Assembly: GCA_022791455.1 (NCBI GenBank)
Contig: JAAVZC010000001.1
Coordinates: forward strand, 62,001 to 126,000
Reading direction: 5' to 3'
DNA: 64,000 bases
From: Eggerthellaceae bacterium
GTDB lineage: Bacteria > Actinomycetota > Coriobacteriia > Coriobacteriales > Eggerthellaceae
How positions within the stretch are numbered: position 1 is the stretch's first letter; each line of letters starts with the position of its first letter. A program made the position numbers and the translations under genes. Below, one piece after another: positions 1-64,000 of the stretch. The notes below the pieces were generated by a model. The model was not told the DNA's origin, made no database searches, and saw nothing but the letters and a program-made list of their open reading frames with translations.

Positions 1-40
1 TACTGCTGCAGGGTGTATCTCTGCAGGGATACTTGTGAAA

Positions 41-71
41 ACTGCCCCTATCTATAAAAGTTAGGGGCAGT
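41..71. terminator. hairpin downstream of fabH
   Basis: A perfect 10-bp inverted repeat (ACTGCCCCTA / TAGGGGCAGT) with an 11-nt loop lies about 80 bases past the fabH stop codon. Read on the minus strand the stem is followed by TTTCAC; read on the plus strand it is followed by ATGTATTTT. It can serve fabH, and possibly a gene arriving from the left edge. The T-tracts are weak, so the call rests mainly on the stem and its position. Confidence 0.55.
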
Positions 72-153
72 ATGTATTTTGGCGTCATGCTGGAACAATG
101 GGGTGCATTTTTGACGCAGATTTGCAGAAATGTACCCTAAAACTGTGCTGTAG

Positions 154-1209
154 CTACGCTACGAACAAGAGGGAGCCGTAGGTGAGGCCTCCTCCGAAGC
201 CGGCTAGGAGTACCTTGTCGCCGGGGTTGATGCGGCCGGAGTCGTAGGCGTCGGCCAGGGCCATGAGCACGCTGGAGGCGCTCGTGTTGCCCACTTCTCC
301 AATGGACACTTGGAAGCGCTCCATGGGCACGTGCATCTTCTTGGCGGCGTAGCGGATGATGCGCTCGTTTGCCTGGTGGGGCACGATGCAGGCCACGTCG
401 TCGATGGACACGCCCGCCCGCTCGCAGGCCATCTGGGCCGCTTCGGTCATAGCGGAGGTGGCGAACTTGTACACCGCCTGCCCCTGCATCTCAATGAACG
501 GATGCAGCGCAACCTCTTCGCCGTCTTCCACCAGGCCCGCCACTTCCTTCACCAGCACGGGGCCGTCGGTGGGGCCGAAGGGGAAGGTGCTCTCGTCGAA
601 GATGGTGTCGCAAGCGAGCACCAGCGCGGTGTCGTCGGTGTTGTGGAGGAAGCTGGACAGGATGCCCGGCGCTGTTTCGTCCCAAGACACCACGGCGGCC
701 CCGGCTCCGTCGCCGAACAGCACGCAGGTGGCGCGGTCGGTCCAGTCGGTGATGCGGCTGAGGCGGTCTACGCCCACCACCAGCGCGTTCTTGATGGGGT
801 TGCGGCGGCCGGCGCCCGCCCCTTGAGACGCCTCGATCATGGAAGACGCTACGTCCAGTCCGTAAATGCATCCCGAGCAGGCGGCGTTCAGGTCGAAGGC
901 GATGGCGTTTTGCAGCCCCAGGCGCATTTTCACCAGGCACGCCTCGGAAGGCACCACCGCATCCGGCGTGATGGTCATACAGATGAGCAGGTCGATGTCT
1001 TCTTTCGCCAGACCGGATTTCGCGAGCGCGGCCTCGGCGGCGGCAGAGGCCAGGTCGGTGGTAGTCTCGTTCACGGAGATGCGGCGGGCGTGGATGCCGG
1101 TCCGTTCCACAATCCACTCGTCGCTGGTGTCGACGATCTTCGCCAAGTCGTCGTTGGTTACCACCAGCTCCGGCAGTGCCTTGCCCCAACCGATAATCTT
1201 GCAGCCCAT
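154..1209 (-). CDS. fabH: beta-ketoacyl-ACP synthase III
   Basis: FabH starts fatty acid synthesis by condensing an acyl-CoA primer, usually acetyl-CoA, with malonyl-ACP in the cytoplasm. The 351-aa protein has the normal family length. It shows the catalytic cysteine in NAACSGC near residue 111, the active-site histidine in PHQANERII, the asparagine in GNTSAS and the glycine-rich C-terminal GFGGGLTYG. The ATG is preceded by AGGAG on the minus strand. It is transcribed away from the rest of the fab genes, which begin 195 bases to the right, so the two units probably share a regulatory region. Primer preference (straight or branched chain) cannot be read from the sequence. Confidence 0.96.
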   Translation of the reverse strand: MGCKIIGWGKALPELVVTNDDLAKIVDTSDEWIVERTGIHARRISVNETTTDLASAAAEAALAKSGLAKEDIDLLICMTITPDAVVPSEACLVKMRLGLQNAIAFDLNAACSGCIYGLDVASSMIEASQGAGAGRRNPIKNALVVGVDRLSRITDWTDRATCVLFGDGAGAAVVSWDETAPGILSSFLHNTDDTALVLACDTIFDESTFPFGPTDGPVLVKEVAGLVEDGEEVALHPFIEMQGQAVYKFATSAMTEAAQMACERAGVSIDDVACIVPHQANERIIRYAAKKMHVPMERFQVSIGEVGNTSASSVLMALADAYDSGRINPGDKVLLAGFGGGLTYGSLLFVA

Positions 1210-1348
1210 GCCTGATCTCCTGATTCTGCGTCCCCTGTGCCCGCGCGCCTAGGGGGCTGCGCGGCAGTGGGGCCGAAGTCGATTTCGTTCTTCGCGAATG
1301 AGAGACGCCACTAGCCGTAAATTCCTAGTGCCCTTCTCAACCTTATAG

Positions 1349-1373
1349 TACATTAACACGTTGATGTATCAAC
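1349..1373. promoter_or_regulatory. candidate operator between fabH and acpP
   Basis: Two overlapping inverted repeats sit between the divergent fab units. One is TACATTAACACGTTGATGTA, with 8 of 10 base pairs matching. The other is GTTGAT-GT-ATCAAC, with perfect 6-bp arms at 1360-1373. A TATAGT hexamer at 1344-1349 could be the -10 box of the acpP operon, which would place the repeat over the transcription start. No fab regulator gene (FabT, FapR or FasR type) is in the window, so the binding protein is unknown. Confidence 0.4.
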
Positions 1374-1403
1374 AACTTGAAAACACGGTGAAAGGAGCCT
1401 TTC

Positions 1404-1625
1404 ATGGCAACCATCGATACTGTTCGCGAAGTGCTGGTCGACAATCTGGACCTGGAGCCCGAAGCGGTGGTGGAGACCGCCACCTTCGAGGATCTGGGCA
1501 TTGACTCCCTGGACATGGTGGAGCTGATTTGCGATATCGAAGAGCGCTGCGAAGTGGAGTTTGGCGAGCCGGAGGGCCTGAAGACCATCGGCGACATTGT
1601 GGCCCATATCGATTCCCTGAAGTAG
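1404..1625 (+). CDS. acpP: acyl carrier protein
   Basis: This small acidic 73-aa protein carries growing acyl chains on a phosphopantetheine arm. The attachment serine is Ser35 in the signature GIDSLDMVEL, and the length is typical of bacterial ACP. A GAAAGGAG ribosome binding site precedes the ATG. It is the first gene of the rightward fab operon, with fabK starting 12 bases after its stop codon. Placing ACP first is common in fab clusters of Gram-positive bacteria. Nothing is missing or unusual in the protein. Confidence 0.97.
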   Translation: MATIDTVREVLVDNLDLEPEAVVETATFEDLGIDSLDMVELICDIEERCEVEFGEPEGLKTIGDIVAHIDSLK

Positions 1626-1637
1626 GAACGCGCTTTT

Positions 1638-2624
1638 ATGAAGACTCGGATTACCGAACTGCTGGGCATCGAGGCCCCCATCATCCAGGGGGCTATGGCC
1701 CGCATCGCCGACGCGTCGCTGGCGGCGGCGGTGAGCGAAGGCGGCGGCCTTGGCATCATTGCCGGTGGCGGCGCTTCCATGGAGTGGATGCGCGAGCAGG
1801 TGGCGCTGGTGCGCGAGAAGACCGACAAGCCCTTCGGCGTGAACATCATGTTGATGGACCCGCAAGCCGCTGATCTGGCGAAACTGGTGTGCGAGCTGGA
1901 AGTGCCCGTGGTCACCACCGGCGCCGGCAGCCCCGTTGAGTACCTGCCCATGTGGAAAGAGGCGGGCATCAAAGTCATCCCCGTGGTGGCCACCACCGCC
2001 CAGGCCAAGCGCATGGAGCGCGTGGGCGTGGACGCCGTTGTGGCCGAGGGCACCGAGTCCGGCGGGCATGTGGGCGAGCTCACCACCATGGCGCTCGTGC
2101 CCAGCGTGCGCGCGGCGGTGTCTATCCCGGTGATTGCCGCGGGCGGCATCGCGGACGGGCGCGGCATCTGCGCGGCGTTCGCCCTGGGCGCCGAGGGCGT
2201 GCAGATGGGCACCCGCTTCCTCACGGTAGAGGAGTGCACCATCGCCGAGGAGTACAAGCAGTTCGTGCTGAAGGCGAAGGACTCCGACACGATGGTCATC
2301 GGCCGCGGCAGCGGACATCCGGTGCGCTGCCTGAAGAATCGCTTCTCGCGCCAGGTGCGCAAGCTGGAGGCGGACCTGGAGGGCAACGGCGCCGAGATTG
2401 AGGCCATGCACCTGGGGGCGCTGAGGCGCGCCGTGGCGGGAGACGTGGATAACGGCAACATCATGGCTGGTCAGGTGGCTGCTTTGGTGTCCGAGCGCAA
2501 AAGTGCGGCTGAAGTGATTGCAGAACTGGTGGCGGAAGCGGAGGCGCTGGGAGCGTTGAACCTGGATGCCGTGGCCGCCTTGAACGCCGAGAGCGGGCGC
2601 ATGATCGCCGCCGAGGAGGCGTAA
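1638..2624 (+). CDS. fabK: enoyl-ACP reductase II (FabK type)
   Basis: This 328-aa protein belongs to the FMN-dependent TIM-barrel enoyl reductases (FabK, nitronate monooxygenase superfamily), which perform the last reduction of each elongation cycle. Visible signatures are the N-terminal GIEAPIIQGAMARIADASLA, the GVNIMLM strand, the EGTESGGHVGE segment that forms part of the FMN phosphate pocket, and the following AAGGIADGRGI and GAEGVQMGTRF. Its place between acpP and fabD favours FabK over a nitronate monooxygenase. No FabI-type short-chain reductase is seen in the window. FabK enzymes are known to be insensitive to triclosan; applying that to this organism is inference. Confidence 0.93.
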   Translation: MKTRITELLGIEAPIIQGAMARIADASLAAAVSEGGGLGIIAGGGASMEWMREQVALVREKTDKPFGVNIMLMDPQAADLAKLVCELEVPVVTTGAGSPVEYLPMWKEAGIKVIPVVATTAQAKRMERVGVDAVVAEGTESGGHVGELTTMALVPSVRAAVSIPVIAAGGIADGRGICAAFALGAEGVQMGTRFLTVEECTIAEEYKQFVLKAKDSDTMVIGRGSGHPVRCLKNRFSRQVRKLEADLEGNGAEIEAMHLGALRRAVAGDVDNGNIMAGQVAALVSERKSAAEVIAELVAEAEALGALNLDAVAALNAESGRMIAAEEA

Positions 2625-2630
2625 GGATCC

Positions 2631-3611
2631 GTGGCTGTTATGACCGAAGAGGGCGCGGCGCTGGTTGTTGATCCGGCGCGCCCCGTGTTCATGGCTTCTG
2701 GCCAGGGCTCTCAGAAGCCCGGCATGGGAGCAACGCTTCTGGATGTGCCGGAAGTGGCGGAAACTTTCGCCTGCGCTTCTGACATGCTGGGGCGCGACAT
2801 TGCGGCGCTGGCAACCGACGACGCGCCGGAAGCGGCCGCGGCCCTGAACGAGACCCGCAACGCCCAAGCGGCCATCGCCACGTTGTCTATCGGCATCGGC
2901 CGCGCGCTGCAGGCGGCGGGGGTGGAACCGGCGGCTTTGCTGGGCTTTTCCCTTGGCCAGGTGAGCGCGCTCGCGCTTTCTGGCATGGTGTCGATGGAGG
3001 ACGCCTTCCGCATCATCGACGTGCGCTCGCGCCTGATGGACGAGGCGGCCGCTGCTGCCCCCGGTGCCATGAGCGCGCTTCTGAAGGCCACGCCGGAAGC
3101 GGTGGAGGAACTGTGCGCCGCGTGCGCCGGCGACGACGTGCTGGTGGCGGCGAACTTCAATTCCCCTGGTCAGATTGTGATTTCCGGCAGCGTTGCCGCT
3201 ATCGAGCGGGCGGAGGCCGCTTGGAAGGAACAGGGGGGCCGCGCCAGCCGGCTGGCCACCCAGGGCGCCTTCCACAGCCCGATGATGGCAGCCGCCGCCG
3301 AGCCCTTCGGTGCGCTTCTGGCCACCATCCAATTCCGCGAGCCGCAGGTGCCGCTCATTTGCAACACCGATGCCGCGCCGGTCGATGCCGCAAGCATCCG
3401 CCAGCGGCTGGTGGACCATCTGACCCATCCGGTGCTGTTCTCCCAGAGCGTGGAGCGGCTGCGGGCGGCCGGCGCCCAAACCTTCGTGGAAGTGGGCTTC
3501 GGCGGCGTGCTGCAGAACCTGGTGAAGCGCATCGACAAGGAAGCGGAGCGCTTCTGCCTGCAAGACAAAGAAAGCCTGGAGGCCTACCTCGCCGCCCGTG
3601 CGGGCGCGTAG
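2631..3611 (+). CDS. fabD: malonyl-CoA:ACP transacylase
   Basis: FabD moves malonate from CoA to ACP to supply the extender unit. The 326-aa protein has the acyltransferase fold: N-terminal [10 protein letters not shown], the nucleophile Ser107 in GFSLGQ, and the second catalytic residue in GAFHSPMM. The usual nucleophile elbow is GHSLGE; here the histidine is replaced by phenylalanine and the glutamate by glutamine, which is a moderate departure from the consensus. The chosen GTG start lies 6 bases after the fabK stop; a slightly later ATG (third codon after the GTG) is an alternative. Context inside the fab operon makes the function secure. Confidence 0.94.
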
Positions 3612-3655
3612 GGACGCGGTTGCAGGCGCAAACGAAAGAACAAGGAGATAAGCCG

Positions 3656-4426
3656 GTGACGGAAAAGAGCGAAGCGGCCGAGGTGCAGAAATCTGCCCTG
3701 GTGACGGGGTCGGGCCGCGGCATTGGCCTGGCGGCGGCGAAGGCGCTGGCGGCGGAAGGATTCGCCGTGGGCCTGAACTGCTCGAGCGAGAACAGCCGCG
3801 CACGCACCCAGCAGGCAGCGGACGAGATTGCCGCCCAGTTCGGCGTACCCACCTTCGTGGTGGTGGCCAACGTGGCCGACGCTGCCGAGGCGAAGGCCCT
3901 GGTGGATGCCGCAGTTGCCCAGTTCGGCCGCCTGGACGTGCTGGTGAACAACGCCGGCATCACCCGCGACGGCCTGGTAGCGCGCATGAGCGAGCAGGAC
4001 TTCGACGATGTGATTGCCGTGAACCTGAAGGGCACCTTCAACTGCAGCAAGGCAGCGGCGAAGGTGATGATGAAGCAGCGCAGCGGCGCCATCATCAACA
4101 TGAGCAGCGTGGTGGGCCTTTCCGGCAACGCCGGCCAGGTGAACTACGCCGCTTCCAAGGCGGGCGTTGTGGGCATGACGAAATCGCTCGCGAAAGAGCT
4201 GGCGCGCCGTTCCATCACGGTGAACGCCATTGCGCCCGGCTATATCTCCACCGACATGACCGGCGCGCTCACAGACGAGCAGCGCGAGGCCATTTCCTCC
4301 CACATCGGGCTGGGCCGCCTGGGCCAGCCGGAGGACGTGGCCGCGGTAGTGGCTTTCCTGGCCAGCCCCGCCGCTTCCTACATTACCGGCCAGGTTATTT
4401 CTGTAGACGGAGGTCTGGCCCTATGA
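3656..4426 (+). CDS. fabG: 3-oxoacyl-ACP reductase
   Basis: FabG reduces 3-ketoacyl-ACP with NADPH. The short-chain dehydrogenase signatures are all present: the cofactor motif [14 protein letters not shown], the serine in NMSSVVG, and the catalytic YAASKAG. I chose the GTG at 3656 because AAGGAG lies 8 bases upstream and the resulting 256-aa protein has normal FabG length; the reading frame stays open further upstream through the end of fabD but that part has no similarity to the family. The stop codon overlaps the fabF start as ATGA, which implies translational coupling. Confidence 0.95.
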
Positions 4427-5712
4427 GCGACAGCAAAACCCCGATGCGAACCCGGCGTCCCGACGGGACCCACCGTGTAGTGATCACCGGCATGGGGGCG
4501 GTTTCCCCGGCCGGTGTGGGCGTGGAGGCCCTGTGGGATGCCGTAATGGGAAAGACCTGCTGCATTGGCCCCATCACCCGCTTCGACACGGAAGGCTACG
4601 ACGTGCACCTGGCGGGCGAGTTGCGGGACTTCGACGCGGTGGAGCACGGGCTGACTAAGAAGGAGGCCCGTCGCTTCGACCGCTTCGTCCAGTACGCCAT
4701 CGTGGCTTCGGACGAGGCGCTGGCCCAGGCGAAGCTGAACATGGAAGAAGAGGACCCCACCCGCGTGGCGGTGGTTTTCGGCACCGGCATTGGCGGATGC
4801 GATGAGTTCCAAGCGGGCTGCGACGCCCTGCGGGAGAAGGGCCCCAAGCGGGTGAGCCCGCTGTTTGTGCCCACCATGATCGGCAACATAGCCGCCGGCA
4901 ATCTGGCCATTCGCTACGGCATGAAGGGCGAGTGCCTGAACATGGTGACCGCCTGCGCCACCGGCGCCCACAACATTGGCACGGCGCTGCGGGACATCCG
5001 CCACGGCTACGCCGACGTGGCCCTAGTGGGCGGCGCGGAAGAGTCCATCTCGCCGGTGTGCATCGCCGGCTTCGCCAACCTGGGCGCGCTTTCCAAGGCC
5101 GCCGACGCCACGCAGGCTTCGCTGCCCTTCGACGCGCGGCGCCAAGGCTTCGTGGCGGGGGAGGGCGCCGGCGCGCTCGTCATCGAGTCGCTGGAACATG
5201 CCCTGGCCCGGGGTGCTGTGCCCATCGCCGAGATCACCGGTTTCGGTTCCACGGGCGACGCCTACCACATCACCGCCCCCGACCCCACGGGTGAGGGCGT
5301 GGTGCGCGCCATGGCCGACGCTCTGCGCGAGAGCGGCTTTGCGCCGGAAGAGGTGGGCCACGTGAACGCCCACGGCACCGGCACGCCTGCCAACGACAAG
5401 ACGGAATCGGCGGCGGTGCTCGAGCTGTGCGGCCCGGAGAAGGGCGCCCGCGTTCCGGTGACCTCCATCAAGGGCACCGTGGGCCACACGCTGGGAGCGG
5501 CTGGCGCGCTGGAGGCCATCATCTGCGCCCTCTCGGTGGCGCGGGAGTGCGTGCCCCCCACCACCGGTTTCGCCGAGGCGGACCCGGAATGCGCCGTGAA
5601 CGTGGTGACCGCGCCTATTGAGGACTACCCCCAGAAGGTAGCGCTCTCTAACTCGCTGGGCTTCGGCGGCCACAACGCCTGCCTAGCCTTCAGCCCCTAT
5701 CAAGCGGATTAG
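4423..5712 (+). CDS. fabF: beta-ketoacyl-ACP synthase II
   Basis: This 429-aa elongating condensing enzyme extends acyl-ACP with malonyl-ACP. It carries the thiolase-fold signatures: the catalytic cysteine in [12 protein letters not shown], the first histidine in [11 protein letters not shown], and the second histidine in [12 protein letters not shown]. The N-terminus has about 15 extra residues before the usual [11 protein letters not shown] strand. It overlaps fabG by 4 bases. No separate FabB-type synthase is seen, so FabF is probably the main elongation enzyme of this locus. Confidence 0.96.
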
Positions 5713-5733
5713 GCTTTCGCGAAAGGACCCATC

Positions 5734-6207
5734 GTGGATATCACATACCCCTGCGGCCGCGAGGTGATCGAGGCGGTGCTGCCGCATCGCGACCCCTTCG
5801 TTTGGGTGAGCCGCATCATTGAGTGCGAACCGGGCGTCTCGGTGACGGCCGAATTGGACGTGGCGGAGGACCTCCCCCTGTTCCAGGGCCATTTCCCCGA
5901 CTATCCGGTGCTGCCGGGGGTCATCATCATGGAGGCGCTCGCGCAAGCCGCGTCGTTCTCGCTTCTGGTGGAGCGGGGCGCGGAAGGGGCCCTTGGGTTC
6001 TTCGCTGCCATCGACAAGGCGAAATTCCGCAACCAGGTGCGTCCCGGCGACACGCTGACGCTGGAGGCGAAGATTGTGAAGAACTCCCGCCGCCTGTGCG
6101 TGGCGGAGGTGCGGGCGCTTGTGGACGGCCAGCTGTGCGCCGAGGCCACCCAGAAGTACGTGATGGCGGAAGTGGAGCCGGGCGACGGCGCTGCCGCTGG
6201 CGAATAG
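5734..6207 (+). CDS. fabZ: 3-hydroxyacyl-ACP dehydratase (FabZ)
   Basis: FabZ removes water from 3-hydroxyacyl-ACP to give the trans-2-enoyl product that FabK reduces. The 157-aa hot-dog-fold protein shows LPHRDPFVWVSRI and the catalytic GHFPDYPVLPGVIIMEALAQ helix. The start is a GTG preceded by GAAAGGA. It lies 21 bases after fabF and 18 before accDA. No FabA or FabM isomerase is seen, so the source of unsaturated chains is not evident from this window. Confidence 0.95.
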   Translation: MDITYPCGREVIEAVLPHRDPFVWVSRIIECEPGVSVTAELDVAEDLPLFQGHFPDYPVLPGVIIMEALAQAASFSLLVERGAEGALGFFAAIDKAKFRNQVRPGDTLTLEAKIVKNSRRLCVAEVRALVDGQLCAEATQKYVMAEVEPGDGAAAGE

Positions 6208-6225
6208 CGTGAAGGTGGATGGGCA

Positions 6226-8484
6226 GTGGCCGCTAAGAAATACATCGATGTAACCCAGGCGCAGCAGGGAGGCGTGCCGGCTGCGGAGTCGGCAGTCGCG
6301 CCGGTTGCCGCGGTGGTGGAGCCCAAGTCCGCGCCGTCGGCGGCGGAATCGCGCCTGGCGTTCCATGTGAGCCGCATCTCCAGCGAGCTTTTGGCGGCTG
6401 CCCACGAACCGGGTCGTGCCCTGCTCATGGTTCAGGGGAAGCTGGCCCGTCGCGCATTTCAGGCCATTGCCGATGCCGGCATCATCACCATCGCCCCTCA
6501 AGCGGGCGATTGGCGCCTGGACGTGAACCCCAAGTGGGCCAACGAGGCGGTGCCGTTGGGCAAGAAACCCGCGCGCGCCCTGTTCTCAAACGCCTTCGCC
6601 GTGCTGGAGGCAGCGAAAGAGGCCCAGGCCAACGCCATTTTCCTGGACGGCCCCTCTGCGGTGCTGGCAAACGACAACCGTTTCCTGGTACAGGTCTTCC
6701 GCGCCGGCATGCGCGTCTTCGTCCCCTTCGAGAGCGATACGATGAAGGAATACTGGATCGAATGCCCGGCCTCTCTGGACATTCTGGCGCCGCAGCCCAC
6801 CTATTGGCGTACCTGCCACCACTGCAAACTCACCTTCGACAACGGCGATTTCCTGGCGAACGACTACCGCTGCCCCTCGTGTCAGACGCTGGGCCGCATG
6901 AATTCCCGCGAGCGCATCGAACTGATCATCGACGATGGCGTCTTCGAGGAATGGGACGCCGACCTGGGCGATTTCGACCCGCTGCACTTCCCCGGCTACG
7001 GCGACAAGGTGTCCGCCCAGCGCGAGAAGACCGGCCTGCGCGAAGCGGTGTGCACGGGGCGCGGCTGCATCGGCCGCGTGCCGGTGGCGGCCGGCTTTAT
7101 GGATTCCGGCTTCTTTATGGGCTCGATGGGTACTCATGTGGGGGAGAAGATTTCCCGCCTGTTCGACCGCGCCACCCAGCTGGAGCTGCCGGTGGTGCTG
7201 TTCTGCGCCTCTGGCGGCGCCCGCATGCAGGAAGGGCTGGCCTCGCTCATGCAGATGGCCAAGATCTCCTGCGCAGTGGAACGTCACAGCCGCGCCGGGC
7301 TGCTGTTCATCTCGGTGCTGACCGACCCCACCACCGGCGGCGTGACTGCCTCGTTTGCAACGCTGGGCGATGTCATTCTTGCCGAGCCGAAGGCCCTCAT
7401 TGGGTTTGCCGGCCAGCGCGTTATTCGCGACACTATCAAGCAGGAGCTGCCGGAAGGGTTCCAAACGGCGGAGTTCGCTCTGGAGCATGGGCTGATCGAC
7501 GCTATCGTGGAGCGCTCCCAGATGCGCCGCGCGCTGAAGACGCTGCTGCGGCTGCACTGCTGGGTGAACGGCGACCCGGACGCCGAAGATGAGGTGCTGG
7601 TGGCGGAAGGGGGCAAGCCCCTTTCCGAGAAGGAGCGGCAGCGGCTGGAGCGCCATGCCCAGCGGGAACTGCGCCGGTCGGGCGTGCGTGGCGAAGCGCA
7701 GCCGGGCAGCGCCTGGGAGCGGGTGCAGCTGGCGCGCAACGTGCACCGGCCCACTGCCATGTCCTACATTCGCGGCATCACCGAGAGCTTCTTCGAGTTG
7801 CATGGCGACCGCGCCTTCGCCGACGATGGCGCCATTGTGGGCGGCATCGGCCTTATTGCCGGGCATCCGGTCACCATCATCGCGCAGGAGAAGGGGTCGG
7901 ACTTAAACGACCGCATCCGTCGCAACTTCGGTTGCCCGCAGCCGGAAGGCTACCGCAAGTCCGCCCGCCTCATGCGGCAGGCGGAGAAGTTCCACCGTCC
8001 CATCGTGTGTTTGGTGGACACCCAGGGCGCCTTCTGCGGCACGGGGGCGGAAGAGCGCGGGCAGGGTAACGCCATCGCCGAGAATCTGCAGCTGATGGCC
8101 GGCCTCACGGTGCCGGTGGTGAGCGTTCTTCTGGGCGAAGGCGGCAGCGGTGGTGCGCTGGCACTGGCGGTTTCCAACCGCGTGGCCATGCAGGAGAATG
8201 CCGTGTATTCCATTCTCTCGCCGGAGGGCTTCGCTTCAATCCTGTGGAAAGACGGCAAGCGCGCTCCTGAAGCGGCGGAAGTGATGCAGATGGACGCCGC
8301 TCGCGTGTGCGAGCTGGGCTTTGTGGACGAAGCGCTTTCCGAAGGCGCCGGTCCTGCCCACGAGAACCCCGCCGAAGCGGTGGAGAACGTGCTCGCCTAC
8401 TTGGAAGAGGCGCTGGCGGAGCTGGCGCTGCTCACCCCAGACGAGCTGGTGGCCCAACGACAGGAGCGCTTCGCTCGCTATTAG
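6226..8484 (+). CDS. accDA: fused acetyl-CoA carboxylase carboxyltransferase (AccD-AccA) with extra N-terminal region
   Basis: This 752-aa protein joins both carboxyltransferase subunits, which move CO2 from carboxybiotin to acetyl-CoA to form malonyl-CoA. The beta (AccD) part begins with a zinc ribbon, CHHC and CPSC near residues 198-221, followed by the CT core with GGARMQEG and TTGGVTASFA. The alpha (AccA) part begins near residue 490 with AWERVQLARNVHRP and contains DTQGAFCG and GEGGSGGALA. Residues 1 to about 190 precede the zinc ribbon and match no family I recognise; their first 50 are rich in alanine and proline. Biotin carboxylase and biotin carrier protein are not in the window, although such genes often sit in this operon, so they must lie elsewhere. 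Confidence 0.93.
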   Translation: MAAKKYIDVTQAQQGGVPAAESAVAPVAAVVEPKSAPSAAESRLAFHVSRISSELLAAAHEPGRALLMVQGKLARRAFQAIADAGIITIAPQAGDWRLDVNPKWANEAVPLGKKPARALFSNAFAVLEAAKEAQANAIFLDGPSAVLANDNRFLVQVFRAGMRVFVPFESDTMKEYWIECPASLDILAPQPTYWRTCHHCKLTFDNGDFLANDYRCPSCQTLGRMNSRERIELIIDDGVFEEWDADLGDFDPLHFPGYGDKVSAQREKTGLREAVCTGRGCIGRVPVAAGFMDSGFFMGSMGTHVGEKISRLFDRATQLELPVVLFCASGGARMQEGLASLMQMAKISCAVERHSRAGLLFISVLTDPTTGGVTASFATLGDVILAEPKALIGFAGQRVIRDTIKQELPEGFQTAEFALEHGLIDAIVERSQMRRALKTLLRLHCWVNGDPDAEDEVLVAEGGKPLSEKERQRLERHAQRELRRSGVRGEAQPGSAWERVQLARNVHRPTAMSYIRGITESFFELHGDRAFADDGAIVGGIGLIAGHPVTIIAQEKGSDLNDRIRRNFGCPQPEGYRKSARLMRQAEKFHRPIVCLVDTQGAFCGTGAEERGQGNAIAENLQLMAGLTVPVVSVLLGEGGSGGALALAVSNRVAMQENAVYSILSPEGFASILWKDGKRAPEAAEVMQMDAARVCELGFVDEALSEGAGPAHENPAEAVENVLAYLEEALAELALLTPDELVAQRQERFARY

Positions 8485-8583
8485 CCCACGTGAAATTGCG
8501 TGACGGTTGACTGCCCCTTCGGATTTTCCCTGAAAACATGACCATTCCGCTGTACAATTCGAATGGTACCGATGGGAGTGGTT

Positions 8584-10893
8584 GTGGATAGACTTCTTGA
8601 GAGCTGCAAAACGATTTTCGATCGCAGTCCCCGTCCCTTTGGCATTGCAGAAGTGCATCTGGACGAGCAGGGGAACCCGGTCGATGTGACGATCGATTAC
8701 CTGAACAGGGCAATGGCCGCCACCGCCGACTGCGAGCCGGCAGATCTGCGGGGCAAGAACGTCTACGAGCTTTGGCCGGACGGCGATCGTTCGTGGCTGG
8801 ACTACTACTATCGCGCCGCCTGGAAGGGCGAAGCGGTGGAATTCGAGACCGTTTCCGTGGCCTACCGCACCTTCCAGAACGTGGCCATTTTCCCTATTGT
8901 CGAGGGCTTTTGCGGCTATGAGGTGCAGGACATTACCTCCTGGCTCACCTATTCCCATCCCACGCTGGAGAACGTTTCTGCCGGCATGTTCTTCTACGAG
9001 GCGCGCACCCAGTTGATGCTGCTCACCGACCCCGCGCGGGATTGCTGCGGGCTGGAGGAGAGCTATCTGGACGCACGCGAATTCGCGGATTTGCTGTTCG
9101 ACGGGGAAGCAGCGGATCGCGTTTTCCGCAGCATTGTGGAATTTTCAGCCAGTACCGACCGGGTGCTGTGCGAAGAGCAATTGCGCAATGGCCGATGGTT
9201 GCGGCTGAGCATGTCCGGAGCCGGTTCATCGGGGCGTTTCGCCAACGGCTTTATGGAAGATATCACGCTGCTGAAGGAGGCGGAGGCCAGCAGCGCCCGC
9301 CGCTCTGAGATCATCGAGAGTCTGAGCTCGGAATACTACGCGCTGCACATCATCAACCTGGATTGCGACACCATCGTGCCTTATCTGCTGCGCAGCGAGG
9401 CAGCCCAGTTCTTCGCCCCGGATATCGAGGGCGGCGCAGTGTACTCGGATTGGCTGGAGAACTACTGCGAGAAGTACGTGGTGGAAGCGGACAAGGAGAA
9501 AGTGCGCGCCCAGCTGCGGGAAGACCGGCTGCTGCAACGGGCGTTCGAGGCCCACGGCGATTTCTCGCTGGTGTTCAAGCGGCTGTTCAACGGCGAAGAG
9601 CAGTACATTCAGCTGCGGGTCATCCGCATCACCAGCCCCCAGGACGAGTTCATCCTGGCCGCTCGCAACATCAACGACGAAGTGAAGAAGGAGATGGACC
9701 AGAACGAGGCGCTGCGCAGCGCCCTCACCCTGGCCAAGCACGCGAGCGAGGCGAAGACCACCTTCCTCACCAACATCTCCCACGACTTCCGCACGCCGCT
9801 GAACTCCATCATGGGCTTTTCGGATCTGGCGCTGGCCCATCTGGACGACCCGGACTACGTGGGCAACAGCATCGGCAAGATTCGCGTTTCCAGCGCGCAC
9901 TTGCTAAAGCTGATCAACGAGATTTTGGACGTGAGCCGCATCGAGAGTGGCAAGGCGGTCCTGAACGAGCAGCCGCTGAACCTGGCGCACTTGATGGCGG
10001 ACTTGAAGACCGTGTTCTTGGTACAGGCGGCTGAGCGCGGCATCGATTTCACGGTGGACGCCTCCACCATTCGTCACGTCAACGTGCTGGGCGACCAGCT
10101 GCGCATCAACCAGATTCTGGTGAACACGGTGGGCAACGCCATGAAGTACACCGACCGCGGTGGTCAGGTTTCCGTGACGCTGACGGAAGGGCCCACGAGC
10201 CCCCATAACACCGCCATGTTCGAGATTGTGGTGCGCGACACCGGTTGCGGCATGTCCGAGAACTTCATCGAGCGCATCTTCATGCCCTTCGAACGAGACA
10301 GCTTAGGGAGTGCCCATGTGGCCGAGGGCACGGGGCTAGGGATGACCATTACGAAGAACTTGGTCGATCTTCTGGGCGGCACGATCTCGGTGAAGAGCGA
10401 GATTGGCCGCGGCAGCGAATTCACTATCACCCTGCCGTTGCGGCTGGACAACCGGCAGGAGCCTGCGGAGCCGATGGAAGCTGCGAGTGGCTCCCAGCCG
10501 GTGCGCTTCGATGGCCGCCGCGTGCTTGTGGTGGATGATGACGAGTTGTCTCGCGAAATGATGAGCGGCATCTTGGAGGATCGCGGCTTCGCGGTGGAGA
10601 CGGCCAACGATGGCGACGAGGCGGTAGATGCGGTGGAAGGGGCCGAAGAGGGCTATTTCGACGCCATCATCATGGACATGCGCATGCCGCGGATGCCCGG
10701 CGACGTGGCCACCCGTGCCATTCGGGCGCTTCCTCGACGCGATGTGGCCACACTGCCCATCATCGCCGCGACGGCCGACGCCTTCGAGGAGGGCCACCGC
10801 CGCTCCCGCGAAGCCGGCATGACCGCCCACATCACCAAACCCCTCGACACCAAAAAACTCTTCGCCGTCCTCACCGACTGCTTGGGAGCCTAA
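8584..10893 (+). CDS. hybrid sensor histidine kinase, PAS-like sensor and C-terminal receiver
   Basis: This is a cytoplasmic hybrid two-component kinase with no membrane segment. The first 370 residues contain PAS-like sensing regions (for example the AMAATADCEPADLRGKNVYE segment). The phosphoacceptor histidine is in FLTNISHDFRTPLNS near residue 400, followed by the ATPase boxes NTVGNAMKYT, DTGCGM and GTGLGM. A receiver domain ends the protein, with VLVVDDDE and the phosphorylated aspartate in IIMDMRMPRMPGD. I chose the GTG at 8584 because GGGAG lies 5 bases upstream; an ATG at 8563 is in frame. No DNA-binding output is attached and no partner regulator is adjacent, so its signal target is unknown. 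Confidence 0.88.
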   Translation: MDRLLESCKTIFDRSPRPFGIAEVHLDEQGNPVDVTIDYLNRAMAATADCEPADLRGKNVYELWPDGDRSWLDYYYRAAWKGEAVEFETVSVAYRTFQNVAIFPIVEGFCGYEVQDITSWLTYSHPTLENVSAGMFFYEARTQLMLLTDPARDCCGLEESYLDAREFADLLFDGEAADRVFRSIVEFSASTDRVLCEEQLRNGRWLRLSMSGAGSSGRFANGFMEDITLLKEAEASSARRSEIIESLSSEYYALHIINLDCDTIVPYLLRSEAAQFFAPDIEGGAVYSDWLENYCEKYVVEADKEKVRAQLREDRLLQRAFEAHGDFSLVFKRLFNGEEQYIQLRVIRITSPQDEFILAARNINDEVKKEMDQNEALRSALTLAKHASEAKTTFLTNISHDFRTPLNSIMGFSDLALAHLDDPDYVGNSIGKIRVSSAHLLKLINEILDVSRIESGKAVLNEQPLNLAHLMADLKTVFLVQAAERGIDFTVDASTIRHVNVLGDQLRINQILVNTVGNAMKYTDRGGQVSVTLTEGPTSPHNTAMFEIVVRDTGCGMSENFIERIFMPFERDSLGSAHVAEGTGLGMTITKNLVDLLGGTISVKSEIGRGSEFTITLPLRLDNRQEPAEPMEAASGSQPVRFDGRRVLVVDDDELSREMMSGILEDRGFAVETANDGDEAVDAVEGAEEGYFDAIIMDMRMPRMPGDVATRAIRALPRRDVATLPIIAATADAFEEGHRRSREAGMTAHITKPLDTKKLFAVLTDCLGA

Positions 10894-10909
10894 ACCACTC
10901 GTCCGCGGT

Positions 10910-11106
10910 CGCGCCGGGAGGGGCGTTTTCCGGCCACGCTGGGCTTTTCTCCGCGTCGAACGCGGCTTAAGAAGTGGCGAGTGAATGGGGCTACGATGTC
11001 CCTCCCAATCCCAGAATCACCGTCCCCTGCTTAGCCTAGCCACTTCTTTTTGGGCCGCGTTCTTTGGCGGCGCCCAGAGTGTCCGGAAAACGCCCCTCCC
11101 GGCGCG
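10910..11106. repeat. long imperfect inverted repeat between convergent genes
   Basis: The outer arms are a perfect 24-bp match (10910-10933 and 11083-11106). The next ten bases inward match 9 of 10 (CACGCTGGGC / CACTCTGGGC reversed), and further inward the blocks AACGCGGC and AAGAAGTGGC recur in reverse. The arms thus extend about 70 bases around a 55-base centre. It lies between the 3' ends of the kinase gene and the MFS gene, so it could act as a two-way terminator or be a small palindromic mobile element. CGCTCAGGATGACAAG just outside it recurs at 38921-38936. Confidence 0.7.
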
Positions 11107-11130
11107 TCCGCTCAGGATGACAAGAACAAT

Positions 11131-12600
11131 TTAGTTGCTCTTCTTCCGCATGAGGCGGGCGAAGATTATGGAGGCTATGAAGGCTACGGCCAGGATGCCC
11201 AAGTCAATGTAGAGGGTGTGGGAGAAGCCGGCGGCGTAGGCCTGCGCCTTGGTGGCACCGGTGGCCATGAGGCGATCGGCGTCGGCGGACATGATGCCCA
11301 CGAACAGGGCGGACCCGATGGAGCCGGCAATCTGCACCAGCGTGGAGTGGATGGAAGAGCCGTGGGCGTAAATCTCTTTCGGCAGCGCCCCCAAATCCAC
11401 CGCCTTCAGCGTGGGAAACACCAGGCCAACACCAATGTAGGAAAGCGCCACGCAGCCCATCATGGCGAAGGTGAGCAGCATCGACGAGGTGACTTCCATG
11501 CCGATGAAACCCACCAGCAGCAGCAAGAATCCGGCGGGTACCAGCGGCCATACGCCATGCTTGTCCTCGATGCGCCCGCCCACAAAGCAGCTGCCGGCAT
11601 AGCAGAGGATGGGCAGCGCCAGCAGGCAGCCGGCCATGAACGCGGTGTAGCCAGCGGTGCCCTCCAGGTAGAGCGGCACCAGTAGGCTCATGTAGATGGA
11701 CCCCATGTAGCCCAGCATCATGAGGGTTTCGCCGAACACGAACTTCGGGTGCTGCAGCGGCGCCAAGTTGAGCAGCGGGGTCTTGATGGAGAACTGCCGC
11801 CAGGCGAACAGCGCCACAATGGCGACGCCGACGAGCATGATGATGAGCGACGGCAGCCAGTCGCGCGAAATTTCGTTCAGGCCGTAAATGACCGCGCCCA
11901 GCCCCAGGAAGCTGAGGGCAACGCTCAGCGCGTCGATGGTGCGGTCTTGGCGCTTGTAAATGTCGTGCAGGAAGAAGGTGCCCAGGCCAATGAGCACCAC
12001 CGACATTACCGCTGGAATGAGGAAGAGCGAGCGCAGCCCGAAGTAGGTGAGCATCATGCCGGCGAGCATGGGCGCGAACGCGAGCCCCACGCCAATGACG
12101 CCGCTGTTGATGGCCAGCATAGTGCCCTTCTTGCCGGCGGGGGAGATGGTGAGGATGACGCTCGTGACCACGGGGAAGAACAGCCCCACGGTGAGTGCCT
12201 GAATGAGGCGGGCTGCCAGCATCATGGGGAAGTTCACCGCGAAGAACCCCAGCAGCGAACCCACGAGCGAGGTGATGTAGCCGAACATCATCACCTTCCG
12301 AATGCCGAAGCGCTTCAGCAGCGACGCCGCCATGGTAATGACGGTGGCGGCCACAATGGTGAAACCGAGCACCATCCAGTTGGCAACGGATAGGCTGACG
12401 GAGAAGTCGGTGGCCACCTGGTCCAGTGCGATGTTCATAAGCGACTGGTTGAACGACGCCAGCAGATTGCTGCCCAGCATCATGGCCATCATGGCCCACA
12501 TCGCACGCCCCGTGGGCACGTTCGCCACATCACTCGGCAGTGTCGCCGGTTGAGAAGCGGCCGCAGTGCTGGTGCTTCCTTTGCTCAAGAGTATCGCCAT
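11131..12600 (-). CDS. MFS drug exporter, DHA2 (EmrB/QacA) type
   Basis: This 489-aa integral membrane protein belongs to the 14-helix drug:proton antiporter branch of the major facilitator superfamily. The first helix starts near residue 33, after a polar N-terminal tail, and hydrophobic segments follow to the end. The loop after helix 2-3 (LLKRFGIRKVMMFGY) and RLIQALTVGLFFPVVTSVI match the DHA2 motifs A and C. It ends with a basic tail. No regulator is adjacent. The ribosome binding site is weak (GAGG abutting the ATG). The substrate cannot be predicted. Confidence 0.85.
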   Translation of the reverse strand: MAILLSKGSTSTAAASQPATLPSDVANVPTGRAMWAMMAMMLGSNLLASFNQSLMNIALDQVATDFSVSLSVANWMVLGFTIVAATVITMAASLLKRFGIRKVMMFGYITSLVGSLLGFFAVNFPMMLAARLIQALTVGLFFPVVTSVILTISPAGKKGTMLAINSGVIGVGLAFAPMLAGMMLTYFGLRSLFLIPAVMSVVLIGLGTFFLHDIYKRQDRTIDALSVALSFLGLGAVIYGLNEISRDWLPSLIIMLVGVAIVALFAWRQFSIKTPLLNLAPLQHPKFVFGETLMMLGYMGSIYMSLLVPLYLEGTAGYTAFMAGCLLALPILCYAGSCFVGGRIEDKHGVWPLVPAGFLLLLVGFIGMEVTSSMLLTFAMMGCVALSYIGVGLVFPTLKAVDLGALPKEIYAHGSSIHSTLVQIAGSIGSALFVGIMSADADRLMATGATKAQAYAAGFSHTLYIDLGILAVAFIASIIFARLMRKKSN

Positions 12601-12970
12601 CCTCGGTAGGAGTGTTCACGTTAGAAGTGCCTTCTCCATGGTAGAAATGGCGCGCTTGCGAAGCCGAGAGCACGCAACATCGGTAAACCGTCCGTTTCCC
12701 GCTTGTCTCACATCCTGCACGCACGAAACCCCGCCTCGTCCACGCATGGCGGGTGGTGGTCAGGCGTGGACGGTGGACGAGAGGGAGTTTCTGATCCTGG
12801 GTCTGATCTGGGGATATATAAGTATTCGCAGATCAGACGGTGTTTTTTCGACGAACAAAAAATGCGCCTCGTCCACCGTGTGCCGTGGACGAGGCGCATT
12901 TTCTGATCCCCTCGCGTGGACGAGGCAGGGTTTTCGGTCTCAGCCTGGGAATGACTGTGTTCGCGCGCGG
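12601..12970. other. intergenic region with GTGGACGAGG repeats
   Basis: This 370-base stretch has no gene I can support. It carries at least five copies, in both orientations, of the core CCTCGTCCAC / GTGGACGAG (12734-12744, 12773-12781, the two arms of the terminator at 12859-12902, and 12916-12926), plus repeated TCTGATC words. The copy at 12916, followed by AGGGTTTTCGGTCTCAG, resembles the GTGGGGGACG...GGGGTTTT repeats near 46.1 and 50.0 kb. The MFS promoter must lie at the left end. Confidence 0.6.
12859..12902 (-). terminator. strong rho-independent terminator after the solute-binding protein gene
   Basis: A perfect 18-bp inverted repeat (AAAATGCGCCTCGTCCAC and its complement) flanks an 8-base loop. 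On the minus strand the stem is followed by a run of T. It lies 69 bases past the stop codon of the solute-binding protein gene and fits termination of the kinase/solute-binding protein operon. Confidence 0.85.
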
Positions 12971-14299
12971 CTATTTGGCGGCGATGGCCTCTGCTTGCAG
13001 GGCGTCGAGGGCGGCCATGCACTCGTCCACCGAGGCGCCGCCCAGCAGGTCGCGCACGATCAGGCACACGTTGCCCCACTGCTCCACGTTCATGCTGGCG
13101 TTGGAGGCCAGAACGTACACTTCCTCTTCCACCTTCTGGTTCAGCGGCTTCAGGGCGTCGATGCAATCCACCTGGATGTTCTTCGAGGGCGAAATGACGC
13201 GGTTGGTCTCGGTGTAGAGCTGCAGCGCCTCGTCGGAGAGGATGACGTCCATTACCTCCAGCGCCTCTTCTTTGTTGGCGGACTCCTCGCCCACGGCGAA
13301 ACCGGTCATGGAGAGCACCGGCATCTGGCCGTGGCTGCTGGGGAAGCCGATTACCTGCAGGTTGAAGCTGGGATTGCCGTAGGCGGTGTCGGTGTTGGCG
13401 GCGCCCCAGTAGGCCATCACAATGGGGCATTCGCCGGCCATGAAGTCGGCCCCTTCGCCCTTGCCCTCGAACGCCTCGCTCACCAGCGCGTTCTCAGCAT
13501 CGATGTAGCCGGCGTCGATGAGTGTCTTCAGAAATTCGAAGCCGCCACGCATGTAGTCGCTGTACTTGGCCTCGCCGGAATTCAGCGCGTCCACTTCAGC
13601 TTCCACATTGCCGCCGTTGTACAGGTCGGCGTAAGCCTGGGCGAACACGAAGGTCTCCAGCCACCAGCGGTTGGCGCCGATGGGGGTGTCGTAGCCGTTC
13701 TCCTTCAGCACGCGGCAGCACTCCAGGAATTCCTCGGGCGTGTTGGGCATGGAAAGGTTGCACTGCTTGAAGATGTCCGCGTTCACGAACAGGCCGTAGG
13801 CCACCACCTCTTGGGGGATGGCCACCAGCTTGCCGTTCACGGTGTTGGCGGTCTTGACCACCTCGCGCAGGTTTTTCGCGCAGTCCAGCTGGGACAAATC
13901 GGCCAGCTTGCCCTCCTTGCCCAGCGCCACAATGGTGTCCGTGTTCAGCAGGTACATGTCGTCGCGGTTGTTCCGCGCGCGTTCCAGGCACACGTCGTCG
14001 TAGGTTTTGTCCTGATAGTTTTCCGCAGTGTAGGTCTGATAGGAAACGGTGAGCCCCAGCTGCTCTTCCGCCATGGCTATCGTCAGGTCGCTGGCAGTGC
14101 GGGCCGTGTTCTCGGAATCGGCGGAGACTTTCTCCATGGGGGAGAAGAACGAGACCGAAGTGGCCTGGTTGCCGGACTGGGTGGCCAGGTTCTTGGCCGG
14201 CTCCTGGCTGGAGCTGCAACCGGTGAACAGGGCGAGCGTCAGGGCGGCAGCGGCGGCGAATGCGGCAGCGGCGCGGGCGGTCTTCAGCGGTTTTCTCAT
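12971..14299 (-). CDS. extracellular solute-binding lipoprotein (ABC sugar-binding type)
   Basis: The 442-aa product has a signal peptide with a lipobox ending at Cys28 (LALFTGCSSS), so it should be a membrane-anchored lipoprotein. The mature part has the layout of family 1 solute-binding proteins, with features such as VNADIFKQCNL, NTPEEFLECCRVLKENGYDTPIG split over two adjacent blocks and FMAGECPIVMAYWG, typical of carbohydrate binders. No ABC permease or ATPase gene is nearby. Its ATG overlaps the stop codon of the upstream hybrid kinase gene (ATGA), so the two are made together. This suggests it binds a ligand for signalling rather than transport, which is inference. Confidence 0.86.
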   Translation of the reverse strand: MRKPLKTARAAAAFAAAAALTLALFTGCSSSQEPAKNLATQSGNQATSVSFFSPMEKVSADSENTARTASDLTIAMAEEQLGLTVSYQTYTAENYQDKTYDDVCLERARNNRDDMYLLNTDTIVALGKEGKLADLSQLDCAKNLREVVKTANTVNGKLVAIPQEVVAYGLFVNADIFKQCNLSMPNTPEEFLECCRVLKENGYDTPIGANRWWLETFVFAQAYADLYNGGNVEAEVDALNSGEAKYSDYMRGGFEFLKTLIDAGYIDAENALVSEAFEGKGEGADFMAGECPIVMAYWGAANTDTAYGNPSFNLQVIGFPSSHGQMPVLSMTGFAVGEESANKEEALEVMDVILSDEALQLYTETNRVISPSKNIQVDCIDALKPLNQKVEEEVYVLASNASMNVEQWGNVCLIVRDLLGGASVDECMAALDALQAEAIAAK

Positions 14300-16491
14300 T
14301 GATTTCCCTTCGTTTCGAACTCGAACAGGACCTTCTTCAGCTTCTCGACGTCGATGGGCTTGGTGAGGTGGTGGTTCATGCCGGCCGCCAGTGCCGCGCG
14401 CTCGTCTTCCACGAAGGCGTCGGCGGTCATGGCAATCACGAGGATGCTCTGGGCGTCCTCGCGCGGCAGTTGGCGAATGGCGCGGGTGGCGTCGTGGCCG
14501 TTCATCACGGGCATCTGCACGTCCATGAGGATGGCGTCGAACTCGCCCGGCTGCGCGCGCTCCATGCGCTCCACTGCCAGCTGACCGTTGTCCACAATCT
14601 CCACCGTGGCGCCTTCCAGTTCTAACAGTTCCTCAAGCACAATCTTGTTGAACATGTTGTCCTCGGCCGCCAAGAAGTGCTTGCCTTGAAGGGCGTGGGC
14701 GAATTCGGCCGCATCTGCTTCAGGGGCCGGCGTGGCAAGCCAGTTCTGCTCGTCGGCAGCGCTGCTTCCCTCGGGAATGCGCAGCTCAAGGTACACGCGG
14801 AAGAGCGAGCCGACGCCCTCTTCGCTGGTCACCTCGATGCTGCCGCCCATGAGTTCCACCAGGCTCTTGGTGATGGCCATCCCCAAGCCCGTGCCCTGGA
14901 TTTTGTTGGTAGTGCTGTTCTCAGCGCGCGTGAAGGAATCGAAGATGCGCTCCAGGAATTCCGGCGACATGCCGTAGCCGTTGTCCTCCACCTCGATGGT
15001 GATGGGGGCGAATTGGCCGGAGCGCTGCTCGCCGCCCAAAAAGCGCAGGTGAATGGTGCCGCCATCGGGGGTGTATTTCACCGCGTTGGACAGGAGGTTC
15101 AACAGCACCTGGTTCAGGTGGGTCTCGTCGCCGATGAAGCGCTCGCGGTCGATGCCGGAGACTTCGGTCACGAGGGTCTGGCCCTTCGCTTCCGCCAGCG
15201 GGGTGACGATGGCCTCCACCGCCCGCACCGAGTCATGCAGGTTGAATTCCTCCAGGTTGATGGTGGCCTTTCCGCTCTCGATCTTCGAAATGTCCAGCAC
15301 GTCGTTAATAAGCGCCAGCAGGTGGTTGCCCGATGCGATGATCTTGGCGGCGTACTCGCGCACTTTCTCCGGGTTGTCGGCTTCTTTCGAGAGCAGCGTG
15401 GTGAAGCCGATGACGGCGTTCATGGGGGTGCGGATGTCGTGGGACATGTTCGCGAGGAAGGTGGACTTCGACTCGTTCGCCACCTCGGCGGCGTGGAGCG
15501 CTTGCGTGAGTTGTTCCTGATGGCGGGCGCGTTCGGCTTCGCGTTCCTTCTGTACCTGCGTCTGCTTGCGGCGGTTGTAAGCGTACAGCGCCACGCACAG
15601 TGCGATGGAGGCGAAGGTGATGGCCGTCACCGCGCCGATGGCGGTGTTCACGGTGTGGGCTTCCTTCTGGATGGCGTCCATGGGCACGTAGCCCACCAAG
15701 AAGTCGGAGCCGCCGTTCACCGGCCACAGGAAGCAGAGGGACTCGTGCCCCTTCACATCGTGGGCGAACAGCACGTTCTGCTCGTGCTCGATGCCGTCGC
15801 GCACCATGGCAATGATGGCCTCGTCGGTGATGTTGTTTGCGCGGTAGAAGTCCTCCAGATTCAGGTGCCCTGCCTCGCGGTCGCCCAGCCCGTCGGGCTT
15901 CAGGACGAAGCGCTCGTTCGCGGAGTCCATGAGGTAGTAAACGGCCTGGTTGTCGTAGAAGTTCTTCGGCAGCGCGTTGGCGATGGTGTCGTAGGCGTAC
16001 TCTACGTAGAGGGTGCCGATTTCCTGCCCGTCGCGGGTGAGGGGGCTGGCGATGGTGTAGGCCCAGGTGCCGGTGTCGTTCACGAAGGACTGCGAAACGG
16101 CGTTGCCCTGGATGGCGCTGCCGGAAGAGAAGTCCAGGCTTTCGGGGGAGAACGGCTGGCCGTCGCTGGAGATGCCGCTGTCCTGCCCCGTCATCACGAT
16201 GGAGAGCTTGGAGATGGCATCGCTGGCGTGGAGGTTCTGGATGTAGGCGGCGGGGTCGGGAGAGAGCGCGATCTCTTCGCTGATGAGCTTCTGGAAATCC
16301 ACCTCGCTGTTCACGATGGCGTCAATGGTGCTCTTCATCAAGTCGAGGTTCTCGTTAAGGCTCTGGATGGCGGAATCGAACATCTCCTCGGAGGTTTTCT
16401 GCGCGACCGAGAAAATGCCCGCGACCATGACAACGCAAATAAGGAGGACGGCCAATGTCCACGTGGCAAACTGCCCCTTTTTCGCCGTCAT
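14296..16491 (-). CDS. membrane hybrid histidine kinase with extracellular sensor and receiver domain
   Basis: The protein of about 731 aa begins with a membrane segment (WTLAVLLICVVMVAGIFS), then an extracellular Cache-like sensor of roughly 270 residues, a second membrane segment (AIGAVTAITFASIALCVALY) and a coiled linker. The kinase core has FLANMSHDIRTPMNA, NLLSNAVKYTP and GTGLGM; a receiver domain with ILMDVQMPVMNGHD ends the chain. I chose the ATG at 16491; an in-frame TTG at 16497 has better spacing from GGAAGGA. The frame stays open upstream but without kinase-like sequence. A TATAAT hexamer at 16529-16534 (minus) is a likely -10 box. It overlaps the solute-binding protein gene by 4 bases. 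Confidence 0.9.
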   Translation of the reverse strand: MTAKKGQFATWTLAVLLICVVMVAGIFSVAQKTSEEMFDSAIQSLNENLDLMKSTIDAIVNSEVDFQKLISEEIALSPDPAAYIQNLHASDAISKLSIVMTGQDSGISSDGQPFSPESLDFSSGSAIQGNAVSQSFVNDTGTWAYTIASPLTRDGQEIGTLYVEYAYDTIANALPKNFYDNQAVYYLMDSANERFVLKPDGLGDREAGHLNLEDFYRANNITDEAIIAMVRDGIEHEQNVLFAHDVKGHESLCFLWPVNGGSDFLVGYVPMDAIQKEAHTVNTAIGAVTAITFASIALCVALYAYNRRKQTQVQKEREAERARHQEQLTQALHAAEVANESKSTFLANMSHDIRTPMNAVIGFTTLLSKEADNPEKVREYAAKIIASGNHLLALINDVLDISKIESGKATINLEEFNLHDSVRAVEAIVTPLAEAKGQTLVTEVSGIDRERFIGDETHLNQVLLNLLSNAVKYTPDGGTIHLRFLGGEQRSGQFAPITIEVEDNGYGMSPEFLERIFDSFTRAENSTTNKIQGTGLGMAITKSLVELMGGSIEVTSEEGVGSLFRVYLELRIPEGSSAADEQNWLATPAPEADAAEFAHALQGKHFLAAEDNMFNKIVLEELLELEGATVEIVDNGQLAVERMERAQPGEFDAILMDVQMPVMNGHDATRAIRQLPREDAQSILVIAMTADAFVEDERAALAAGMNHHLTKPIDVEKLKKVLFEFETKGNQ

Positions 16492-16576
16492 TTTCAAGCT
16501 CGTCCTTCCCGCGTAAAACTCGACCAGCATTATACAATGGGAAACCCCTAGCCGCGAAGAGGGAAGCAGGCGATAG

Positions 16577-16596
16577 TCAACTGTCTGACTTGTCTC
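16577..16596 (-). repeat. dispersed 20-mer, copy 1
   Basis: Read on the minus strand this is GAGACAAGTCAGACAGTTGA. Nearly the same word occurs at 22125-22144 and 25060-25079 on the plus strand. All three copies are intergenic. It has no obvious inner symmetry. It could be a protein-binding site or the remnant of a longer repeat. Confidence 0.6.
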
Positions 16597-16747
16597 TTTT
16601 CGACTGGCCGCTTCGTGCTGGGCCGGGCGACAATGGCGGCGGCCATGGTCCTGCTGCGTAACGTAGAATAGTCTCAAATTTATCCGCGAAAATGCTTGCT
16701 CGTGACGCGGCGTCGCGTTGTAGAACAGCCTGCAAGGAGGTGAAACC

Positions 16748-17563
16748 ATGGCTGAAAACAACCTATACCAAACCGGAGAGCTGGCCGATGCGTGCGGCAC
16801 GACGGTGCGCACGGTGCAGTACTACGACGGCAAGGGCTTGCTGGCGCCTTTCGGCTATTCGGAAGGAGGTCGCCGGCTTTACTCGGAGGCTGATGCGGAA
16901 CGGCTCCGCTTCATCTTGATGCTGAAGGCGGCGGGGCTTCGGCTCGCGCAAATCAAGGGCGTGCTGGAAAGCCCGAACCGCGATGCCGTGCTGAAGCCGC
17001 TGCTGGACGAGCAAGCGGAAAGTCTTGAGCGCGAGATCGACGAGAGCAGCAAGCGACTTCAGGTTCTGAACACCGCCCGTGCAGACCTCGAGCACATCGG
17101 AAAACTGATGGCAACGACCGAACCCGCCATGGTGGAACGAATGAACGACGAGAAAGCGAGAACCCGCTGGTGGATCGTTATGATCATCATCGGCGTGTTC
17201 ATGGACGCGGCCTGGATTGGCACGCTGGTGCTGGGCATTGTGACGGGTGTGTGGTGGCCCTTCCCGGTGGCGCTGGCGTTCGTGGCGGCAGCGGGCGCGT
17301 GGATGGTGGCGCGCAACAGCAGCCACTCCACTTATATATGTCCGGTCTGCGGCGCGGAGTTTCGCCCGAAGATGGGCACCTACTTCGTGTCGAATCACAC
17401 GCCGCGCACCCGAAGGCTCACCTGCCCTTGCTGCCACCAAAAGGATTGGTGCGTGGAACGCTACCATGAGCTGCCCGTTGACTTGGCCCCTGGCCAATGC
17501 GTGCCGGGTACCTGCCACGGCGCTTGCGAAGTGAAGGCGGGTGATAGCCATGGCGGCAATTAG
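16748..17563 (+). CDS. MerR-family regulator with membrane segments and zinc-ribbon tail
   Basis: The first 75 residues form a MerR winged helix (YQTGELADACGTTVRTVQYY), which bends promoter DNA. A coiled dimerisation helix follows. From about residue 139 there are two hydrophobic helices (WWIVMIIIGVFMDAAWIGTL and WWPFPVALAFVAAAGAWMV), then a cysteine-rich tail with CPVC and CPCC pairs that looks like a zinc ribbon. Ordinary MerR proteins are soluble, so this 271-aa version should be tethered to the membrane. AAGGAGGTG precedes the ATG. It overlaps the CPBP protease gene by 23 bases. Confidence 0.88.
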   Translation: MAENNLYQTGELADACGTTVRTVQYYDGKGLLAPFGYSEGGRRLYSEADAERLRFILMLKAAGLRLAQIKGVLESPNRDAVLKPLLDEQAESLEREIDESSKRLQVLNTARADLEHIGKLMATTEPAMVERMNDEKARTRWWIVMIIIGVFMDAAWIGTLVLGIVTGVWWPFPVALAFVAAAGAWMVARNSSHSTYICPVCGAEFRPKMGTYFVSNHTPRTRRLTCPCCHQKDWCVERYHELPVDLAPGQCVPGTCHGACEVKAGDSHGGN

Positions 17564-18518
17564 GAAGAAGCTCGCGAGCCATCGCGTGGCAACATATTGC
17601 ATCATCACCTTCGCGCTCACCTGGTGTTTCTGGTTCGCCGTGGTCTACCCGCAAGCGCTTCCGGCGCTGGCGGCGGGCGAAGACCCCCTGGGCGCGCCCG
17701 TGGTCATGCTGGCGGTAGGGGCGGGCATGTTCTTCCCGGCCATCGGCGTGGCGATCACCCGGCTCCTTTCGGGCGAAGGCTTCCGCAACGCGTGGATCAA
17801 GCCTCGGCAGTTCAGGCGCACTTGGAAATACTACGTCGCCGGATGGTTCGGGCCCACTGCCCTCGTGGCCTTGGGAGCCGTCGGGTACTTCCTCCTGTTC
17901 CCCGCCAATTTCGACCCTTCCATGACCTGGTTCAAGGAGGCCATGGAATCTCAGCTGGCAGCGGCGGGGCAGCCGGCCGTGAGCGAATCCGAGCTCAGTA
18001 CGATCGCTTTCGTCCAGTTGGCGCTGGTGCCCATCGCGCCGGCGCTGAACGTGTTCACCTGCTTCGGCGAGGAATGGGGCTGGCGCGGGTACCTGCTGCC
18101 CCACATGCTGGAGAAGCGCTCCGCTACGTTCACCATCGTCGTCAGCGGCATCATCTGGGGGCTATGGCATGCGCCCATCACGGTGCTGGGGCACAACTAC
18201 GGGCTGGGGTATCCCGGCTGGCCGGTGCTCGGCATTTTCGCCATGTGCTGCTTCACCATAGCGGTCGGCAGCTTCTTCAGCTGGCTCGCCTTGCGGGCAA
18301 AAAGCTGCCTGCCGGCGGTATTCGCCCACGGCGCGCTTAACGGCTGCGCCAACGCTCCCGCCCTGGTCGCCCTGGTCGCCAACCCGTTCATCGGCCCGGC
18401 CCCAACGGGCGTCATCGGTGGTATCGGGTTCATCGTGGCCGGGGCGGCCTGCCTGGTTTCGCTGAGGCGTTCGGAGGGAAGGCGGACTGAAGCGGGCTGC
18501 TTCGCTCGCGAGCGCTGA
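17541..18518 (+). CDS. CPBP-family intramembrane metalloprotease (CAAX/Abi type)
   Basis: This roughly 325-aa multi-pass membrane protein carries the CPBP (Abi) signature: the glutamate pair and arginine in FGEEWGWRGYLLP and the histidine in IIWGLWHAPI, with a later conserved FAHGALNG. These residues form the metal-dependent peptidase site within the membrane. The start may be the GTG at 17541 or the ATG at 17550; both overlap the 3' end of the MerR gene. Coupling to a membrane-bound MerR raises the possibility that the protease acts on, or is controlled by, that regulator; the sequence alone does not show this. Confidence 0.88.
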   Translation: MIAMAAIRKKLASHRVATYCIITFALTWCFWFAVVYPQALPALAAGEDPLGAPVVMLAVGAGMFFPAIGVAITRLLSGEGFRNAWIKPRQFRRTWKYYVAGWFGPTALVALGAVGYFLLFPANFDPSMTWFKEAMESQLAAAGQPAVSESELSTIAFVQLALVPIAPALNVFTCFGEEWGWRGYLLPHMLEKRSATFTIVVSGIIWGLWHAPITVLGHNYGLGYPGWPVLGIFAMCCFTIAVGSFFSWLALRAKSCLPAVFAHGALNGCANAPALVALVANPFIGPAPTGVIGGIGFIVAGAACLVSLRRSEGRRTEAGCFARER

Positions 18519-18532
18519 AGACGTTCGTGCTG

Positions 18533-18560
18533 TGTTTGGATAAATCGATCTGTCCAAACA
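18533..18560. terminator. hairpin with TTGGATAnATCGAT core, copy 1
   Basis: TGTTTGGATA and TGTCCAAACA form a stem with 9 of 10 pairs around AATCGATC. The hairpin lies 15 bases after the CPBP gene and shares its inner sequence with the hairpin at 18652-18687. It may end transcription from the left. Confidence 0.5.
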
Positions 18561-18651
18561 AGGGGGCGATTCTGGACGTGTTATTGTGCCCAAGCGAGAG
18601 CGTTGGGGCAAAAATGTGCTGATATTAGAAGTTTTGAGCCATGAATATGAG

Positions 18652-18687
18652 GCCGTGCTTGGATAGATCGATGTATCCAAGCACGGC
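18652..18687. terminator. hairpin with TTGGATAnATCGAT core, copy 2
   Basis: GCCGTGCTTGGATA and its perfect complement flank GATCGATG. It lies 10 bases past the YbaK gene, which is on the minus strand, and between two convergent genes, so it can stop transcription from either side. The inner part repeats that of the hairpin at 18533. Confidence 0.6.
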
Positions 18688-18697
18688 TTTGGTGTTG

Positions 18698-19168
18698 CTA
18701 TTCGGGCAGCTTGCAGACGTCGACCCAGGTGCTGCCGGGGGTGAGTTGCTCCAGTTCGTCCGGCGTCAGTTCGATGGCGCTGTTGGAGCTGCCACAGGCG
18801 GGAAACACGGTGGTGAAGCGGCGCAGCGTTTCGTCCAGGTACACGTCGCAGCACTCGTTCACGCCGAAGGGGCACACGCCGCCGACGGCGTGGCCGATGC
18901 GCTCCTCGGCTTCTTCTGCTTTCAGCATCTTGGGCTTCGTGTGGAACTGCTCCTTGAACTTGGGGTTCGCCACGCGCGCGTCGCCCGCGCACACCACGAG
19001 CGTCACCCGGTCGCCCACGGCAAACGAGAGCGTCTTCGCAATGCGCGCTGGCTCGCACCCCACCGCCTGGGCCGCCAGTTCCACCGTAGCGCTCGACGTG
19101 TCGAACTCCATAATGTCGTCCGTGCGTCCGAACTTCGCCAGGTGTTCTTTTGCTCTATCCAACGACAT
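18698..19168 (-). CDS. ybaK: YbaK/EbsC-family aminoacyl-tRNA deacylase
   Basis: This 156-aa cytoplasmic protein belongs to the YbaK/ProX family, which removes wrongly attached amino acids such as cysteine from tRNA-Pro. Family features are the N-terminal ELAAQAVGCEPARIAKTLSF helix-strand, LVVCAGDARV, KMLKAEEAEERIGHAVGGV and the conserved CPFGV. The length is normal. It stands alone, convergent with the CPBP gene. The exact substrate of a given YbaK paralogue cannot be told from sequence. Confidence 0.9.
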   Translation of the reverse strand: MSLDRAKEHLAKFGRTDDIMEFDTSSATVELAAQAVGCEPARIAKTLSFAVGDRVTLVVCAGDARVANPKFKEQFHTKPKMLKAEEAEERIGHAVGGVCPFGVNECCDVYLDETLRRFTTVFPACGSSNSAIELTPDELEQLTPGSTWVDVCKLPE

Positions 19169-19195
19169 GCTTCGTCCTCTCGCTTGGGTGCTGAC

Positions 19196-20104
19196 TCAAG
19201 CGAAGTATAGAGGATCGGGGCCCTGCTGTCGTAGCGCCTTGTTTGCCTGGATGATGGTGGCGGTGCCCAGCGCGCAAAGGGCAATTGCGATAGCTGCGCC
19301 GGTTGCTATGGGCATGGAGGAGGCGAGCTCTGCATCTTGGGAGGTGCTGAAGGTTGAAAGAAGTGCGATTTCGAGGGTGAAGAGGGAAACGAGGGCGATT
19401 GCAAGATTTGCGCGGGTGTGGGCGATAACCAGCATGGAGTTCGAACGGCGCGCCTTTGCAAGCCCGATGATGGCGCTCGTGAGCAGGCAAAACGTGAGCG
19501 TTGCCAGAGCGATGGCGGAAATCTCGTTGTAGCGGATTACGCTGTCTCCGCTTGCTACGAGTATTGCTATGCCAGTGAGGATAATAGTTGACGCCAGGAT
19601 GATGATGCCGCAAAACCGCGCTGCTCGACAGTCTTGCAGGGCGACTGCGTTTCTCTCGCGTGGTGCGCTATCGCGTTGAGCGCGCAGCCTCCTAAGCAGC
19701 AGTGCGCGAAGTGCGGCAAATAGAAAATAGTAGCAGCCGAACGTGATGAACCAGGCAGTCGAGCCCGTCAGCGCGAGGGCGAAATTCGCAGTGCCCCACA
19801 GCAGGTCGATGACGACTCCTGCTTGAAGGGAAGCGCGCCGCCGGCAGTCTGCATCGTCTACCAGCGGACCGAGGGTCTTGTGCGATTGAGCGGCCTGGCG
19901 CAGGCGCCGGGCCGGGCGTTCGGTCGTCGCCCATATACATACAATTACAAGAAGGTAGAACGACAGCGTATAGGCCGCATAGGCCAGAGGATGATCCTTG
20001 TTCCCGAAGAAGAAAACCCAAACCATGAGGCCGGCAATGATGATGGGGGCGAGGGCGACAATGAGCCCATGAGGCTTGAGCAGCGCGAGAAAGACCTGCT
20101 TCAT
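19196..20104 (-). CDS. membrane protein of unknown function
   Basis: This 302-aa protein has seven or eight hydrophobic segments, beginning with GLIVALAPIIIAGLMVWVFF and ending with a helix before ANKALRQQG. A polar arginine-rich loop near residues 60-95 and another near 135-155 should face the cytoplasm. I recognise no family. It follows a smaller membrane protein gene by 18 bases on the same strand, and both are divergent from a TetR-type regulator that probably controls them. Confidence 0.7.
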   Translation of the reverse strand: MKQVFLALLKPHGLIVALAPIIIAGLMVWVFFFGNKDHPLAYAAYTLSFYLLVIVCIWATTERPARRLRQAAQSHKTLGPLVDDADCRRRASLQAGVVIDLLWGTANFALALTGSTAWFITFGCYYFLFAALRALLLRRLRAQRDSAPRERNAVALQDCRAARFCGIIILASTIILTGIAILVASGDSVIRYNEISAIALATLTFCLLTSAIIGLAKARRSNSMLVIAHTRANLAIALVSLFTLEIALLSTFSTSQDAELASSMPIATGAAIAIALCALGTATIIQANKALRQQGPDPLYFA

Positions 20105-20122
20105 GCGATAGGAACTGCGGTG

Positions 20123-20455
20123 TTATGCAGAAAGCTGGCTGGCGAGTTCTAGGATTTCGGCACGCACCGAATCGCGCTCGCGAGAAAGCCTCTTCAGGTA
20201 GAGCGGATAAGCCGTAGCAACCAGCACGATTCCTGCGATTCCGACGACAATGCCGAGTGCGAAGAAGCCCGACGGCACCATGCTCAGGCTCATGCCGATG
20301 CCAAGCACCAGGGCGCCTACGATGCCAAGCGCCAGGGCCATCCGGCGAGCTCTTCCTTTCGCTGCTGCATCTAGGCTGCGAATCTGGTCCTCTGCGGTTA
20401 CGACGGGCTCGATATTTTTGTAGGTATCGACGACCTTCTCGATAGGCTCATTCAT
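20123..20455 (-). CDS. small two-helix membrane protein
   Basis: The ATG at 20455 is chosen because AGGAGG lies about 10 bases upstream; this gives 110 aa. A soluble N-terminal part (NEPIEKVVDTYKNIEPVV) is followed by two membrane helices (ALALGIVGALVLGIGMSLSM and FFALGIVVGIAGIVLVATAY) and a short charged C-terminal helix. I know no function. It leads the two-gene membrane operon facing the TetR-type regulator. Confidence 0.7.
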   Translation of the reverse strand: MNEPIEKVVDTYKNIEPVVTAEDQIRSLDAAAKGRARRMALALGIVGALVLGIGMSLSMVPSGFFALGIVVGIAGIVLVATAYPLYLKRLSRERDSVRAEILELASQLSA

Positions 20456-20526
20456 GGCGCATCTGCCTCCTGCATTTATTCCAACAAGTGTAGTTTTCAT
20501 TGTAGAAAGCTATGGGGGCAAGCGGG

Positions 20527-20552
20527 CCAACATATAATTCGACATGTGTTGG
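20527..20552. promoter_or_regulatory. TetR-type operator with embedded -10 box
   Basis: CCAACATAT and ATGTGTTGG form an inverted repeat (8 of 9 pairs) around a perfect TATAAT at 20533-20538. A further half-site CCAACAAGTG starts at 20481, near the divergent membrane operon. The arrangement fits a TetR-type repressor that blocks its own promoter and the divergent one. Confidence 0.55.
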
Positions 20553-20576
20553 TTTCACAGATCGAAAGCGAAAAAG

Positions 20577-21128
20577 ATGGGTAAGGCAGAAGCAAAATAC
20601 CTGAATACCGCCAGGCGGATGGACGCGGCGCTTTTGCGGCTCCTCGAGACTAAGGAGTTCGACCAGATTTCCGTAACGGAGATTTGCGGGGAGGCCGGCG
20701 TCAACCGATCCACGTTCTATGCCCACTACGCCAACACAGCGGAATTGTTAGGCGAGGTGAGGCAGAAGGCGCTCGAAGAGTTCTTTTCGAGTTTCGAGCA
20801 TCTTGCGGGTAGCCGTGATTTCCTGGGCCGCGACTACTTGCTTGCCTATTTGGGGTTTCTGCAGGAACACAGCGCGGTTTTTCGGGTGATCCTTTCGAAT
20901 GCGGAGCTCTTTTCCCCGGAGTCAATCTTTCTCGACTTCAAAGACCCTTTCGCTCAAGGGGTGTTTTCGGAAGAGGGCGCACGCGTGGTATACGCGGACT
21001 ATAAGCTCCGGTTTGTTGTCTCGGGGATCACTTCGCTCGTGGCTGCATGGCTCGAAGGCGGCTGCAAAGAAACTAAAGAGCGCATGGCGGACATCATCAT
21101 CGAATGCGTCGGCATGACGCAGCGATAA
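20577..21128 (+). CDS. TetR/AcrR-family transcriptional regulator
   Basis: This protein of about 183 aa has an N-terminal helix-turn-helix (FDQISVTEICGEAGVNRSTF followed by YAHYANTAELL) and a helical ligand-binding C-terminal domain. The ATG at 20577 leaves a normal-length N-terminal helix; an ATG at 20544 lies within the putative operator and is less likely. It is divergent from two membrane protein genes, with an inverted repeat between them, which suggests local control. The ligand is unknown. Confidence 0.88.
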   Translation: MGKAEAKYLNTARRMDAALLRLLETKEFDQISVTEICGEAGVNRSTFYAHYANTAELLGEVRQKALEEFFSSFEHLAGSRDFLGRDYLLAYLGFLQEHSAVFRVILSNAELFSPESIFLDFKDPFAQGVFSEEGARVVYADYKLRFVVSGITSLVAAWLEGGCKETKERMADIIIECVGMTQR

Positions 21129-21183
21129 GGCATGGATGGGGGGGGATCTCCCTGCCTTTTCGGTGTCTCCTTTTGAGGCGCGA

Positions 21184-21924
21184 CTATCCTGCCAGGAACG
21201 TGTACTCGTTTTCGGTGGAAAGGCGTGGGGCGAAGCGGTAGCCCAGCTCGGTGAACTCTTTGAGTGCCTCAACGTCTTCCACGCGGCCCGTGGCCATGAA
21301 GCGCACCATTTCGCCGCGGGCCATTTTCGCAAGGGTGCCCTTCTGCACCACTTTGCCGTTGATGAGTTCGCCAAACACCACTTTGAGGAAGCGGTCGCCC
21401 TTGTGCAGATGAGCGCTGACGCACTTGGAGTATTCGACGGAGGCCAGGTCCACCACGGTGCGGTCGTTGTCCATTACGGCGTCGTAGAGGGACGGCCCCC
21501 AGAACTCGTAAAGGTTGGACGCACCGTCCGCCGCCAGCCTCGCCTGCATCTCCAGCCGGTAGGGGGTCACGCCGTCGAAGGGGCGCAGCACGCCGTAGAA
21601 GCCGGAAAGGATGCGCAGGTGTTCCTGCAGGTAGCCGTAGGAGCTGTCGTCGAGGACGGACGCGCCCATGTACTGGTACTGGATGCCCTCGTAGGCCAGC
21701 AGCGCCGGCGCCAGGTCGCGGCGCAGATCCATGGTTTGCAGTCGCTCGAAGTTAGTCTCGGCCAGTTTCTGGCTACACCCCCAGAGCGCCTTGCATTCGT
21801 CGAAGGAAAGCGCGCGCAGCCGGGCCAGCAACACCTCACTGCGGTCAATGAACGCCGGCAGCTCCTCCCAGGGCAGCACGCTCTTGGTGGTCATCTTCTT
21901 GGCAGGCGAAATGATGATCTTCAT
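21184..21924 (-). CDS. yaaA: YaaA family peroxide stress protein
   Basis: The 246-aa protein matches the YaaA (formerly DUF328) family, which in Escherichia coli lowers free iron and protects DNA from hydrogen peroxide. Recognisable features are the N-terminal IIISPAKKM, QTMDLRRDLAPALLAYEG, the conserved QEHLRILSGFYGVLRPFDGV and the C-terminal RFMATGRV segment. Length and ends are normal. It is a single gene whose upstream region contains dispersed repeats; no OxyR or PerR site was recognised. Confidence 0.93.
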   Translation of the reverse strand: MKIIISPAKKMTTKSVLPWEELPAFIDRSEVLLARLRALSFDECKALWGCSQKLAETNFERLQTMDLRRDLAPALLAYEGIQYQYMGASVLDDSSYGYLQEHLRILSGFYGVLRPFDGVTPYRLEMQARLAADGASNLYEFWGPSLYDAVMDNDRTVVDLASVEYSKCVSAHLHKGDRFLKVVFGELINGKVVQKGTLAKMARGEMVRFMATGRVEDVEALKEFTELGYRFAPRLSTENEYTFLAG

Positions 21925-21947
21925 AAGGGCTCTCGTTCGATTGCTGA

Positions 21948-22000
21948 GTGTTCGCGGTCACGTGTATGGCGACGGGTGACGCGTTCCTGGGCGCGGCTGT
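21948..22000 (+). repeat. 53-bp dispersed repeat, copy 1
   Basis: It starts GTGTTCGCGGTCACG and ends TTCCTGGGCGCGGCTGT. The second copy overlaps the 3' end of an XRE-type gene at 24601. No inverted repeats or target duplications are visible at its ends. Confidence 0.65.
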
Positions 22001-22124
22001 CGATGCCGACCGGGCCATGAACGGCGTGCGCGCGACTACCCGATGGGGACTGTACTTCATCTCTGGTGGGCTGATTATACGAGATGATCCAGGCAGGTAG
22101 CCGTCTCCTTCGCGGGCTGGATGC

Positions 22125-22144
22125 GAGACAAGCCAGACGGTTGG
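22125..22144 (+). repeat. dispersed 20-mer, copy 2
   Basis: GAGACAAGCCAGACGGTTGG; it differs from the copy at 25060 at one position. Confidence 0.6.
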
Positions 22145-22313
22145 GCATCTTGTTGGGTATCTTGTGGTTGGCTGCCTTACGAAGGTTGCCGCCCTTTTAC
22201 AGGAGGCTTACAGGGTGGGGAGGGGCGGCGATCTCGGTGCCGAAACTCGCATAATGACGACCACCACGTGGGTATCTGGGCAGCTCACGCACGCAATCGT
22301 CCCTGGAGAAGTC

Positions 22314-24527
22314 ATGCAAGCACTGGAATTCTCGCTCATCATATTGGCCTGCGTCATTGGATCGGCCGTTCTGTGTCAGGTGGTGCGGCGCCTGTCGCTG
22401 CCGCTCGTGCAAATTGCCATCGGTTGCGTGGTGGCGCTGCTTGTGCCGGCGGTGAGCGACGTGCATATACCTTCGGAGCTGTTCCTTGTGCTGTTCATCG
22501 CGCCGCTGCTGTTCAACGAGGCTCGCGACACGGACCCCCGCGAGCTATGGGAAAACAAAGGCTCTATCTTGTCGTTAGCTGTGGGCCTCGTGCTGCTGAC
22601 CGTGCTCGTGGTGGGCTTCGTGCTGAATTGGTTCGTGCCCTCCATTTCGCTGGCGGCCGCTTTCGCCTGCGCCGCCGCTCTTGCCCCCACCGATGCTGCC
22701 GCTGTGGGAGCGCTCGGTTCCAGCGTGAGCTTGAAGAAGCGCCAGAGCACGTTGCTTTCCGGTGAGTCGCTCATCAACGACGCTTCGGGCGTGGTGGCCT
22801 TCCAGTTCGCCAGTGCTGCCGCGGTGACCGGCGCGTTCTCGTTAGCGGAAGCGGGCGAGTCGTTCCTCATTCTGTTCTTCGGCGGCATTGTCGTAGGCGC
22901 GGTGCTGGGCGCGGCAGGCAAGTACTTCGTGCGTGCGCTCCGACACCTCGGCTACGAGAGCACTACGGTGCACGTGCTCTACGAGGTGTTCTCGCCGTTC
23001 TTTGTGTTCCTGTTTGCGGAATGGGCGGGTGTGAGCGGCATTCTCGCGGTGGTGGCAGCGGGCCTCGTGATGGCCGAGCGCGAGCAGCGCCTCACCTCTT
23101 CGGCGGCGGCCCAGCGCCAGCTCGTGTCCAACGGGTTCTGGCGCATCATCGTGTTTCTCATCAACTCGGTGGTGTTCATCTTGCTGGGCGTGCAGCTGCC
23201 CCAGGCCTTCGCCCCAGCCATTGCTGACCAGTTCTCGTTCCCGTTTTTGCTGGGCGTGGTGACCCTGACGACGGCGCTCATCGTGGCATGTCGGTTTGGC
23301 TGGGTGCTGGTGATGGAAATCGTGCATCGCGTGAGCCTGCGCCGCCAGCGCGGTCACAAGGAGCACAAGCGCGCCTCGTCGCCGAAGGTATGCGAGTTGA
23401 GCACGTCATCGTCCGCACCGAATCTCGTGCAAAAGCGCCCCCACTGGAAGGAGCGCATCGGCAGCCTGCTACGCAATGCCCTCGTGCTTACCATTGGCGG
23501 CCCGAAAGGCGCGGTCACGCTTTCCATCATCTTCACGCTGCCCATGGAGGCGGCCGATGGCAGCGCCTTCCCGAACCGCGATCTCATTATTTTCCTGACG
23601 GCGGCCGTCATTCTGTGCACGTTGCTTCTGGCCGACTTCCTTTTGCCGTTACTGGCCCCGCACGAGGGTGATCCCACCAGCGAAAAGGAAGTGCGCATCG
23701 CCACCATCAAGGTGCTGGAGGGCACCCTCGCCGAGCTGGAGTCGATGCTCGCGCACGGCGATAACCCGCAGTACGATCCGGCACTGCGGCTGACCATCGC
23801 CCATTATCGCGTGCGCCTTATGCACGAACGCGAGGCGGCCAACGACACCTGCAGCCATACGTTCGAGACGCTGAACGCCGAGGTGCGCCGTGTGCAAGAG
23901 GAGAAGGCAGCCCAAATACACCGTGAGGGCGGCTACGACGTCAGCGATCTCACGCCGTATTACGTCATGTTGCGCCGGGTGCGCCAGTCGGTCGGCTACG
24001 CGGGCACCGATGTGAACGTGGGGTCGCGCTTCGATACGGTGCGCGGACGCCTGGCGCTTCTGTGGCAGCGCACCAAGTCGAGTGAGGTGACCGACGATGC
24101 CGAAGAGCGCATCTATTACGACACTTGCCTTTTCGCCATATCGCTCGAGCACGCGGCTATCGACCATCTGCGGAGCGTAGTGGCGAAAAACGATGAGCGG
24201 TGTCATGCGGCGCAGGTTCTCTTGGAGGAACACCGCACCGCGCTAAACTCGTTGTGGAACCGTATCAACTACGGGCAGGACGTGAGGCAGGAGGACCGCA
24301 CCGATCTCACGTTGGATCACCACTTCAGCCTGCCCGAGGGAATGAGGCCGCTGTTCGGGAAGCAGTTCGCCGAGGCGGCTCGTTATGCCGATGCGGTGGA
24401 TGCCGATGCGCTTACCACCGAACTCGACCAAATACGCCATCTGCAGGAGCACGGCGAGATCAGCCTGTCTGTGGCCAACGAACTGCGCCAGCGGGTCTAC
24501 GTGTTGCAGATGAGCCTCAGCAGCTAG
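22314..24527 (+). CDS. CPA1-family Na+/H+ antiporter with long cytoplasmic tail
   Basis: This protein of about 737 aa exchanges sodium or other cations for protons. The first ~410 residues hold roughly 12 membrane helices with CPA1 features such as FIAPLLFNEARDTDP, the likely ion-binding ALAPTDAAAVGAL and LLSGESLINDASGVVAFQFA. A basic, serine-rich insert (SLRRQRGHKEHKRASSPK) precedes the last helices, and a ~220-residue soluble helical tail follows. I chose the ATG at 22314, which has GGAGA six bases upstream and begins directly before the first helix; the frame is open further upstream. It stands alone. Confidence 0.9.
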   Translation: MQALEFSLIILACVIGSAVLCQVVRRLSLPLVQIAIGCVVALLVPAVSDVHIPSELFLVLFIAPLLFNEARDTDPRELWENKGSILSLAVGLVLLTVLVVGFVLNWFVPSISLAAAFACAAALAPTDAAAVGALGSSVSLKKRQSTLLSGESLINDASGVVAFQFASAAAVTGAFSLAEAGESFLILFFGGIVVGAVLGAAGKYFVRALRHLGYESTTVHVLYEVFSPFFVFLFAEWAGVSGILAVVAAGLVMAEREQRLTSSAAAQRQLVSNGFWRIIVFLINSVVFILLGVQLPQAFAPAIADQFSFPFLLGVVTLTTALIVACRFGWVLVMEIVHRVSLRRQRGHKEHKRASSPKVCELSTSSSAPNLVQKRPHWKERIGSLLRNALVLTIGGPKGAVTLSIIFTLPMEAADGSAFPNRDLIIFLTAAVILCTLLLADFLLPLLAPHEGDPTSEKEVRIATIKVLEGTLAELESMLAHGDNPQYDPALRLTIAHYRVRLMHEREAANDTCSHTFETLNAEVRRVQEEKAAQIHREGGYDVSDLTPYYVMLRRVRQSVGYAGTDVNVGSRFDTVRGRLALLWQRTKSSEVTDDAEERIYYDTCLFAISLEHAAIDHLRSVVAKNDERCHAAQVLLEEHRTALNSLWNRINYGQDVRQEDRTDLTLDHHFSLPEGMRPLFGKQFAEAARYADAVDADALTTELDQIRHLQEHGEISLSVANELRQRVYVLQMSLSS

Positions 24528-24600
24528 GCTTTGCGGCCGCGCTTCGAGGGGCTTCGCCGAAAGTCGGAGTGAAGGGGTTTCGGAGTTTCCCCACATGGGT

Positions 24601-24653
24601 GTGTTCGCGGTCACGCGCACGGCGACGGACGACGTGTTCCTGGGCGCGGCTGT
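24601..24653 (+). repeat. 53-bp dispersed repeat, copy 2
   Basis: It is 47/53 identical to 21948-22000. It covers the region where the XRE-type gene on the minus strand loses family-like sequence, so its presence may explain the altered C-terminus. Confidence 0.65.
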
Positions 24654-24883
24654 AGCGGGCTCTTTGCCCTTCGCCTTCTTCGCCCACCATGTCCCTTCAC
24701 GAGCTCGTCTATAGACAAGCCGAAGAGGTCGTACAGGAGCAGGAGGCTCTGCACGTCCGGGTACGTCCTGCTTGCCTTCCAGCTGGAGATGGTCTGGCGC
24801 GTCGCGAAGATGCGCTCGGCAAGGTCCTCCTGCGAAAGACCGAGGCGCTGCCGATGCTCCTTCAAGTGCTCCTTGAGCTCCAC
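24611..24883 (-). CDS. short XRE-family helix-turn-helix protein, probably truncated
   Basis: Residues 1-65 form a standard XRE DNA-binding domain (RLGLSQEDLAERIFATRQTI, then PDVQSLLLLYDLFGLSIDEL). Related regulators usually continue from DELVKG into a coiled or membrane part. Here the chain instead ends in an arginine- and proline-rich tail of about 20 residues that looks out of frame and overlaps a dispersed repeat, so I infer a disrupted 3' end. The start is a GTG with AAAGGA seven bases upstream. Confidence 0.65.
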   Translation of the reverse strand: MELKEHLKEHRQRLGLSQEDLAERIFATRQTISSWKASRTYPDVQSLLLLYDLFGLSIDELVKGHGGRRRRRAKSPLQPRPGTRRPSPCA

Positions 24884-25059
24884 TGCGTGTCCTTTCTCGA
24901 CTCAAGATGTGCCATGGAGCAAAAGATTACAACCAAATGTCTTTTGCAAACAGCCCCAGCCGGCCAATCGACACTGACAAAAGTCTTTTACATCGCGCTT
25001 GAACTGGTGTTTCGCTACATGAGTGTTCAGATCGAGATGGCTTGCATGCAGCCAGGAAC

Positions 25060-25079
25060 GAGACAAGTCAGACGGTTGG
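25060..25079 (+). repeat. dispersed 20-mer, copy 3
   Basis: GAGACAAGTCAGACGGTTGG, in the gap between the XRE-type gene and the next hypothetical gene. Confidence 0.6.
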
Positions 25080-25122
25080 TTGTCTTGGTTTGTGTAGGCG
25101 TTTCGTTGAAGCCAGGAACCCG

Positions 25123-25455
25123 CTATGCGTAGAGAATATCCCCATGCTCTTCGATAACCTTCTCGGCATTCGAATAGCATGCCAGGCTAATCGTGCTGTT
25201 GACGACTATGTCGCAAACGCATCTCCAGTCCCTTTTCAGGTTGATCCCGTCGATGAGGTCCGATTGCAGAATCGAGTCGAAGTCGGCATAGTTAATCTCC
25301 CCAGAGCCATCCTTATAGCCGCAGCGCTGGAAGGAGGCATGATTGTCGTACCTGATGACCATGTACGCACAGTCTCGGCCCTCGAAGGCGAACTCGAACT
25401 CGGGCTCTCCGCCAAGCGTGCCGTAAAGCTTCTTGAACTCCTCTATGGAAAGCAT
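25123..25455 (-). CDS. hypothetical protein
   Basis: I recognise no family in this 110-aa protein. It is acidic and soluble, with no membrane segment, and contains aromatic-rich strands (EFEFAFEG, AYMVIRYD). I chose the ATG at 25455 because GAGGAG lies about seven bases upstream; the frame is open a little further. It sits just outside the left end of the low-GC island and runs away from it. Confidence 0.6.
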   Translation of the reverse strand: MLSIEEFKKLYGTLGGEPEFEFAFEGRDCAYMVIRYDNHASFQRCGYKDGSGEINYADFDSILQSDLIDGINLKRDWRCVCDIVVNSTISLACYSNAEKVIEEHGDILYA

Positions 25456-25538
25456 GCCCGGCTCCTCGTAAATCGACTTCTCCAAGTATAGCGCCCGTTG
25501 GGTTAGTAATATTGAAATCGCATTTGGCCACATAAGAA

Positions 25539-25565
25539 GAGCCGTCGGTTTTGATTCGACGGCTC
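25539..25565 (-). terminator. hairpin beside the island boundary, possible ancestral guaA terminator
   Basis: GAGCCGTCG and CGACGGCTC form a perfect 9-bp stem with a 9-base loop; on the minus strand it is followed by TTCTTATG. If the island was inserted at the 3' end of guaA, this hairpin would originally have lain about 60 bases past the guaA stop codon, a natural place for its terminator. Confidence 0.45.
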
Positions 25566-25580
25566 GCTTTGATTAGCTCA

Positions 25581-25618
25581 GATGTGACGTTTGATGTGAC
25601 CCTTTGTCGCGCTTTGTC
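25581..25618. repeat. tandem short direct repeats next to the putative att site
   Basis: GATGTGAC occurs twice, 12 bases apart (25581 and 25593), followed directly by CTTTGTC twice, 10 bases apart (25602 and 25612). The spacing is close to one helix turn. They lie 5-40 bases from the 13-bp direct repeat at 25623. They could be binding sites of a recombinase or regulator. Confidence 0.4.
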
Positions 25619-25622
25619 ACGT

Positions 25623-25635
25623 TACTCCCACTCCA
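25623..25635. repeat. 13-bp direct repeat, left end of putative island
   Basis: TACTCCCACTCCA is identical to the 3' end of guaA at 37822-37834. On the minus strand it reads TGGAGTGGGAGTA, which spans the last codons and the stop codon of guaA. See the finding on island boundaries. Confidence 0.55.
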
Positions 25636-26256
25636 ACGTCACAACGCAGAAATACCCCCTTATGCGTGCTATGTCGTCTACCTGATTTGAAACGAGACAA
25701 CGGAATCCACCTGAAAGTGGTACCAGTTCAGGCTGTAGATCTTTTTCGAATTACTCCCCTAGAGCGGGGAATAAATTCACCAACGATCAAATACCCCTTC
25801 TTAACTGGCAAAACGCGCATGATGCACAATCGCCTGATTACGGCGGTTTCTTTTTGCTCCGATATCCTCGAAAATATATTCCCTGGGAATATGAAAAGGA
25901 ATATATTCTCGCCTCAAAAAAACCTAATCCGAACTGGGTATTCAAGAATCGCTGATTACAAAACACCCATTGGGTGATAACGGGGCACAGTGCTCAAGCG
26001 GCATCACTTCCAAGCCACTGGCGACCATGCAACTGGAGTAGGCGCGTATGGCTTGCTCGTGATGTCGCTTTAGATAGCATTTTTACTAGGACAAATTGTC
26101 CCAGTTGCTCTGAACTGGGAGTTCGTTACGGATTCTTTTCAGCGTCCCTTTCGTTGAAAAAGAAGGGGGATCTCAGACCGGGGCGCTTTGGCACTGCGCA
26201 TTGCCGAGCCCCAAGTATGAGCAAAGGTGGCGTTCTGGGCCAACCGGACTATTGCT
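25636..26256. other. AT-richer island end without a confident gene
   Basis: No open frame here looks like a known protein. Visible structures are a small hairpin TCCCC-TAGAGC-GGGGA near 25753-25768, a terminator-like hairpin at 25831-25855, a palindrome ATATTCCCTGGGAATAT near 25876-25892 followed by GAATATATTC, and a nested hairpin at 26178-26210 with outer arms GGGGC/GCCCC. On the minus strand, 25622-25750 is open and ends in ...VTLEWE at the direct repeat, but has no start codon; it may be a gene remnant. Confidence 0.5.
25831..25855 (+). terminator. hairpin followed by T-tract
   Basis: CGCC-TGATTAC-GGCG followed by GTTTCTTTTT is a typical rho-independent terminator shape. No gene is recognised directly upstream, so it may end a small RNA or be a remnant. 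Confidence 0.45.
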
Positions 26257-27189
26257 TCACAGATGCCGCAAGTTCACTCGGTAATCTCTCAACCTCTCTT
26301 CGCCGATTTCGTTGATTACCTTATCCAGCGCAGCGAGGATCTGACTCTTATGCTCGGGCAGCTGTCCTTGCAGCATAACGGGATTCGACGCACCGAGCAT
26401 GGCAAACTGCGTCTCGATGTTCAGGCCTGTTACCAGCGCTTTCACCTCCTCGTACTTCTCAACCTCCATTTCCTCTTCCCAGTTCCCGGCAAGGATCTCT
26501 CGGTAGAGTTCCGAGTTCCTATAAACCGTTAGCATGTTCGCGCCGATGAGCCACGGGCTCGTTCGGTTCACAACATCGGCTGTCCTCCTCGCGCCCTCGA
26601 TGCCGCGTCCCCTGCCCGAGATGCCCACGAGGTAGAAGAACGCGTAGGAGATGCCAACGTCGTCAAGGCGCGCGCACTGCTCCACGATGTCTTTCGCCTC
26701 GTATCCCTTCCTCATGAAGGCGAGCGCTTCGTCATCTCCGGACTCGACGCCGATGGTGAGGCCGTCGTACCCGGCGGCGGCGAGCTCGCGCAGCTCCTCG
26801 TCGGTCTTCGTCGCGACGTCGGTGATTCGCGAGAAGCAGCCGATGCTCCCGCACGCGGGGAAGTACTTGCGCACGAGGCCGGCTATCTCATGCAGGTGCC
26901 TCGCCTTGAGCCCGAAGGGGTTCGCCCCCGCTAGGAAGACGCGCTCGCAGCTTGCCTCCGCGATATCGAAAAGTCGCTCCTCGGCCTTGCGCAGCGGGTC
27001 GTGGTACCAGGTCTGCGCCTCCAGGAGATCGGCCGCGATGTGCTCCATCGGGGAAGGCCTGAACTTGAACGGAAGTTCCTCGTAGAGCGTGCAGAACTTG
27101 CATTGGTGGTGCGTGCAGCCTGCCGTCGCCTCGATGATGAGCGATTCCGCCTCGTAGGGCGGCCGCCAGATGGTTCCGGTGTAGTGCAT
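26257..27189 (-). CDS. radical SAM protein
   Basis: This 310-aa enzyme binds a 4Fe-4S cluster through Cys25, Cys30 and Cys33 (GCTHHQCKFC, a C-x4-C-x2-C spacing known in one group of B12-independent radical SAM proteins) and is expected to cleave S-adenosylmethionine. The opening WRPPYEAESLIIEATAGC matches that group. The glycine-rich GLTIGVESGDDE strand also belongs to the SAM fold. The substrate is unknown. I chose the ATG at 27189, with AAGGAG eight bases upstream. It is divergent from an HxlR-type regulator that may control it. Codon use is less GC-rich at its 3' end than in the flanking chromosome. Confidence 0.88.
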   Translation of the reverse strand: MHYTGTIWRPPYEAESLIIEATAGCTHHQCKFCTLYEELPFKFRPSPMEHIAADLLEAQTWYHDPLRKAEERLFDIAEASCERVFLAGANPFGLKARHLHEIAGLVRKYFPACGSIGCFSRITDVATKTDEELRELAAAGYDGLTIGVESGDDEALAFMRKGYEAKDIVEQCARLDDVGISYAFFYLVGISGRGRGIEGARRTADVVNRTSPWLIGANMLTVYRNSELYREILAGNWEEEMEVEKYEEVKALVTGLNIETQFAMLGASNPVMLQGQLPEHKSQILAALDKVINEIGEERLRDYRVNLRHL

Positions 27190-27250
27190 GGTGATTCTCC
27201 TTGCTGTAGTGTTCCTTTTAACAAGGATGGCCTCTTTGTGCTTCATTTGC

Positions 27251-27279
27251 TAGTACTGATGTTTTATGCTTGTAGTACT
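27251..27279. promoter_or_regulatory. paired TAGTACT sites between radical SAM and HxlR genes
   Basis: TAGTACT occurs at 27251-27257 and again at 27273-27279, 22 bases apart, each containing the palindrome AGTACT. A TATGCT hexamer lies between them at 27265-27270. Paired symmetric sites at two-turn spacing in the shared promoter region fit binding of the HxlR dimer. Confidence 0.4.
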
Positions 27280-27316
27280 CAAATCTGCACTATTGGGAAC
27301 AATCAGGAGTAGCCCT

Positions 27317-27682
27317 ATGGCAGACAACAAGTTCACCGATGAAAAGATGATTGCGCGGTGCGAGTCAATGAGCCGGATGCAGGCGGTGCTTGGCGGGAAA
27401 TGGAAGATCCTCATCCTGTGGTACATCGCCGCCTACGAGGTGCAGCGCTTCGGCGAGCTCATGCGCCGCATCGACGGCATATCCCAGTCGACCCTCACCA
27501 AGCAGCTCCGCGAGCTCGAAGCCGACGGGCTCGTCCATCGTGAGATCTACCGCGAGATACCGCCCAAGGTAGAATATACGCTCACGGATGAGGGTAAGAG
27601 CTTCGTACCGATCCTCACGGACATGATGCGCTGGAGCCAGCAATGGCTCTGCAGCGAGGGCGAAACCTGCGAGGGAGAATAA
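27317..27682 (+). CDS. HxlR-family transcriptional regulator
   Basis: This 121-aa winged-helix protein has the HxlR signature: an early cysteine (MIARCESM), LGGKWKILILWYIAAYEVQ split by the first helix, then RRIDGISQSTLTKQLRELEADGLV and YTLTDEGKS. HxlR proteins often sense electrophiles or redox stress through the conserved cysteine. AGGAG lies seven bases before the ATG. It is divergent from the radical SAM gene, the likely target. Confidence 0.92.
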   Translation: MADNKFTDEKMIARCESMSRMQAVLGGKWKILILWYIAAYEVQRFGELMRRIDGISQSTLTKQLRELEADGLVHREIYREIPPKVEYTLTDEGKSFVPILTDMMRWSQQWLCSEGETCEGE

Positions 27683-27713
27683 TCTATAGAGTGCTTGCAT
27701 GGAAAGAAAGGTG

Positions 27714-27804
27714 TTTTCAGGCTATGCAGCATATGATATAAATGCTTTGGTGGCTGAACAAGCTACCTCCAAGCGCCGGGGGCAGTCCCCCGGCAACTTT
27801 TTTT
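27714..27804 (+). ncRNA. small structured RNA upstream of the DUF3800 gene
   Basis: A promoter is visible: TTTTCA at 27714-27719, a 17-base spacer and TATAAA at 27737-27742. The expected transcript, from about 27749, has a first stem GGTGGC/GCTACC (27749-27754 with 27762-27767, one G-U pair), a TCCAAGC linker, and a terminator hairpin GCCGGGGG-CAGT-CCCCCGGC (27775-27794) ending in seven T. Total length is about 55 nt. It ends 17 bases before the DUF3800 start. Several distinct structured RNA motifs upstream of DUF3800 genes have been described in bacteria, so this may be one of them; I cannot assign the type without a covariance search. Confidence 0.6.
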
Positions 27805-27820
27805 ATGGGGGGTGCGGGTC

Positions 27821-28495
27821 ATGTCAGAGCTTTCGATTTTTGTTGATGAGAGCGGAGATAAGACTCGGCATGCTCAGTACTTTATACTTACGCTTGTCCT
27901 GCACGATCAAAATGACCCCATAGCAAAGGACGTCAGCATTCACGAGAAGACGCTTTCGGATGCTGACATACCGAACGTGCCCTTTCATTCTGAGCCGCTG
28001 CTAAATGGGCACGGCGACTATGAGAGCATGAGCCTAGAGCGCCGGAAGAAGATCTTGACCGCATTTGGCTCGTTGGTCAGGTTCCTTCCAGTTAAATATA
28101 AGTCTTTCGTCTACAAACGCGCGCGTTTCGAAAATATAGAAAAGCTCGCTATTCGCATGCAGCGGGACATATCGTCGATGCTCTCCGACAATCTTGCATT
28201 CTTTCAGTCTTTCGATCAGGTGAAAATCTATTACGACAATGGGCAAGATATTGTTAAGCAGGCGCTGCACAAATCAATCGAACGCGCTCTGTCGAAAGAG
28301 GCTGTTGTAAAGAAACGCACAACGATGACCGACTATAGGCTCGCTCAGGTTGCTGACTATCTATGCACAATTGAGTTGGCTGCCGTGAAATATGCTGCCA
28401 AAGAAGACGGCAACACCTATGACAAGTTTTTCGGTGGGGTTGGCGCATTCAAGAGGAATTGGCTCAAGCAAGCCAGGAGAAAGATGCTCCACTAG
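27821..28495 (+). CDS. DUF3800 domain protein
   Basis: The 224-aa protein starts with the DUF3800 signature LSIFVDESGDK, whose acidic residues (Asp9, Glu10, Asp13) resemble an RNase H-like metal site. Later conserved parts are YYDNGQDIVKQALHKSI and the TMTDYRLAQVADYLCTIEL block with its aspartates. DUF3800 proteins are common in phage-defence and mobile regions and are suspected nucleases; the reaction has not been settled as far as I know. I chose the ATG at 27821; the ATG three codons upstream is possible. A small RNA lies upstream and a similar RNA, inverted, downstream. Confidence 0.85.
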   Translation: MSELSIFVDESGDKTRHAQYFILTLVLHDQNDPIAKDVSIHEKTLSDADIPNVPFHSEPLLNGHGDYESMSLERRKKILTAFGSLVRFLPVKYKSFVYKRARFENIEKLAIRMQRDISSMLSDNLAFFQSFDQVKIYYDNGQDIVKQALHKSIERALSKEAVVKKRTTMTDYRLAQVADYLCTIELAAVKYAAKEDGNTYDKFFGGVGAFKRNWLKQARRKMLH

Positions 28496-28799
28496 TCAGG
28501 GTGCCGCATGCGGAGGAGACGATGGCGAAGAGGTGCGGGGCTCGTCAAAAAGACGCTGAGCTCCCTCACGGCGTTCGCTCCTAGATACTAAGAAGCCGGG
28601 GAAACGTCCCCGGCACTTGGAAGAAACCCCTATGCGGAGTCTCCGCGATGAATTATACAACGGGAAAGAGGCGTTGCTCGGTCCCGTAGTGTTCAATTCT
28701 TAATTATCATAAGAGCGGCGTCGAATTCGCGAGAGGCAAAAGCGCTTAGTGGATGAAACGGCTGGTCAATCGAGAAGACATCGACAAACCTTCAGGCTC
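28496..28799. other. gap between the DUF3800 gene and the Abi_2 RNA region
   Basis: No protein gene is supported here. The stretch contains a hairpin GCCGGGG-AAACGT-CCCCGGC (28595-28614), a short palindrome GCGGAGTCTCCGC (28634-28646), and a minus-strand TATAAT at 28652-28657. Together these may form a minus-strand small RNA, listed separately. Confidence 0.5.
28588..28646 (-). ncRNA. candidate minus-strand small RNA, inverted relative of the DUF3800 leader RNA
   Basis: On the minus strand a TATAAT (28657 to 28652) is followed by a GCGG-AGACT-CCGC stem, a linker ending in TTCCAAG, and the hairpin GCCGGGG-ACGTTT-CCCCGGC followed by TTCTTA. The order stem, TCCAAG linker, GCCGGGG hairpin is the same as in the RNA at 27749-27804. 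No good -35 box is seen, so transcription is uncertain. Confidence 0.4.
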
Positions 28800-28811
28800 T
28801 TATGCTAGTAT

Positions 28812-28870
28812 ATGCATCAGCAAACCCGGTCGGCCTCTCAACGATGCGCACTGCCGGGTCTTCTTTTATT
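28812..28870 (+). ncRNA. candidate pseudoknot RNA upstream of the Abi_2-like fragment
   Basis: An extended -10 box TGCTAGTAT (28803-28811) and a TCGACA at 28781-28786 (19-base spacing) mark a promoter. GCATC at 28814-28818 can pair with GATGC at 28843-28847, while ACCCGG at 28824-28829 can pair with CCGGGT at 28854-28859. The two stems cross, giving an H-type pseudoknot, and the second stem is followed by CTTCTTTTATT, which can end transcription. The AGGAGG of the next frame starts 8 bases later. Structured RNAs upstream of abiF-type genes, and pseudoknot antitoxin RNAs of the ToxI kind, are known; assignment here is inference. Confidence 0.5.
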
Positions 28871-28887
28871 CTCGTCTAGGAGGATTT

Positions 28888-29118
28888 TTGGAATACGTAA
28901 AGCCGAGGTTATTCTATGAGCGGCAAACAGACTTGCTTATAGATGGGCACGGCTTGATCGTCGACTACGAGAATCTTGTTTGCCATCTTCAGAAAATCGG
29001 CCGCTACTGTCTAAGCGGCTGCCGGTGTGCCTTCGAGCGCTCCGGTACCTCCGCTTCTGAAGACGGGTACTTTAGAGTGCGTTTTGTTGAAGGATGTGTT
29101 AGAGAAACGCATGAGTGA
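28888..29118 (+). CDS. truncated Abi_2 (AbiD/AbiF)-like protein
   Basis: A TTG start four bases after AGGAGG opens a 76-aa frame. Residues 14-60 follow the N-terminal Abi_2 pattern: QTDLLIDGHGLIVDYENLVC, then HLQKIGRYCLSGCRCAF, where intact family members have an IGYYRLSGYWYPF-like block. Several consensus aromatic residues are replaced by cysteine, and the chain stops long before the normal ~300 residues, so the HEPN catalytic part is absent. Its stop codon overlaps the ATG of the next large gene (29111), which suggests coupled translation. It may be a decayed abortive-infection gene kept as a leader frame. Confidence 0.5.
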   Translation: MEYVKPRLFYERQTDLLIDGHGLIVDYENLVCHLQKIGRYCLSGCRCAFERSGTSASEDGYFRVRFVEGCVRETHE

Positions 29119-32100
29119 TTTGGGCAATGTCGAAAAGTTGAAAACCACGCCTATCACCGAGCTCAATCTTGGTAACGCTAGAACTAGGCGTGTAATTAAG
29201 CGAGCTGGGTTTGAAACGCTGCCTGAAGTGTTTGAGCTTTCTGAAGATGAGATAGACGGGATTTTCGAGTGGGAAGAGGCGGATGCGCTCATCCGGCTGA
29301 AGGAGAAGTACTTGGCTAACCCGGACGCCGTCGCTGCCACGGTGCTTCAAAAGAGGGAAATCGATCGAGCCGCCACTGAGAGAACGCTTGCGGAGGCGAG
29401 GTTGAGCTGTGCTAGCGTGAAAACGCCAAAATCGACCTCAGTCTCTTGCGCCTATTACCCCGATGACGGGCCGACCGATCTCCCTCCAATGCCGTTTTCA
29501 GAAGCTCTGAGAGTTTACGAGAGACGCGCAAGTGAGGCTTTTGACGATCTTGACGACAGATTCGAAGACGTTATGGTGTATCAGGCCTTTGAGGAATTCT
29601 CGACCGATCTCGATGAGTTGTCTGATGCATTTACCCAGCTGTTTAGCCATTACTCGGTTCAGCCGAGAGCGGCATTGGGTCTGGTTGAGAGGCATCTAAG
29701 GAACGCATTTGTGGTTTACGTTGCGGACAGGTCGCGCAATGTCTACAGCGACGGTAACCTTTGGGGTAATTTCTTCGACGGCCTAGGGGTTAGCGACGGC
29801 AATGTGCAAGCCCTTTTCAAACAGACCTTCGTAAACCATATAGAGCGACGAGGAATGCCTCTGTACGCCCGCGATGAGGAGGTGAACTACTATTTCTATA
29901 CGGCACTTCTGCATGGCGGCTTGTCAGCTGATTCTTGGGCCAATTTGTGGGAAAAGAGCATCCTTCCTTTGGCGAAGGAGATCGCTGCGGGGCATTATGG
30001 TTTCGGAGGCGAGATGGACGGCCCCTCTATTCTCAAGGAGCTCAAGAATCCGGAGAGCCGCTTTGCTCCGAAGAAGGCCGTGCTCAACATCCTAGAAAAA
30101 GCCCCGAACTCTACTGTGACGCCGCTCTTCGAGGCATCTATGCGTGTTGCGGTGCAGGTGGAGAGTGCCAAAAAAGCAACGGGCAATTTCACCATGCTCT
30201 CGAATTATGGTCTTCCGGAGGTTGCTATGGAGGCGCTCCGCGAGACTCAGGAGCAAGCGTTAGTGTCGGGGGCGAGATCTCGTTCGAGTGAATCCTCGCG
30301 CGAAGGTAGCCATGTCGGACAGCGGCTGGTGTATTTGCCTATGGCGAGTCTGCAGCTCGACCTGGCGGAGGGCGTCGTTTCGATTCGTTGGCCCCGCCAG
30401 CAGTTCCCGCGATATTTCGCAGGATCCAGAATCGACTACTACGTAGACGGCAAAAGGGAGCTCGTTGTCGATTTCGATATCAGCATCGGAAAATGCATAC
30501 TCGAGGCCTCGAGCATTGAGGTCAAACCCCAGGCACGATATGATATCGAGATCAAGCTCATGCAAAGGGATGACAATACAGAGGAATATGTCGAGGTAAG
30601 CTCGCTTCACCAGACCTTCACGAGAAGCAAGCCCGGATGCTTTGAGTTTATTAAAGATGCGAAAGGCTTCTTCCGATTGCGGGGGCGCAGCGAGAGGATT
30701 ACGAGGAAGCGCCGCGTTGCATATATAGTTAAGGAAGGGCATCGAATCGATCCTGGGCAAGGTATGGCGCCCGTGTCGGAGTACGAAACCTCCAGCAGGT
30801 GGGATGGTGCGCAGATCTACGTCTATGATATCGACCCTGGCTCCTCAGGGGCAATTGTGGACACGAAGACTGGTAACGAGATTGCCGTCTGGCAGGAGCG
30901 ATATGTCGCGAAAATCGACAAGAGGCGCATCATTGGTGAGACTCTCGATGGAATGGATCTCTACGGTTACGTGCCCTGTGGTCTTGGTACCAATGGGGGC
31001 CTTCCTTCTGTGACTATTGAAGCAATCGATGGCTTGTCTGCGCTCAATGACTTGGATATCATGTGCGTCTGTGATGGACGAAGGATAGCCATGCCGCGGC
31101 ACATCGTATGGGATGACGACCCTGGCAAGTCGAATACGGCACAGATCACGCTCGTTCCGCAAGAGTCAAGTCTGTTCGACTGGCATATTGAGGAGTGCCT
31201 GGTAGAGGCAAGACAGAGATCTTCGGGCGGAAAGATCGTCTTCCGTTACAGGTTCGCTGCGGTTCCCATACAGGACTTTAGGCCGTTATCGGTGGATTTT
31301 GACTATGGTGTCGCTGTTGCAGAGTACGGGTTACAGGCCATGCTGGCGGTTGATATCACTAATTCGCAAGGTGACACTGAGGCTGTCAACGCTTGGGAGA
31401 GATACAGTGCAAAAACTCTGCTCAAGGACGAGTTTCTCTCCTTGCGAATTCAATCAAAGGACAGCGGGAAGAAGACGGATGCGAAGCTTGCGCTTGCGGC
31501 AATAGATATTGAAATCCCCGGTGCCCTTATGAACATAGCCAAGAAGCGCCCCATCTGTTTAGCGGATGCGCTGAGCCTAGGGCCGAGTTCAGCAAACTTC
31601 AGAATCACCTCCTCTAGTTGGCGATACAACAGGGCCGTGATGGTCATGCTCGACTGTGAGCCGCTCTTCCTAGAGGAACTGAGGCAGCCGGGTGTACATG
31701 AGTTCAACCTGTTTAGATGCATCGCTGCGTTTCGGCAGGCTGACGAGTCGGCTCCCTGCGCGCGCCCTCTTAGGCTCTCGCTGATATACGGTGATGATGT
31801 GACGCGGGGCTATTTAAGGCCGGCCTGGACGGACGTACAGCTGCTCGATTGCTTCGAAGGGATTGGCATCAACGACTGGAAAGTTTTGGCAACTACGGCT
31901 GGTGAGCACGTGCTCCGCTTTGATGGAGCCCCCCTGTGCGACGTCTGCTTCGAATTCAAGAGGAGGCTCGGCGGGAGAGTTATTGCGGAAGTATCTGCGG
32001 AAGAAGGATCTGCTGAAGTGGTCATCCCGCAAAGTGTGGTCAGGCTCATTGACGCACGCAAGACGGTAATCATTGAGATGTCGCCAAGTGATTGGTTCGG

Positions 32101-32146
32101 CGACCCGCAGCACGAATATGCAACCAGATTCACCCTGAGAAGGTAG
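29111..32146 (+). CDS. large defence-associated protein, candidate DruH-like
   Basis: This 1,011-aa protein has no family I can name with certainty. Residues 14-65 (TTPITELNLGNARTRRVIKR and ELSEDEIDGIFEWEE) resemble the helix-hairpin-helix fold of RNA polymerase alpha C-terminal domains, which bind DNA. The middle part is helical and acidic; the last ~600 residues look beta-rich, with many short charged strands and no nuclease or ATPase motif that I see. It lies 6 bases before a giant DUF1998-type helicase gene. A large unknown protein paired with such a helicase is the layout of Druantia type III (DruH, DruE). I chose the ATG at 29111 because the preceding small frame ends there; the frame is open slightly upstream. 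Confidence 0.6.
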   Translation: MSDLGNVEKLKTTPITELNLGNARTRRVIKRAGFETLPEVFELSEDEIDGIFEWEEADALIRLKEKYLANPDAVAATVLQKREIDRAATERTLAEARLSCASVKTPKSTSVSCAYYPDDGPTDLPPMPFSEALRVYERRASEAFDDLDDRFEDVMVYQAFEEFSTDLDELSDAFTQLFSHYSVQPRAALGLVERHLRNAFVVYVADRSRNVYSDGNLWGNFFDGLGVSDGNVQALFKQTFVNHIERRGMPLYARDEEVNYYFYTALLHGGLSADSWANLWEKSILPLAKEIAAGHYGFGGEMDGPSILKELKNPESRFAPKKAVLNILEKAPNSTVTPLFEASMRVAVQVESAKKATGNFTMLSNYGLPEVAMEALRETQEQALVSGARSRSSESSREGSHVGQRLVYLPMASLQLDLAEGVVSIRWPRQQFPRYFAGSRIDYYVDGKRELVVDFDISIGKCILEASSIEVKPQARYDIEIKLMQRDDNTEEYVEVSSLHQTFTRSKPGCFEFIKDAKGFFRLRGRSERITRKRRVAYIVKEGHRIDPGQGMAPVSEYETSSRWDGAQIYVYDIDPGSSGAIVDTKTGNEIAVWQERYVAKIDKRRIIGETLDGMDLYGYVPCGLGTNGGLPSVTIEAIDGLSALNDLDIMCVCDGRRIAMPRHIVWDDDPGKSNTAQITLVPQESSLFDWHIEECLVEARQRSSGGKIVFRYRFAAVPIQDFRPLSVDFDYGVAVAEYGLQAMLAVDITNSQGDTEAVNAWERYSAKTLLKDEFLSLRIQSKDSGKKTDAKLALAAIDIEIPGALMNIAKKRPICLADALSLGPSSANFRITSSSWRYNRAVMVMLDCEPLFLEELRQPGVHEFNLFRCIAAFRQADESAPCARPLRLSLIYGDDVTRGYLRPAWTDVQLLDCFEGIGINDWKVLATTAGEHVLRFDGAPLCDVCFEFKRRLGGRVIAEVSAEEGSAEVVIPQSVVRLIDARKTVIIEMSPSDWFGDPQHEYATRFTLRR

Positions 32147-32152
32147 GTACAT

Positions 32153-35100
32153 ATGGCCCAGGCAAAAGAGTTCAACCCTATCGAAACGGCACGCAGGATA
32201 GAGAATTCGTACCGAGAATACATCGCCACCACCATCCACTTCGACGACGCAGATCTGCAAGAGCAGCTTGAGGAGATACTCCTCAAGCCTGGTTATCTTG
32301 CAAAGGGGCCGTTTCTCGAGGCGGCTCCGCCGTATCGCAAGGACAAGACGGTGGCAGAGCTGGTGAGCGAGAAGGTGCTCTGCGAGAGCATGGTGAATCT
32401 CGGCGGAGGGGAAATTCGGAACTTCGACCCGGAGCGTCCTCTTTACATTCATCAGGTGAGGGCTATCAAAAAAGCGGCGGCAGGACGTAACTACGCAGTC
32501 GTTACTGGGACTGGCTCCGGCAAAACAGAATGCTTCCTGTTGCCCATTCTCAACGACATTCTCAGCGAGTTCGAAGCAAATGGGCCCTCTGCGGGCACCC
32601 GAGCTATGATCCTGTACCCCATGAACGCGCTTGCTAATGACCAGCTCAAGAGACTTAGGATGCTTCTGCAGGGTACGGACATCACTTTTGGGCGTTATAC
32701 CGGAGATACTGAGGAGACCGAGTCTAAGGCCCTTTCTAAATGGAAGGAGGAGAACCCTGGACAAACAAAGCTCCCTAACGAGATTATCTCCCGTGAGGAG
32801 ATCCGCAAAAATCCCCCCAACATCCTTCTCACAAACTACTCGATGCTCGAGTACCTTCTGCTGCGTCCCGAGGATGCGTCGCTGTTTGGCAAAACATTTG
32901 GCACGAACTGGAGGCACATTGCCGTCGATGAGGCCCATATCTACTCTGGCGCGCTCGGCACCGAGATAGCGTTCCTGCTGCGACGTCTCAAGGCCAGGAT
33001 TGAGGCGGAGACGGGTGAGGCCCCCAAGTTACAGTGTTATGCCACCTCCGCGACGATAGGCTCGGAGGAAGACATGCCGAAAGTCGCTTTGTTTGCTCAG
33101 GATCTTTTCGGTGAGCCGTTTTCTGACGACGACTCGGATCTTGATGTCATCACTAGCGAAAAAGACCAACCTCAGGACGCTTTGGCTGCGGATCCGTGGG
33201 GCAAGCTTCCTCTGGCGGTGTGGTTTAAGCTCAGGGAAGTTCTGCACGATTCAGAAGCTGTGACCGGTTGTGCCATACGAGAGATCCTTGCGACTGCAAG
33301 CGTACCAGGACGCGTCATCTCTGTGATTGATGATGAAAACCCCCTTCTGGGGTTGGGTGAAGTGCTCCTTGGGGAGGAGTCTACGGCGAAATTAGTCAGA
33401 CGATGCGCCACTCTCTTCGACCTTACTGATCTGAATTGCATAAGCGCTCTCGCCATAGACGGGCTTTCGGGCGATCGGGCTGGGGTGGAAACCCTGACCG
33501 CAATGGTGGAGGTGCTTTCCACGGCGCAGCGTTCCAAGGACGTTCCCATTCTCACGAGTCGATTTCACTCGTTCTTGCGCGCTCCGGAAGGCATCTTCTT
33601 GAATTTGCACACCCGTAGGCTTACGCCGAATAAGACCGTTTCGGAAAGATATGATGATGGGAACGATACGCCCGTATATGAAGTGTCGGTCTGTCGCCAT
33701 TGCGGTCAAGCCTATATTCTGGGTGTGGAAAAGTCGGTTAAGGAGAGCGCGACAGCGTGGCTGAATCCCAGGCACGAGGGGACGGATTCTGATGACGAGT
33801 TCATTCCGAGAACCTACTACCGTGTTCTTGGCGATGGATCAGAGCAAGATCCAGACGAGGTGGTTCAATGGCTCTGCCCGATATGCGGTAGCCTGCATCA
33901 TCAATTTGAAGGCGGAATGCATCGTTTCGTTCACGAGGAAGTGCAGCGAGTGCCCATTGCGCTTAACCGGACCGAGGGCAAGCAGGCGGATGAGGAGACC
34001 GCCCGTTGTCGGCATTGCGGGTACCAATCGCGCGTTGCCATCCAGCCCATGAGGGTCTCTCCTGAAGCCGCGGGTAGCATCGTCTGCTATGACCTTGTCA
34101 GGGAGATTCCGCCATTTAGCGAAAAGCAACCTGATGAAGATGACTGGTTTTCGGATCTTGATGAGACCCGCAGGGCGGGTAGCGTCATCTGCTTCTCTGA
34201 TAAGCGGCAGGATGCGGCCTTTTTCGCACCTGCAATGGAGAGGACATACGGAAGCATTACACGGCGCCAGTTAATCAGGGAGGCGGTTGAGGCCAGATCG
34301 TCCGATGGCGAAGGTTGCAAGCCGAGTGCGGTGGTTAACTGGATAGCGAGTACAGCGAACAGGCGATATCCTGGACTTTTGGGATCAGACAAGAGAGGGC
34401 AGGCGACTGCTTGGATTCTCGACGAACTTGCTGCTGAGGACTCCCGAAATAGTCTAGCGGGACTTGGTGTGGTGAGAATCGAGCCCACAGAGTTTAACAA
34501 GGGCTTCGCGCACCCGAAGGTGCAGGCTCTGGTCTCGAGGCGAGTGGAACTGCTCAACGCCGACGGCATCTCATGGCTTAGTGACAATGATTATATCCTC
34601 CTTGCCAAAACCTGTCTCGAGCTCCTGCGTGAGCGAAACGTTATAGAGGTTCCTGAAGGCGTTCCGGATCTTAGGGAGAATCACGAGAAACGAGGAAACG
34701 TCGTCGTTCTTGGTGGCGAGAGCCCATCCGTGTCCAAGGATGTCGTGCAGTTTGCAGGAACGTCTACGAGCGCGACGGAGAACAAGCGAAGTGCATTCGT
34801 TCGCAAATACGCAAAAAAGGTTCACGGCGTTGAGTTGTCACGCGCAGGCGCCCTTAAGATACTCCAAGATCTCTTCATGTTCATGACGCAGTATCTGGGC
34901 GGCTTCTTCAAGGGCGAGGATTATCTTATCGGACCAAAAGGGGTCGTCAAGGAGAAGTTCAGGCTCAACCAGGACATCTGGACCATGTATCCTCATTCGG
35001 ATGAGGACATCGTCTACCGCTGTAGTTCTTGCGGATGTGAAACGCACTTGGATACCAACGGTGTCTGCGCCACAACGAAATGCGACGGCACTATGGTAAA

Positions 35101-37045
35101 AATGACGTTTGCAGAGGCCAGAAACAAAGATCGATTCTACAAGGCCATCTATCAGGAGGAGGCGCTCCCACTCGATATCCAGGAGCATACGGCGCAGCTC
35201 TCGTCTAAGAGGGCAAGGGAGATCCAGAGCGGCTTCATCAAAGGCGACGTCAATGTGCTCAGTTGTACGACGACTTTCGAGCTCGGCGTGGACGTGGGCG
35301 ATCTGCGCGCGATTTTCATGAGGAATGTTCCGCCCACAACAGCCAATTACACTCAGCGTGCGGGGCGCGTAGGGCGCCGAGCTGGAAAACCCGGCTACGC
35401 GATAACGTTTGCTCGTCTGCGACCGCACGACATTGCCCATTTCGACGATCCCTCGAAGATCATTGCCGGTCATACCAGGGTGCCGATGTGCTACCTGGAC
35501 AACGATGCCATTGCGATTCGCCATGTCTTTGCAGTCGCAATATCTGCGTTCTTCAGGCATGCGAGCGAGAACCTCGGCAAGGACTACTCCCATGCCTATA
35601 ACGACTTCATGGATTTGGCGATTGAAGAGCCAGACGGCCTCAAAGAGCTTCGAAGCTACCTTGAGGCGAGGCCCGGGCACATCCGTGAACAACTCTTGAA
35701 GGTCATCCCGCAGGATCTTCCCGTGGCAGAAAGCATCGACATAGACAACTGGAAGTGGGTTGACAAGCTCGTCGGCCCGATTGACTGGGAGGAGGGGGAA
35801 GGCGGAGGCAGGCTGCCCCTTGTCCATAACTTGAAGCACGCCGACTTCGAGCGTATTCAGGAAGGTGTTGAGCAGAACATGGGTGTTAATGACGCGCTTG
35901 CCTCCAATCTTCTCAAATCCAGAGACGCGCTCAAGAAGGAGAAGACAATCTCCATCCTCGCTGAGAACGGAATCTTGCCAAAATACGGGTTTCCGACTGA
36001 CCTCATAGAGCTTCACCTGCCTGCAATTCGACAGTCCGTAGAAGATGACAGACTCTCCCTTTCGCGCGGTATGCGTCAGGCTATCAGGGAATATGCACCG
36101 GGCTCTGAGATCGTTGCGGGTAAAACCCTGTGGAAGTCTACTGGCATAAATAAGCCGAAAGGGCAGGAGCTTCGAGTACGAAGGTATGGGAAGTGTCCAG
36201 AGTGCGGGGCCTTTGTCTGGCCTATTGAGAACTATAGCGATGAGGGTGAATGTCCTGTGTGTCATAACGAGTTCGTCCTTGAGAAGAAGATGCTCATCCC
36301 GTCCTATGGCTTCGTCGGAGAAGCGGGCGAAAAGGGCGTCGAACTGAGGAGGCCAAGATCAAGGGGTCATATTTCGGTATATTTTAGCCAGCACTGGCCA
36401 AATGAGGCTGTCCCTGCGGAAATCCAATTCCCTGGCGGAGTCGTGCGGAAGCGGTATTCTGGCAATGGCCAGCTCTGTGCTCTCAACGCACCACGTATGG
36501 GCTTCCAGGTGTGCTCCTACTGCAACGGCGCCGCAGTAGGCGGTGAGGCTATCAAGCATGCCTACTGGTGCGAAAAAAGTGGCCTCGCTCCCAAAATCAT
36601 GCGTTACAGCGCCCTGGGAACCTCGTTTGTGAGCGATGTGCTCGAGCTTGTCTTCGATATAGATGCTGCGCCAAGCTACGTTAACGAGGACTGGGAAGCT
36701 GTCATGTGGGCTTTGTTCGCTGCTGCTGCGAAGATTCTCGAGGTGCCCGAGACGGAGCTCGGCGGAACTATGTACGAGAACGAAATGCACGGTATATCGA
36801 TTCTCATCTATGACGATGTTCCCGGAGGGGCGGGTCATGCCAGGCAGCTGAACGATAGGGTTCTGGAGCTCGTGAAGGAGGCATACGGGGTGGTCGATGG
36901 CCATTGCGGGTGTGGAGAGGAGACCTGCTGCTACGGGTGCATAGCGAATTACTACAACCAGATGAAGCAAGCTAAGCTTTCTCGCGGCGCCGCCAAGAAA
37001 ATCTTGAAAGCTCTTCTTTCCCCGTCCGAGACTGACTCTTTGTAG
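32153..37045 (+). CDS. giant DEAD/DEAH helicase with DUF1998-type C-terminus, candidate DruE-like
   Basis: The 1,630-aa protein is an ATP-dependent superfamily 2 helicase. Walker A is TGTGSGKTE near residue 120, the Walker B box VDEAHIYSG near 258, and motif VI QRAGRVGRRAG near 1070. Between and after the RecA halves are many cysteine pairs that should bind zinc: CRHCGQA (~513), CPICGS (~573), CRHCGYQ (~619), CSSCGCE (~956), CPECGAF with CPVC (~1348-1370) and CSYCNG (~1454). The end, CGCGEETCCYGCIANYYNQ, is the DUF1998 signature. One chain holding both helicase and DUF1998 is characteristic of DruE; DISARM splits these functions over DrmA and DrmB. It follows its partner gene by 6 bases. Codon use is less GC-rich than the flanking chromosome. 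Confidence 0.85.
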   Translation: MAQAKEFNPIETARRIENSYREYIATTIHFDDADLQEQLEEILLKPGYLAKGPFLEAAPPYRKDKTVAELVSEKVLCESMVNLGGGEIRNFDPERPLYIHQVRAIKKAAAGRNYAVVTGTGSGKTECFLLPILNDILSEFEANGPSAGTRAMILYPMNALANDQLKRLRMLLQGTDITFGRYTGDTEETESKALSKWKEENPGQTKLPNEIISREEIRKNPPNILLTNYSMLEYLLLRPEDASLFGKTFGTNWRHIAVDEAHIYSGALGTEIAFLLRRLKARIEAETGEAPKLQCYATSATIGSEEDMPKVALFAQDLFGEPFSDDDSDLDVITSEKDQPQDALAADPWGKLPLAVWFKLREVLHDSEAVTGCAIREILATASVPGRVISVIDDENPLLGLGEVLLGEESTAKLVRRCATLFDLTDLNCISALAIDGLSGDRAGVETLTAMVEVLSTAQRSKDVPILTSRFHSFLRAPEGIFLNLHTRRLTPNKTVSERYDDGNDTPVYEVSVCRHCGQAYILGVEKSVKESATAWLNPRHEGTDSDDEFIPRTYYRVLGDGSEQDPDEVVQWLCPICGSLHHQFEGGMHRFVHEEVQRVPIALNRTEGKQADEETARCRHCGYQSRVAIQPMRVSPEAAGSIVCYDLVREIPPFSEKQPDEDDWFSDLDETRRAGSVICFSDKRQDAAFFAPAMERTYGSITRRQLIREAVEARSSDGEGCKPSAVVNWIASTANRRYPGLLGSDKRGQATAWILDELAAEDSRNSLAGLGVVRIEPTEFNKGFAHPKVQALVSRRVELLNADGISWLSDNDYILLAKTCLELLRERNVIEVPEGVPDLRENHEKRGNVVVLGGESPSVSKDVVQFAGTSTSATENKRSAFVRKYAKKVHGVELSRAGALKILQDLFMFMTQYLGGFFKGEDYLIGPKGVVKEKFRLNQDIWTMYPHSDEDIVYRCSSCGCETHLDTNGVCATTKCDGTMVKMTFAEARNKDRFYKAIYQEEALPLDIQEHTAQLSSKRAREIQSGFIKGDVNVLSCTTTFELGVDVGDLRAIFMRNVPPTTANYTQRAGRVGRRAGKPGYAITFARLRPHDIAHFDDPSKIIAGHTRVPMCYLDNDAIAIRHVFAVAISAFFRHASENLGKDYSHAYNDFMDLAIEEPDGLKELRSYLEARPGHIREQLLKVIPQDLPVAESIDIDNWKWVDKLVGPIDWEEGEGGGRLPLVHNLKHADFERIQEGVEQNMGVNDALASNLLKSRDALKKEKTISILAENGILPKYGFPTDLIELHLPAIRQSVEDDRLSLSRGMRQAIREYAPGSEIVAGKTLWKSTGINKPKGQELRVRRYGKCPECGAFVWPIENYSDEGECPVCHNEFVLEKKMLIPSYGFVGEAGEKGVELRRPRSRGHISVYFSQHWPNEAVPAEIQFPGGVVRKRYSGNGQLCALNAPRMGFQVCSYCNGAAVGGEAIKHAYWCEKSGLAPKIMRYSALGTSFVSDVLELVFDIDAAPSYVNEDWEAVMWALFAAAAKILEVPETELGGTMYENEMHGISILIYDDVPGGAGHARQLNDRVLELVKEAYGVVDGHCGCGEETCCYGCIANYYNQMKQAKLSRGAAKKILKALLSPSETDSL

Positions 37046-37145
37046 GCCGGTATCTTGCCGTCTCTGGAGGACTACTGGAACTCGTGGCTATAAGGGTCTG
37101 GGGCGCACGCGAGGTAGTTAACCGTCTAACAGGTTGTGGGCTATG

Positions 37146-37165
37146 ACCCTGATCAGCAACAGGGT
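37146..37165. repeat. small perfect hairpin in the gap after the helicase gene
   Basis: ACCCTG-ATCAGCAA-CAGGGT. It lies 100 bases past the helicase stop and 12 bases before a larger palindrome. No T-tract follows. Confidence 0.4.
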
Positions 37166-37176
37166 TCCGCAAGATT

Positions 37177-37204
37177 GGGGCGGCCAAGATATCTTGGCCG
37201 CCCC
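37177..37204. terminator. 28-bp perfect palindrome between convergent genes
   Basis: GGGGCGGCCAAGAT is followed directly by its exact complement with no loop. It lies between the 3' ends of the helicase gene and the leftward hypothetical gene, so termination in both directions is the simplest reading. On the plus strand a TTTT run follows 14 bases later. Confidence 0.55.
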
Positions 37205-37258
37205 ATTGGAATGGTGTTTTAGCGCTGTGCGGAAGTATCAGCTTGTCGACCAGTTGAG

Positions 37259-37816
37259 CTAACTGCTATACGTCGTCCATCTTCCTTTCTCGGAATCGAA
37301 GTAACTATGCATTTCTGCTATTTCGTTATCAACTATTCTGGTCAGGTACTCAATCCAATTATCCATTTTGATATGGTAAAGCTCGGTATTTGCCGCATAG
37401 TCGGAAGTTACGTAAAAGCCCATAACGCGTCCCAGCTCATCAACTTCGTACATAATGACCACAAACGAATGAATGATTTGGTTGAGGATTCTTCGCGCCA
37501 ACACCGTTTTTGTTTGTTCGCTTGCGTAGTCGTAGCACTCTGAATCGGGAACTCTGCGGAATAGCGGTTGAATCTTTTCAGGCTCATTCATGATGTTCGG
37601 CATAACGCCAACGGACAGGCGGTATTCATTGGCCTCATCCGTCATTTTCCCAGCGTCTAGCAGTAGTCGCGTGGCGTATGCAGAGTAGAGCAATGCGCGC
37701 TCGATTCTAAAATCTCCGTCATCCTCTTCGTCGTATTCGGACGGAAGGCGTATCGCTTGTAAGTCTTCAATTAGCTTTCGTATCTCATTTCTCCAAGGAT
37801 ATGAGTCGTGCAGCAA
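37259..37816 (-). CDS. hypothetical protein directly behind guaA
   Basis: This acidic soluble 185-aa protein matches no family I know. It has an N-terminal helix with an acidic stretch (EYDEEDDGDF), a helical centre and an aromatic C-terminal part (TELYHIKMDNWIEYL). The first codon is a TTG five bases beyond the guaA stop. The only ribosome binding site, GTGGGAG, is inside the last guaA codons, that is, inside the 13-bp direct repeat. It should therefore be translated from guaA mRNA. It is the last gene of the putative island and opposes the Druantia-like operon. Confidence 0.6.
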   Translation of the reverse strand: MLHDSYPWRNEIRKLIEDLQAIRLPSEYDEEDDGDFRIERALLYSAYATRLLLDAGKMTDEANEYRLSVGVMPNIMNEPEKIQPLFRRVPDSECYDYASEQTKTVLARRILNQIIHSFVVIMYEVDELGRVMGFYVTSDYAANTELYHIKMDNWIEYLTRIVDNEIAEMHSYFDSEKGRWTTYSS

Positions 37817-37820
37817 TGTT

Positions 37821-38801
37821 CTACTCCCACTCCACGGTGCCGACGGGCTTGGGGGTGAGGTCGTAGCAGACGCGGCAGATGCCGGGGACTTCGTGGGTGA
37901 TGCGGTCGGTCATCTTCTTCAGCAGGGCCCAGTCAAGCTCGGGTACCTCGGCGGTCATGACGTCCACGGTGTTGATGGCGCGGATGATGGCCGGCCACTC
38001 GTAGGCGCGCACGCCGTTGCGCACGCCGGTGGCGCGCATGTCCGGCACCACGGCGAAGTACTGCCATGCGCCCACGTTCGCCGCTTCCATTTCCTCGCGC
38101 ACAATGGCGTCCGCCTCGCGCAGCGCCTCCAGGCGGTCGCGGGTGATGGCGCCCAGGCAACGCACGCCCAGGCCGGGGCCGGGGAAGGGCTGGCGCTCCA
38201 CCATGCCTTCCGGCAGGCCCAGCGCGCGGCCCACTTCGCGCACTTCGTCTTTATAGAGCAGCTTTACCGGCTCCACCAGCTCGAACTGCAGATCCTCCGG
38301 CAGGCCGCCCACGTTGTGGTGCGCCTTCACGCCGTCCTTCGACTCCAGGATGTCCGGGTAGATGGTGCCCTGGCCCAGGAAGTCCACCTCGTCGCCCACC
38401 TTGCGGGCCTCTTCCTCGAACACGCGGATGAACTCGCCGCCGATGATCTTGCGCTTGGTTTCCGGCTCGTCCACGCCCTCCAGCAGGTTCAGGAAGCGGT
38501 CGGTGGCGTCCACGTACACCAGGTTCGCGTCCATCTGGTTCTGGAACACGTCCACCACCTGCTCGGATTCGCCCTTGCGCATGAGGCCGTGGTTCACATG
38601 CACGCAGATGAGGTTCTTGCCGATGGCCTTGATGAGCAGCGCCGCCACCACGCTGGAATCGACGCCGCCGGAAAGCGCCAGCAGCACCTTCTTGTCGCCC
38701 ACCTGGTCGCGGATGGCCTGCACCTGCTCGTCGATGAACGCTTGGGCCAGCTCGGGGTTGTTGATGCGCGCCATGTCATCGGGACGGACGTTGGGATCCA
38801 T
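37821..38801 (-). CDS. guaA: GMP synthase, ATP-pyrophosphatase domain only
   Basis: This 326-aa protein converts XMP to GMP by adenylation and amination. It has the PP-loop ALSGGVDSSVVA near residue 45, the FIRVFEEEA and GQGTIYPDILES segments, and the C-terminal XMP-binding dimerisation domain ending in VGTVEWE. The N-terminal glutamine amidotransferase domain found in most bacterial GuaA (about 520 aa) is absent, and no amidotransferase gene is next to it. The ATG at 38801 has AGGAGG seven bases upstream and no coding sequence precedes it. Either a separate glutaminase subunit exists elsewhere, as in archaea, or ammonia is used. A TATAAT at 38839-38844 is the likely -10 box. Confidence 0.92.
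   Translation of the reverse strand: MDPNVRPDDMARINNPELAQAFIDEQVQAIRDQVGDKKVLLALSGGVDSSVVAALLIKAIGKNLICVHVNHGLMRKGESEQVVDVFQNQMDANLVYVDATDRFLNLLEGVDEPETKRKIIGGEFIRVFEEEARKVGDEVDFLGQGTIYPDILESKDGVKAHHNVGGLPEDLQFELVEPVKLLYKDEVREVGRALGLPEGMVERQPFPGPGLGVRCLGAITRDRLEALREADAIVREEMEAANVGAWQYFAVVPDMRATGVRNGVRAYEWPAIIRAINTVDVMTAEVPELDWALLKKMTDRITHEVPGICRVCYDLTPKPVGTVEWE
37822..37834. repeat. 13-bp direct repeat, guaA end of putative island
   Basis: TACTCCCACTCCA, identical to 25623-25635. On the guaA strand it covers the last four codons and two bases of the stop codon. The 3' end of guaA is a known target of site-specific integrases. Confidence 0.55.
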
Positions 38802-38838
38802 AGAAACCTCCTGCACGTTGTGTTTGTTGGTAAGGGGG

Positions 38839-38844
38839 ATTATA
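38839..38844 (-). promoter_or_regulatory. -10 box of guaA
   Basis: TATAAT on the minus strand, 38 bases upstream of the guaA ATG, and just beyond the terminator hairpin of the upstream kinase gene. No clear -35 box is seen. Confidence 0.5.
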
Positions 38845-38849
38845 GCGAA

Positions 38850-38880
38850 AAGCGCCTGCCCCGATGGGGGACAGGCGCTT
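38850..38880 (-). terminator. terminator between kinase gene and guaA
   Basis: AAGCGCCTG and CAGGCGCTT flank an inner CCCC-GAT-GGGG stem; on the minus strand the hairpin is followed by TTTTCGC. It separates guaA from the upstream kinase gene. Confidence 0.7.
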
Positions 38881-38892
38881 GAGGTCGGGGAG

Positions 38893-38930
38893 ATCCTTCG
38901 ACTGCGGGGCTTCGCCCCTCCGCTCAGGAT
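38893..38930. repeat. REP-like hairpin with CTCAGGAT end
   Basis: ATCCTTCG...CGCTCAGGAT with the inner stem GGGGC-TTCG-CCCC. Its right part, CGCTCAGGATGACAAG, recurs at 11109-11124 beside the long inverted repeat. Similar TTCGACT...GCTCAGGATGACA sequences are widespread short palindromic repeats in gut bacteria. Confidence 0.5.
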
Positions 38931-38933
38931 GAC

Positions 38934-38966
38934 AAGGAGGGGGGGCGGGGTTCGCCCCCCCTCCTT
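38934..38966 (-). terminator. G/C hairpin after the kinase gene
   Basis: Perfect 12-bp arms AAGGAGGGGGGG / CCCCCCCTCCTT around a 9-base loop, 29 bases past the stop codon of the kinase gene. No T-tract follows, so it may act with the terminator at 38850. Confidence 0.5.
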
Positions 38967-38994
38967 GCCTAGGGCGACAAAGGGGCAAGGCCTC

Positions 38995-41949
38995 TTACGG
39001 CATCCACTTCTTTAGCATGCGGACCAGGGTCTCGATTTCGAGCGGCTTGGACATGTGGTCGTTCATGCCGGCGGCATGGGCGTGGCGGATGTCCTCGGCG
39101 AAGGCGTCCGCGGAAAGCGCCACGATGGGAATGTCTGCCATGTCCGGTCGCTCGGCGGCAGCGGCGCGAATGGCACTGGCGGATTCGTAGCCGTTCATGA
39201 CCGGCATCTGGATGTCCATCAGCACGATGTCGTAGTAGCCGGGCTCGTGGTCCTGCAACATCTCCACCGCCAGCTTGCCATTCTCGGCGTGCTCCACGGC
39301 GGCGCCGGTCATGGTGATGAGCTCCTGGGCGATGGCGGCGGCCATCATGTTGTCCTCGGTCAGCAGCACGCGCTTGTCGGCGTAGGCCAGGTTCTCCAGA
39401 ATGGCGCGCTCGTCCACCACGTCCTGCGATTCTCCGGTGAGCAGCTCTTTCATCACCTGCACCAGGCGGCTGCGGAACAGCGGCTTGGAAATGAACGCGT
39501 CCACGCCCACCTCGCGCGCCTCTTGCTCGATCATGGACCAGTCGTAGGCGGAAAGGATGATGATGGGCACGCTGCGCTTCGACACTTCGCGGATGCGCTT
39601 CGCCGCCTCCAGGCCGCTCATTTCCGGCATGCGCCAGTCCAGGATGACGGCGCGGTAGGGGTCTTGCTCCTCGTCGGCGGTGCGGACCGCCTCGATGCCC
39701 TCGTGGCCGGAGAGGGTGAAGTCGGAGCGCATGCCAATATCGTCCAGCAGCATGCAGGCGCCTTCGCAGGCAATTTCGTCGTCGTCCACCACCAGCACGC
39801 GGATGCCCTCAAGGTCGCTCAGATCCTCGCGGCCGCCGTCGCGCAGCTTCAGATGCACCATCACGGTGAAGGTGGTGCCCTCACCCTCCTTCGACGCCAC
39901 GTCGATGGTGCCGCTCATGAGGGTGACCACGCTCTTCACGATGGACATGCCTAAGCCGGTGCCCTCGATCTTGGTGGTGCGCGAGTCGTTGGCGCGGGTG
40001 AAGGGCTCGAAGACCGTCTTCAGGAATTCCTCGCTCATGCCGCAGCCGGTGTCGCTGAACGTGAACTCGTAGCAGCCGCTGCCGGGAATCTTGCTGGGAA
40101 GCTCGGCGATGCGCAGGCCAATGGTGCCGCCTTCGGGCGTGAACTTCACGGAGTTGCCCATGATGTTCACGAACACCTGCTGCAGGCGGGTGGGATCGCC
40201 CAGCACGTGCTCGTGCTTGATGTCGACCAGGTCCACCTTCAGCTCTTGCTTCTTGGCGGCAATCTGGGGATTCATGATGGTGATCAGGTTCTCGATGGAT
40301 TCCGGCAGGTCGAAGGGCTCCTCCGAAAGGCCGATGGTGCCGGATTCGATCTTCGCCATGTCGAGCACCTCGTTGATGAGGCCCAGCAGGTGCTTGCTGG
40401 CGGAGGTGATGTTGCCCAGGCACTCGCGAACGCGCTCGGGGTCGTTCACGTGCATGCCGGCGATGGCGGTCATGCCCATGATGGAGTTCATGGGGGTGCG
40501 GATGTCGTGGGACATGGAATTCAGGAAGTCGCTCTTGGCTTGCGAGGCGTGCTCGGCCGCCTGGAAAGCGTCTTCCAGCGCCAGGCGAGAGGCAATTTCC
40601 TTCGCCTTGGCTTCCGAGGTGTCCTGCATGGTAACCAGCACGCTGGTGGGTTTGCCCGCGCCGTCGCGCGCCAGGCACAGGGTGGAAGCCTGGAACCAGC
40701 GGCCGCCGTCCTCTTCGTTGGTGCGCCACTCTTGCTGCACGAAGGGGACGCCCGGCTGCAGCGCGGTCTGAACAGCAGTTTTGCTGGTGAAGATGAGCGA
40801 TTCGCCGCCCACCGCCGCGGGGTCTTCCAGGTGGCGGAAGAAGGCGGCCAGCTCGTCGTAGCTGCCTTGTGCGGGCAGGTTGCGCTCCACGTTGTCGTTC
40901 TTCAAAAACTCGTAGCGCTTGTTCACCAGGTCGATGGAGAGCAGGCTGCTGAACAGGTTGGTGGAGGCATCGATGATGCGCGTGGCTTCCTGACGCTCCA
41001 GCAGCAGCTCCTTGTTCTGCTGGCGCGCCTGCAGCAGCAGAACGGCGATGACCACGATGGCGGCCAGCACCACGCCGGCAATGACGAAAATGCCGGAGAG
41101 GTTGGCCTTGGTGATCATGCCGTTGGTGATGGCGGCGGGGAAGGAGCGAACCAGCACCCAATCGTAGGAGGGCAGCTTGGTGAGGTAGGTGTTGCCCACG
41201 CCCTCGGGCGTGCGATAGGTGAAGCTGGTGGGGCTGCCGGTGGCAATTTCGCCGTCCAGCGCATCGAGGGACACGCCTTCCAGCTCCTTGTTGGAGAACA
41301 CATCGTTAATGGTGGAAGCCTCGGCCTCGTTGGGGGCCGCTTGGGCGATGACGGTGCCGTCGGGCTTGCACAGGTAGGTGGGGGTGGGCTCGCCGTAGAA
41401 CTCGGTGGTCATGAGCTCGGTGAGGGTGTCTTCGCGATAAACCGCCACCAAAACGCCCACCACTTCGTTGTTGTAGTGCACCGGCGCGTAGAAAGCCACC
41501 ACGTTCTGGCCGTCGAAAATGGCGTTGTCAATGAAGCACATGCCGCTTTCGCCCTGGATGCCTTCGGTGTAATAGATGCGATCGTGGGCGTCGGCGGTGC
41601 GGCCGTCACGGTTGTAGGCTTCGCCGTCGGGGGTGATGAAGAAGGTGTGATCGAACTGGGAGAAGTCGAAGATGCTCACCGCTTCTTCGGGATTCACGTC
41701 GCCGCTGGTCAGCGATCGCTCGTACACGCTGGCGGCGTCTTGAATGTTGCTCTGGGAGCTGGCGAACACGTCGTTTACGCGGCGGGCCGTTTGGCCGGCG
41801 GAAGTTTCCAGATACTGGGTGTTCTGGTCGACGATGCGCTGGGTGTTCGCGTTAATGAACAAGAAAAGCGCTGCGATTAAGATAACTGCAGCGGCGCAAA
41901 CTGCCAGGATGCGGTTGCGGGTTTGGATTCTTGCCTGGATGCTGTTCAT
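38995..41949 (-). CDS. membrane hybrid histidine kinase with two receiver domains
   Basis: The 984-aa protein begins with a membrane helix (LAVCAAAVILIAALFLFI), an extracellular double-Cache-like sensor of about 240 residues (FFITPDGEAYNRDGRTADAH region) and a second helix (GIFVIAGVVLAAIVVIAVLL). A PAS-like segment follows, then the kinase core FLNSMSHDIRTPMNS, NIMGNSVKFTPEGG and GTGLGM. Two receiver domains end the chain, with phosphoaspartates in VILDWRMPEMSG and IVLMDIQMPVMNG. No phosphotransfer or DNA-binding domain is attached and no partner is adjacent. This is the third hybrid kinase in the window. Confidence 0.92.
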   Translation of the reverse strand: MNSIQARIQTRNRILAVCAAAVILIAALFLFINANTQRIVDQNTQYLETSAGQTARRVNDVFASSQSNIQDAASVYERSLTSGDVNPEEAVSIFDFSQFDHTFFITPDGEAYNRDGRTADAHDRIYYTEGIQGESGMCFIDNAIFDGQNVVAFYAPVHYNNEVVGVLVAVYREDTLTELMTTEFYGEPTPTYLCKPDGTVIAQAAPNEAEASTINDVFSNKELEGVSLDALDGEIATGSPTSFTYRTPEGVGNTYLTKLPSYDWVLVRSFPAAITNGMITKANLSGIFVIAGVVLAAIVVIAVLLLQARQQNKELLLERQEATRIIDASTNLFSSLLSIDLVNKRYEFLKNDNVERNLPAQGSYDELAAFFRHLEDPAAVGGESLIFTSKTAVQTALQPGVPFVQQEWRTNEEDGGRWFQASTLCLARDGAGKPTSVLVTMQDTSEAKAKEIASRLALEDAFQAAEHASQAKSDFLNSMSHDIRTPMNSIMGMTAIAGMHVNDPERVRECLGNITSASKHLLGLINEVLDMAKIESGTIGLSEEPFDLPESIENLITIMNPQIAAKKQELKVDLVDIKHEHVLGDPTRLQQVFVNIMGNSVKFTPEGGTIGLRIAELPSKIPGSGCYEFTFSDTGCGMSEEFLKTVFEPFTRANDSRTTKIEGTGLGMSIVKSVVTLMSGTIDVASKEGEGTTFTVMVHLKLRDGGREDLSDLEGIRVLVVDDDEIACEGACMLLDDIGMRSDFTLSGHEGIEAVRTADEEQDPYRAVILDWRMPEMSGLEAAKRIREVSKRSVPIIILSAYDWSMIEQEAREVGVDAFISKPLFRSRLVQVMKELLTGESQDVVDERAILENLAYADKRVLLTEDNMMAAAIAQELITMTGAAVEHAENGKLAVEMLQDHEPGYYDIVLMDIQMPVMNGYESASAIRAAAAERPDMADIPIVALSADAFAEDIRHAHAAGMNDHMSKPLEIETLVRMLKKWMP

Positions 41950-42073
41950 CGGGACCCCATCTGCTCGGGAAGCCGGTTTGCGACGGCAAGGAGACGCGCA
42001 GGTTGGCTTTGATGTGCGTTGCCAGTAATTATATAGGGCGGGTTACGGAATTCCTACAGATTTTGGAGTTTAA

Positions 42074-43057
42074 TCAAGACTCTTCTATAAGCTCCCGCAA
42101 GTAAGCGCGGTATTCCTGGCGAAGGCTCTCCGGTTTCGCGATGCGCACGGCGCCGTTCAGCCCGGCCAGCCAGCCGAAAAACTGTGGGGATTTCTGCACC
42201 TTCACCACTGCTTTTGCCGTTCCGCCTTCCGGCTTGAGCCATTGGGCGCGGTTGCCGAAGCGGTCCATGATGATCTCGGTTTTGCTGCCATTTATGGCGA
42301 GCGTTACGGTGATCGGGTCGCCGGCGAATCGGCCGAACATCTCGTAGTCGGCGGGGTCGGTGGAGTGCGCGTCTGTCTGCGGGTTGCGCGTGGCGGGCTC
42401 GTCGGTGATGCGCAGCTGCCCCATGCGGTCGATGCGGAATTCCGCGAGGCTATCGTGCTCGTCGCTCCAGGCGGTCAGGTAGTAGTTGCCCTCTGCGAAG
42501 CTGATGGACATGGGCGTTACGGTGTGGGGTCGACCCTGGCGGGTGGGTTGCCGAACGCCTGCGATGTTGGCGCGGTAATAGGTGAATTGCACCTGGCAGC
42601 GCGTGCGAAGGGCCTCGTGCAGCGTATCGATGCTCTCGAACACGCCCTCGGCGGCGGATGCGATGCGGTCCGGCACGTGGATGGAGCGGTCTAGCTGTGC
42701 CCGTTGCGGGTCGCTGGCCAGCAACTTCAGGTTGCGAACGAGGTCGGCGGACTGGCGCGGGGTAAGGAACTTGCAGGAGGCCACCGCGTCCACCAGCAGC
42801 ATCAGCTGCGGCAGCGTGAACTCCCGCTGGGCCAGACCGTATTCGACGGGGTTGCGCGGGTAGGTGCGGATGTCGAAGCCCACTTCCCGCAGCGCATCGA
42901 AGTCCCGGTAGAGGGCCTTGCGCTCGGCGGTGATGCCGTAGTCTGCCAGCCGCTCGATGATTTGCCGCATCGTGAGGCCGTGTTCGGCGTCGGTTTCTTC
43001 TTGCAGAATGCGCATGACGTACAGCGTCTTCAGCTTGCTTTGCGAGTTGTTCGCCAC
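42074..43057 (-). CDS. WYL-domain transcriptional regulator
   Basis: This protein of about 327 aa has an N-terminal winged helix (LTMRQIIERLADYGITAERK with ALYRDFDALREVGFDI) and a WYL domain (VTPMSISFAEGNYYLTAWSD and EFRIDRMGQLRI), which in related proteins binds nucleic acid or a ligand. I chose the GTG at 43057, with AGGAGG seven bases upstream. It follows an XRE-type membrane regulator gene on the same strand, 89 bases away. No obvious target is adjacent; WYL regulators often control defence or DNA-repair genes. Confidence 0.88.
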   Translation of the reverse strand: MANNSQSKLKTLYVMRILQEETDAEHGLTMRQIIERLADYGITAERKALYRDFDALREVGFDIRTYPRNPVEYGLAQREFTLPQLMLLVDAVASCKFLTPRQSADLVRNLKLLASDPQRAQLDRSIHVPDRIASAAEGVFESIDTLHEALRTRCQVQFTYYRANIAGVRQPTRQGRPHTVTPMSISFAEGNYYLTAWSDEHDSLAEFRIDRMGQLRITDEPATRNPQTDAHSTDPADYEMFGRFAGDPITVTLAINGSKTEIIMDRFGNRAQWLKPEGGTAKAVVKVQKSPQFFGWLAGLNGAVRIAKPESLRQEYRAYLRELIEES

Positions 43058-43146
43058 CGAGTCCTCCTGGGTGCCGGTTGTGTGATTGCGCAGAAGGAGC
43101 CTAATGTAGCACAACTGGCAACACGGCTAGGCGGTTGGCGTGGCTA

Positions 43147-44106
43147 TTATTCTTCGGGGTCTTTCGGCGTAGGGGAGTCGTTGTCGCTGAACCAGTCTTC
43201 GGCGGTAATGTCCCCGGAGTATTCCGCGGCGATGCCCCAACCGGCGATAGGGGCTGCAAGATCGCTCGATTGGTGGCTGATGTCGGGATTCCTCTTCGGC
43301 AGGCAGAGGCTCTTCCCCTGATATTCCACGAACACCAGCCCCTTCTCTTGGTTGTTGCCCATAGTCCAGGCAAGGTGGGCCCAGCCGACTTCGTTGCCCT
43401 CCTCGTCCTTCAGGATCACCACGTTGGGATCGCCGGTGCGCGTGAAGCCGCCGTTGACGACAGGGGATTGTGGCGGGTTGTCGTCGGTCACCCATTCCTG
43501 GTAAAGATCGGGCTGCTCGCTTACCTCGTGGAACTCTACGGGGTCGCCCATCCAGTGGCCGCTCAGCTGCCAGAATCCATCGCACTGTTCCGACTTCGAT
43601 TCGGCGAAGCTGATGCTGGCCCCCTGGATGCTTACGTCGGGGGCGGGAGATTCGGCGTAGAAGTAGGTGCCGTTCAGGCTGTAACCGTTTTCGGCGCCGT
43701 CTTTGAGCCAATTGAGGTCGCGGGTTTGGAGGATTGTGAACAGCCCCAGGCAAACAAGGGCGATGGCGAGTGCACCGGCCAGAACGGCCAGGACGGTGAT
43801 GCCTGTTTTGGCGTTGTGGCGAAACTTCGATAGATAGGCAATGTTCTGGGTGGCGAGGGAATTTTCCAGCGCAAGGCTTTCCGGCGCCGTGATGGCGGCT
43901 TCGGGGGAGGGGGCGAAGCTTCCCATCAGCTCGTTGGGGGTGGTCTGAAGCGCCGTGGCCAGGGAGGCCAGCAGTTCGGCATCGGGGACGGAGGTGCCGC
44001 GCTCCCATTTCGAGATGGTCTGGCGCACTACGTGCAGTTGGTCCGCGAGTTGCTGCTGCGAGATGCCGCGGGCCTTCCGCAGTCGCTTGATATTGTCCTT
44101 GAGCAT
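43147..44106 (-). CDS. XRE-family regulator with membrane anchor and extracellular part
   Basis: Residues 1-65 are an XRE DNA-binding domain (ARGISQQQLADQLHVVRQTI, SKWERGTSVPDAELLASL). A linker of about 30 residues leads to one membrane helix (GITVLAVLAGALAIALVCLG). The last ~195 residues should lie outside the cell and show no known fold, though the YSLNGTYFYAE and WQLSGHWMGDPVEF segments suggest beta strands. Such one-component membrane regulators are common in this group. It is divergent from the GntR-type gene. Confidence 0.85.
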   Translation of the reverse strand: MLKDNIKRLRKARGISQQQLADQLHVVRQTISKWERGTSVPDAELLASLATALQTTPNELMGSFAPSPEAAITAPESLALENSLATQNIAYLSKFRHNAKTGITVLAVLAGALAIALVCLGLFTILQTRDLNWLKDGAENGYSLNGTYFYAESPAPDVSIQGASISFAESKSEQCDGFWQLSGHWMGDPVEFHEVSEQPDLYQEWVTDDNPPQSPVVNGGFTRTGDPNVVILKDEEGNEVGWAHLAWTMGNNQEKGLVFVEYQGKSLCLPKRNPDISHQSSDLAAPIAGWGIAAEYSGDITAEDWFSDNDSPTPKDPEE

Positions 44107-44227
44107 GGGCGCTCCCTCTGTTGAAGTTGAGTCCAGCCTAGCAAATTGCCGGTAGTTCTCCTAGCAACGGCTGATAACAAAGTCGCGCTATGCGGGCGGA
44201 AGTTTTTTTGCGACTTCGGAAAGTGGG

Positions 44228-44266
44228 TTGCGTTGTTGTTCTATCTGTTATATAGTAGCTATAACA
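44228..44266 (+). promoter_or_regulatory. GntR promoter with overlapping operator
   Basis: TTGCGT at 44228-44233, a 17-base spacer and TATAGT at 44251-44256 form a promoter. The -10 box lies inside an inverted repeat with perfect arms TGTTATA (44246-44252) and TATAACA (44260-44266). This matches the style of YtrA-type GntR operators and suggests autorepression. Confidence 0.6.
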
Positions 44267-44317
44267 AGAACGCGAACCGGATTTATGCGGTAGGCGCGGT
44301 GAGCGAAGGAGGCCACG

Positions 44318-44809
44318 ATGATCCTCGAAGTGGATGCGGCGGCGAAGGAGCCGCTTTACCTGCAGATTCGCAACCAGGTGGTAGCGGGCATCGCTACCGG
44401 CGAGCTGGTGGCGGGGATGCAGCTGCCGTCGGTGCGAGTGCTCGCGTCGGATTTGGGCATCAACTTGCATACGGTGAACAAGGCCTACGCGGTGCTGCGG
44501 GACGAGGGCTTCATTCGCATGAAGGGCCGCGCCGGCGCGTTCATCGCCGACGCGGACGACGCCGGCAGGGAAGAGCGAGTGTCGAAGGCGGCGCGCGATT
44601 TGGAGGCGCAGCTGTTTGAAGCGGCGCTGGCCTATCGGGCAAGCGGCGGCACGCGCGGCGAGTTTCTGGAAGCGGCCGCAGCGTCGGCGGCACGGGCTTA
44701 TGGCGTTGTGGGGGCGTCACGGGAGGATCCGGGAAAGGCCGTCGCGCCGGAGCGGGCCTCTTCACCGGCCCTTTCCGCCTCTTCGAAAAAGGCGGTTGCG
44801 CGGGCCTAG
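44318..44809 (+). CDS. GntR-family regulator, YtrA subfamily
   Basis: The 163-aa protein has a GntR winged helix (EPLYLQIRNQVVAGIATGEL, QLPSVRVLASDLGINLHTVN) and only a short helical C-terminal part, as in the YtrA subfamily, which usually controls transport genes in its own operon. GAAGGAG precedes the ATG. The alanine-rich C-terminal ~35 residues look unstructured. It is followed after 58 bases by a DUF1648 membrane protein, a pairing seen in many Gram-positive genomes. Confidence 0.9.
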   Translation: MILEVDAAAKEPLYLQIRNQVVAGIATGELVAGMQLPSVRVLASDLGINLHTVNKAYAVLRDEGFIRMKGRAGAFIADADDAGREERVSKAARDLEAQLFEAALAYRASGGTRGEFLEAAAASAARAYGVVGASREDPGKAVAPERASSPALSASSKKAVARA

Positions 44810-44867
44810 CTTTTCGAGCGTTATTCCCGAGCACTTTTTTATACATGTCTTCTGAAAGGGGCAGCTC

Positions 44868-45992
44868 ATGGGGCTCTCTGGTAGTGCATACTCTTTAATC
44901 ATGATGATTACCTTGGTGGCTTTGGTGCCGCTGACCGGCGCGTTTCTGGCGGCGGTGCCGTACCTAATGCCCAAACGGGAGTGCTTCGCGGTCACGGTGC
45001 CGGACGAGGCGCAGGCCGACCCGGTGCTGCGGGGCTTCAAGCGGCGCTACGCTGTCATCATGGGAGCGCTGACGTTGGTGATGACCGTTGTGGTGGGCGT
45101 CCTGTGCGCGGCGGGCGCGTTCGAGGCGGTGGCCGTGGCGATGGGCGTTACCGTGGTGGGGTTCTGCATTGCGAGCTACGGTCTCATGCTGTACTTCCGC
45201 TCGAAGGTGAGCGCCCTGAAGCGGAGGCGCGGCTGGCAGGCTACGGGCCGCAAAAGTGCGGCGGCCATTGGGGGCGAGGCCATTCCGCGGCCGTTGTCGC
45301 AGCGCTGGGACCTGCTGTTTCTGCCGATGATTGTGGTGTCGCTGGCGGTTTGCCTGCTGGGCTACGGCAACATCCCGGACGAGATTCCCCGTCAGATGGG
45401 CCTGAACGGCGAGGTGACCAGCTACTTCCAGAAGAGCTATCTGGTGGCGTGTTTCCCGGCCATCGCGGTGGCGTTCATCGACGGCGTTCTGGCCTTCAGC
45501 CACTGGCAGATTCTGCGCTCGAAGAAGTTCTCGGACCCCTCGATGCCGGCCGCGAGCGCGTGGGCCTATGGGATGTTCGTGCGCGCACAGACGATGCTGC
45601 TGGTAGTGGGCGGCGTGGTGCTGGGATTCGTGGGGCTGGCAATGGCGCTCAACTTCGTGGGGGTGATTTCGCTGCAGATGGCCGCGCTTTGGTGCCTGGT
45701 GAGCGCGATGGCGGTGGCGCTGGGATCGCTGGCGGTTTCGGCGGTGTACGGCCAGAACGGCAGCCGACTGATTGCCCGCGTGGAGGGCTCGGGCGGCATG
45801 CCGCGCGACAACGACCGCTTCTGGAAGCTGGGCATTTTCTACGTGAACCGTGAGGACCCCAGCCTGTTCGTGCCGGAGCGCTTCGGCATCGGCTGGACCA
45901 TGAACTGGGGCCGCCCCGCCGCCTGGGCCGTGCTTGTGGGCCTGGTGCTGGTGATCGTGGCGTTCCTGCTGTTCGTGTTCTTGTGCCTGTAA
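44868..45992 (+). CDS. DUF1648/DUF5808 membrane protein
   Basis: The 374-aa protein has about seven membrane helices. The DUF1648 part is recognisable by YGNIPDEIPRQMGLNGEVTS, where a P..IP.H-like motif follows a helix. The C-terminal soluble stretch FWKLGIFYVNREDPSLFVPE with RFGIGWTMNWGRP is the DUF5808 signature, found in relatives of the SdpI immunity protein group. The function is unknown; a role in envelope stress or peptide immunity is a reasonable guess from its relatives. It is probably co-transcribed with the GntR gene. Confidence 0.85.
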   Translation: MGLSGSAYSLIMMITLVALVPLTGAFLAAVPYLMPKRECFAVTVPDEAQADPVLRGFKRRYAVIMGALTLVMTVVVGVLCAAGAFEAVAVAMGVTVVGFCIASYGLMLYFRSKVSALKRRRGWQATGRKSAAAIGGEAIPRPLSQRWDLLFLPMIVVSLAVCLLGYGNIPDEIPRQMGLNGEVTSYFQKSYLVACFPAIAVAFIDGVLAFSHWQILRSKKFSDPSMPAASAWAYGMFVRAQTMLLVVGGVVLGFVGLAMALNFVGVISLQMAALWCLVSAMAVALGSLAVSAVYGQNGSRLIARVEGSGGMPRDNDRFWKLGIFYVNREDPSLFVPERFGIGWTMNWGRPAAWAVLVGLVLVIVAFLLFVFLCL

Positions 45993-46296
45993 GGGTATTG
46001 TCCCGGGCCATTTGTGGGGGACGGCGGCACTATTGATCCTCGGTTGAGAAGCCAGGACCAAAAAGGCCGCCATCCCCCACGCGCGCTGCGGGGTTTGTGG
46101 GGGACGACGGGATTTACGATCTCGGAAAGGTTCCGAGGTAGGTGTCGGGGATCGAAAGTGTGGCCGTCCCCCACGGGCCTGTGGGGGACGGCGGGGTTTT
46201 GGGTCCTGGGGTGGGCGGTGCTGTGGGGGATGCCGGGGGTTTGGATCCTCGAGGGTTCCGAGAGCCGGGGATTGCGGGTTCGGCTAGAATGGGGGC
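45993..46296. repeat. intergenic array of GTGGGGGACGRCGG repeats
   Basis: About 300 bases without a gene hold six copies of one short repeat in both orientations: plus at 46014, 46097, 46181 and 46223; minus at 46067-46080 and 46164-46174. The fullest copy is GTGGGGGACGGCGGGGTTTT (46181-46200). Neighbouring copies pair into hairpins, for instance CCGTCCCCCAC with GTGGGGGACGG at 46165-46192. A TAGAAT at 46285-46290 directly before the next ATG may be a -10 box of a leaderless transcript. Confidence 0.7.
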
Positions 46297-47007
46297 ATGG
46301 AGCACAGCGCGAACATACTGGTCGTGGAGGACGACGCCGCCATTAACGAGGTGGTTTGCGCGCGGCTGCGGCAGGAGGGGCATGCGGTGGAGCCGGCGTT
46401 TTCCGGCACCGAGGCGCGGCTGCTGCTAGAGGCGCGCGCTTTCGACCTGGTAATTACCGACCTCATGCTGCCCGGGCTGCCGGGCGAAGAGGTGGTGAAG
46501 CTGGTGCGGGCCCGCTCGGCGGCGACGCCGGTCATCGTGGCGTCGGCGCGGGCGGAAGTGTCCGACCGCATCGACCTGTTGGCGCTGGGGGCCGACGACT
46601 ACCTGGTGAAACCTTTCGACTTGGACGAACTGGTCGCCCGCGTGGCGGTGCAGCTGCGCCGCGTTGCGCTTATGGCGCCCCCTTTGCAGCCGGCTTCTTC
46701 CGATGTGCTCGCAGTGGGTGAATGGGAAGTGGACCGCGCCGCCAAAGTCCTCCGGGTGGCAGGCGAAGAGCTGGAGCTTACCCGCACCGAATTTGCGCTG
46801 GTGGAGCTTTTGGCGGCCCATCCCCGGCAGGTGTTCAGCAAGCAGGCCCTTTACGAAGCGGTGTGGGGCGAGTGCTTCGCCGGACAGGAAAGCACCATTT
46901 CCGCCCACGTTTCCAACTTGCGTACGAAACTGAAGCCCAGCGGCACCGACGGCTACATCCAAACGGTCTGGGGCCTGGGCTTTCGTCTGGTGCCCCCGGA
47001 AAACTGA
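46297..47007 (+). CDS. OmpR-family response regulator
   Basis: The 236-aa protein has an N-terminal receiver domain (LVVEDDAA, phosphoaspartate in LVITDLMLPGLPGEE, lysine in DDYLVKPFDLDEL) and a C-terminal winged helix (LELTRTEFALVELLAAHPRQ, TISAHVSNLRTKL). It is the first gene of a set with an ABC transporter and a histidine kinase that should be its partner. The ATG lies six bases after a TAGAAT hexamer with no room for a normal leader, so translation may start at the 5' end of the RNA. Confidence 0.93.
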   Translation: MEHSANILVVEDDAAINEVVCARLRQEGHAVEPAFSGTEARLLLEARAFDLVITDLMLPGLPGEEVVKLVRARSAATPVIVASARAEVSDRIDLLALGADDYLVKPFDLDELVARVAVQLRRVALMAPPLQPASSDVLAVGEWEVDRAAKVLRVAGEELELTRTEFALVELLAAHPRQVFSKQALYEAVWGECFAGQESTISAHVSNLRTKLKPSGTDGYIQTVWGLGFRLVPPEN

Positions 47008-47116
47008 TGGCGCGCGGCGCATCTTTAAACTTTCTTGAAACTTTGCCAAGGGATTCCCAAAACCCGGCCTCCAGACTGGTAGGCGCAGTGATAAGAAGCG
47101 CGATAGGAGGACAACG

Positions 47117-48046
47117 GTGTACGCGATAGAAACGCGCGGGCTGGCCAAGGCATATGGCGGGCGCCGCGTGGTGGACGACTTCTGTATGCATGTGCCCCAG
47201 GGCGAGATTTATGGCTTCGTGGGGAAGAACGGTGCGGGCAAATCTACGGTGCTGAAAATGGTGGACTGCCTGGCGGCGCCGACGGCGGGCGAGGTGCTGG
47301 TGTTCGGTCAGAACCTGCAGCGGGAAGGCGCGGGCGGCGGCGCGGCGGGCAATCGCATCGGCGCGCTCATTGAGGCGCCGGGGCTGCTGGAGGGTATGAG
47401 CGCGCTGGACAATCTTATGGTGAAGGCGCTGGCGCTGGGAATTCCCGACGCGAAGGCCCGTTGCCAGGAAATCTTGAGCTGGGTGGGCCTGGCCCATGTG
47501 GGCAAGAAGCGGGCGAAAGGGTTCTCGCAGGGCATGAAGCAGCGGCTGGGGATTGGGCTGGCGCTGCTGGGCTTGCCGGATTTGTTGCTGCTGGACGAGC
47601 CCTTCAACGGCCTGGACCCGGAAGGGACGCGCGATTTGCGCCGCCTGATCAAGCGGCTGAACGAGACGTTCGGCATGACCATTGTGGTGAGCTCGCATGT
47701 GCTGGACCAGCTGGACCGCATGGTGACCAGCTATGGCGTGATTGCGAACGGCCGCATGGTGCGCGAGATGACCGCCGAAGAGGTGCGTCTGGAATGCGGC
47801 GACAGCCTGCTGGTGCGCACGACCGCTCCGGAGCGGACGCTGGCGCAGCTGGCCGAAGCTTTCCCGCAGGCGCAGCTTGTCATGGAGCCGAACGGGGCCA
47901 TTCGCGTTCGGGACAATTTCGATTCCGCGGCAGTGGCCGACACGTTGCATGCCATGGACGCTACGGTGCTGGAGTTTTCGGAGGTGCGCCGAGACATCGA
48001 GGACTACTTCGTGGCGCTGATGGAAGGGGGTGCTTGCCATGTTTAA
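47117..48046 (+). CDS. ABC transporter ATP-binding protein
   Basis: The 309-aa ATPase has Walker A GKNGAGKST, the signature FSQGMKQRLGIG, Walker B LLLLDEPFNGLDPEG and the H-loop VSSHVLDQL, followed by a ~80-residue C-terminal extension as in drug- and bacitracin-export ATPases (BcrA type). It pairs with the permease encoded next, whose start overlaps its stop codon. AGGAGG precedes the GTG. Together with the flanking response regulator and kinase it resembles modules that respond to peptide antibiotics. Confidence 0.93.
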   Translation: MYAIETRGLAKAYGGRRVVDDFCMHVPQGEIYGFVGKNGAGKSTVLKMVDCLAAPTAGEVLVFGQNLQREGAGGGAAGNRIGALIEAPGLLEGMSALDNLMVKALALGIPDAKARCQEILSWVGLAHVGKKRAKGFSQGMKQRLGIGLALLGLPDLLLLDEPFNGLDPEGTRDLRRLIKRLNETFGMTIVVSSHVLDQLDRMVTSYGVIANGRMVREMTAEEVRLECGDSLLVRTTAPERTLAQLAEAFPQAQLVMEPNGAIRVRDNFDSAAVADTLHAMDATVLEFSEVRRDIEDYFVALMEGGACHV

Positions 48047-48941
48047 TCTGTTGAAATCGGACTTCTACCGTACCGTGCGCACGGGGGCGTTCTGGGGTTT
48101 CGCGGCGTTTGCGGTGCTGATCATTTTCTTCGGTGCAGGGATGATGGCGTTCCTTGCCTCGGAAACGTTCGAGGACGCGGTGCTGTCCTCGATGGTGGAC
48201 ACCGAGTACATGTCGCCGGAGGAGAAAGCAGCGGAAATGGCCGAGTTCTCCGAGGGGGCGGAGGAGCTGAAGCATTTGCCGAGCCTGGCCTCTACCTGGG
48301 ACGATATGTTCCTGGACGGCGGCTTCCTGAGCATTGTGGCCTGCATGTTCTTGGGCACCTACCTAGTGTGCGACTTCCGCAGTGGATTCGTGAAGAACCT
48401 GCCAATGGATCGGCGAGGGCGGTTGGCTTATTTCGGCGAGAAGCTGGTGTACGCATTTATTATCCAGGTAGTTTTCATGGCGCTGGCGGCGGTGGCAACA
48501 TCGGTGGCGTTTCCGCTGTTCGGTTTCAGCTTCGAGGTGGTGGAACCGGTGCCTGACCTGGCCATCTGGTTGGGGCTTGCGTTCCTGCTCTCGCTCGCAT
48601 ACACGTTTGTGCTGGTAGTGGCGGCGTTGTGGTCGCGCAAGGAGTGGCTCGCCGTTTGCTGGGCGCTCTTAATGTCTACGGGCGTTGTGGGGGCCTTCTT
48701 TCTCCAGGGGGTGGGTTTGCTGGCGCGAGCTTGGCCATGGTTGGACGCGGTGCCGTTCTGGACCCTTCGCGGCAACGTTGAAGCGCTGCGCGAGAGCGTG
48801 CCCTGGCTGCTGACGCCGAATGCCGCGTATCCGATTCCGGCTATTGCGCCGGCGGGGCAGATAGTGCTTGTGTCGCTGGTGGTGATTGTTGTGGCGGTGG
48901 TGCTGGGCATGACGGTGTGCCGCAAGCGGGACATAAAGTAA
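48039..48941 (+). CDS. ABC transporter permease, ABC-2 type
   Basis: This membrane protein of about 300 aa has six predicted helices, with a large extracellular loop between the first two (residues 45-95), as in BcrB/LanE-type permeases. The opening LLKSDFYRTVRTGAFW is typical of that group. I chose the ATG at 48039; a GTG at 48030 is possible. The gene overlaps the ATPase gene by 8 bases. The substrate is unknown; peptide antibiotics are the usual substrates of this family. Confidence 0.88.
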   Translation: MFNLLKSDFYRTVRTGAFWGFAAFAVLIIFFGAGMMAFLASETFEDAVLSSMVDTEYMSPEEKAAEMAEFSEGAEELKHLPSLASTWDDMFLDGGFLSIVACMFLGTYLVCDFRSGFVKNLPMDRRGRLAYFGEKLVYAFIIQVVFMALAAVATSVAFPLFGFSFEVVEPVPDLAIWLGLAFLLSLAYTFVLVVAALWSRKEWLAVCWALLMSTGVVGAFFLQGVGLLARAWPWLDAVPFWTLRGNVEALRESVPWLLTPNAAYPIPAIAPAGQIVLVSLVVIVVAVVLGMTVCRKRDIK

Positions 48942-49015
48942 GTAAGGTTGGCGAAGCGGCGGCCGTGCTGCGAAGCGGTCGTCGCTTCTCGATGGCTGTG
49001 AGGAAAGGCGGGCCG

Positions 49016-49966
49016 ATGGCGGCTGTGGTGATAGCGGTGTTGCTGGCGTTGGCGCTGGCGGCGGTGCTGGCGCTGTACGTGAAAGAGCTGCGGCGGATGG
49101 CGCGCTTTTTGCGGGAGCTGCCGCCGGAAAGCAATCAGCGGCTGGCGGCTCCGCTTCCGCTGCCGGGGTTGGCGTCGCTTGCCGCGGCCCTGGATGGCCG
49201 GGTGGAGGAAGAGCGGCGTCGCGCCCGGCAGCGGGCTGCGGCTGAGGAGGAGTTCCAGCAGGGTTTGGCCAGTCTGTCCCATGACATTCGCACGCCGCTG
49301 GCGGGAGCGAAAGGTTACTTGCAGCTGGCGGAGGCCGAGCCGGACGAGGCGGTGAAGCGCGGTTATCTGGAATCGGCCGTGGCGCGCTTGGGCGTGATGC
49401 AGGCGCTCCTGGAGCAGCTGTTCGCCTACACGCGCTCGACGCGGCCGGCGCCGGAAGGGTCGGTGGCGGAAGTGGACGCGGCGGCCCTGTTGGCCGAGGT
49501 GCTGCTGGGAAACTTGCCGGTGTTCGAGGAGCGCGGCTGGGAGCCGGCGGTTGACCTGGGAGAAGAGCCGCTGCTGGTGGCGGCGGATGCGGCGGCTCTG
49601 CGGCGCGTGTTCGAGAACGTGGTGGGAAACGCGCTGGCCCACGGCGCCGGCGACTTTCGCGTGGAACGCTGTGGTCCGGATGGCGGTGAAGGGAGCGACC
49701 CCGGCGCGAATACCGCGGTCGGGGTAGCCGCTTGCGACTGCACCAGCGCAGGTCGGCGACTCGTGTTCTCGAATCGACTGCCGGCGGGCGCGCGGCCGGA
49801 CGCCACCCGCGTGTTCGACCGCTTCTACCAAGGGGACGCCTCCCGCAGCGGCGGCGGTGCCGGCCTGGGGCTTTCGGTGGTGCAGAACTTGTGCGCCCAA
49901 ATGGGTGCCACCGCAACGGCCACCGTGACCGAAGAGCGCTTCGAGCTCGCCATCGATTTCCGGTAG
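49016..49966 (+). CDS. sensor histidine kinase
   Basis: This protein of about 316 aa has one N-terminal membrane helix (VVIAVLLALALAAVLALYV), almost no extracellular part, and a kinase core with GLASLSHDIRTPLAGAKGYL, ENVVGNALAHG and GAGLGLSVV. Such short intramembrane-type kinases usually depend on a neighbouring ABC transporter to sense the signal, and one precedes it here. The ATG at 49016 has AGGAAAGG seven bases upstream; an earlier ATG at 48992 is possible. Its likely partner is the response regulator at the start of the operon. Confidence 0.88.
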   Translation: MAAVVIAVLLALALAAVLALYVKELRRMARFLRELPPESNQRLAAPLPLPGLASLAAALDGRVEEERRRARQRAAAEEEFQQGLASLSHDIRTPLAGAKGYLQLAEAEPDEAVKRGYLESAVARLGVMQALLEQLFAYTRSTRPAPEGSVAEVDAAALLAEVLLGNLPVFEERGWEPAVDLGEEPLLVAADAAALRRVFENVVGNALAHGAGDFRVERCGPDGGEGSDPGANTAVGVAACDCTSAGRRLVFSNRLPAGARPDATRVFDRFYQGDASRSGGGAGLGLSVVQNLCAQMGATATATVTEERFELAIDFR

Positions 49967-49996
49967 CAGCCTGAAGCCCGTTGTGCCTCAGGGATT

Positions 49997-50103
49997 GTGG
50001 GGGGACGACGGGGTTTTCGGTCCTGGAAAAAGTGGCTTCTGACCTGGGAAAATGCGTATTATCCCAGGTCAACCCCAGGATCCAAAACCCCGCCGTCCCC
50101 CAC
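49997..50103. repeat. nested inverted repeat of the GTGGGGGACG family
   Basis: The outer arms, GTGGGGGGACGACGGGG at the left and CCCCGCCGTCCCCCAC at the right, are members of the repeat family at 46.0-46.3 kb. Inside is the perfect hairpin GACCTGGGA / TCCCAGGTC (50041-50070). A further copy, GTGGGGGATGCC, follows at 50109. It lies just past the kinase gene and may also stop transcription. Confidence 0.7.
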
Positions 50104-50160
50104 GGCCCGTGGGGGATGCCCGCATTCTCGATCCCCGCCTCAGCCAGCAAGTGCCTTCCG

Positions 50161-50166
50161 TATAAT
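50161..50166 (+). promoter_or_regulatory. -10 box of the permease gene
   Basis: A perfect TATAAT 35 bases before the ATG. No matching -35 hexamer is visible at 16-18 bases distance. Confidence 0.5.
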
Positions 50167-50200
50167 GGCCCCATTGATTCGCGAGGGCCAGGGAGGGCGC

Positions 50201-51340
50201 ATGGAGAAGAGGCTGACGGTCTGGCAGGCCGCATGCATTATCACGGGCTACGGCGTGGGTAGCGGCATCATGACGCTGCCATTTTTGGTGGACAAGGCGG
50301 GGCTCATCCCCGGGCTGCTCATTGTGGCGGTGGCGTTTTTCTTCAGCTACGTCATGCACATGATGCTGGCGGAAATCACCATCGGCAGCGGCAAGGGGTC
50401 GCAGATCATTTCGGTCTTCCGCACCTATCTGTTCCGCGGACCGCACGGGAACAAGTTCGTCATGGCGCTTTTCGTGCTGACGGCGCTCGTGCTTATTACG
50501 AACCTGGCGGCGTACGTGGCCGGCGGCGCGGAGGTGCTGGAAGCGGCCGGACTGCCCCCGCTGGTGGCGAAACTGGCTTTCTACGCCATTGCGGCCGCAG
50601 TGGTGTTCTTCGGGCTGAAGGTGCTGGGCATCAGCGAGGCGCTTTCCATCAGCATGATCATCATAATTGTGGCGGTGCTGGCGGGGGCCTCGCTTCTGAA
50701 CTGGCATAACGCGCTGCCGGTGGCGGTGGTGGGGCAGCCCAACGAGCTGCTGGCCTTCTTCGGCATGGCCATGTTCTCGTTCGTGGCGTTTTTCAGCGTC
50801 CCGCAGGCGGTGGAAGGGCTGGGGCGCGACCCGCAGAAGGTGCGCCGGGCCATCCTCATCGGGTTGGGGCTAAACTTCCTGTTCATCATCGTGATTGTGT
50901 TGTGCACCCTGGGCAGTTCCGCCCGCATTACCGAGCTGGGCATCATCGGCTGGTCCGAGGGCATCGGGCTGTGGGCCCAGGTGGTGGGCTCGCTGTTCAC
51001 GCTGCTGGCCATGCTGACCACCTACTGGTCCATCTCGCTGGCGCTTTCGGACATCCTGGAAGAGCAGACGCAATGGGGCAAGCGGCTGTGCTGGGTGATT
51101 GCCACGTTGCCGTCGCTGCTGTTGGTGCTGCTGAATTTGGGCAGCTTCCTGGAAATCATGCGCACAGCCGGCGGCCTGATTGCCATTCTCATGGCGTTCA
51201 TGGTGGTGCCGGCGTTTCGCCGCTGCCGCAAGGCCAACGGGCGCGTGCTGCTGCCGGACGCGCTGGCCAGCACCCCCATGCAGGCGGTTGTGCTGGCAGC
51301 GTTTCTGCTGATGGCCGTCGGCAGCGCCATCGGGCTGTAG
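50201..51340 (+). CDS. amino acid permease, aromatic amino acid/tyrosine-specific transporter type
   Basis: This 379-aa protein has about eleven membrane helices. The first, ACIITGYGVGSGIMTLPFLV, contains the GxGxxxGIxxLP pattern of amino acid permeases with the LeuT fold (AAAP/ArAAP group), and FFSVPQAVEGLGRDPQKVRR fits the loop after helix 6. The ATG is preceded by GGGAGG. It precedes an amidohydrolase gene by 18 bases, so it may import the substrate or product of that enzyme. The specific amino acid is not evident. Confidence 0.85.
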   Translation: MEKRLTVWQAACIITGYGVGSGIMTLPFLVDKAGLIPGLLIVAVAFFFSYVMHMMLAEITIGSGKGSQIISVFRTYLFRGPHGNKFVMALFVLTALVLITNLAAYVAGGAEVLEAAGLPPLVAKLAFYAIAAAVVFFGLKVLGISEALSISMIIIIVAVLAGASLLNWHNALPVAVVGQPNELLAFFGMAMFSFVAFFSVPQAVEGLGRDPQKVRRAILIGLGLNFLFIIVIVLCTLGSSARITELGIIGWSEGIGLWAQVVGSLFTLLAMLTTYWSISLALSDILEEQTQWGKRLCWVIATLPSLLLVLLNLGSFLEIMRTAGGLIAILMAFMVVPAFRRCRKANGRVLLPDALASTPMQAVVLAAFLLMAVGSAIGL

Positions 51341-51358
51341 GGCGAAGGGCGGCGGCGC

Positions 51359-52930
51359 ATGAAAACGGTTTTCGTCAACGGCATTTTCCACACGATGGAG
51401 CACGAGGGCGACGTGCGCTCGGCGCTCGTGGTGGAGGACGGCCGCATCGTCGGTTTTGACGAGGCGGCGGCAGGAAGCGACGCGCGGCGCGTTGACATGC
51501 AGGGACGCCATGTGTTTCCGGCGCTGATTGACGCGCATCTGCACATGATGGAGAGTATCGCGCTGGCTAGCATGGGCGAAGCGGTGTGCTCGTTTGAGGA
51601 CGGGCGCGTGGAGCCGCACAACCTGGCGGGCGTGGAAGCGCGCGTGCGGGAAATTGCGAAGCGGGAAGGGGCGAGGCCGGGGCAGATGCTCATTCTGTCG
51701 AACTACGTGTCCGCCGCTATGGACGAGGGGCGGCTGCCCAACCGCTGGGAACTGGACGCGTGGGCGAACGGCGCCGACGTGTGGGTGATCAACATCGACG
51801 GCCATTCCGGCTCGTGCTCGTCTTCCATGCTGCAGGCGCTGGGGATGGAAGAGCTGGCCCCGGAGGGCATCTTCGCCGGCGAGGCGCACGATGCGAATTT
51901 GGGGAAGCTGACCGGGCACATGGCCTCGCGCGTGACGCCGGCGGTGCTGGCGCGCGGCGTGGCGCATTTCTGCAACGAGTGCGCGTCGTTCGGCATTGGC
52001 ACTGTGTGCGCGCTGGAGGGCAATGACGACGTGGCCCGCGACCCCCTGACGGAACTCTCGGCGTTCCTGGCGCGGCGGATGCCGCTGGACGTGCGGCTGT
52101 TTCCCCAGTACATGGACGAGGCGAAGCTGGCGCGGGTGGAGCGGCCCATGGCGCGCCGGCGCGTGGGCGGCTGCATGAAGTGGGAAACGGACGGCTCGGT
52201 GGGCTCGCGGACGGCGGCGTTCTCGCGGCCCTATCGCGATGGCAGCCAGGGGGCGCGCTACTTCGAAACGGAGGAGCTGGCGGCCACGGTAGCCTCGTTC
52301 GCTGAGCGCGGCTACATGGTTTCCGCGCACGCCATTGGCGATGCCGCCATCGACCAGCTGGTGGGCATCTTGGACGGCGTGCCGGGGCGCCATCGCATCG
52401 ACCACTTCGAATTCCCCTCCACCGACGCCGTGGTGTGGGCCTGCGAGCGCAAGCCGTTCATCACGGTGCAGCCGGGCTATGCCTGGATCGACCAGCGCTT
52501 CCTTCACGGTTACGAGCGTTTCCTGCACCCCGAGCAGATTGCCATGCAGGTGCCGCTGGCCACGCTTGCCGCGGCCGGGGTGCCGCTCTGCGGATCGAGC
52601 GATTCGCCGGTGCAGTCGGTGGACCCGTTTCTGCAGATGCGCGGCATGCGCGAGTTCTACCTGCCGGAGGAGTCGCTTTCCGGCTTCGAAGCGCTGCGCA
52701 CCTACACGGCAAACGGCGGCGAGATGCTGGGGGAGAAGAAGGGGCTTTTGCGCGAAGGCTGGGAAGCCAGCTTCTTTGCGGTGGACGCGGATTTGGAAAC
52801 CTGCCCGCCGGAGGCTCTGGAGGGGCTGCGGGCGAAGGAAACCTGGCTGCACGGTAGGAAGTACCAGCCGCTTTCGGGTGGGCTGGGCACTTTGGCGAAG
52901 CTACTGGTGACTCCTCCGCGGAAGATCTAG
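51359..52930 (+). CDS. amidohydrolase, YtcJ-like
   Basis: The 523-aa protein is a member of the metal-dependent amidohydrolase superfamily (amidohydrolase 3 group). Metal-binding signatures are the DAHLHM motif after PALI near residue 58, SAHAIGDAAIDQL with its histidine, HRIDHFEF, and the late aspartate in CGSSDSPV. Related enzymes hydrolyse N-acyl or cyclic amide compounds, but substrates vary. It lies 18 bases after the permease gene and should be co-transcribed. Confidence 0.88.
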   Translation: MKTVFVNGIFHTMEHEGDVRSALVVEDGRIVGFDEAAAGSDARRVDMQGRHVFPALIDAHLHMMESIALASMGEAVCSFEDGRVEPHNLAGVEARVREIAKREGARPGQMLILSNYVSAAMDEGRLPNRWELDAWANGADVWVINIDGHSGSCSSSMLQALGMEELAPEGIFAGEAHDANLGKLTGHMASRVTPAVLARGVAHFCNECASFGIGTVCALEGNDDVARDPLTELSAFLARRMPLDVRLFPQYMDEAKLARVERPMARRRVGGCMKWETDGSVGSRTAAFSRPYRDGSQGARYFETEELAATVASFAERGYMVSAHAIGDAAIDQLVGILDGVPGRHRIDHFEFPSTDAVVWACERKPFITVQPGYAWIDQRFLHGYERFLHPEQIAMQVPLATLAAAGVPLCGSSDSPVQSVDPFLQMRGMREFYLPEESLSGFEALRTYTANGGEMLGEKKGLLREGWEASFFAVDADLETCPPEALEGLRAKETWLHGRKYQPLSGGLGTLAKLLVTPPRKI

Positions 52931-53050
52931 CTGCGGCTCGTCGCGGGGAAGCGCTGGGCCTGCGGGGGCCCTACGCCGAAATCCCGGGAATTCTGTTTTT
53001 CGCAGTGGTTTAATAAATCCCCGTTACGCAAGAACGGGAAAGGAACGCTG

Positions 53051-54253
53051 ATGAGCGACATTGATGAGCTGCTTTCGGACGGAATCAAGAACACACCCCC
53101 TTCGTTTGTGCGAAGCATTCTGAAGGCGGCCTCCGATCCGAACGTCACGTCGTTCGCCGGCGGGCTTCCCAACCCCATCTCCTTCCCGCAGGAAAAGCTG
53201 CTGGATTCCATGCAGCGCGTGGTGGCGGAGAAGGGCGCGGCGGCGTTCCAGTACTCCGCCACGGCCGGCATTGACGAACTGCGCCAGTGGGTGGCCGACC
53301 GCTACAACCAGCGCTTCGGCACCGACTACGTGCTGGAGGATGTGCTGATCACCACCGGTTCCCAGCAGATTCTGGACCTGCTGGGCAAGGTGCTTTTGGA
53401 TAAGGGCGACGGCGTGATTGTGGAGAACCCCACCTACCTGGCCGCCATTCAGGCGTTCGCGCTGAACCAGCCGGTGTTCCGCACGGTGGAGCTGACCGAC
53501 CAGGGCCTCAACATCGAGGAGCTGGAGGCGGCGCTCGAAGCGGGCGCGAAGATGATCTACCTCATCCCCAACTTCCAGAACCCCACCGGCCTTACCTACA
53601 GCGCCGAGGGCCGCGCGGCGGTGCGCGAGGTGCTTTCCCGCTACAACATTGTGGTGGTGGAGGACGACCCCTACGGCGAGCTGCGCTTCGAAGGGGAGTC
53701 GCTGCCCTATATTGGCGCCACCAACCTGCCCCACGGTGTGGTGATGGGCTCGTTCTCGAAGACGGTCACCCCCGGCTTCCGCATGGGCTACATCCTGACG
53801 AAGGACCACGATCTGCTGGCGAAGATTTCCATCGCGAAAGAGGCGGCCGACCTGCACACCAACGTGTTCTCGCAGTACGTGGTGCACGACTACCTTACCC
53901 ACCATTCGCTGGACGAGCACCTGGTGAAGATCCGCGATTTGTACCGCTCCCAGGCCAAGGCCATGGTGGAGGCGATGGAGGAGTTCTTCCCCGAAGAGGT
54001 GTCGTTCACCAAGCCCGAAGGCGGCATGTTCTTGTGGGCCACGCTGCCGGAGGGCATTTCCGCCATGGACATGTTCCCGAAGGCGCTGGAGCGCAATGTG
54101 GCGTTTGTGCCGGGCGATCCGTTCTACGCCGAGCCGGGCAAGCGCTCCACGATGCGCCTGAACTTTACCAACGCCGACGAGGAGACCATCCGCGCGGGCA
54201 TCAAGTGCCTGGGCGAGGTGATTGCCGAGGAGTTGGCGGCGCAGCAGGCATAA
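53051..54253 (+). CDS. PLP-dependent aminotransferase, class I/II (2-aminoadipate/LysN-like)
   Basis: The 400-aa enzyme uses pyridoxal phosphate. The cofactor lysine is in GSFSKTVTPGFRMGY, preceded by the NFQNPTGLTY substrate loop and EDDPYGELRF with the aspartate that holds the pyridine ring. The fold and the N-terminal SFAGGLPNPISFP are those of the AAT group that includes MocR-type and 2-aminoadipate aminotransferases; there is no DNA-binding domain. GGAAAGGAACG precedes the ATG. It is a single gene facing proC. Substrate choice is open. Confidence 0.9.
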   Translation: MSDIDELLSDGIKNTPPSFVRSILKAASDPNVTSFAGGLPNPISFPQEKLLDSMQRVVAEKGAAAFQYSATAGIDELRQWVADRYNQRFGTDYVLEDVLITTGSQQILDLLGKVLLDKGDGVIVENPTYLAAIQAFALNQPVFRTVELTDQGLNIEELEAALEAGAKMIYLIPNFQNPTGLTYSAEGRAAVREVLSRYNIVVVEDDPYGELRFEGESLPYIGATNLPHGVVMGSFSKTVTPGFRMGYILTKDHDLLAKISIAKEAADLHTNVFSQYVVHDYLTHHSLDEHLVKIRDLYRSQAKAMVEAMEEFFPEEVSFTKPEGGMFLWATLPEGISAMDMFPKALERNVAFVPGDPFYAEPGKRSTMRLNFTNADEETIRAGIKCLGEVIAEELAAQQA

Positions 54254-54306
54254 CGGCGCGCGGCGCGCGGAGCGGTGAGCTTGGCGGTGCGTGATAGTCG
54301 AGCGAA

Positions 54307-54336
54307 GCGGGGGCGTTTGAGGCGCCCTCGCTTTTT
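54307..54336 (+). terminator. terminator between aminotransferase and proC
   Basis: GCGGGGGCG-TTTGAGG-CGCCCTCGC with one G-T pair, then TTTTT. It ends the aminotransferase transcript and may also serve the convergent proC gene. Confidence 0.8.
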
Positions 54337-54347
54337 ATTGCAAGGGG

Positions 54348-55175
54348 TTAGAGGGCCTTCGCCTTTTCGACGCAGGCGGTGACGGCGTCCATGACGGTGG
54401 CACGGAAGGCGCCTTCTTCCAGCGTGCGCACGCCCTCGATGGTGGTGCCGCCGGGGGAGCACACCATGTCCTTCAGCTGGCCGGGGTGCTGGGGGGTGGA
54501 AAGGGCCAGCTGCGCGCTGCCGGCCACGGCGGCGGCGGCGAATTCCAGCGCTTGGGCGCGCGGCATGCCGGCGGCCACGGCACCGTCGGCCAGCGCTTCG
54601 ATGAACATGAACACGAAGGCGGGGGAGCTGCCGGCCACAGCGCTGGCGGCGTCCATGAGGCGCTCGGGGATGGTGACCGTGCGGCCGCAGCTGCTCATGA
54701 GGTTGATGCAGGCCACCATGTCGGCGTCGGTGGCGCCGGGGCCCAGCACCACGGCGGTGCAGCCGGCGTTCACGAGCGCGGGCGTGTTGGGCATGCAGCG
54801 GATGAGACGGAAGGTGGCAAGCTCGCGGCCGAACATGTCGGTGATGCGCTGAAGCGAGATGCCGGCGGCAATGGAGATGACCAGGGTATTCGGGCGCACC
54901 GCATCGCGGATTTCCGTGATCACTTCGTCGAAAAACTGCGGCTTCACTGCCAGTATGAGGATGTCCGCGGCAGCTGCCACGGTGCAGTTGTCGGTGGTGG
55001 TTTCGATGCCGAAGCGGACGCGGGCGTTGTCGCAGGTGTTCTGGGTCTTCGCCGAACCAATGATGTCGGCAGCGGTGATGCCGACCCCTTCGCCGTCGAG
55101 CACGGTGCCCTCGCGCAGCAGGCCGCCAATGATGGCGGAGGCCATGTTGCCCAGTCCGATGAATCCGATTTTCAT
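54348..55175 (-). CDS. proC: pyrroline-5-carboxylate reductase
   Basis: ProC makes the last step of proline synthesis, reducing pyrroline-5-carboxylate with NAD(P)H. The 275-aa protein has the Rossmann motif GFIGLGNMASAIIGG at the start, the strand VKPQFF, IRCMPNTPALVNAG, and the C-terminal dimerisation helices with AVAGSSPAF and SPGGTTIEGVRTLEEG. All are conserved and the length is normal. It is a single gene, convergent with the aminotransferase gene and divergent from tex. Confidence 0.96.
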   Translation of the reverse strand: MKIGFIGLGNMASAIIGGLLREGTVLDGEGVGITAADIIGSAKTQNTCDNARVRFGIETTTDNCTVAAAADILILAVKPQFFDEVITEIRDAVRPNTLVISIAAGISLQRITDMFGRELATFRLIRCMPNTPALVNAGCTAVVLGPGATDADMVACINLMSSCGRTVTIPERLMDAASAVAGSSPAFVFMFIEALADGAVAAGMPRAQALEFAAAAVAGSAQLALSTPQHPGQLKDMVCSPGGTTIEGVRTLEEGAFRATVMDAVTACVEKAKAL

Positions 55176-55249
55176 GTGCGCCCCTTCCGCGGGATTTCGA
55201 ATGGGGAAAGTATAGCGGATGGGTCGGCGAGGGTAGCGCCGTGCTTCGG

Positions 55250-55255
55250 TATAAT
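55250..55255 (+). promoter_or_regulatory. -10 box of tex
   Basis: A perfect TATAAT 45 bases before the tex ATG. The matching -35 region (55227-55232) is not near consensus. Confidence 0.45.
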
Positions 55256-55299
55256 CGCCCAGGTTAAAGAAACGGCTTCAAGATTTCGCGAGGTTTTTC

Positions 55300-57447
55300 A
55301 TGGATATATCGGTCTTGCTGGGCACTGAACTGGGGATTCGACCGACGCAGGTGAGTGCGGTCATGCAGCTTCTGGAAGACGGCTGCACCATTCCCTTCAT
55401 CGCACGCTACCGCAAAGAGGTCACTGGCGGCCTGGACGACGTAACGCTGCGGAAGCTGGAGGAGCGGCTGGGGTATGTGCAGCGGCTCCAGGCGCGCAAA
55501 GAGGAAGTGCTGGCGGCCATTGAGGAACAAGGGGCGCTGACGGCTGACCTGCGGAAAAAGGTGGAAGGCGCGGAAACCCTACAACGGGTTGAGGATTTCT
55601 ATAAGCCCTTTAAGAAGACCCGGGCCACGCGGGCGTCGAAGGCGCGGGACGCGGGATTGGGGCCGCTGGCGGCCCAGATGATGGCGCAGAGTGCGGCGCC
55701 GTGTGACCCGATGGCGGTGGCAGCGCGGTTCGCCCGCAGCGGCTCGGCGTACCCGGATGCGGCAGCGGCTTTGCAGGGGGCCTGCGATATTGTGGCCGAA
55801 GAGGTGGCGAACGACCCAGACGCGGTGGAGGAGTTGCGCGGTTTTTGGCAGCGTACCGGGGCCATCTCCTCTAAGGCGGCTGACGAGGGCGCCGAGCGGG
55901 ACTTCGCCTCCTACGTGGACTTCAGCGAAGGGCTGCGGCGCATTCCGGGGCACCGGGTGCTGGCGCTGAACCGCGGCGAGGCGGAAGGCAAGCTGAAGGT
56001 GGCGGTGAAAGCGGAGGGCGACGAGGCGGTGGCGCGGATGGAGCGGCGCTTCCTGCGTGGCCGCAGCCCCTGGAACGCTGTGGTGGCGGACGCCATTCGC
56101 GACGGCTACAAGCGGCTGGCCGCCCCGGCGCTCGAGCGGGAGATGCGCGCCGAGCTGACGGCGCGCGCCCAGGCGGACGCAGTGGCAGTGTTCGCCAAGA
56201 ACACGGAGGCGCTGTTGCGACAGCGGCCGGTGCGCGGCGCCCGCATCATCGCGCTGGACCCGGGATACCGCACCGGCTGCAAGGTGGCGGTGATGGACGA
56301 GTTCGGTCAGCTTTTGGACCACGGCACGGTGTATCCCACGCCGCCGCGCTGCCAGGTGGCGGAGACGAAGGCGGCCCTGCGGAAGTGGGCCATGCGTCAC
56401 GATGTGAACGTGATCGTCATCGGCAACGGCACTGGCAGCCGGGAAACCGAAGAGGTGGTGGCGGAGTTCATTTCCGAGTACCCCACGCCGATTGAGTACA
56501 CGATCGTAAACGAGGCGGGGGCGTCGGTGTATTCCGCATCTGAGCTGGCCTCGCGCGAGCATCCGGATTTGGACGTGACCACCCGCGGGGCGCTCAGCCT
56601 GGGGCGGCGACTGCAAGACCCGCTGGCGGAGCTGGTGAAGATTCCGCCGCAATCTATTGGAGTGGGGCAGTACCAGCACGATCTGGACCAGAAAGAGCTG
56701 GCAGCAACGCTGGGCGGCGTGGTGGAGCGCGTGGTGAACGAGGTGGGTGCCGACCTCAACACCGCAAGCGCCAGCCTGCTGGGTTACGTGGCTGGCATCA
56801 CGCCCACGGTGGCGGGCAACATCGTGGCCTACCGGGAGGAGGCGGGCCCCTTCACCTCCCGTGCGCAGCTGAAGAAGGTGCCGAAGTTGGGGCCGAAGGC
56901 GTTTCAGAACTGCGCCGGGTTCTTGCGCATCCGCGAGGGGCGCGAGCCGCTGGATGCCACGGGCGTGCATCCGGAGAGCTACCCGGTGGCTCGCGAAGTG
57001 CTGCGGCGGGCCGGGGTGCCGGCGGCGGCGCTGGCGAAGGGCGGCGTGCCCGACCTGCACAAACAGCTGGGAAGCTTGCCGGCGCTGGCAGCGGAGCTGG
57101 GAGTGGGCCTTCCTACCCTGACCGACATTGTGGCGGAGCTGGAGAAGCCCGGCCGCGACCCGCGCGACGACGCGCCGGCGCCGGTATTCAGCCGAGCCGT
57201 GCTGGCCATGGAGGACTTGGCACCGGGCATGGAGCTTGCCGGCACCGTGCGCAACGTGGTGGACTTCGGCGCCTTCGTGGACATTGGGGTGAAGCAGGAC
57301 GGGCTGGTGCACATTTCCAAGCTGTCGAACAACTTCGTGAAGCATCCCACCGAGGTGGTGGCGGTGGGCGATACCGTGAAGGTGTGGGTGGAATCGGTCG
57401 ATCGCGACCGCGGCCGCATCTCGCTTTCCATGGTGAAGCCGCGCTAG
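55300..57447 (+). CDS. tex: Tex-family transcription accessory protein
   Basis: The 715-aa protein is a full-length Tex/Spt6-like RNA-binding factor. In order it has the N-terminal helical part (FIARYRKEVTGGLDD), a YqgF/RNase H-like domain (RIIALDPGYRTGCKVAV), helix-hairpin-helix repeats (GVGQYQHDLDQKEL, LGPKAFQNCAGFLRI) and a C-terminal S1 domain (GMELAGTVRNVVDFGAFVDI, GLVHISKLS). Tex proteins affect transcription and RNA turnover. It is a single gene. Confidence 0.96.
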   Translation: MDISVLLGTELGIRPTQVSAVMQLLEDGCTIPFIARYRKEVTGGLDDVTLRKLEERLGYVQRLQARKEEVLAAIEEQGALTADLRKKVEGAETLQRVEDFYKPFKKTRATRASKARDAGLGPLAAQMMAQSAAPCDPMAVAARFARSGSAYPDAAAALQGACDIVAEEVANDPDAVEELRGFWQRTGAISSKAADEGAERDFASYVDFSEGLRRIPGHRVLALNRGEAEGKLKVAVKAEGDEAVARMERRFLRGRSPWNAVVADAIRDGYKRLAAPALEREMRAELTARAQADAVAVFAKNTEALLRQRPVRGARIIALDPGYRTGCKVAVMDEFGQLLDHGTVYPTPPRCQVAETKAALRKWAMRHDVNVIVIGNGTGSRETEEVVAEFISEYPTPIEYTIVNEAGASVYSASELASREHPDLDVTTRGALSLGRRLQDPLAELVKIPPQSIGVGQYQHDLDQKELAATLGGVVERVVNEVGADLNTASASLLGYVAGITPTVAGNIVAYREEAGPFTSRAQLKKVPKLGPKAFQNCAGFLRIREGREPLDATGVHPESYPVAREVLRRAGVPAAALAKGGVPDLHKQLGSLPALAAELGVGLPTLTDIVAELEKPGRDPRDDAPAPVFSRAVLAMEDLAPGMELAGTVRNVVDFGAFVDIGVKQDGLVHISKLSNNFVKHPTEVVAVGDTVKVWVESVDRDRGRISLSMVKPR

Positions 57448-57563
57448 CGGGCCGGCCGCAAACGCGCGGCCGGTTCCCTTCCGCAATATCGTGCAAGCAA
57501 CGCGGGGGCGGCAGCCCTATTATGGGGTGCTGCGAATTGATTGAGTGTTGCGCGGGGGTTGCG

Positions 57564-58460
57564 GTGAAGTACCATCTGATAGCGTTTGTAACGGTGGCCA
57601 TTTGGGGCCTGACCTTCGTGTCTACGAAGGTGCTGCTGGTCAGTTTCTCGCCGGTATGGATTCTGTTCCTGCGCTTCGTCATTGGCTTTCTGGCGCTTTG
57701 GGCGCTGCGGCCGCACATCCTGAACATGAAGGAGCGCCGCCACGAGTGGCTGTTCGTGGCGGCGGGCCTTGCCGGCATCACGTTCTATTACCTGATGGAG
57801 AACGTGGCGCTCGTGTTCACCACGGCAACGGCAGCGGGGGTGATTATTGCGGCGTCGCCCCTGTTCACGGCGTTGATTTCGGCGGCGCTGGGGGATAGGC
57901 GGGCGTTGAACCCGTGGTTTTTCCTGGGGTTTGCGGTGGCCATGACCGGGCTCGTGATAGTTTCGGTGGCCACGGGCGGCGACGAGGCGGCTCACGAGGC
58001 GGCGGCGAATCCGGCGCTGGGCGACCTGCTGGCGCTGGGGGCGGCGTTCGTGTGGGCGGTGTACTCCGTCATCGTGCAGCGCATTTCCGATTTGGGCTAT
58101 GAAACCATCGCCTCCACGAAGCGCATCTTTTTCTGGGGGCTTTTGTTCATCGTGCCCGCCGTGTTCCTGTTCGCCGGCCCGCTTCCGACGCCTGAAGTGG
58201 CCTTCCAGTGGCAGAACCTGTTGAACTTCGCGTTCCTGGGCCTGGTTGCCTCGGCGGCCTGCTTCGCCATCTGGGGCATGTCGGTGAAGCACTTGGGCCC
58301 CACAGTGACCACCACCTACATTTACATGGTGCCCGCTATCACCGCCGCAGCATCGGCCCTCATCCTGGGCGAACCCATCACCGCAGCTATTGTGGGAGGT
58401 CTCATCCTAACCATAGCCGGCCTAGCCCTCTCACAAAAAGGCTCCTCCACCAAAGGCTGA
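57564..58460 (+). CDS. EamA/DMT-family transporter
   Basis: This protein of about 298 aa has ten membrane helices in two EamA repeats, the drug/metabolite transporter fold. Typical features are the opening IAFVTVAIWGLTFVSTKVLL, LRFVIGFLALWALRP, and the second-repeat GDLLALGAAFVWAVYSVIVQ. The chosen GTG at 57564 begins just before helix 1 and follows a GGGGG stretch; an earlier ATG would add residues without similarity. The exported compound is unknown. Two bases after its stop codon region begins a convergent toxin gene. Confidence 0.88.
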   Translation: MKYHLIAFVTVAIWGLTFVSTKVLLVSFSPVWILFLRFVIGFLALWALRPHILNMKERRHEWLFVAAGLAGITFYYLMENVALVFTTATAAGVIIAASPLFTALISAALGDRRALNPWFFLGFAVAMTGLVIVSVATGGDEAAHEAAANPALGDLLALGAAFVWAVYSVIVQRISDLGYETIASTKRIFFWGLLFIVPAVFLFAGPLPTPEVAFQWQNLLNFAFLGLVASAACFAIWGMSVKHLGPTVTTTYIYMVPAITAAASALILGEPITAAIVGGLILTIAGLALSQKGSSTKG

Positions 58461-58475
58461 CGGAGGAGCTGGGCT

Positions 58476-58922
58476 CTAGAATTCTATGACGTCGTATACC
58501 ACGCGGCCTTCGTCGACCAGCAATTCGAGTGCTTCGGTTGGGGAGACGACGGGGATAGGTGAGCGCTCAAAGCCTTTAGGGTTCCTGGTGACCAGGTAAT
58601 CTGCCTGGGCCTTTACCGCAGCAAGCGAGGTGAGGCAGTCCTCGAGATCGTCCCACTTCAGTCGCGTTCCCCTTCGCAGCTCTTCTTCGGTAAGAGAGAC
58701 GGGTGTTATCACCTTGAAGCTTTCGGCAATGGCGTCCTGAACTGCGGTGGCGGAAATGTATTTGCTAAGTACGTAAAACGTGTCGACCGCAGATTGAGCG
58801 GGAACCCAGAGCTTGGCGTCACCGAAAAAACCCGCTGCCATCAGTTGACCCGCTGCTGGAAAGAACGGATCCTTGCGCCCCAGGTAATCGATGTAGACGT
58901 TCGTATCAAGCAAGAGATTCAT
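58476..58922 (-). CDS. PIN-domain toxin (VapC-like)
   Basis: The 148-aa protein has the PIN nuclease fold: the first acidic residue in NLLLDTNVYIDYL, then WDDLEDCLTSLAAVKAQADY with its aspartate and glutamate, and YLVTRNPKGF. VapC-type toxins cut RNA, often tRNA. The gene overlaps its antitoxin gene by 17 bases, and the antitoxin comes first, the usual order. The antitoxin is of the RelB/DinJ type rather than VapB, a mixed pairing that is known among PIN systems. Confidence 0.88.
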   Translation of the reverse strand: MNLLLDTNVYIDYLGRKDPFFPAAGQLMAAGFFGDAKLWVPAQSAVDTFYVLSKYISATAVQDAIAESFKVITPVSLTEEELRRGTRLKWDDLEDCLTSLAAVKAQADYLVTRNPKGFERSPIPVVSPTEALELLVDEGRVVYDVIEF

Positions 58923-59205
58923 ACCGGGCCCGCTTCCCTTCGCGAATTACGCTGCGGTAGTCGCCTTCTGTGCAATCGGCCCCCCATTCGATGGGAAGCG
59001 TCGAGCGGCTCATGAACTCATGGAATGCTTGGGCCGACGGCGCAGCGCTCTCTTCAATTTGAGGCAGTGCCTTGTTCGCGATCACGTAATCGAGGGCCCG
59101 GTTAATTGCGTCGGAGGTCGAGGCCCCCATCGCTGCGAGGATTCTCTGGGAAAGCTCCTTCTTCGCCGGGTTGACGCGGGCGCTTACTAAGACATCGGTT
59201 GCCAT
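58906..59205 (-). CDS. RelB/DinJ-family antitoxin
   Basis: The 99-aa protein has an N-terminal ribbon-helix-helix (DVLVSARVNPAKKELSQRIL, AAMGASTSDAINRALDYV) that should bind the operator, and a flexible C-terminal part (AFHEFMSRSTLP onward) that should wrap the toxin. GGAGG precedes the ATG. A 16-bp perfect palindrome upstream fits autorepression. It is divergent from a small hydrophobic peptide gene. Confidence 0.88.
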   Translation of the reverse strand: MATDVLVSARVNPAKKELSQRILAAMGASTSDAINRALDYVIANKALPQIEESAAPSAQAFHEFMSRSTLPIEWGADCTEGDYRSVIREGKRARYESLA

Positions 59206-59226
59206 TGCGACCTCCTGTTCGTAATC

Positions 59227-59262
59227 TGTTATACGTATAACACGAAATCAGATACTATTCAA
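59227..59262 (-). promoter_or_regulatory. toxin-antitoxin promoter and operator
   Basis: TGTTATACGTATAACA at 59227-59242 is a perfect 16-bp palindrome. On the minus strand it covers TATACG (59239 to 59234), 17 bases from TTGAAT (59262 to 59257), forming the promoter. Binding of the ribbon-helix-helix antitoxin here would shut the operon. Confidence 0.65.
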
Positions 59263-59275
59263 GGAGGATTATCGG

Positions 59276-59305
59276 TTGCAATTGGCAGGTTTGCTCCTGT
59301 ATTAT
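59276..59305 (+). promoter_or_regulatory. promoter of the small hydrophobic peptide gene
   Basis: TTGCAA (59276-59281), an 18-base spacer and TATTAT (59300-59305). The start point would be near 59312, about 54 bases before the peptide gene. An AAGGAGG followed by TTG at 59276 could instead start translation and give a 77-aa frame, which I consider less likely because it overlaps the promoter. Confidence 0.5.
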
Positions 59306-59365
59306 CAACCGGTCAGCGGAGTCTGCGCGCGGGCGGAGCATCAACCGAAAGGGGGCGCCTCGCCT

Positions 59366-59509
59366 ATGAGCCTTGCTTATGAAATCCTCAATGCCCTAGC
59401 CGCTTTGGTTACAATCGCCGGATTTATTCTGGAGAGATGGGAGGAATATAAGCGCCGACGGATGGAAGCGGGAGAAAAAGGAAAGACCGGCGGCAACCGG
59501 TCTTCCTAA
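59366..59509 (+). CDS. 47-aa hydrophobic peptide, candidate type I toxin
   Basis: The peptide has a single membrane helix (ILNALAALVTIAGFILERW) followed by a short basic and charged tail (EYKRRRMEAGEKGK). This layout, one helix and a positively charged end, is that of type I toxins such as the Fst/holin-like group. AAGGGGG lies 10 bases before the ATG. A hairpin with arms GACCGG/CCGGTC overlaps its 3' end. Its own promoter is visible. I do not recognise the exact family, and no antisense RNA has been located. Confidence 0.5.
   Translation: MSLAYEILNALAALVTIAGFILERWEEYKRRRMEAGEKGKTGGNRSS
59480..59506 (+). terminator. hairpin at the end of the small peptide gene
   Basis: GGAAAGACCGG and CCGGTCTTCC pair around CGGCAA with one bulge. 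The stem overlaps the last codons. There is no T-tract, so it may stabilise the RNA end instead of ending transcription. Confidence 0.4.
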
Positions 59510-59666
59510 ACCAATAAACCGCTCCGCCCGCCACGGTTAACCACCCCGGGCTTCGCTGGCGCCCCCATCTTAGCACCTGGAAATGAGCGCGGCAAGTTGC
59601 TTTCCCCGTACCCTTACTATCCTTGCGCCCTGAGGCGACGTCCGATAGCTTGGGTGCCTTGCAGCG

Positions 59667-60230
59667 CTATTCCTCCAGTTCGCGCTCCAGTTGCTGGCGG
59701 TGTTGGATGGCGTCGCGGAATTGGGCGGCGCCGAGCACGAGGCCCAAAACGAACGCCATGCCGAAGAACACGATGCCGACGGCGATGTCTCCGCCCCACA
59801 TGACGTTCTCGAGGCCGACGATTTGGATCTCCGCGATGATGCGGAAGCCGGCGGTGAGCACGCCCACGATTGCGCCGCAGGCAAGTGCGGCCCAGCAAAC
59901 GAGGTCCCAGGGTATGCGATCGACCTGGGCGTAGCGAACCCGTTCGGAAATCAGGCCGGCGCGCGCCTGCTGGATAAGCCCGACAATTCCCGAAATGAGC
60001 AGGAAGAGAATCAGCGGGTTGTAGAGGGGAATGACGCGTTCGCCGGCGGCGGTGAGGAGGGGCGTATCGGTCACGTCGGCTACCTGGGCAGCCATGAGCC
60101 CGTAGTAGATGCACAGGATGCAGCCGACGATGAGGATAATGTACCCTGTTTTCATGATGCGGTTCGATTCCGCCTCCAGCCGCTCGTCCTTCGGCCCCAG
60201 GTATTCGTTCCATTTTTTGATGAGATTCAT
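59667..60230 (-). CDS. four-helix membrane protein (DUF6773-like)
   Basis: The 187-aa protein opens with a soluble segment typical of this group (NLIKKWNEYLGPKDERLEAE), then four membrane helices, for example TGYIILIVGCILCIYYGLMA and VLTAGFRIIAEI, and ends in a charged helix. It lies 9 bases after a small XRE-type regulator gene. Small XRE regulator plus membrane protein pairs are frequent in Gram-positive bacteria; the function is not known. Confidence 0.75.
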   Translation of the reverse strand: MNLIKKWNEYLGPKDERLEAESNRIMKTGYIILIVGCILCIYYGLMAAQVADVTDTPLLTAAGERVIPLYNPLILFLLISGIVGLIQQARAGLISERVRYAQVDRIPWDLVCWAALACGAIVGVLTAGFRIIAEIQIVGLENVMWGGDIAVGIVFFGMAFVLGLVLGAAQFRDAIQHRQQLERELEE

Positions 60231-60239
60231 TTCGTCTCC

Positions 60240-60416
60240 TTATTCCCAGAATAGGTCGTCAAGGGTTTTGTTCAGCGTTTTGCAAGTGGCCACGCATAGC
60301 TTTAGGCTGGGGTTGTATCGGCCGGCTTCGATGAGGCCGATGGTCTGTCGCGTTGCCCCCACGGCGTTAGCCAGGTCGGTCTGCGACAGCCCTCGCTCCA
60401 TGCGGGCCGCCTTCAT
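60240..60416 (-). CDS. small XRE-family regulator
   Basis: This 58-aa protein is little more than a helix-turn-helix (KAARMERGLSQTDLANAVGA, TRQTIGLIEAGRYNPSLKLC) ending in DDLFWE, typical of the short YozG/PlcR-like regulators paired with membrane proteins. The ATG at 60416 fits the family start; a TTG two codons upstream is possible. A strong promoter and an overlapping palindrome lie upstream. Confidence 0.88.
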   Translation of the reverse strand: MKAARMERGLSQTDLANAVGATRQTIGLIEAGRYNPSLKLCVATCKTLNKTLDDLFWE

Positions 60417-60478
60417 TTTCAAATTCTTTTCGCCTTCCACGGCTCCCTCGTATCTGTCGGTCTCTTCAAATCCTAGGA

Positions 60479-60496
60479 TGCAAAATATATATTGCA
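60479..60496. promoter_or_regulatory. operator of the small XRE operon
   Basis: TGCAAAATATATATTGCA is a near-perfect palindrome (8 of 9 pairs) lying just downstream of the -10 box, at the expected transcription start, so a bound XRE dimer would block the promoter. Confidence 0.55.
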
Positions 60497-60501
60497 AATG
60501 G

Positions 60502-60530
60502 AATATATATCTTACATTGAGGTTTGTCAA
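60502..60530 (-). promoter_or_regulatory. near-consensus sigma-70-type promoter
   Basis: On the minus strand TTGACA (60530 to 60525) is separated by 17 bases from TATATT (60507 to 60502). It drives the small XRE regulator and membrane protein genes. It is the best-matching promoter I see in the window and lies in unusually AT-rich DNA. Confidence 0.8.
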
Positions 60531-60626
60531 CAACCGCAACGCTCGAAAGCTTTCCTCGCAACAAAGCGCGGCCCGGTCTACTGAGAGACCGGGCCGGCAA
60601 GATGATCGATTATTGAGAGGAGATGT

Positions 60627-61874
60627 TTAGCCTTGTGCGGCTGCCCTGGCTGCTTCTTCGCGCTGGCGGCAGAGGTCGGCCCACTTCGGCATGGCGTCCA
60701 GCTTGGTGGCAAGCTCGTCCATCACTTCCGGGATGTCGATAGACTGTGGGCACATGGCGCTGCAGGCGCCGCAGCCAATGCAGTCGCCGGGCAGCTGACC
60801 TGCGGGAACGGCATCCATCTGCATGGCAACGGTGAAGCTGCTCTGGAACTGGATGTCGTTGTAAGAGGCCATCATCAGCGGGATGTCGATGGACTGCGGG
60901 CACGAATCCACGCAGTAGCGGCAGGCGGTGCAGGGAACGCCGCCTTTCAGGGTTTCGGCGATGTCCATCAGCAGTGCGTCTTCTTCGCGAGAGAGGGGCG
61001 CGGCTTCGGCGAACGAGGCGCAGTTCTGCTGCACCTGCTGAAGGTTGGACATGCCGCTCAGAATCACCTTCACGTTGGGGATGCCCTGCAGCCAGCGGAA
61101 GGACCACTCGACCGGCGTCCAATCTCGACCGGCTTGGGCCAGCGCCTCCGCTTGGGCGGCGGGCAGATCAGCCAGCTTCCCGCCTCGCAGCGGCTCCATC
61201 ACCACCACCGGCACGCCGGCGTCTTCCAAAAGCGCGCACTTCTCGGCGGCCTTCTGCAGAGTCCAGTCCAGGTAATTCAGCTGAATCTGGCAAAACTCCA
61301 TGATGTTCTCACCGGCGAACAGGGCGGCAGTTTCCGGGTCGGCGGCCTTCAGCTCTGCGTACTTGCGCGCGCCGTAGTCCAGGAATTCGGCCAGGTTCTC
61401 GGGCCGTCCGTGGCAGGAAAAGCCCAGGTGGCGAATGCGGCCGCGGCGCTTCTGCTCGATGAAGTAGTCGGCAATGCCCCAGCGCTCGTCGGTGTAGACG
61501 CCGATGGAGTTCTCGTAAATGTTGTGCAGCAGGTAGAAGTCGAAGTAGTCCACGCCGCATTTGCGCAGCTGCTCTTCGAAGACGGCTGCCGGGTCGTAGG
61601 ATTCGGAAATCTGATGGCCCGGGTACTTAGTGGCCAGGAAGAAACTTTCCCGCGGCAGGCGGGCGAGCGACTTGCCCAGCGCAATCTCGGACATGTTGCC
61701 ATGATAAGGCCAGGCGGTGTCGAAATAGTTCACCCCTCCGGCGATGGCGGCGTCCACCATGGCGTCCAGCTGGTCTTGGTCGATGGCGGCGGCGTTGCCG
61801 TCAATCACCGGGAGCCTCATGGCGCCGAATCCCAAACGGCCAACCTCATCCCCCAGAAAATCGTTGTTAAGCAT
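60627..61874 (-). CDS. aldo/keto reductase with C-terminal ferredoxin domain
   Basis: The 415-aa protein joins an aldo/keto reductase barrel (residues 1-300; YFDTAWPYHGNMSEIALGKS with the catalytic tyrosine, FLATKYPG with the lysine, and FSCHGRPE with the histidine) to a 4Fe-4S domain with two CxxCxxCxxxCP motifs (CTACRYCVDSCP and CIGCGACSAMCP). Such fusions are common in anaerobes and probably pass electrons between the clusters and the barrel. GGAGG lies five bases before the ATG. The substrate is unknown. Confidence 0.92.
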   Translation of the reverse strand: MLNNDFLGDEVGRLGFGAMRLPVIDGNAAAIDQDQLDAMVDAAIAGGVNYFDTAWPYHGNMSEIALGKSLARLPRESFFLATKYPGHQISESYDPAAVFEEQLRKCGVDYFDFYLLHNIYENSIGVYTDERWGIADYFIEQKRRGRIRHLGFSCHGRPENLAEFLDYGARKYAELKAADPETAALFAGENIMEFCQIQLNYLDWTLQKAAEKCALLEDAGVPVVVMEPLRGGKLADLPAAQAEALAQAGRDWTPVEWSFRWLQGIPNVKVILSGMSNLQQVQQNCASFAEAAPLSREEDALLMDIAETLKGGVPCTACRYCVDSCPQSIDIPLMMASYNDIQFQSSFTVAMQMDAVPAGQLPGDCIGCGACSAMCPQSIDIPEVMDELATKLDAMPKWADLCRQREEAARAAAQG

Positions 61875-62043
61875 GGTGCCTCCTTTTCGCACGTGGCGTT
61901 ATCGTACTCCCGCGGCCGATAGTTGTCGTGGGCTTGTCGGCGTGGTGCGCGGATCCGAGTTGTGGATTGATTGAATCGGCCTTGACCCTATAACTGTTGT
62001 AGGGTTTTCAATGGCTCCCGAACAAATTGCGAAGGAGCTTGTG

Positions 62044-63384
62044 ATGGCGAAGTTTAACGAATGGCTGATCTGTCCCCAGCCGCGGCTCGGCGCCGCAGGG
62101 TTGCTGGTGCTCATGTTCACCGCCTCCCTGTTGGGACCGGCGGCGATGGATCTGTATTCGCCGGCCATCCCCACCATGGCGGCCTATTTTTCCACCACGC
62201 CAGACTTGGTGAACTGGACGCTGGCGGGATACGCCCTGTTCATGGCTGTGGGACTGCTGGTGTTCGGGGCGGTGTCGGACAAGTATGGCCGCAGGTCGGT
62301 ATTGGTGGCAGGCGCGTTCGCGTTCTCCGCGGCCAGCCTTTTGTGCATGGTAGCGGTGAATATCCAGATGCTCATTGCGTTTCGCATCCTGCAGGCGCTA
62401 GGGTCGGGGGCGGTGGCGTCGTCGGCCACGGCGGTGGTGAAGGATGTGCTGGCGCCCCAGTATCGCGAACGGGCGCTTGCCATAATTCAGGCCATGTTCG
62501 TTTTGGGGCTGGTACTGGCTCCTGTGGCGGGCGCCGCTATCTTGGAAGTAGTGGACTGGCGCGGCACCTTCGCGGCACTTGCGCTGCTCGGCGCGTTCGA
62601 ACTGGTGCTGGCGCTGTGCTTCCGCGAAACGCTGCCGACGGGGGAGGGCCGCTCGATGGGCGGAGCCCGTCCAACGGTCGGCAGCCTCCCCGCGCCGTCC
62701 GCGTCGGCGCACCCCCGCGGTGTCCTGTCATCGCTGGGCGGGTTGCGCCAGGTGGCTCGCAACCACGCCTTCATGCTCTTCCTGTTTATCACGAGCGCCT
62801 TCGAGATCGGCTACATGGGCTTCGTTTCCGTGGCCTCTTACATATATATAGATGGGTTCGGATTCTCGACGTTCGGCTACAGCATCTGCTTCTCTTCCGC
62901 GGCCATCGCCTGCGCGGTGGGGTCGGTTTGCTGGCCGAAGATCTCGGGACGCGTGTCGGCCCGGCGGTTCACTACCGTGGCGCTTGTGGCCTCCGTTGCC
63001 ATCGGCATCGCGCTCCTGATATGGGGAAACACGAGCGCACTCGTTTTCTGCGCTATGTTTGCCCTGTTCGCGTTCTTCGAGGCGGTGGTGCGTATCATCG
63101 GTATCAACGTGCTGTTGGCGCAAAATAGCGCGCTCGCGGGGGCGGCGGCTTCGCTCATCAATTTCGCCCGTTCGTTTATTGGCTTCATCGGCATGGGCCT
63201 GGTGATGCTTCCTTGGGGCGGTTACGTGGACGCGGTGGCGCTCCTCATCGCCGGGGGAATGGCGCTTGCCCTGGCGGCATGGGTTTACCTGCTGCACAGC
63301 CGCCTTATACTTAAGGGCGTGAAAGACGACGAGCAACCGGAGGGAGTGCTGTGGGCCAAAACACCGATTTCCTCTTCAAGATAG
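62044..63384 (+). CDS. MFS drug exporter, Bcr/CflA type
   Basis: The 446-aa protein has twelve membrane helices. The motifs SDKYGRRSVLVAGAF after helix 2 and the ALGSGAVASSATAVVKD helix match the DHA1 Bcr/CflA group, which exports drugs and some metabolites using protons. A polar loop of about 35 residues separates the two halves (near residue 210). The ATG at 62044 has AAGGAG six bases upstream. It overlaps a MerR-type regulator gene by 34 bases, so the regulator probably controls the operon. Confidence 0.9.
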   Translation: MAKFNEWLICPQPRLGAAGLLVLMFTASLLGPAAMDLYSPAIPTMAAYFSTTPDLVNWTLAGYALFMAVGLLVFGAVSDKYGRRSVLVAGAFAFSAASLLCMVAVNIQMLIAFRILQALGSGAVASSATAVVKDVLAPQYRERALAIIQAMFVLGLVLAPVAGAAILEVVDWRGTFAALALLGAFELVLALCFRETLPTGEGRSMGGARPTVGSLPAPSASAHPRGVLSSLGGLRQVARNHAFMLFLFITSAFEIGYMGFVSVASYIYIDGFGFSTFGYSICFSSAAIACAVGSVCWPKISGRVSARRFTTVALVASVAIGIALLIWGNTSALVFCAMFALFAFFEAVVRIIGINVLLAQNSALAGAAASLINFARSFIGFIGMGLVMLPWGGYVDAVALLIAGGMALALAAWVYLLHSRLILKGVKDDEQPEGVLWAKTPISSSR

Positions 63385-64000
63385 GCGAAACGGCCCGGCT
63401 GTTCGGGGTGAGCGTGCAAACGCTGCGCCATTACGACGATTTGGGGATTGTGAAGCCGGAGAAGGTGGACCCCGAGACAGGGTATCGCTACTATGCCGCC
63501 GAGCAGTTCGAGGCGCTGAACACCGTGCGCTACCTGCGGGAATGCGATATGCCGCTGCGGGATATCGCGGCGTTTTACGCCGAGCGCTCGCCGGAGAAGA
63601 TGCACGACATCATGGTGCGGCAAGAGCGGGAATTGGACCGGCGGTTGTGCGAGATGGAAACGATGCGCAACCGTTTGCGCCAGCGCCGGGAGCGGTTGGA
63701 CGAGGCGCTGCGGGCGCCGCTGGGGGACATTCGCGAGAAGCGGTTCGGGGCGCGTCGGTTCGCCGTGCTGCGGCAGAGCGTGGCGCCGGTGGGCTATCTG
63801 GACCTGGAGATGCATATCCAAGAGATCCAGCGCAACGGCGACAGTTCGCTGGTGTTTCTGGGGAAAGTGGGCGTGGGCATCGAGAGCGAGCGGTTGGTGG
63901 CGCGGGATTTCCACGGCTACGACATGGTGTTCATCGAGCTGGACGACGTGGAGGACTACGGCGGCCCGGTGCTCGAGCAGCAGCCGGAGCGTTGCCTGGT
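63351..64000 (+). CDS. MerR-family regulator, 5' part, cut by the window edge
   Basis: The frame from the GTG at 63351 is open to the edge (216 codons). Residues 8-75 form a MerR winged helix (KIGETARLFGVSVQTLRHYD, GYRYYAAEQFEALNTVRYLR). A coiled helix with many arginines follows (residues 85-130), then the start of a GyrI-like ligand-binding domain (VAPVGYLDLEMHIQEIQ), as in BmrR-type multidrug sensors. GAGGGAG lies about five bases before the GTG. The gene starts inside the exporter gene, a layout expected for an efflux pump and its drug sensor. Confidence 0.9.
   Translation, partial: MGQNTDFLFKIGETARLFGVSVQTLRHYDDLGIVKPEKVDPETGYRYYAAEQFEALNTVRYLRECDMPLRDIAAFYAERSPEKMHDIMVRQERELDRRLCEMETMRNRLRQRRERLDEALRAPLGDIREKRFGARRFAVLRQSVAPVGYLDLEMHIQEIQRNGDSSLVFLGKVGVGIESERLVARDFHGYDMVFIELDDVEDYGGPVLEQQPERCL

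Follow-up and report, generated by a model that had tools for sequence, protein, structure and literature searches.

An abiF-family small RNA in front of a truncated abiF gene and a Druantia-like operon in an Eggerthellaceae bacterium

Introduction

The closest described relatives of the RNA reported here are the abiF RNA of Rfam (RF03085), RCd22 of C. difficile and AbiFr, the RNA of a Prevotellaceae AbiF (PDB 8VZ6). AbiF is an RNA-cutting toxin, and the RNA is its antidote. Work in C. difficile indicated that the cognate abiF RNA, supplied in trans, binds AbiF directly and thereby neutralises it, for which the stem is required, and that read-through into abiF depends on a terminator in the RNA (PMC12373285). 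A more distant parallel is ToxI, the antitoxin of the type III system ToxIN, which is also a small RNA of about 36-40 nt and which also has solitary mimics in phages; phage PhiTE escapes ToxIN through such an RNA mimic, pseudo-ToxI (PMC3475682).

Here we describe an RNA of this kind in a 64-kb stretch of DNA from an Eggerthellaceae bacterium (the window). Coordinates refer to its + strand, on which the promoter, the RNA, the toxin remnant and the operon behind it all lie. The window RNA has in common with RF03085, RCd22 and AbiFr the core GCCUCUCAACGAUGC and the outer stem, and resembles them in its short promoter spacing, its U-rich end and its place just before an AbiF gene. It differs from them in that the adjoining AbiF gene is truncated and that its score lies under the Rfam cut-off. 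RCd22 has two motifs, whereas the window RNA is a single copy. ToxI folds into a pseudoknot and is released from repeats by cleavage, whereas the window RNA is predicted to be a single hairpin, and the toxin families are unrelated.

Results

A covariance model (R1), built from eight AbiF-adjacent abiF RNAs of which none came from Coriobacteriia, the class of the window, matched positions 28820-28859 with 36 bits and an E value of 1.1e-8 in a search of the 64-kb window. The second-best match in the window, at 29144-29173, had an E value of 2.3 and was set aside as chance; other abiF-like RNA matches in the same genome reached E values of 0.7 and 9. Within the domain lies the invariant core GCCTCTCAACGATGC (28833-28847), which is identical to the Rfam abiF consensus at model positions 9-23, all 15 of 15 consensus positions being matched by RF03085 at low stringency (17 bits). 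An Rfam scan of the window at the gathering threshold gave no matches, the 17 bits of RF03085 standing against a cut-off of 37. Given that the sibling RNAs of Adlercreutzia muris, A. mucosicola and Parvibacter caecicola score just 25.2 bits with the same model, the abiF locus of A. muris being intact, the score of the window RNA reflects a limit of the Rfam model, and the RNA was filed as abiF by homology and not by the Rfam cut-off. Homologues were gathered from family genomes, viral contigs and one genome per species with the core string, and it is with this manner of collection in mind that the conservation of the core in all aligned homologues has to be read. Judged by its sequence, the window RNA is a genuine member of the abiF family.

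The preliminary description of this locus had proposed two crossing helices, formed by GCATC (28814-28818) with GATGC (28843-28847) and by ACCCGG (28824-28829) with CCGGGT (28854-28859), and all four strings are found at these positions. The ACCCGG helix is conserved, covarying and far above chance. It is part of an outer stem of 7 bp with a terminal U-G pair, in which the 5′ arm ACCCGGT (28824-28830) pairs with the 3′ arm GCCGGGT (28853-28859). In a structure-anchored, not model-fitted, count the 6-bp outer stem was formed by 37/37 AbiF-adjacent homologues; after shuffling of the partners, the number averaged 14.8 and never exceeded 23. Alignment A5, with 47 model-fitted matches (30 distinct) whose fitting leans towards the structure, had 98.6% of its cells paired, double changes in 8/8 outer-helix pairs and a covariation score of 0.405 vs 0.138 in shuffles. 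The long RNA set had also been aligned with MAFFT; as the 3′ arm was out of register there and the stem came out too weak, the count and alignment A5 were used instead. Two further pairs, G28833-C28847 and C28834-G28846, make up an inner stem. Taken together, the homologues support a fold in which a single hairpin consists of the outer stem, closing an invariant internal loop, and these two pairs.

The extended -10 box already pointed out upstream of the RNA (TGC-TAGTAT, 28803-28811) is conserved in relatives, TGnTAnnnT being found 28-30 nt before the core in 18/19 actinobacterial abiF RNAs. It predicts a transcription start at about 28819, with which the start of the C. difficile abiF RNA motif at +9 is consistent (PMC12373285). 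With this start, GCATC would fall outside the RNA, in the spacer that separates the -10 box from the first transcribed base, where column information is low. The T-rich end that had been noted is likewise there, as a U-rich, interrupted tail at 28861-28870 after the 3′ arm. A single-hairpin RNA would thus run from about 28819, under the control of a conserved extended -10 promoter, to this U-rich stretch, its predicted end.

Just upstream of the RNA, at 27812-28495, lies the gene of a DUF3800 protein. DUF3800 genes are known as neighbours of several structured RNA motifs. A GyrI-like gene stands just upstream of the abiF RNA in Collinsella (L197:1253-1891) and also in A. muris (L063:4226-4861), two bacteria of different families.

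Downstream of the RNA, a ribosome-binding site, AGGAGG (28878-28883), which A. muris, A. mucosicola and P. caecicola share, precedes a frame of 76 codons (28888-29118) that contains about 70 N-terminal codons of abiF and lacks the HEPN catalytic part with its R-x4-H motif. The AbiF N-terminus starts 28 nt after the outer stem, in agreement with the earlier placing of a structured RNA directly before a truncated Abi_2 gene. The remnant has 52% identity over 71 residues to A. muris AbiF, of which residues 1-70 only are covered (tblastn); the toxin body is missing, as had been recognised. A. muris AbiF itself carries Pfam Abi_2 and matches the AbiF-RNA complex 8VZ6 with an E value of 6e-47. A trimmed AbiF HMM finds the remnant with an E value of 6e-12. 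The remnant had no match in Pfam, NCBIfam or PDB and was identified via sibling genomes; there is also a weak plasmid match to an Abi family protein. A complete AbiF with its HEPN residues, which a functional AbiF type III toxin-antitoxin system requires, was not found at the locus. Elsewhere in the genome, a 139-aa Abi_2-like frame (L069) was considered and is not an AbiF of the remnant's type.

Two genes follow. The first, ORF1 (29111-32146, 1011 aa), has no match among the PADLOC and NCBIfam models, and its homologues stay beside DruE in three other genomes of the family. The second (32153-37045, 1630 aa) encodes a DruE-like helicase (PADLOC DruE1, E 4e-171; Pfam DEAD, Helicase_C and MZB). 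With two genes, the last of which encodes a DruE helicase, the operon is reminiscent of the defence system Druantia type III (DruH-DruE), from which it differs in that no model fits its ORF1; ORF1 is a candidate for a divergent DruH or for a new Druantia subtype.

Comparison with relatives places these genes at a recognisable site. P. caecicola belongs to the same genus as the source organism, and the GMP synthase gene (guaA) that adjoins the abiF locus in A. muris, A. mucosicola and P. caecicola also lies by the Druantia operon of the window. At this guaA-side site, abiF is intact in A. muris and A. mucosicola, has an internal deletion and a frameshift in P. caecicola, with an RNA unchanged over 42 nt, and is reduced in the window to the remnant, behind which come ORF1 and DruE. 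As read from this site, the toxin gene of the window is truncated and a Druantia-like operon replaces the rest of it; abiF would have been cut to about 70 codons and the two genes would have come in place of the remainder. The window RNA differs from those of its siblings at 2/42 sites, compared with 16-17/72 sites in the first 24 abiF codons. One of the two changes gives a U-G pair and the other is at a family-variable position, and neither breaks the consensus. For one genome and 42 sites this is only suggestive of selection on the RNA itself.

Toxin-less abiF RNAs are found in other members of the class. A census of 398 Coriobacteriia genomes gave 56 abiF-RNA places in 54 of them. At the 53 loci that could be scored, AbiF was intact in 21, broken in 16 and absent in 16, so that 32/53 were without an intact AbiF; the loci were found via the RNA, by which decayed RNAs are missed, and sequencing errors may account for a few of the breaks. 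Collinsella contributes about fifteen of the non-intact loci, and no intact AbiF was found among the Collinsella loci scored; some of these genomes have a distant AbiF elsewhere. So that the presence of the RNA would not decide which loci were sampled, Collinsella genomes were searched with the upstream flank alone. The RNA was kept in 16 of the 17 genomes that could be read across its position, and 2/40 of its sites were variable vs 53/94 just upstream (p 6e-9, columns treated as independent). Five Collinsella genomes with one common abiF deletion had 0/40 variable RNA sites, for which the wider-flank rate gives P 0.003, again with columns treated as independent. These toxin losses could be recent. 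The pattern suggests, from sequence comparison, that leftover abiF antidote RNAs are often kept.

Similar RNAs occur in phages, as was mentioned before for a cyanophage (PMC9964418). Unannotated abiF RNAs with no AbiF annotated nearby were seen in Aeromonas phage PZL-Ah8 (MZ851152.1, L279:2503-2544), Salicola phage CGphi29 (L280:2501-2539) and Mycobacterium phage LittleE (L282:2488-2528). Over its 42 positions the PZL-Ah8 copy does not deviate once from the model consensus, and it is flanked by the connector and capsid assembly genes. These three phage RNAs are candidate anti-AbiF mimics. Viral contigs carry a tandem array of three abiF RNA hairpins (L050:4406-4533 and L047:590-717), which resembles ToxI repeats and has no recognised AbiF adjoining. 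An abiF-like RNA inside a tRNA array of Arthrobacter phage Mimi (L281:2495-2525) is a weak match of 22 bits, and another, in Saccharopolyspora (L085:3340-3380), apparently lies beside tRNA genes, as judged by eye.

Discussion

Our results indicate that the window RNA is the antitoxin of an AbiF type III module that has lost its toxin, and that it has most likely remained in place as a solitary antitoxin. Given the neutralisation in trans reported in C. difficile and the mimic of PhiTE, this is the simplest reading of a toxin-less abiF RNA that is conserved. As the cognate abiF RNA acts in trans in C. difficile, a solitary RNA could bind and silence AbiF arriving from plasmids, phages or neighbouring strains. 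Compatible with this role, the abiF promoter and ribosome-binding site probably feed the Druantia operon as well, through read-through and translational coupling, as far as one genome can tell.

It could also be that the toxin-antitoxin module is dead and that its RNA, no longer under selection, can still be recognised since the loss was recent, a reading that we hold to be somewhat doubtful. The AbiF remnant is decaying: of the 22 residues, start codon not counted, at which nine intact AbiFs agree, 6 are changed in it, compared with 1 in A. muris AbiF. No other intact AbiF of the same type was found in the source genome, the assembly of which is 93% complete. The dN/dS of the remnant vs A. 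muris is low (0.14-0.17, with dS saturated), which shows that most of the divergence predates the toxin loss and suggests that the loss was late. However, the core and the stem of the RNA are intact, whereas four of the changes in the remnant fall within its YYRLSGYW motif, and the toxin-less RNAs of Collinsella are far less variable than their flanks. Both observations speak against a plain relic.

Another possibility, which we regard as unlikely, is that the abiF promoter, the hairpin acting as an attenuator, the ribosome-binding site and the 76-codon coupled leader have been recruited to regulate the Druantia operon. The stop of the remnant overlaps the start of ORF1 (ATGAGTGA, 29111-29118), no strong ribosome-binding site of its own was seen before ORF1, and the terminator governing read-through into abiF in C. 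difficile offers a precedent (PMC12373285). Against a takeover of the RNA, the arrangement is known from this single genome, and the abiF RNA core was not found near any of the three related Druantia operons examined. The RNA also persists toxin-less beside unrelated genes elsewhere, and the suggestion in the preliminary description that it may now serve the Druantia-like operon is not supported; the link to Druantia is unsupported beyond position.

The H-type pseudoknot that had been drawn from the two helices is very improbable: both pairs of strands are complementary in the window, but the GCATC/GATGC stem is complete at the corresponding place in 1/37 homologues, which is the window only, its mean pairing (56%) is at chance level beside one of the slid registers (62%), 2/37 homologues contain a Watson-Crick complement of GATGC at any point of the upstream stretch (about 0.9 expected), GATGC is invariant although its partner strand varies, and GCATC precedes the predicted transcription start. 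Two crossing helices, by which a ToxI-like pseudoknot antitoxin would be known, are not conserved among the homologues examined.

Beyond this locus, we tentatively propose that solitary abiF RNAs are a widespread, selected class without toxin, which may give bacteria immunity to incoming AbiF and phages a counter-defence mimic, with the window representing a stage shortly after toxin loss. If the RNA regularly outlives its toxin, and if the phage copies act on AbiF, it would be an antidote RNA with an independent role against toxins and defence systems. AbiF has been reported as the ancestor of Cas13, with its RNA as the forerunner of the guide RNA. If the proposal is true, the solitary state would be a route by which an abiF RNA could take a new partner.
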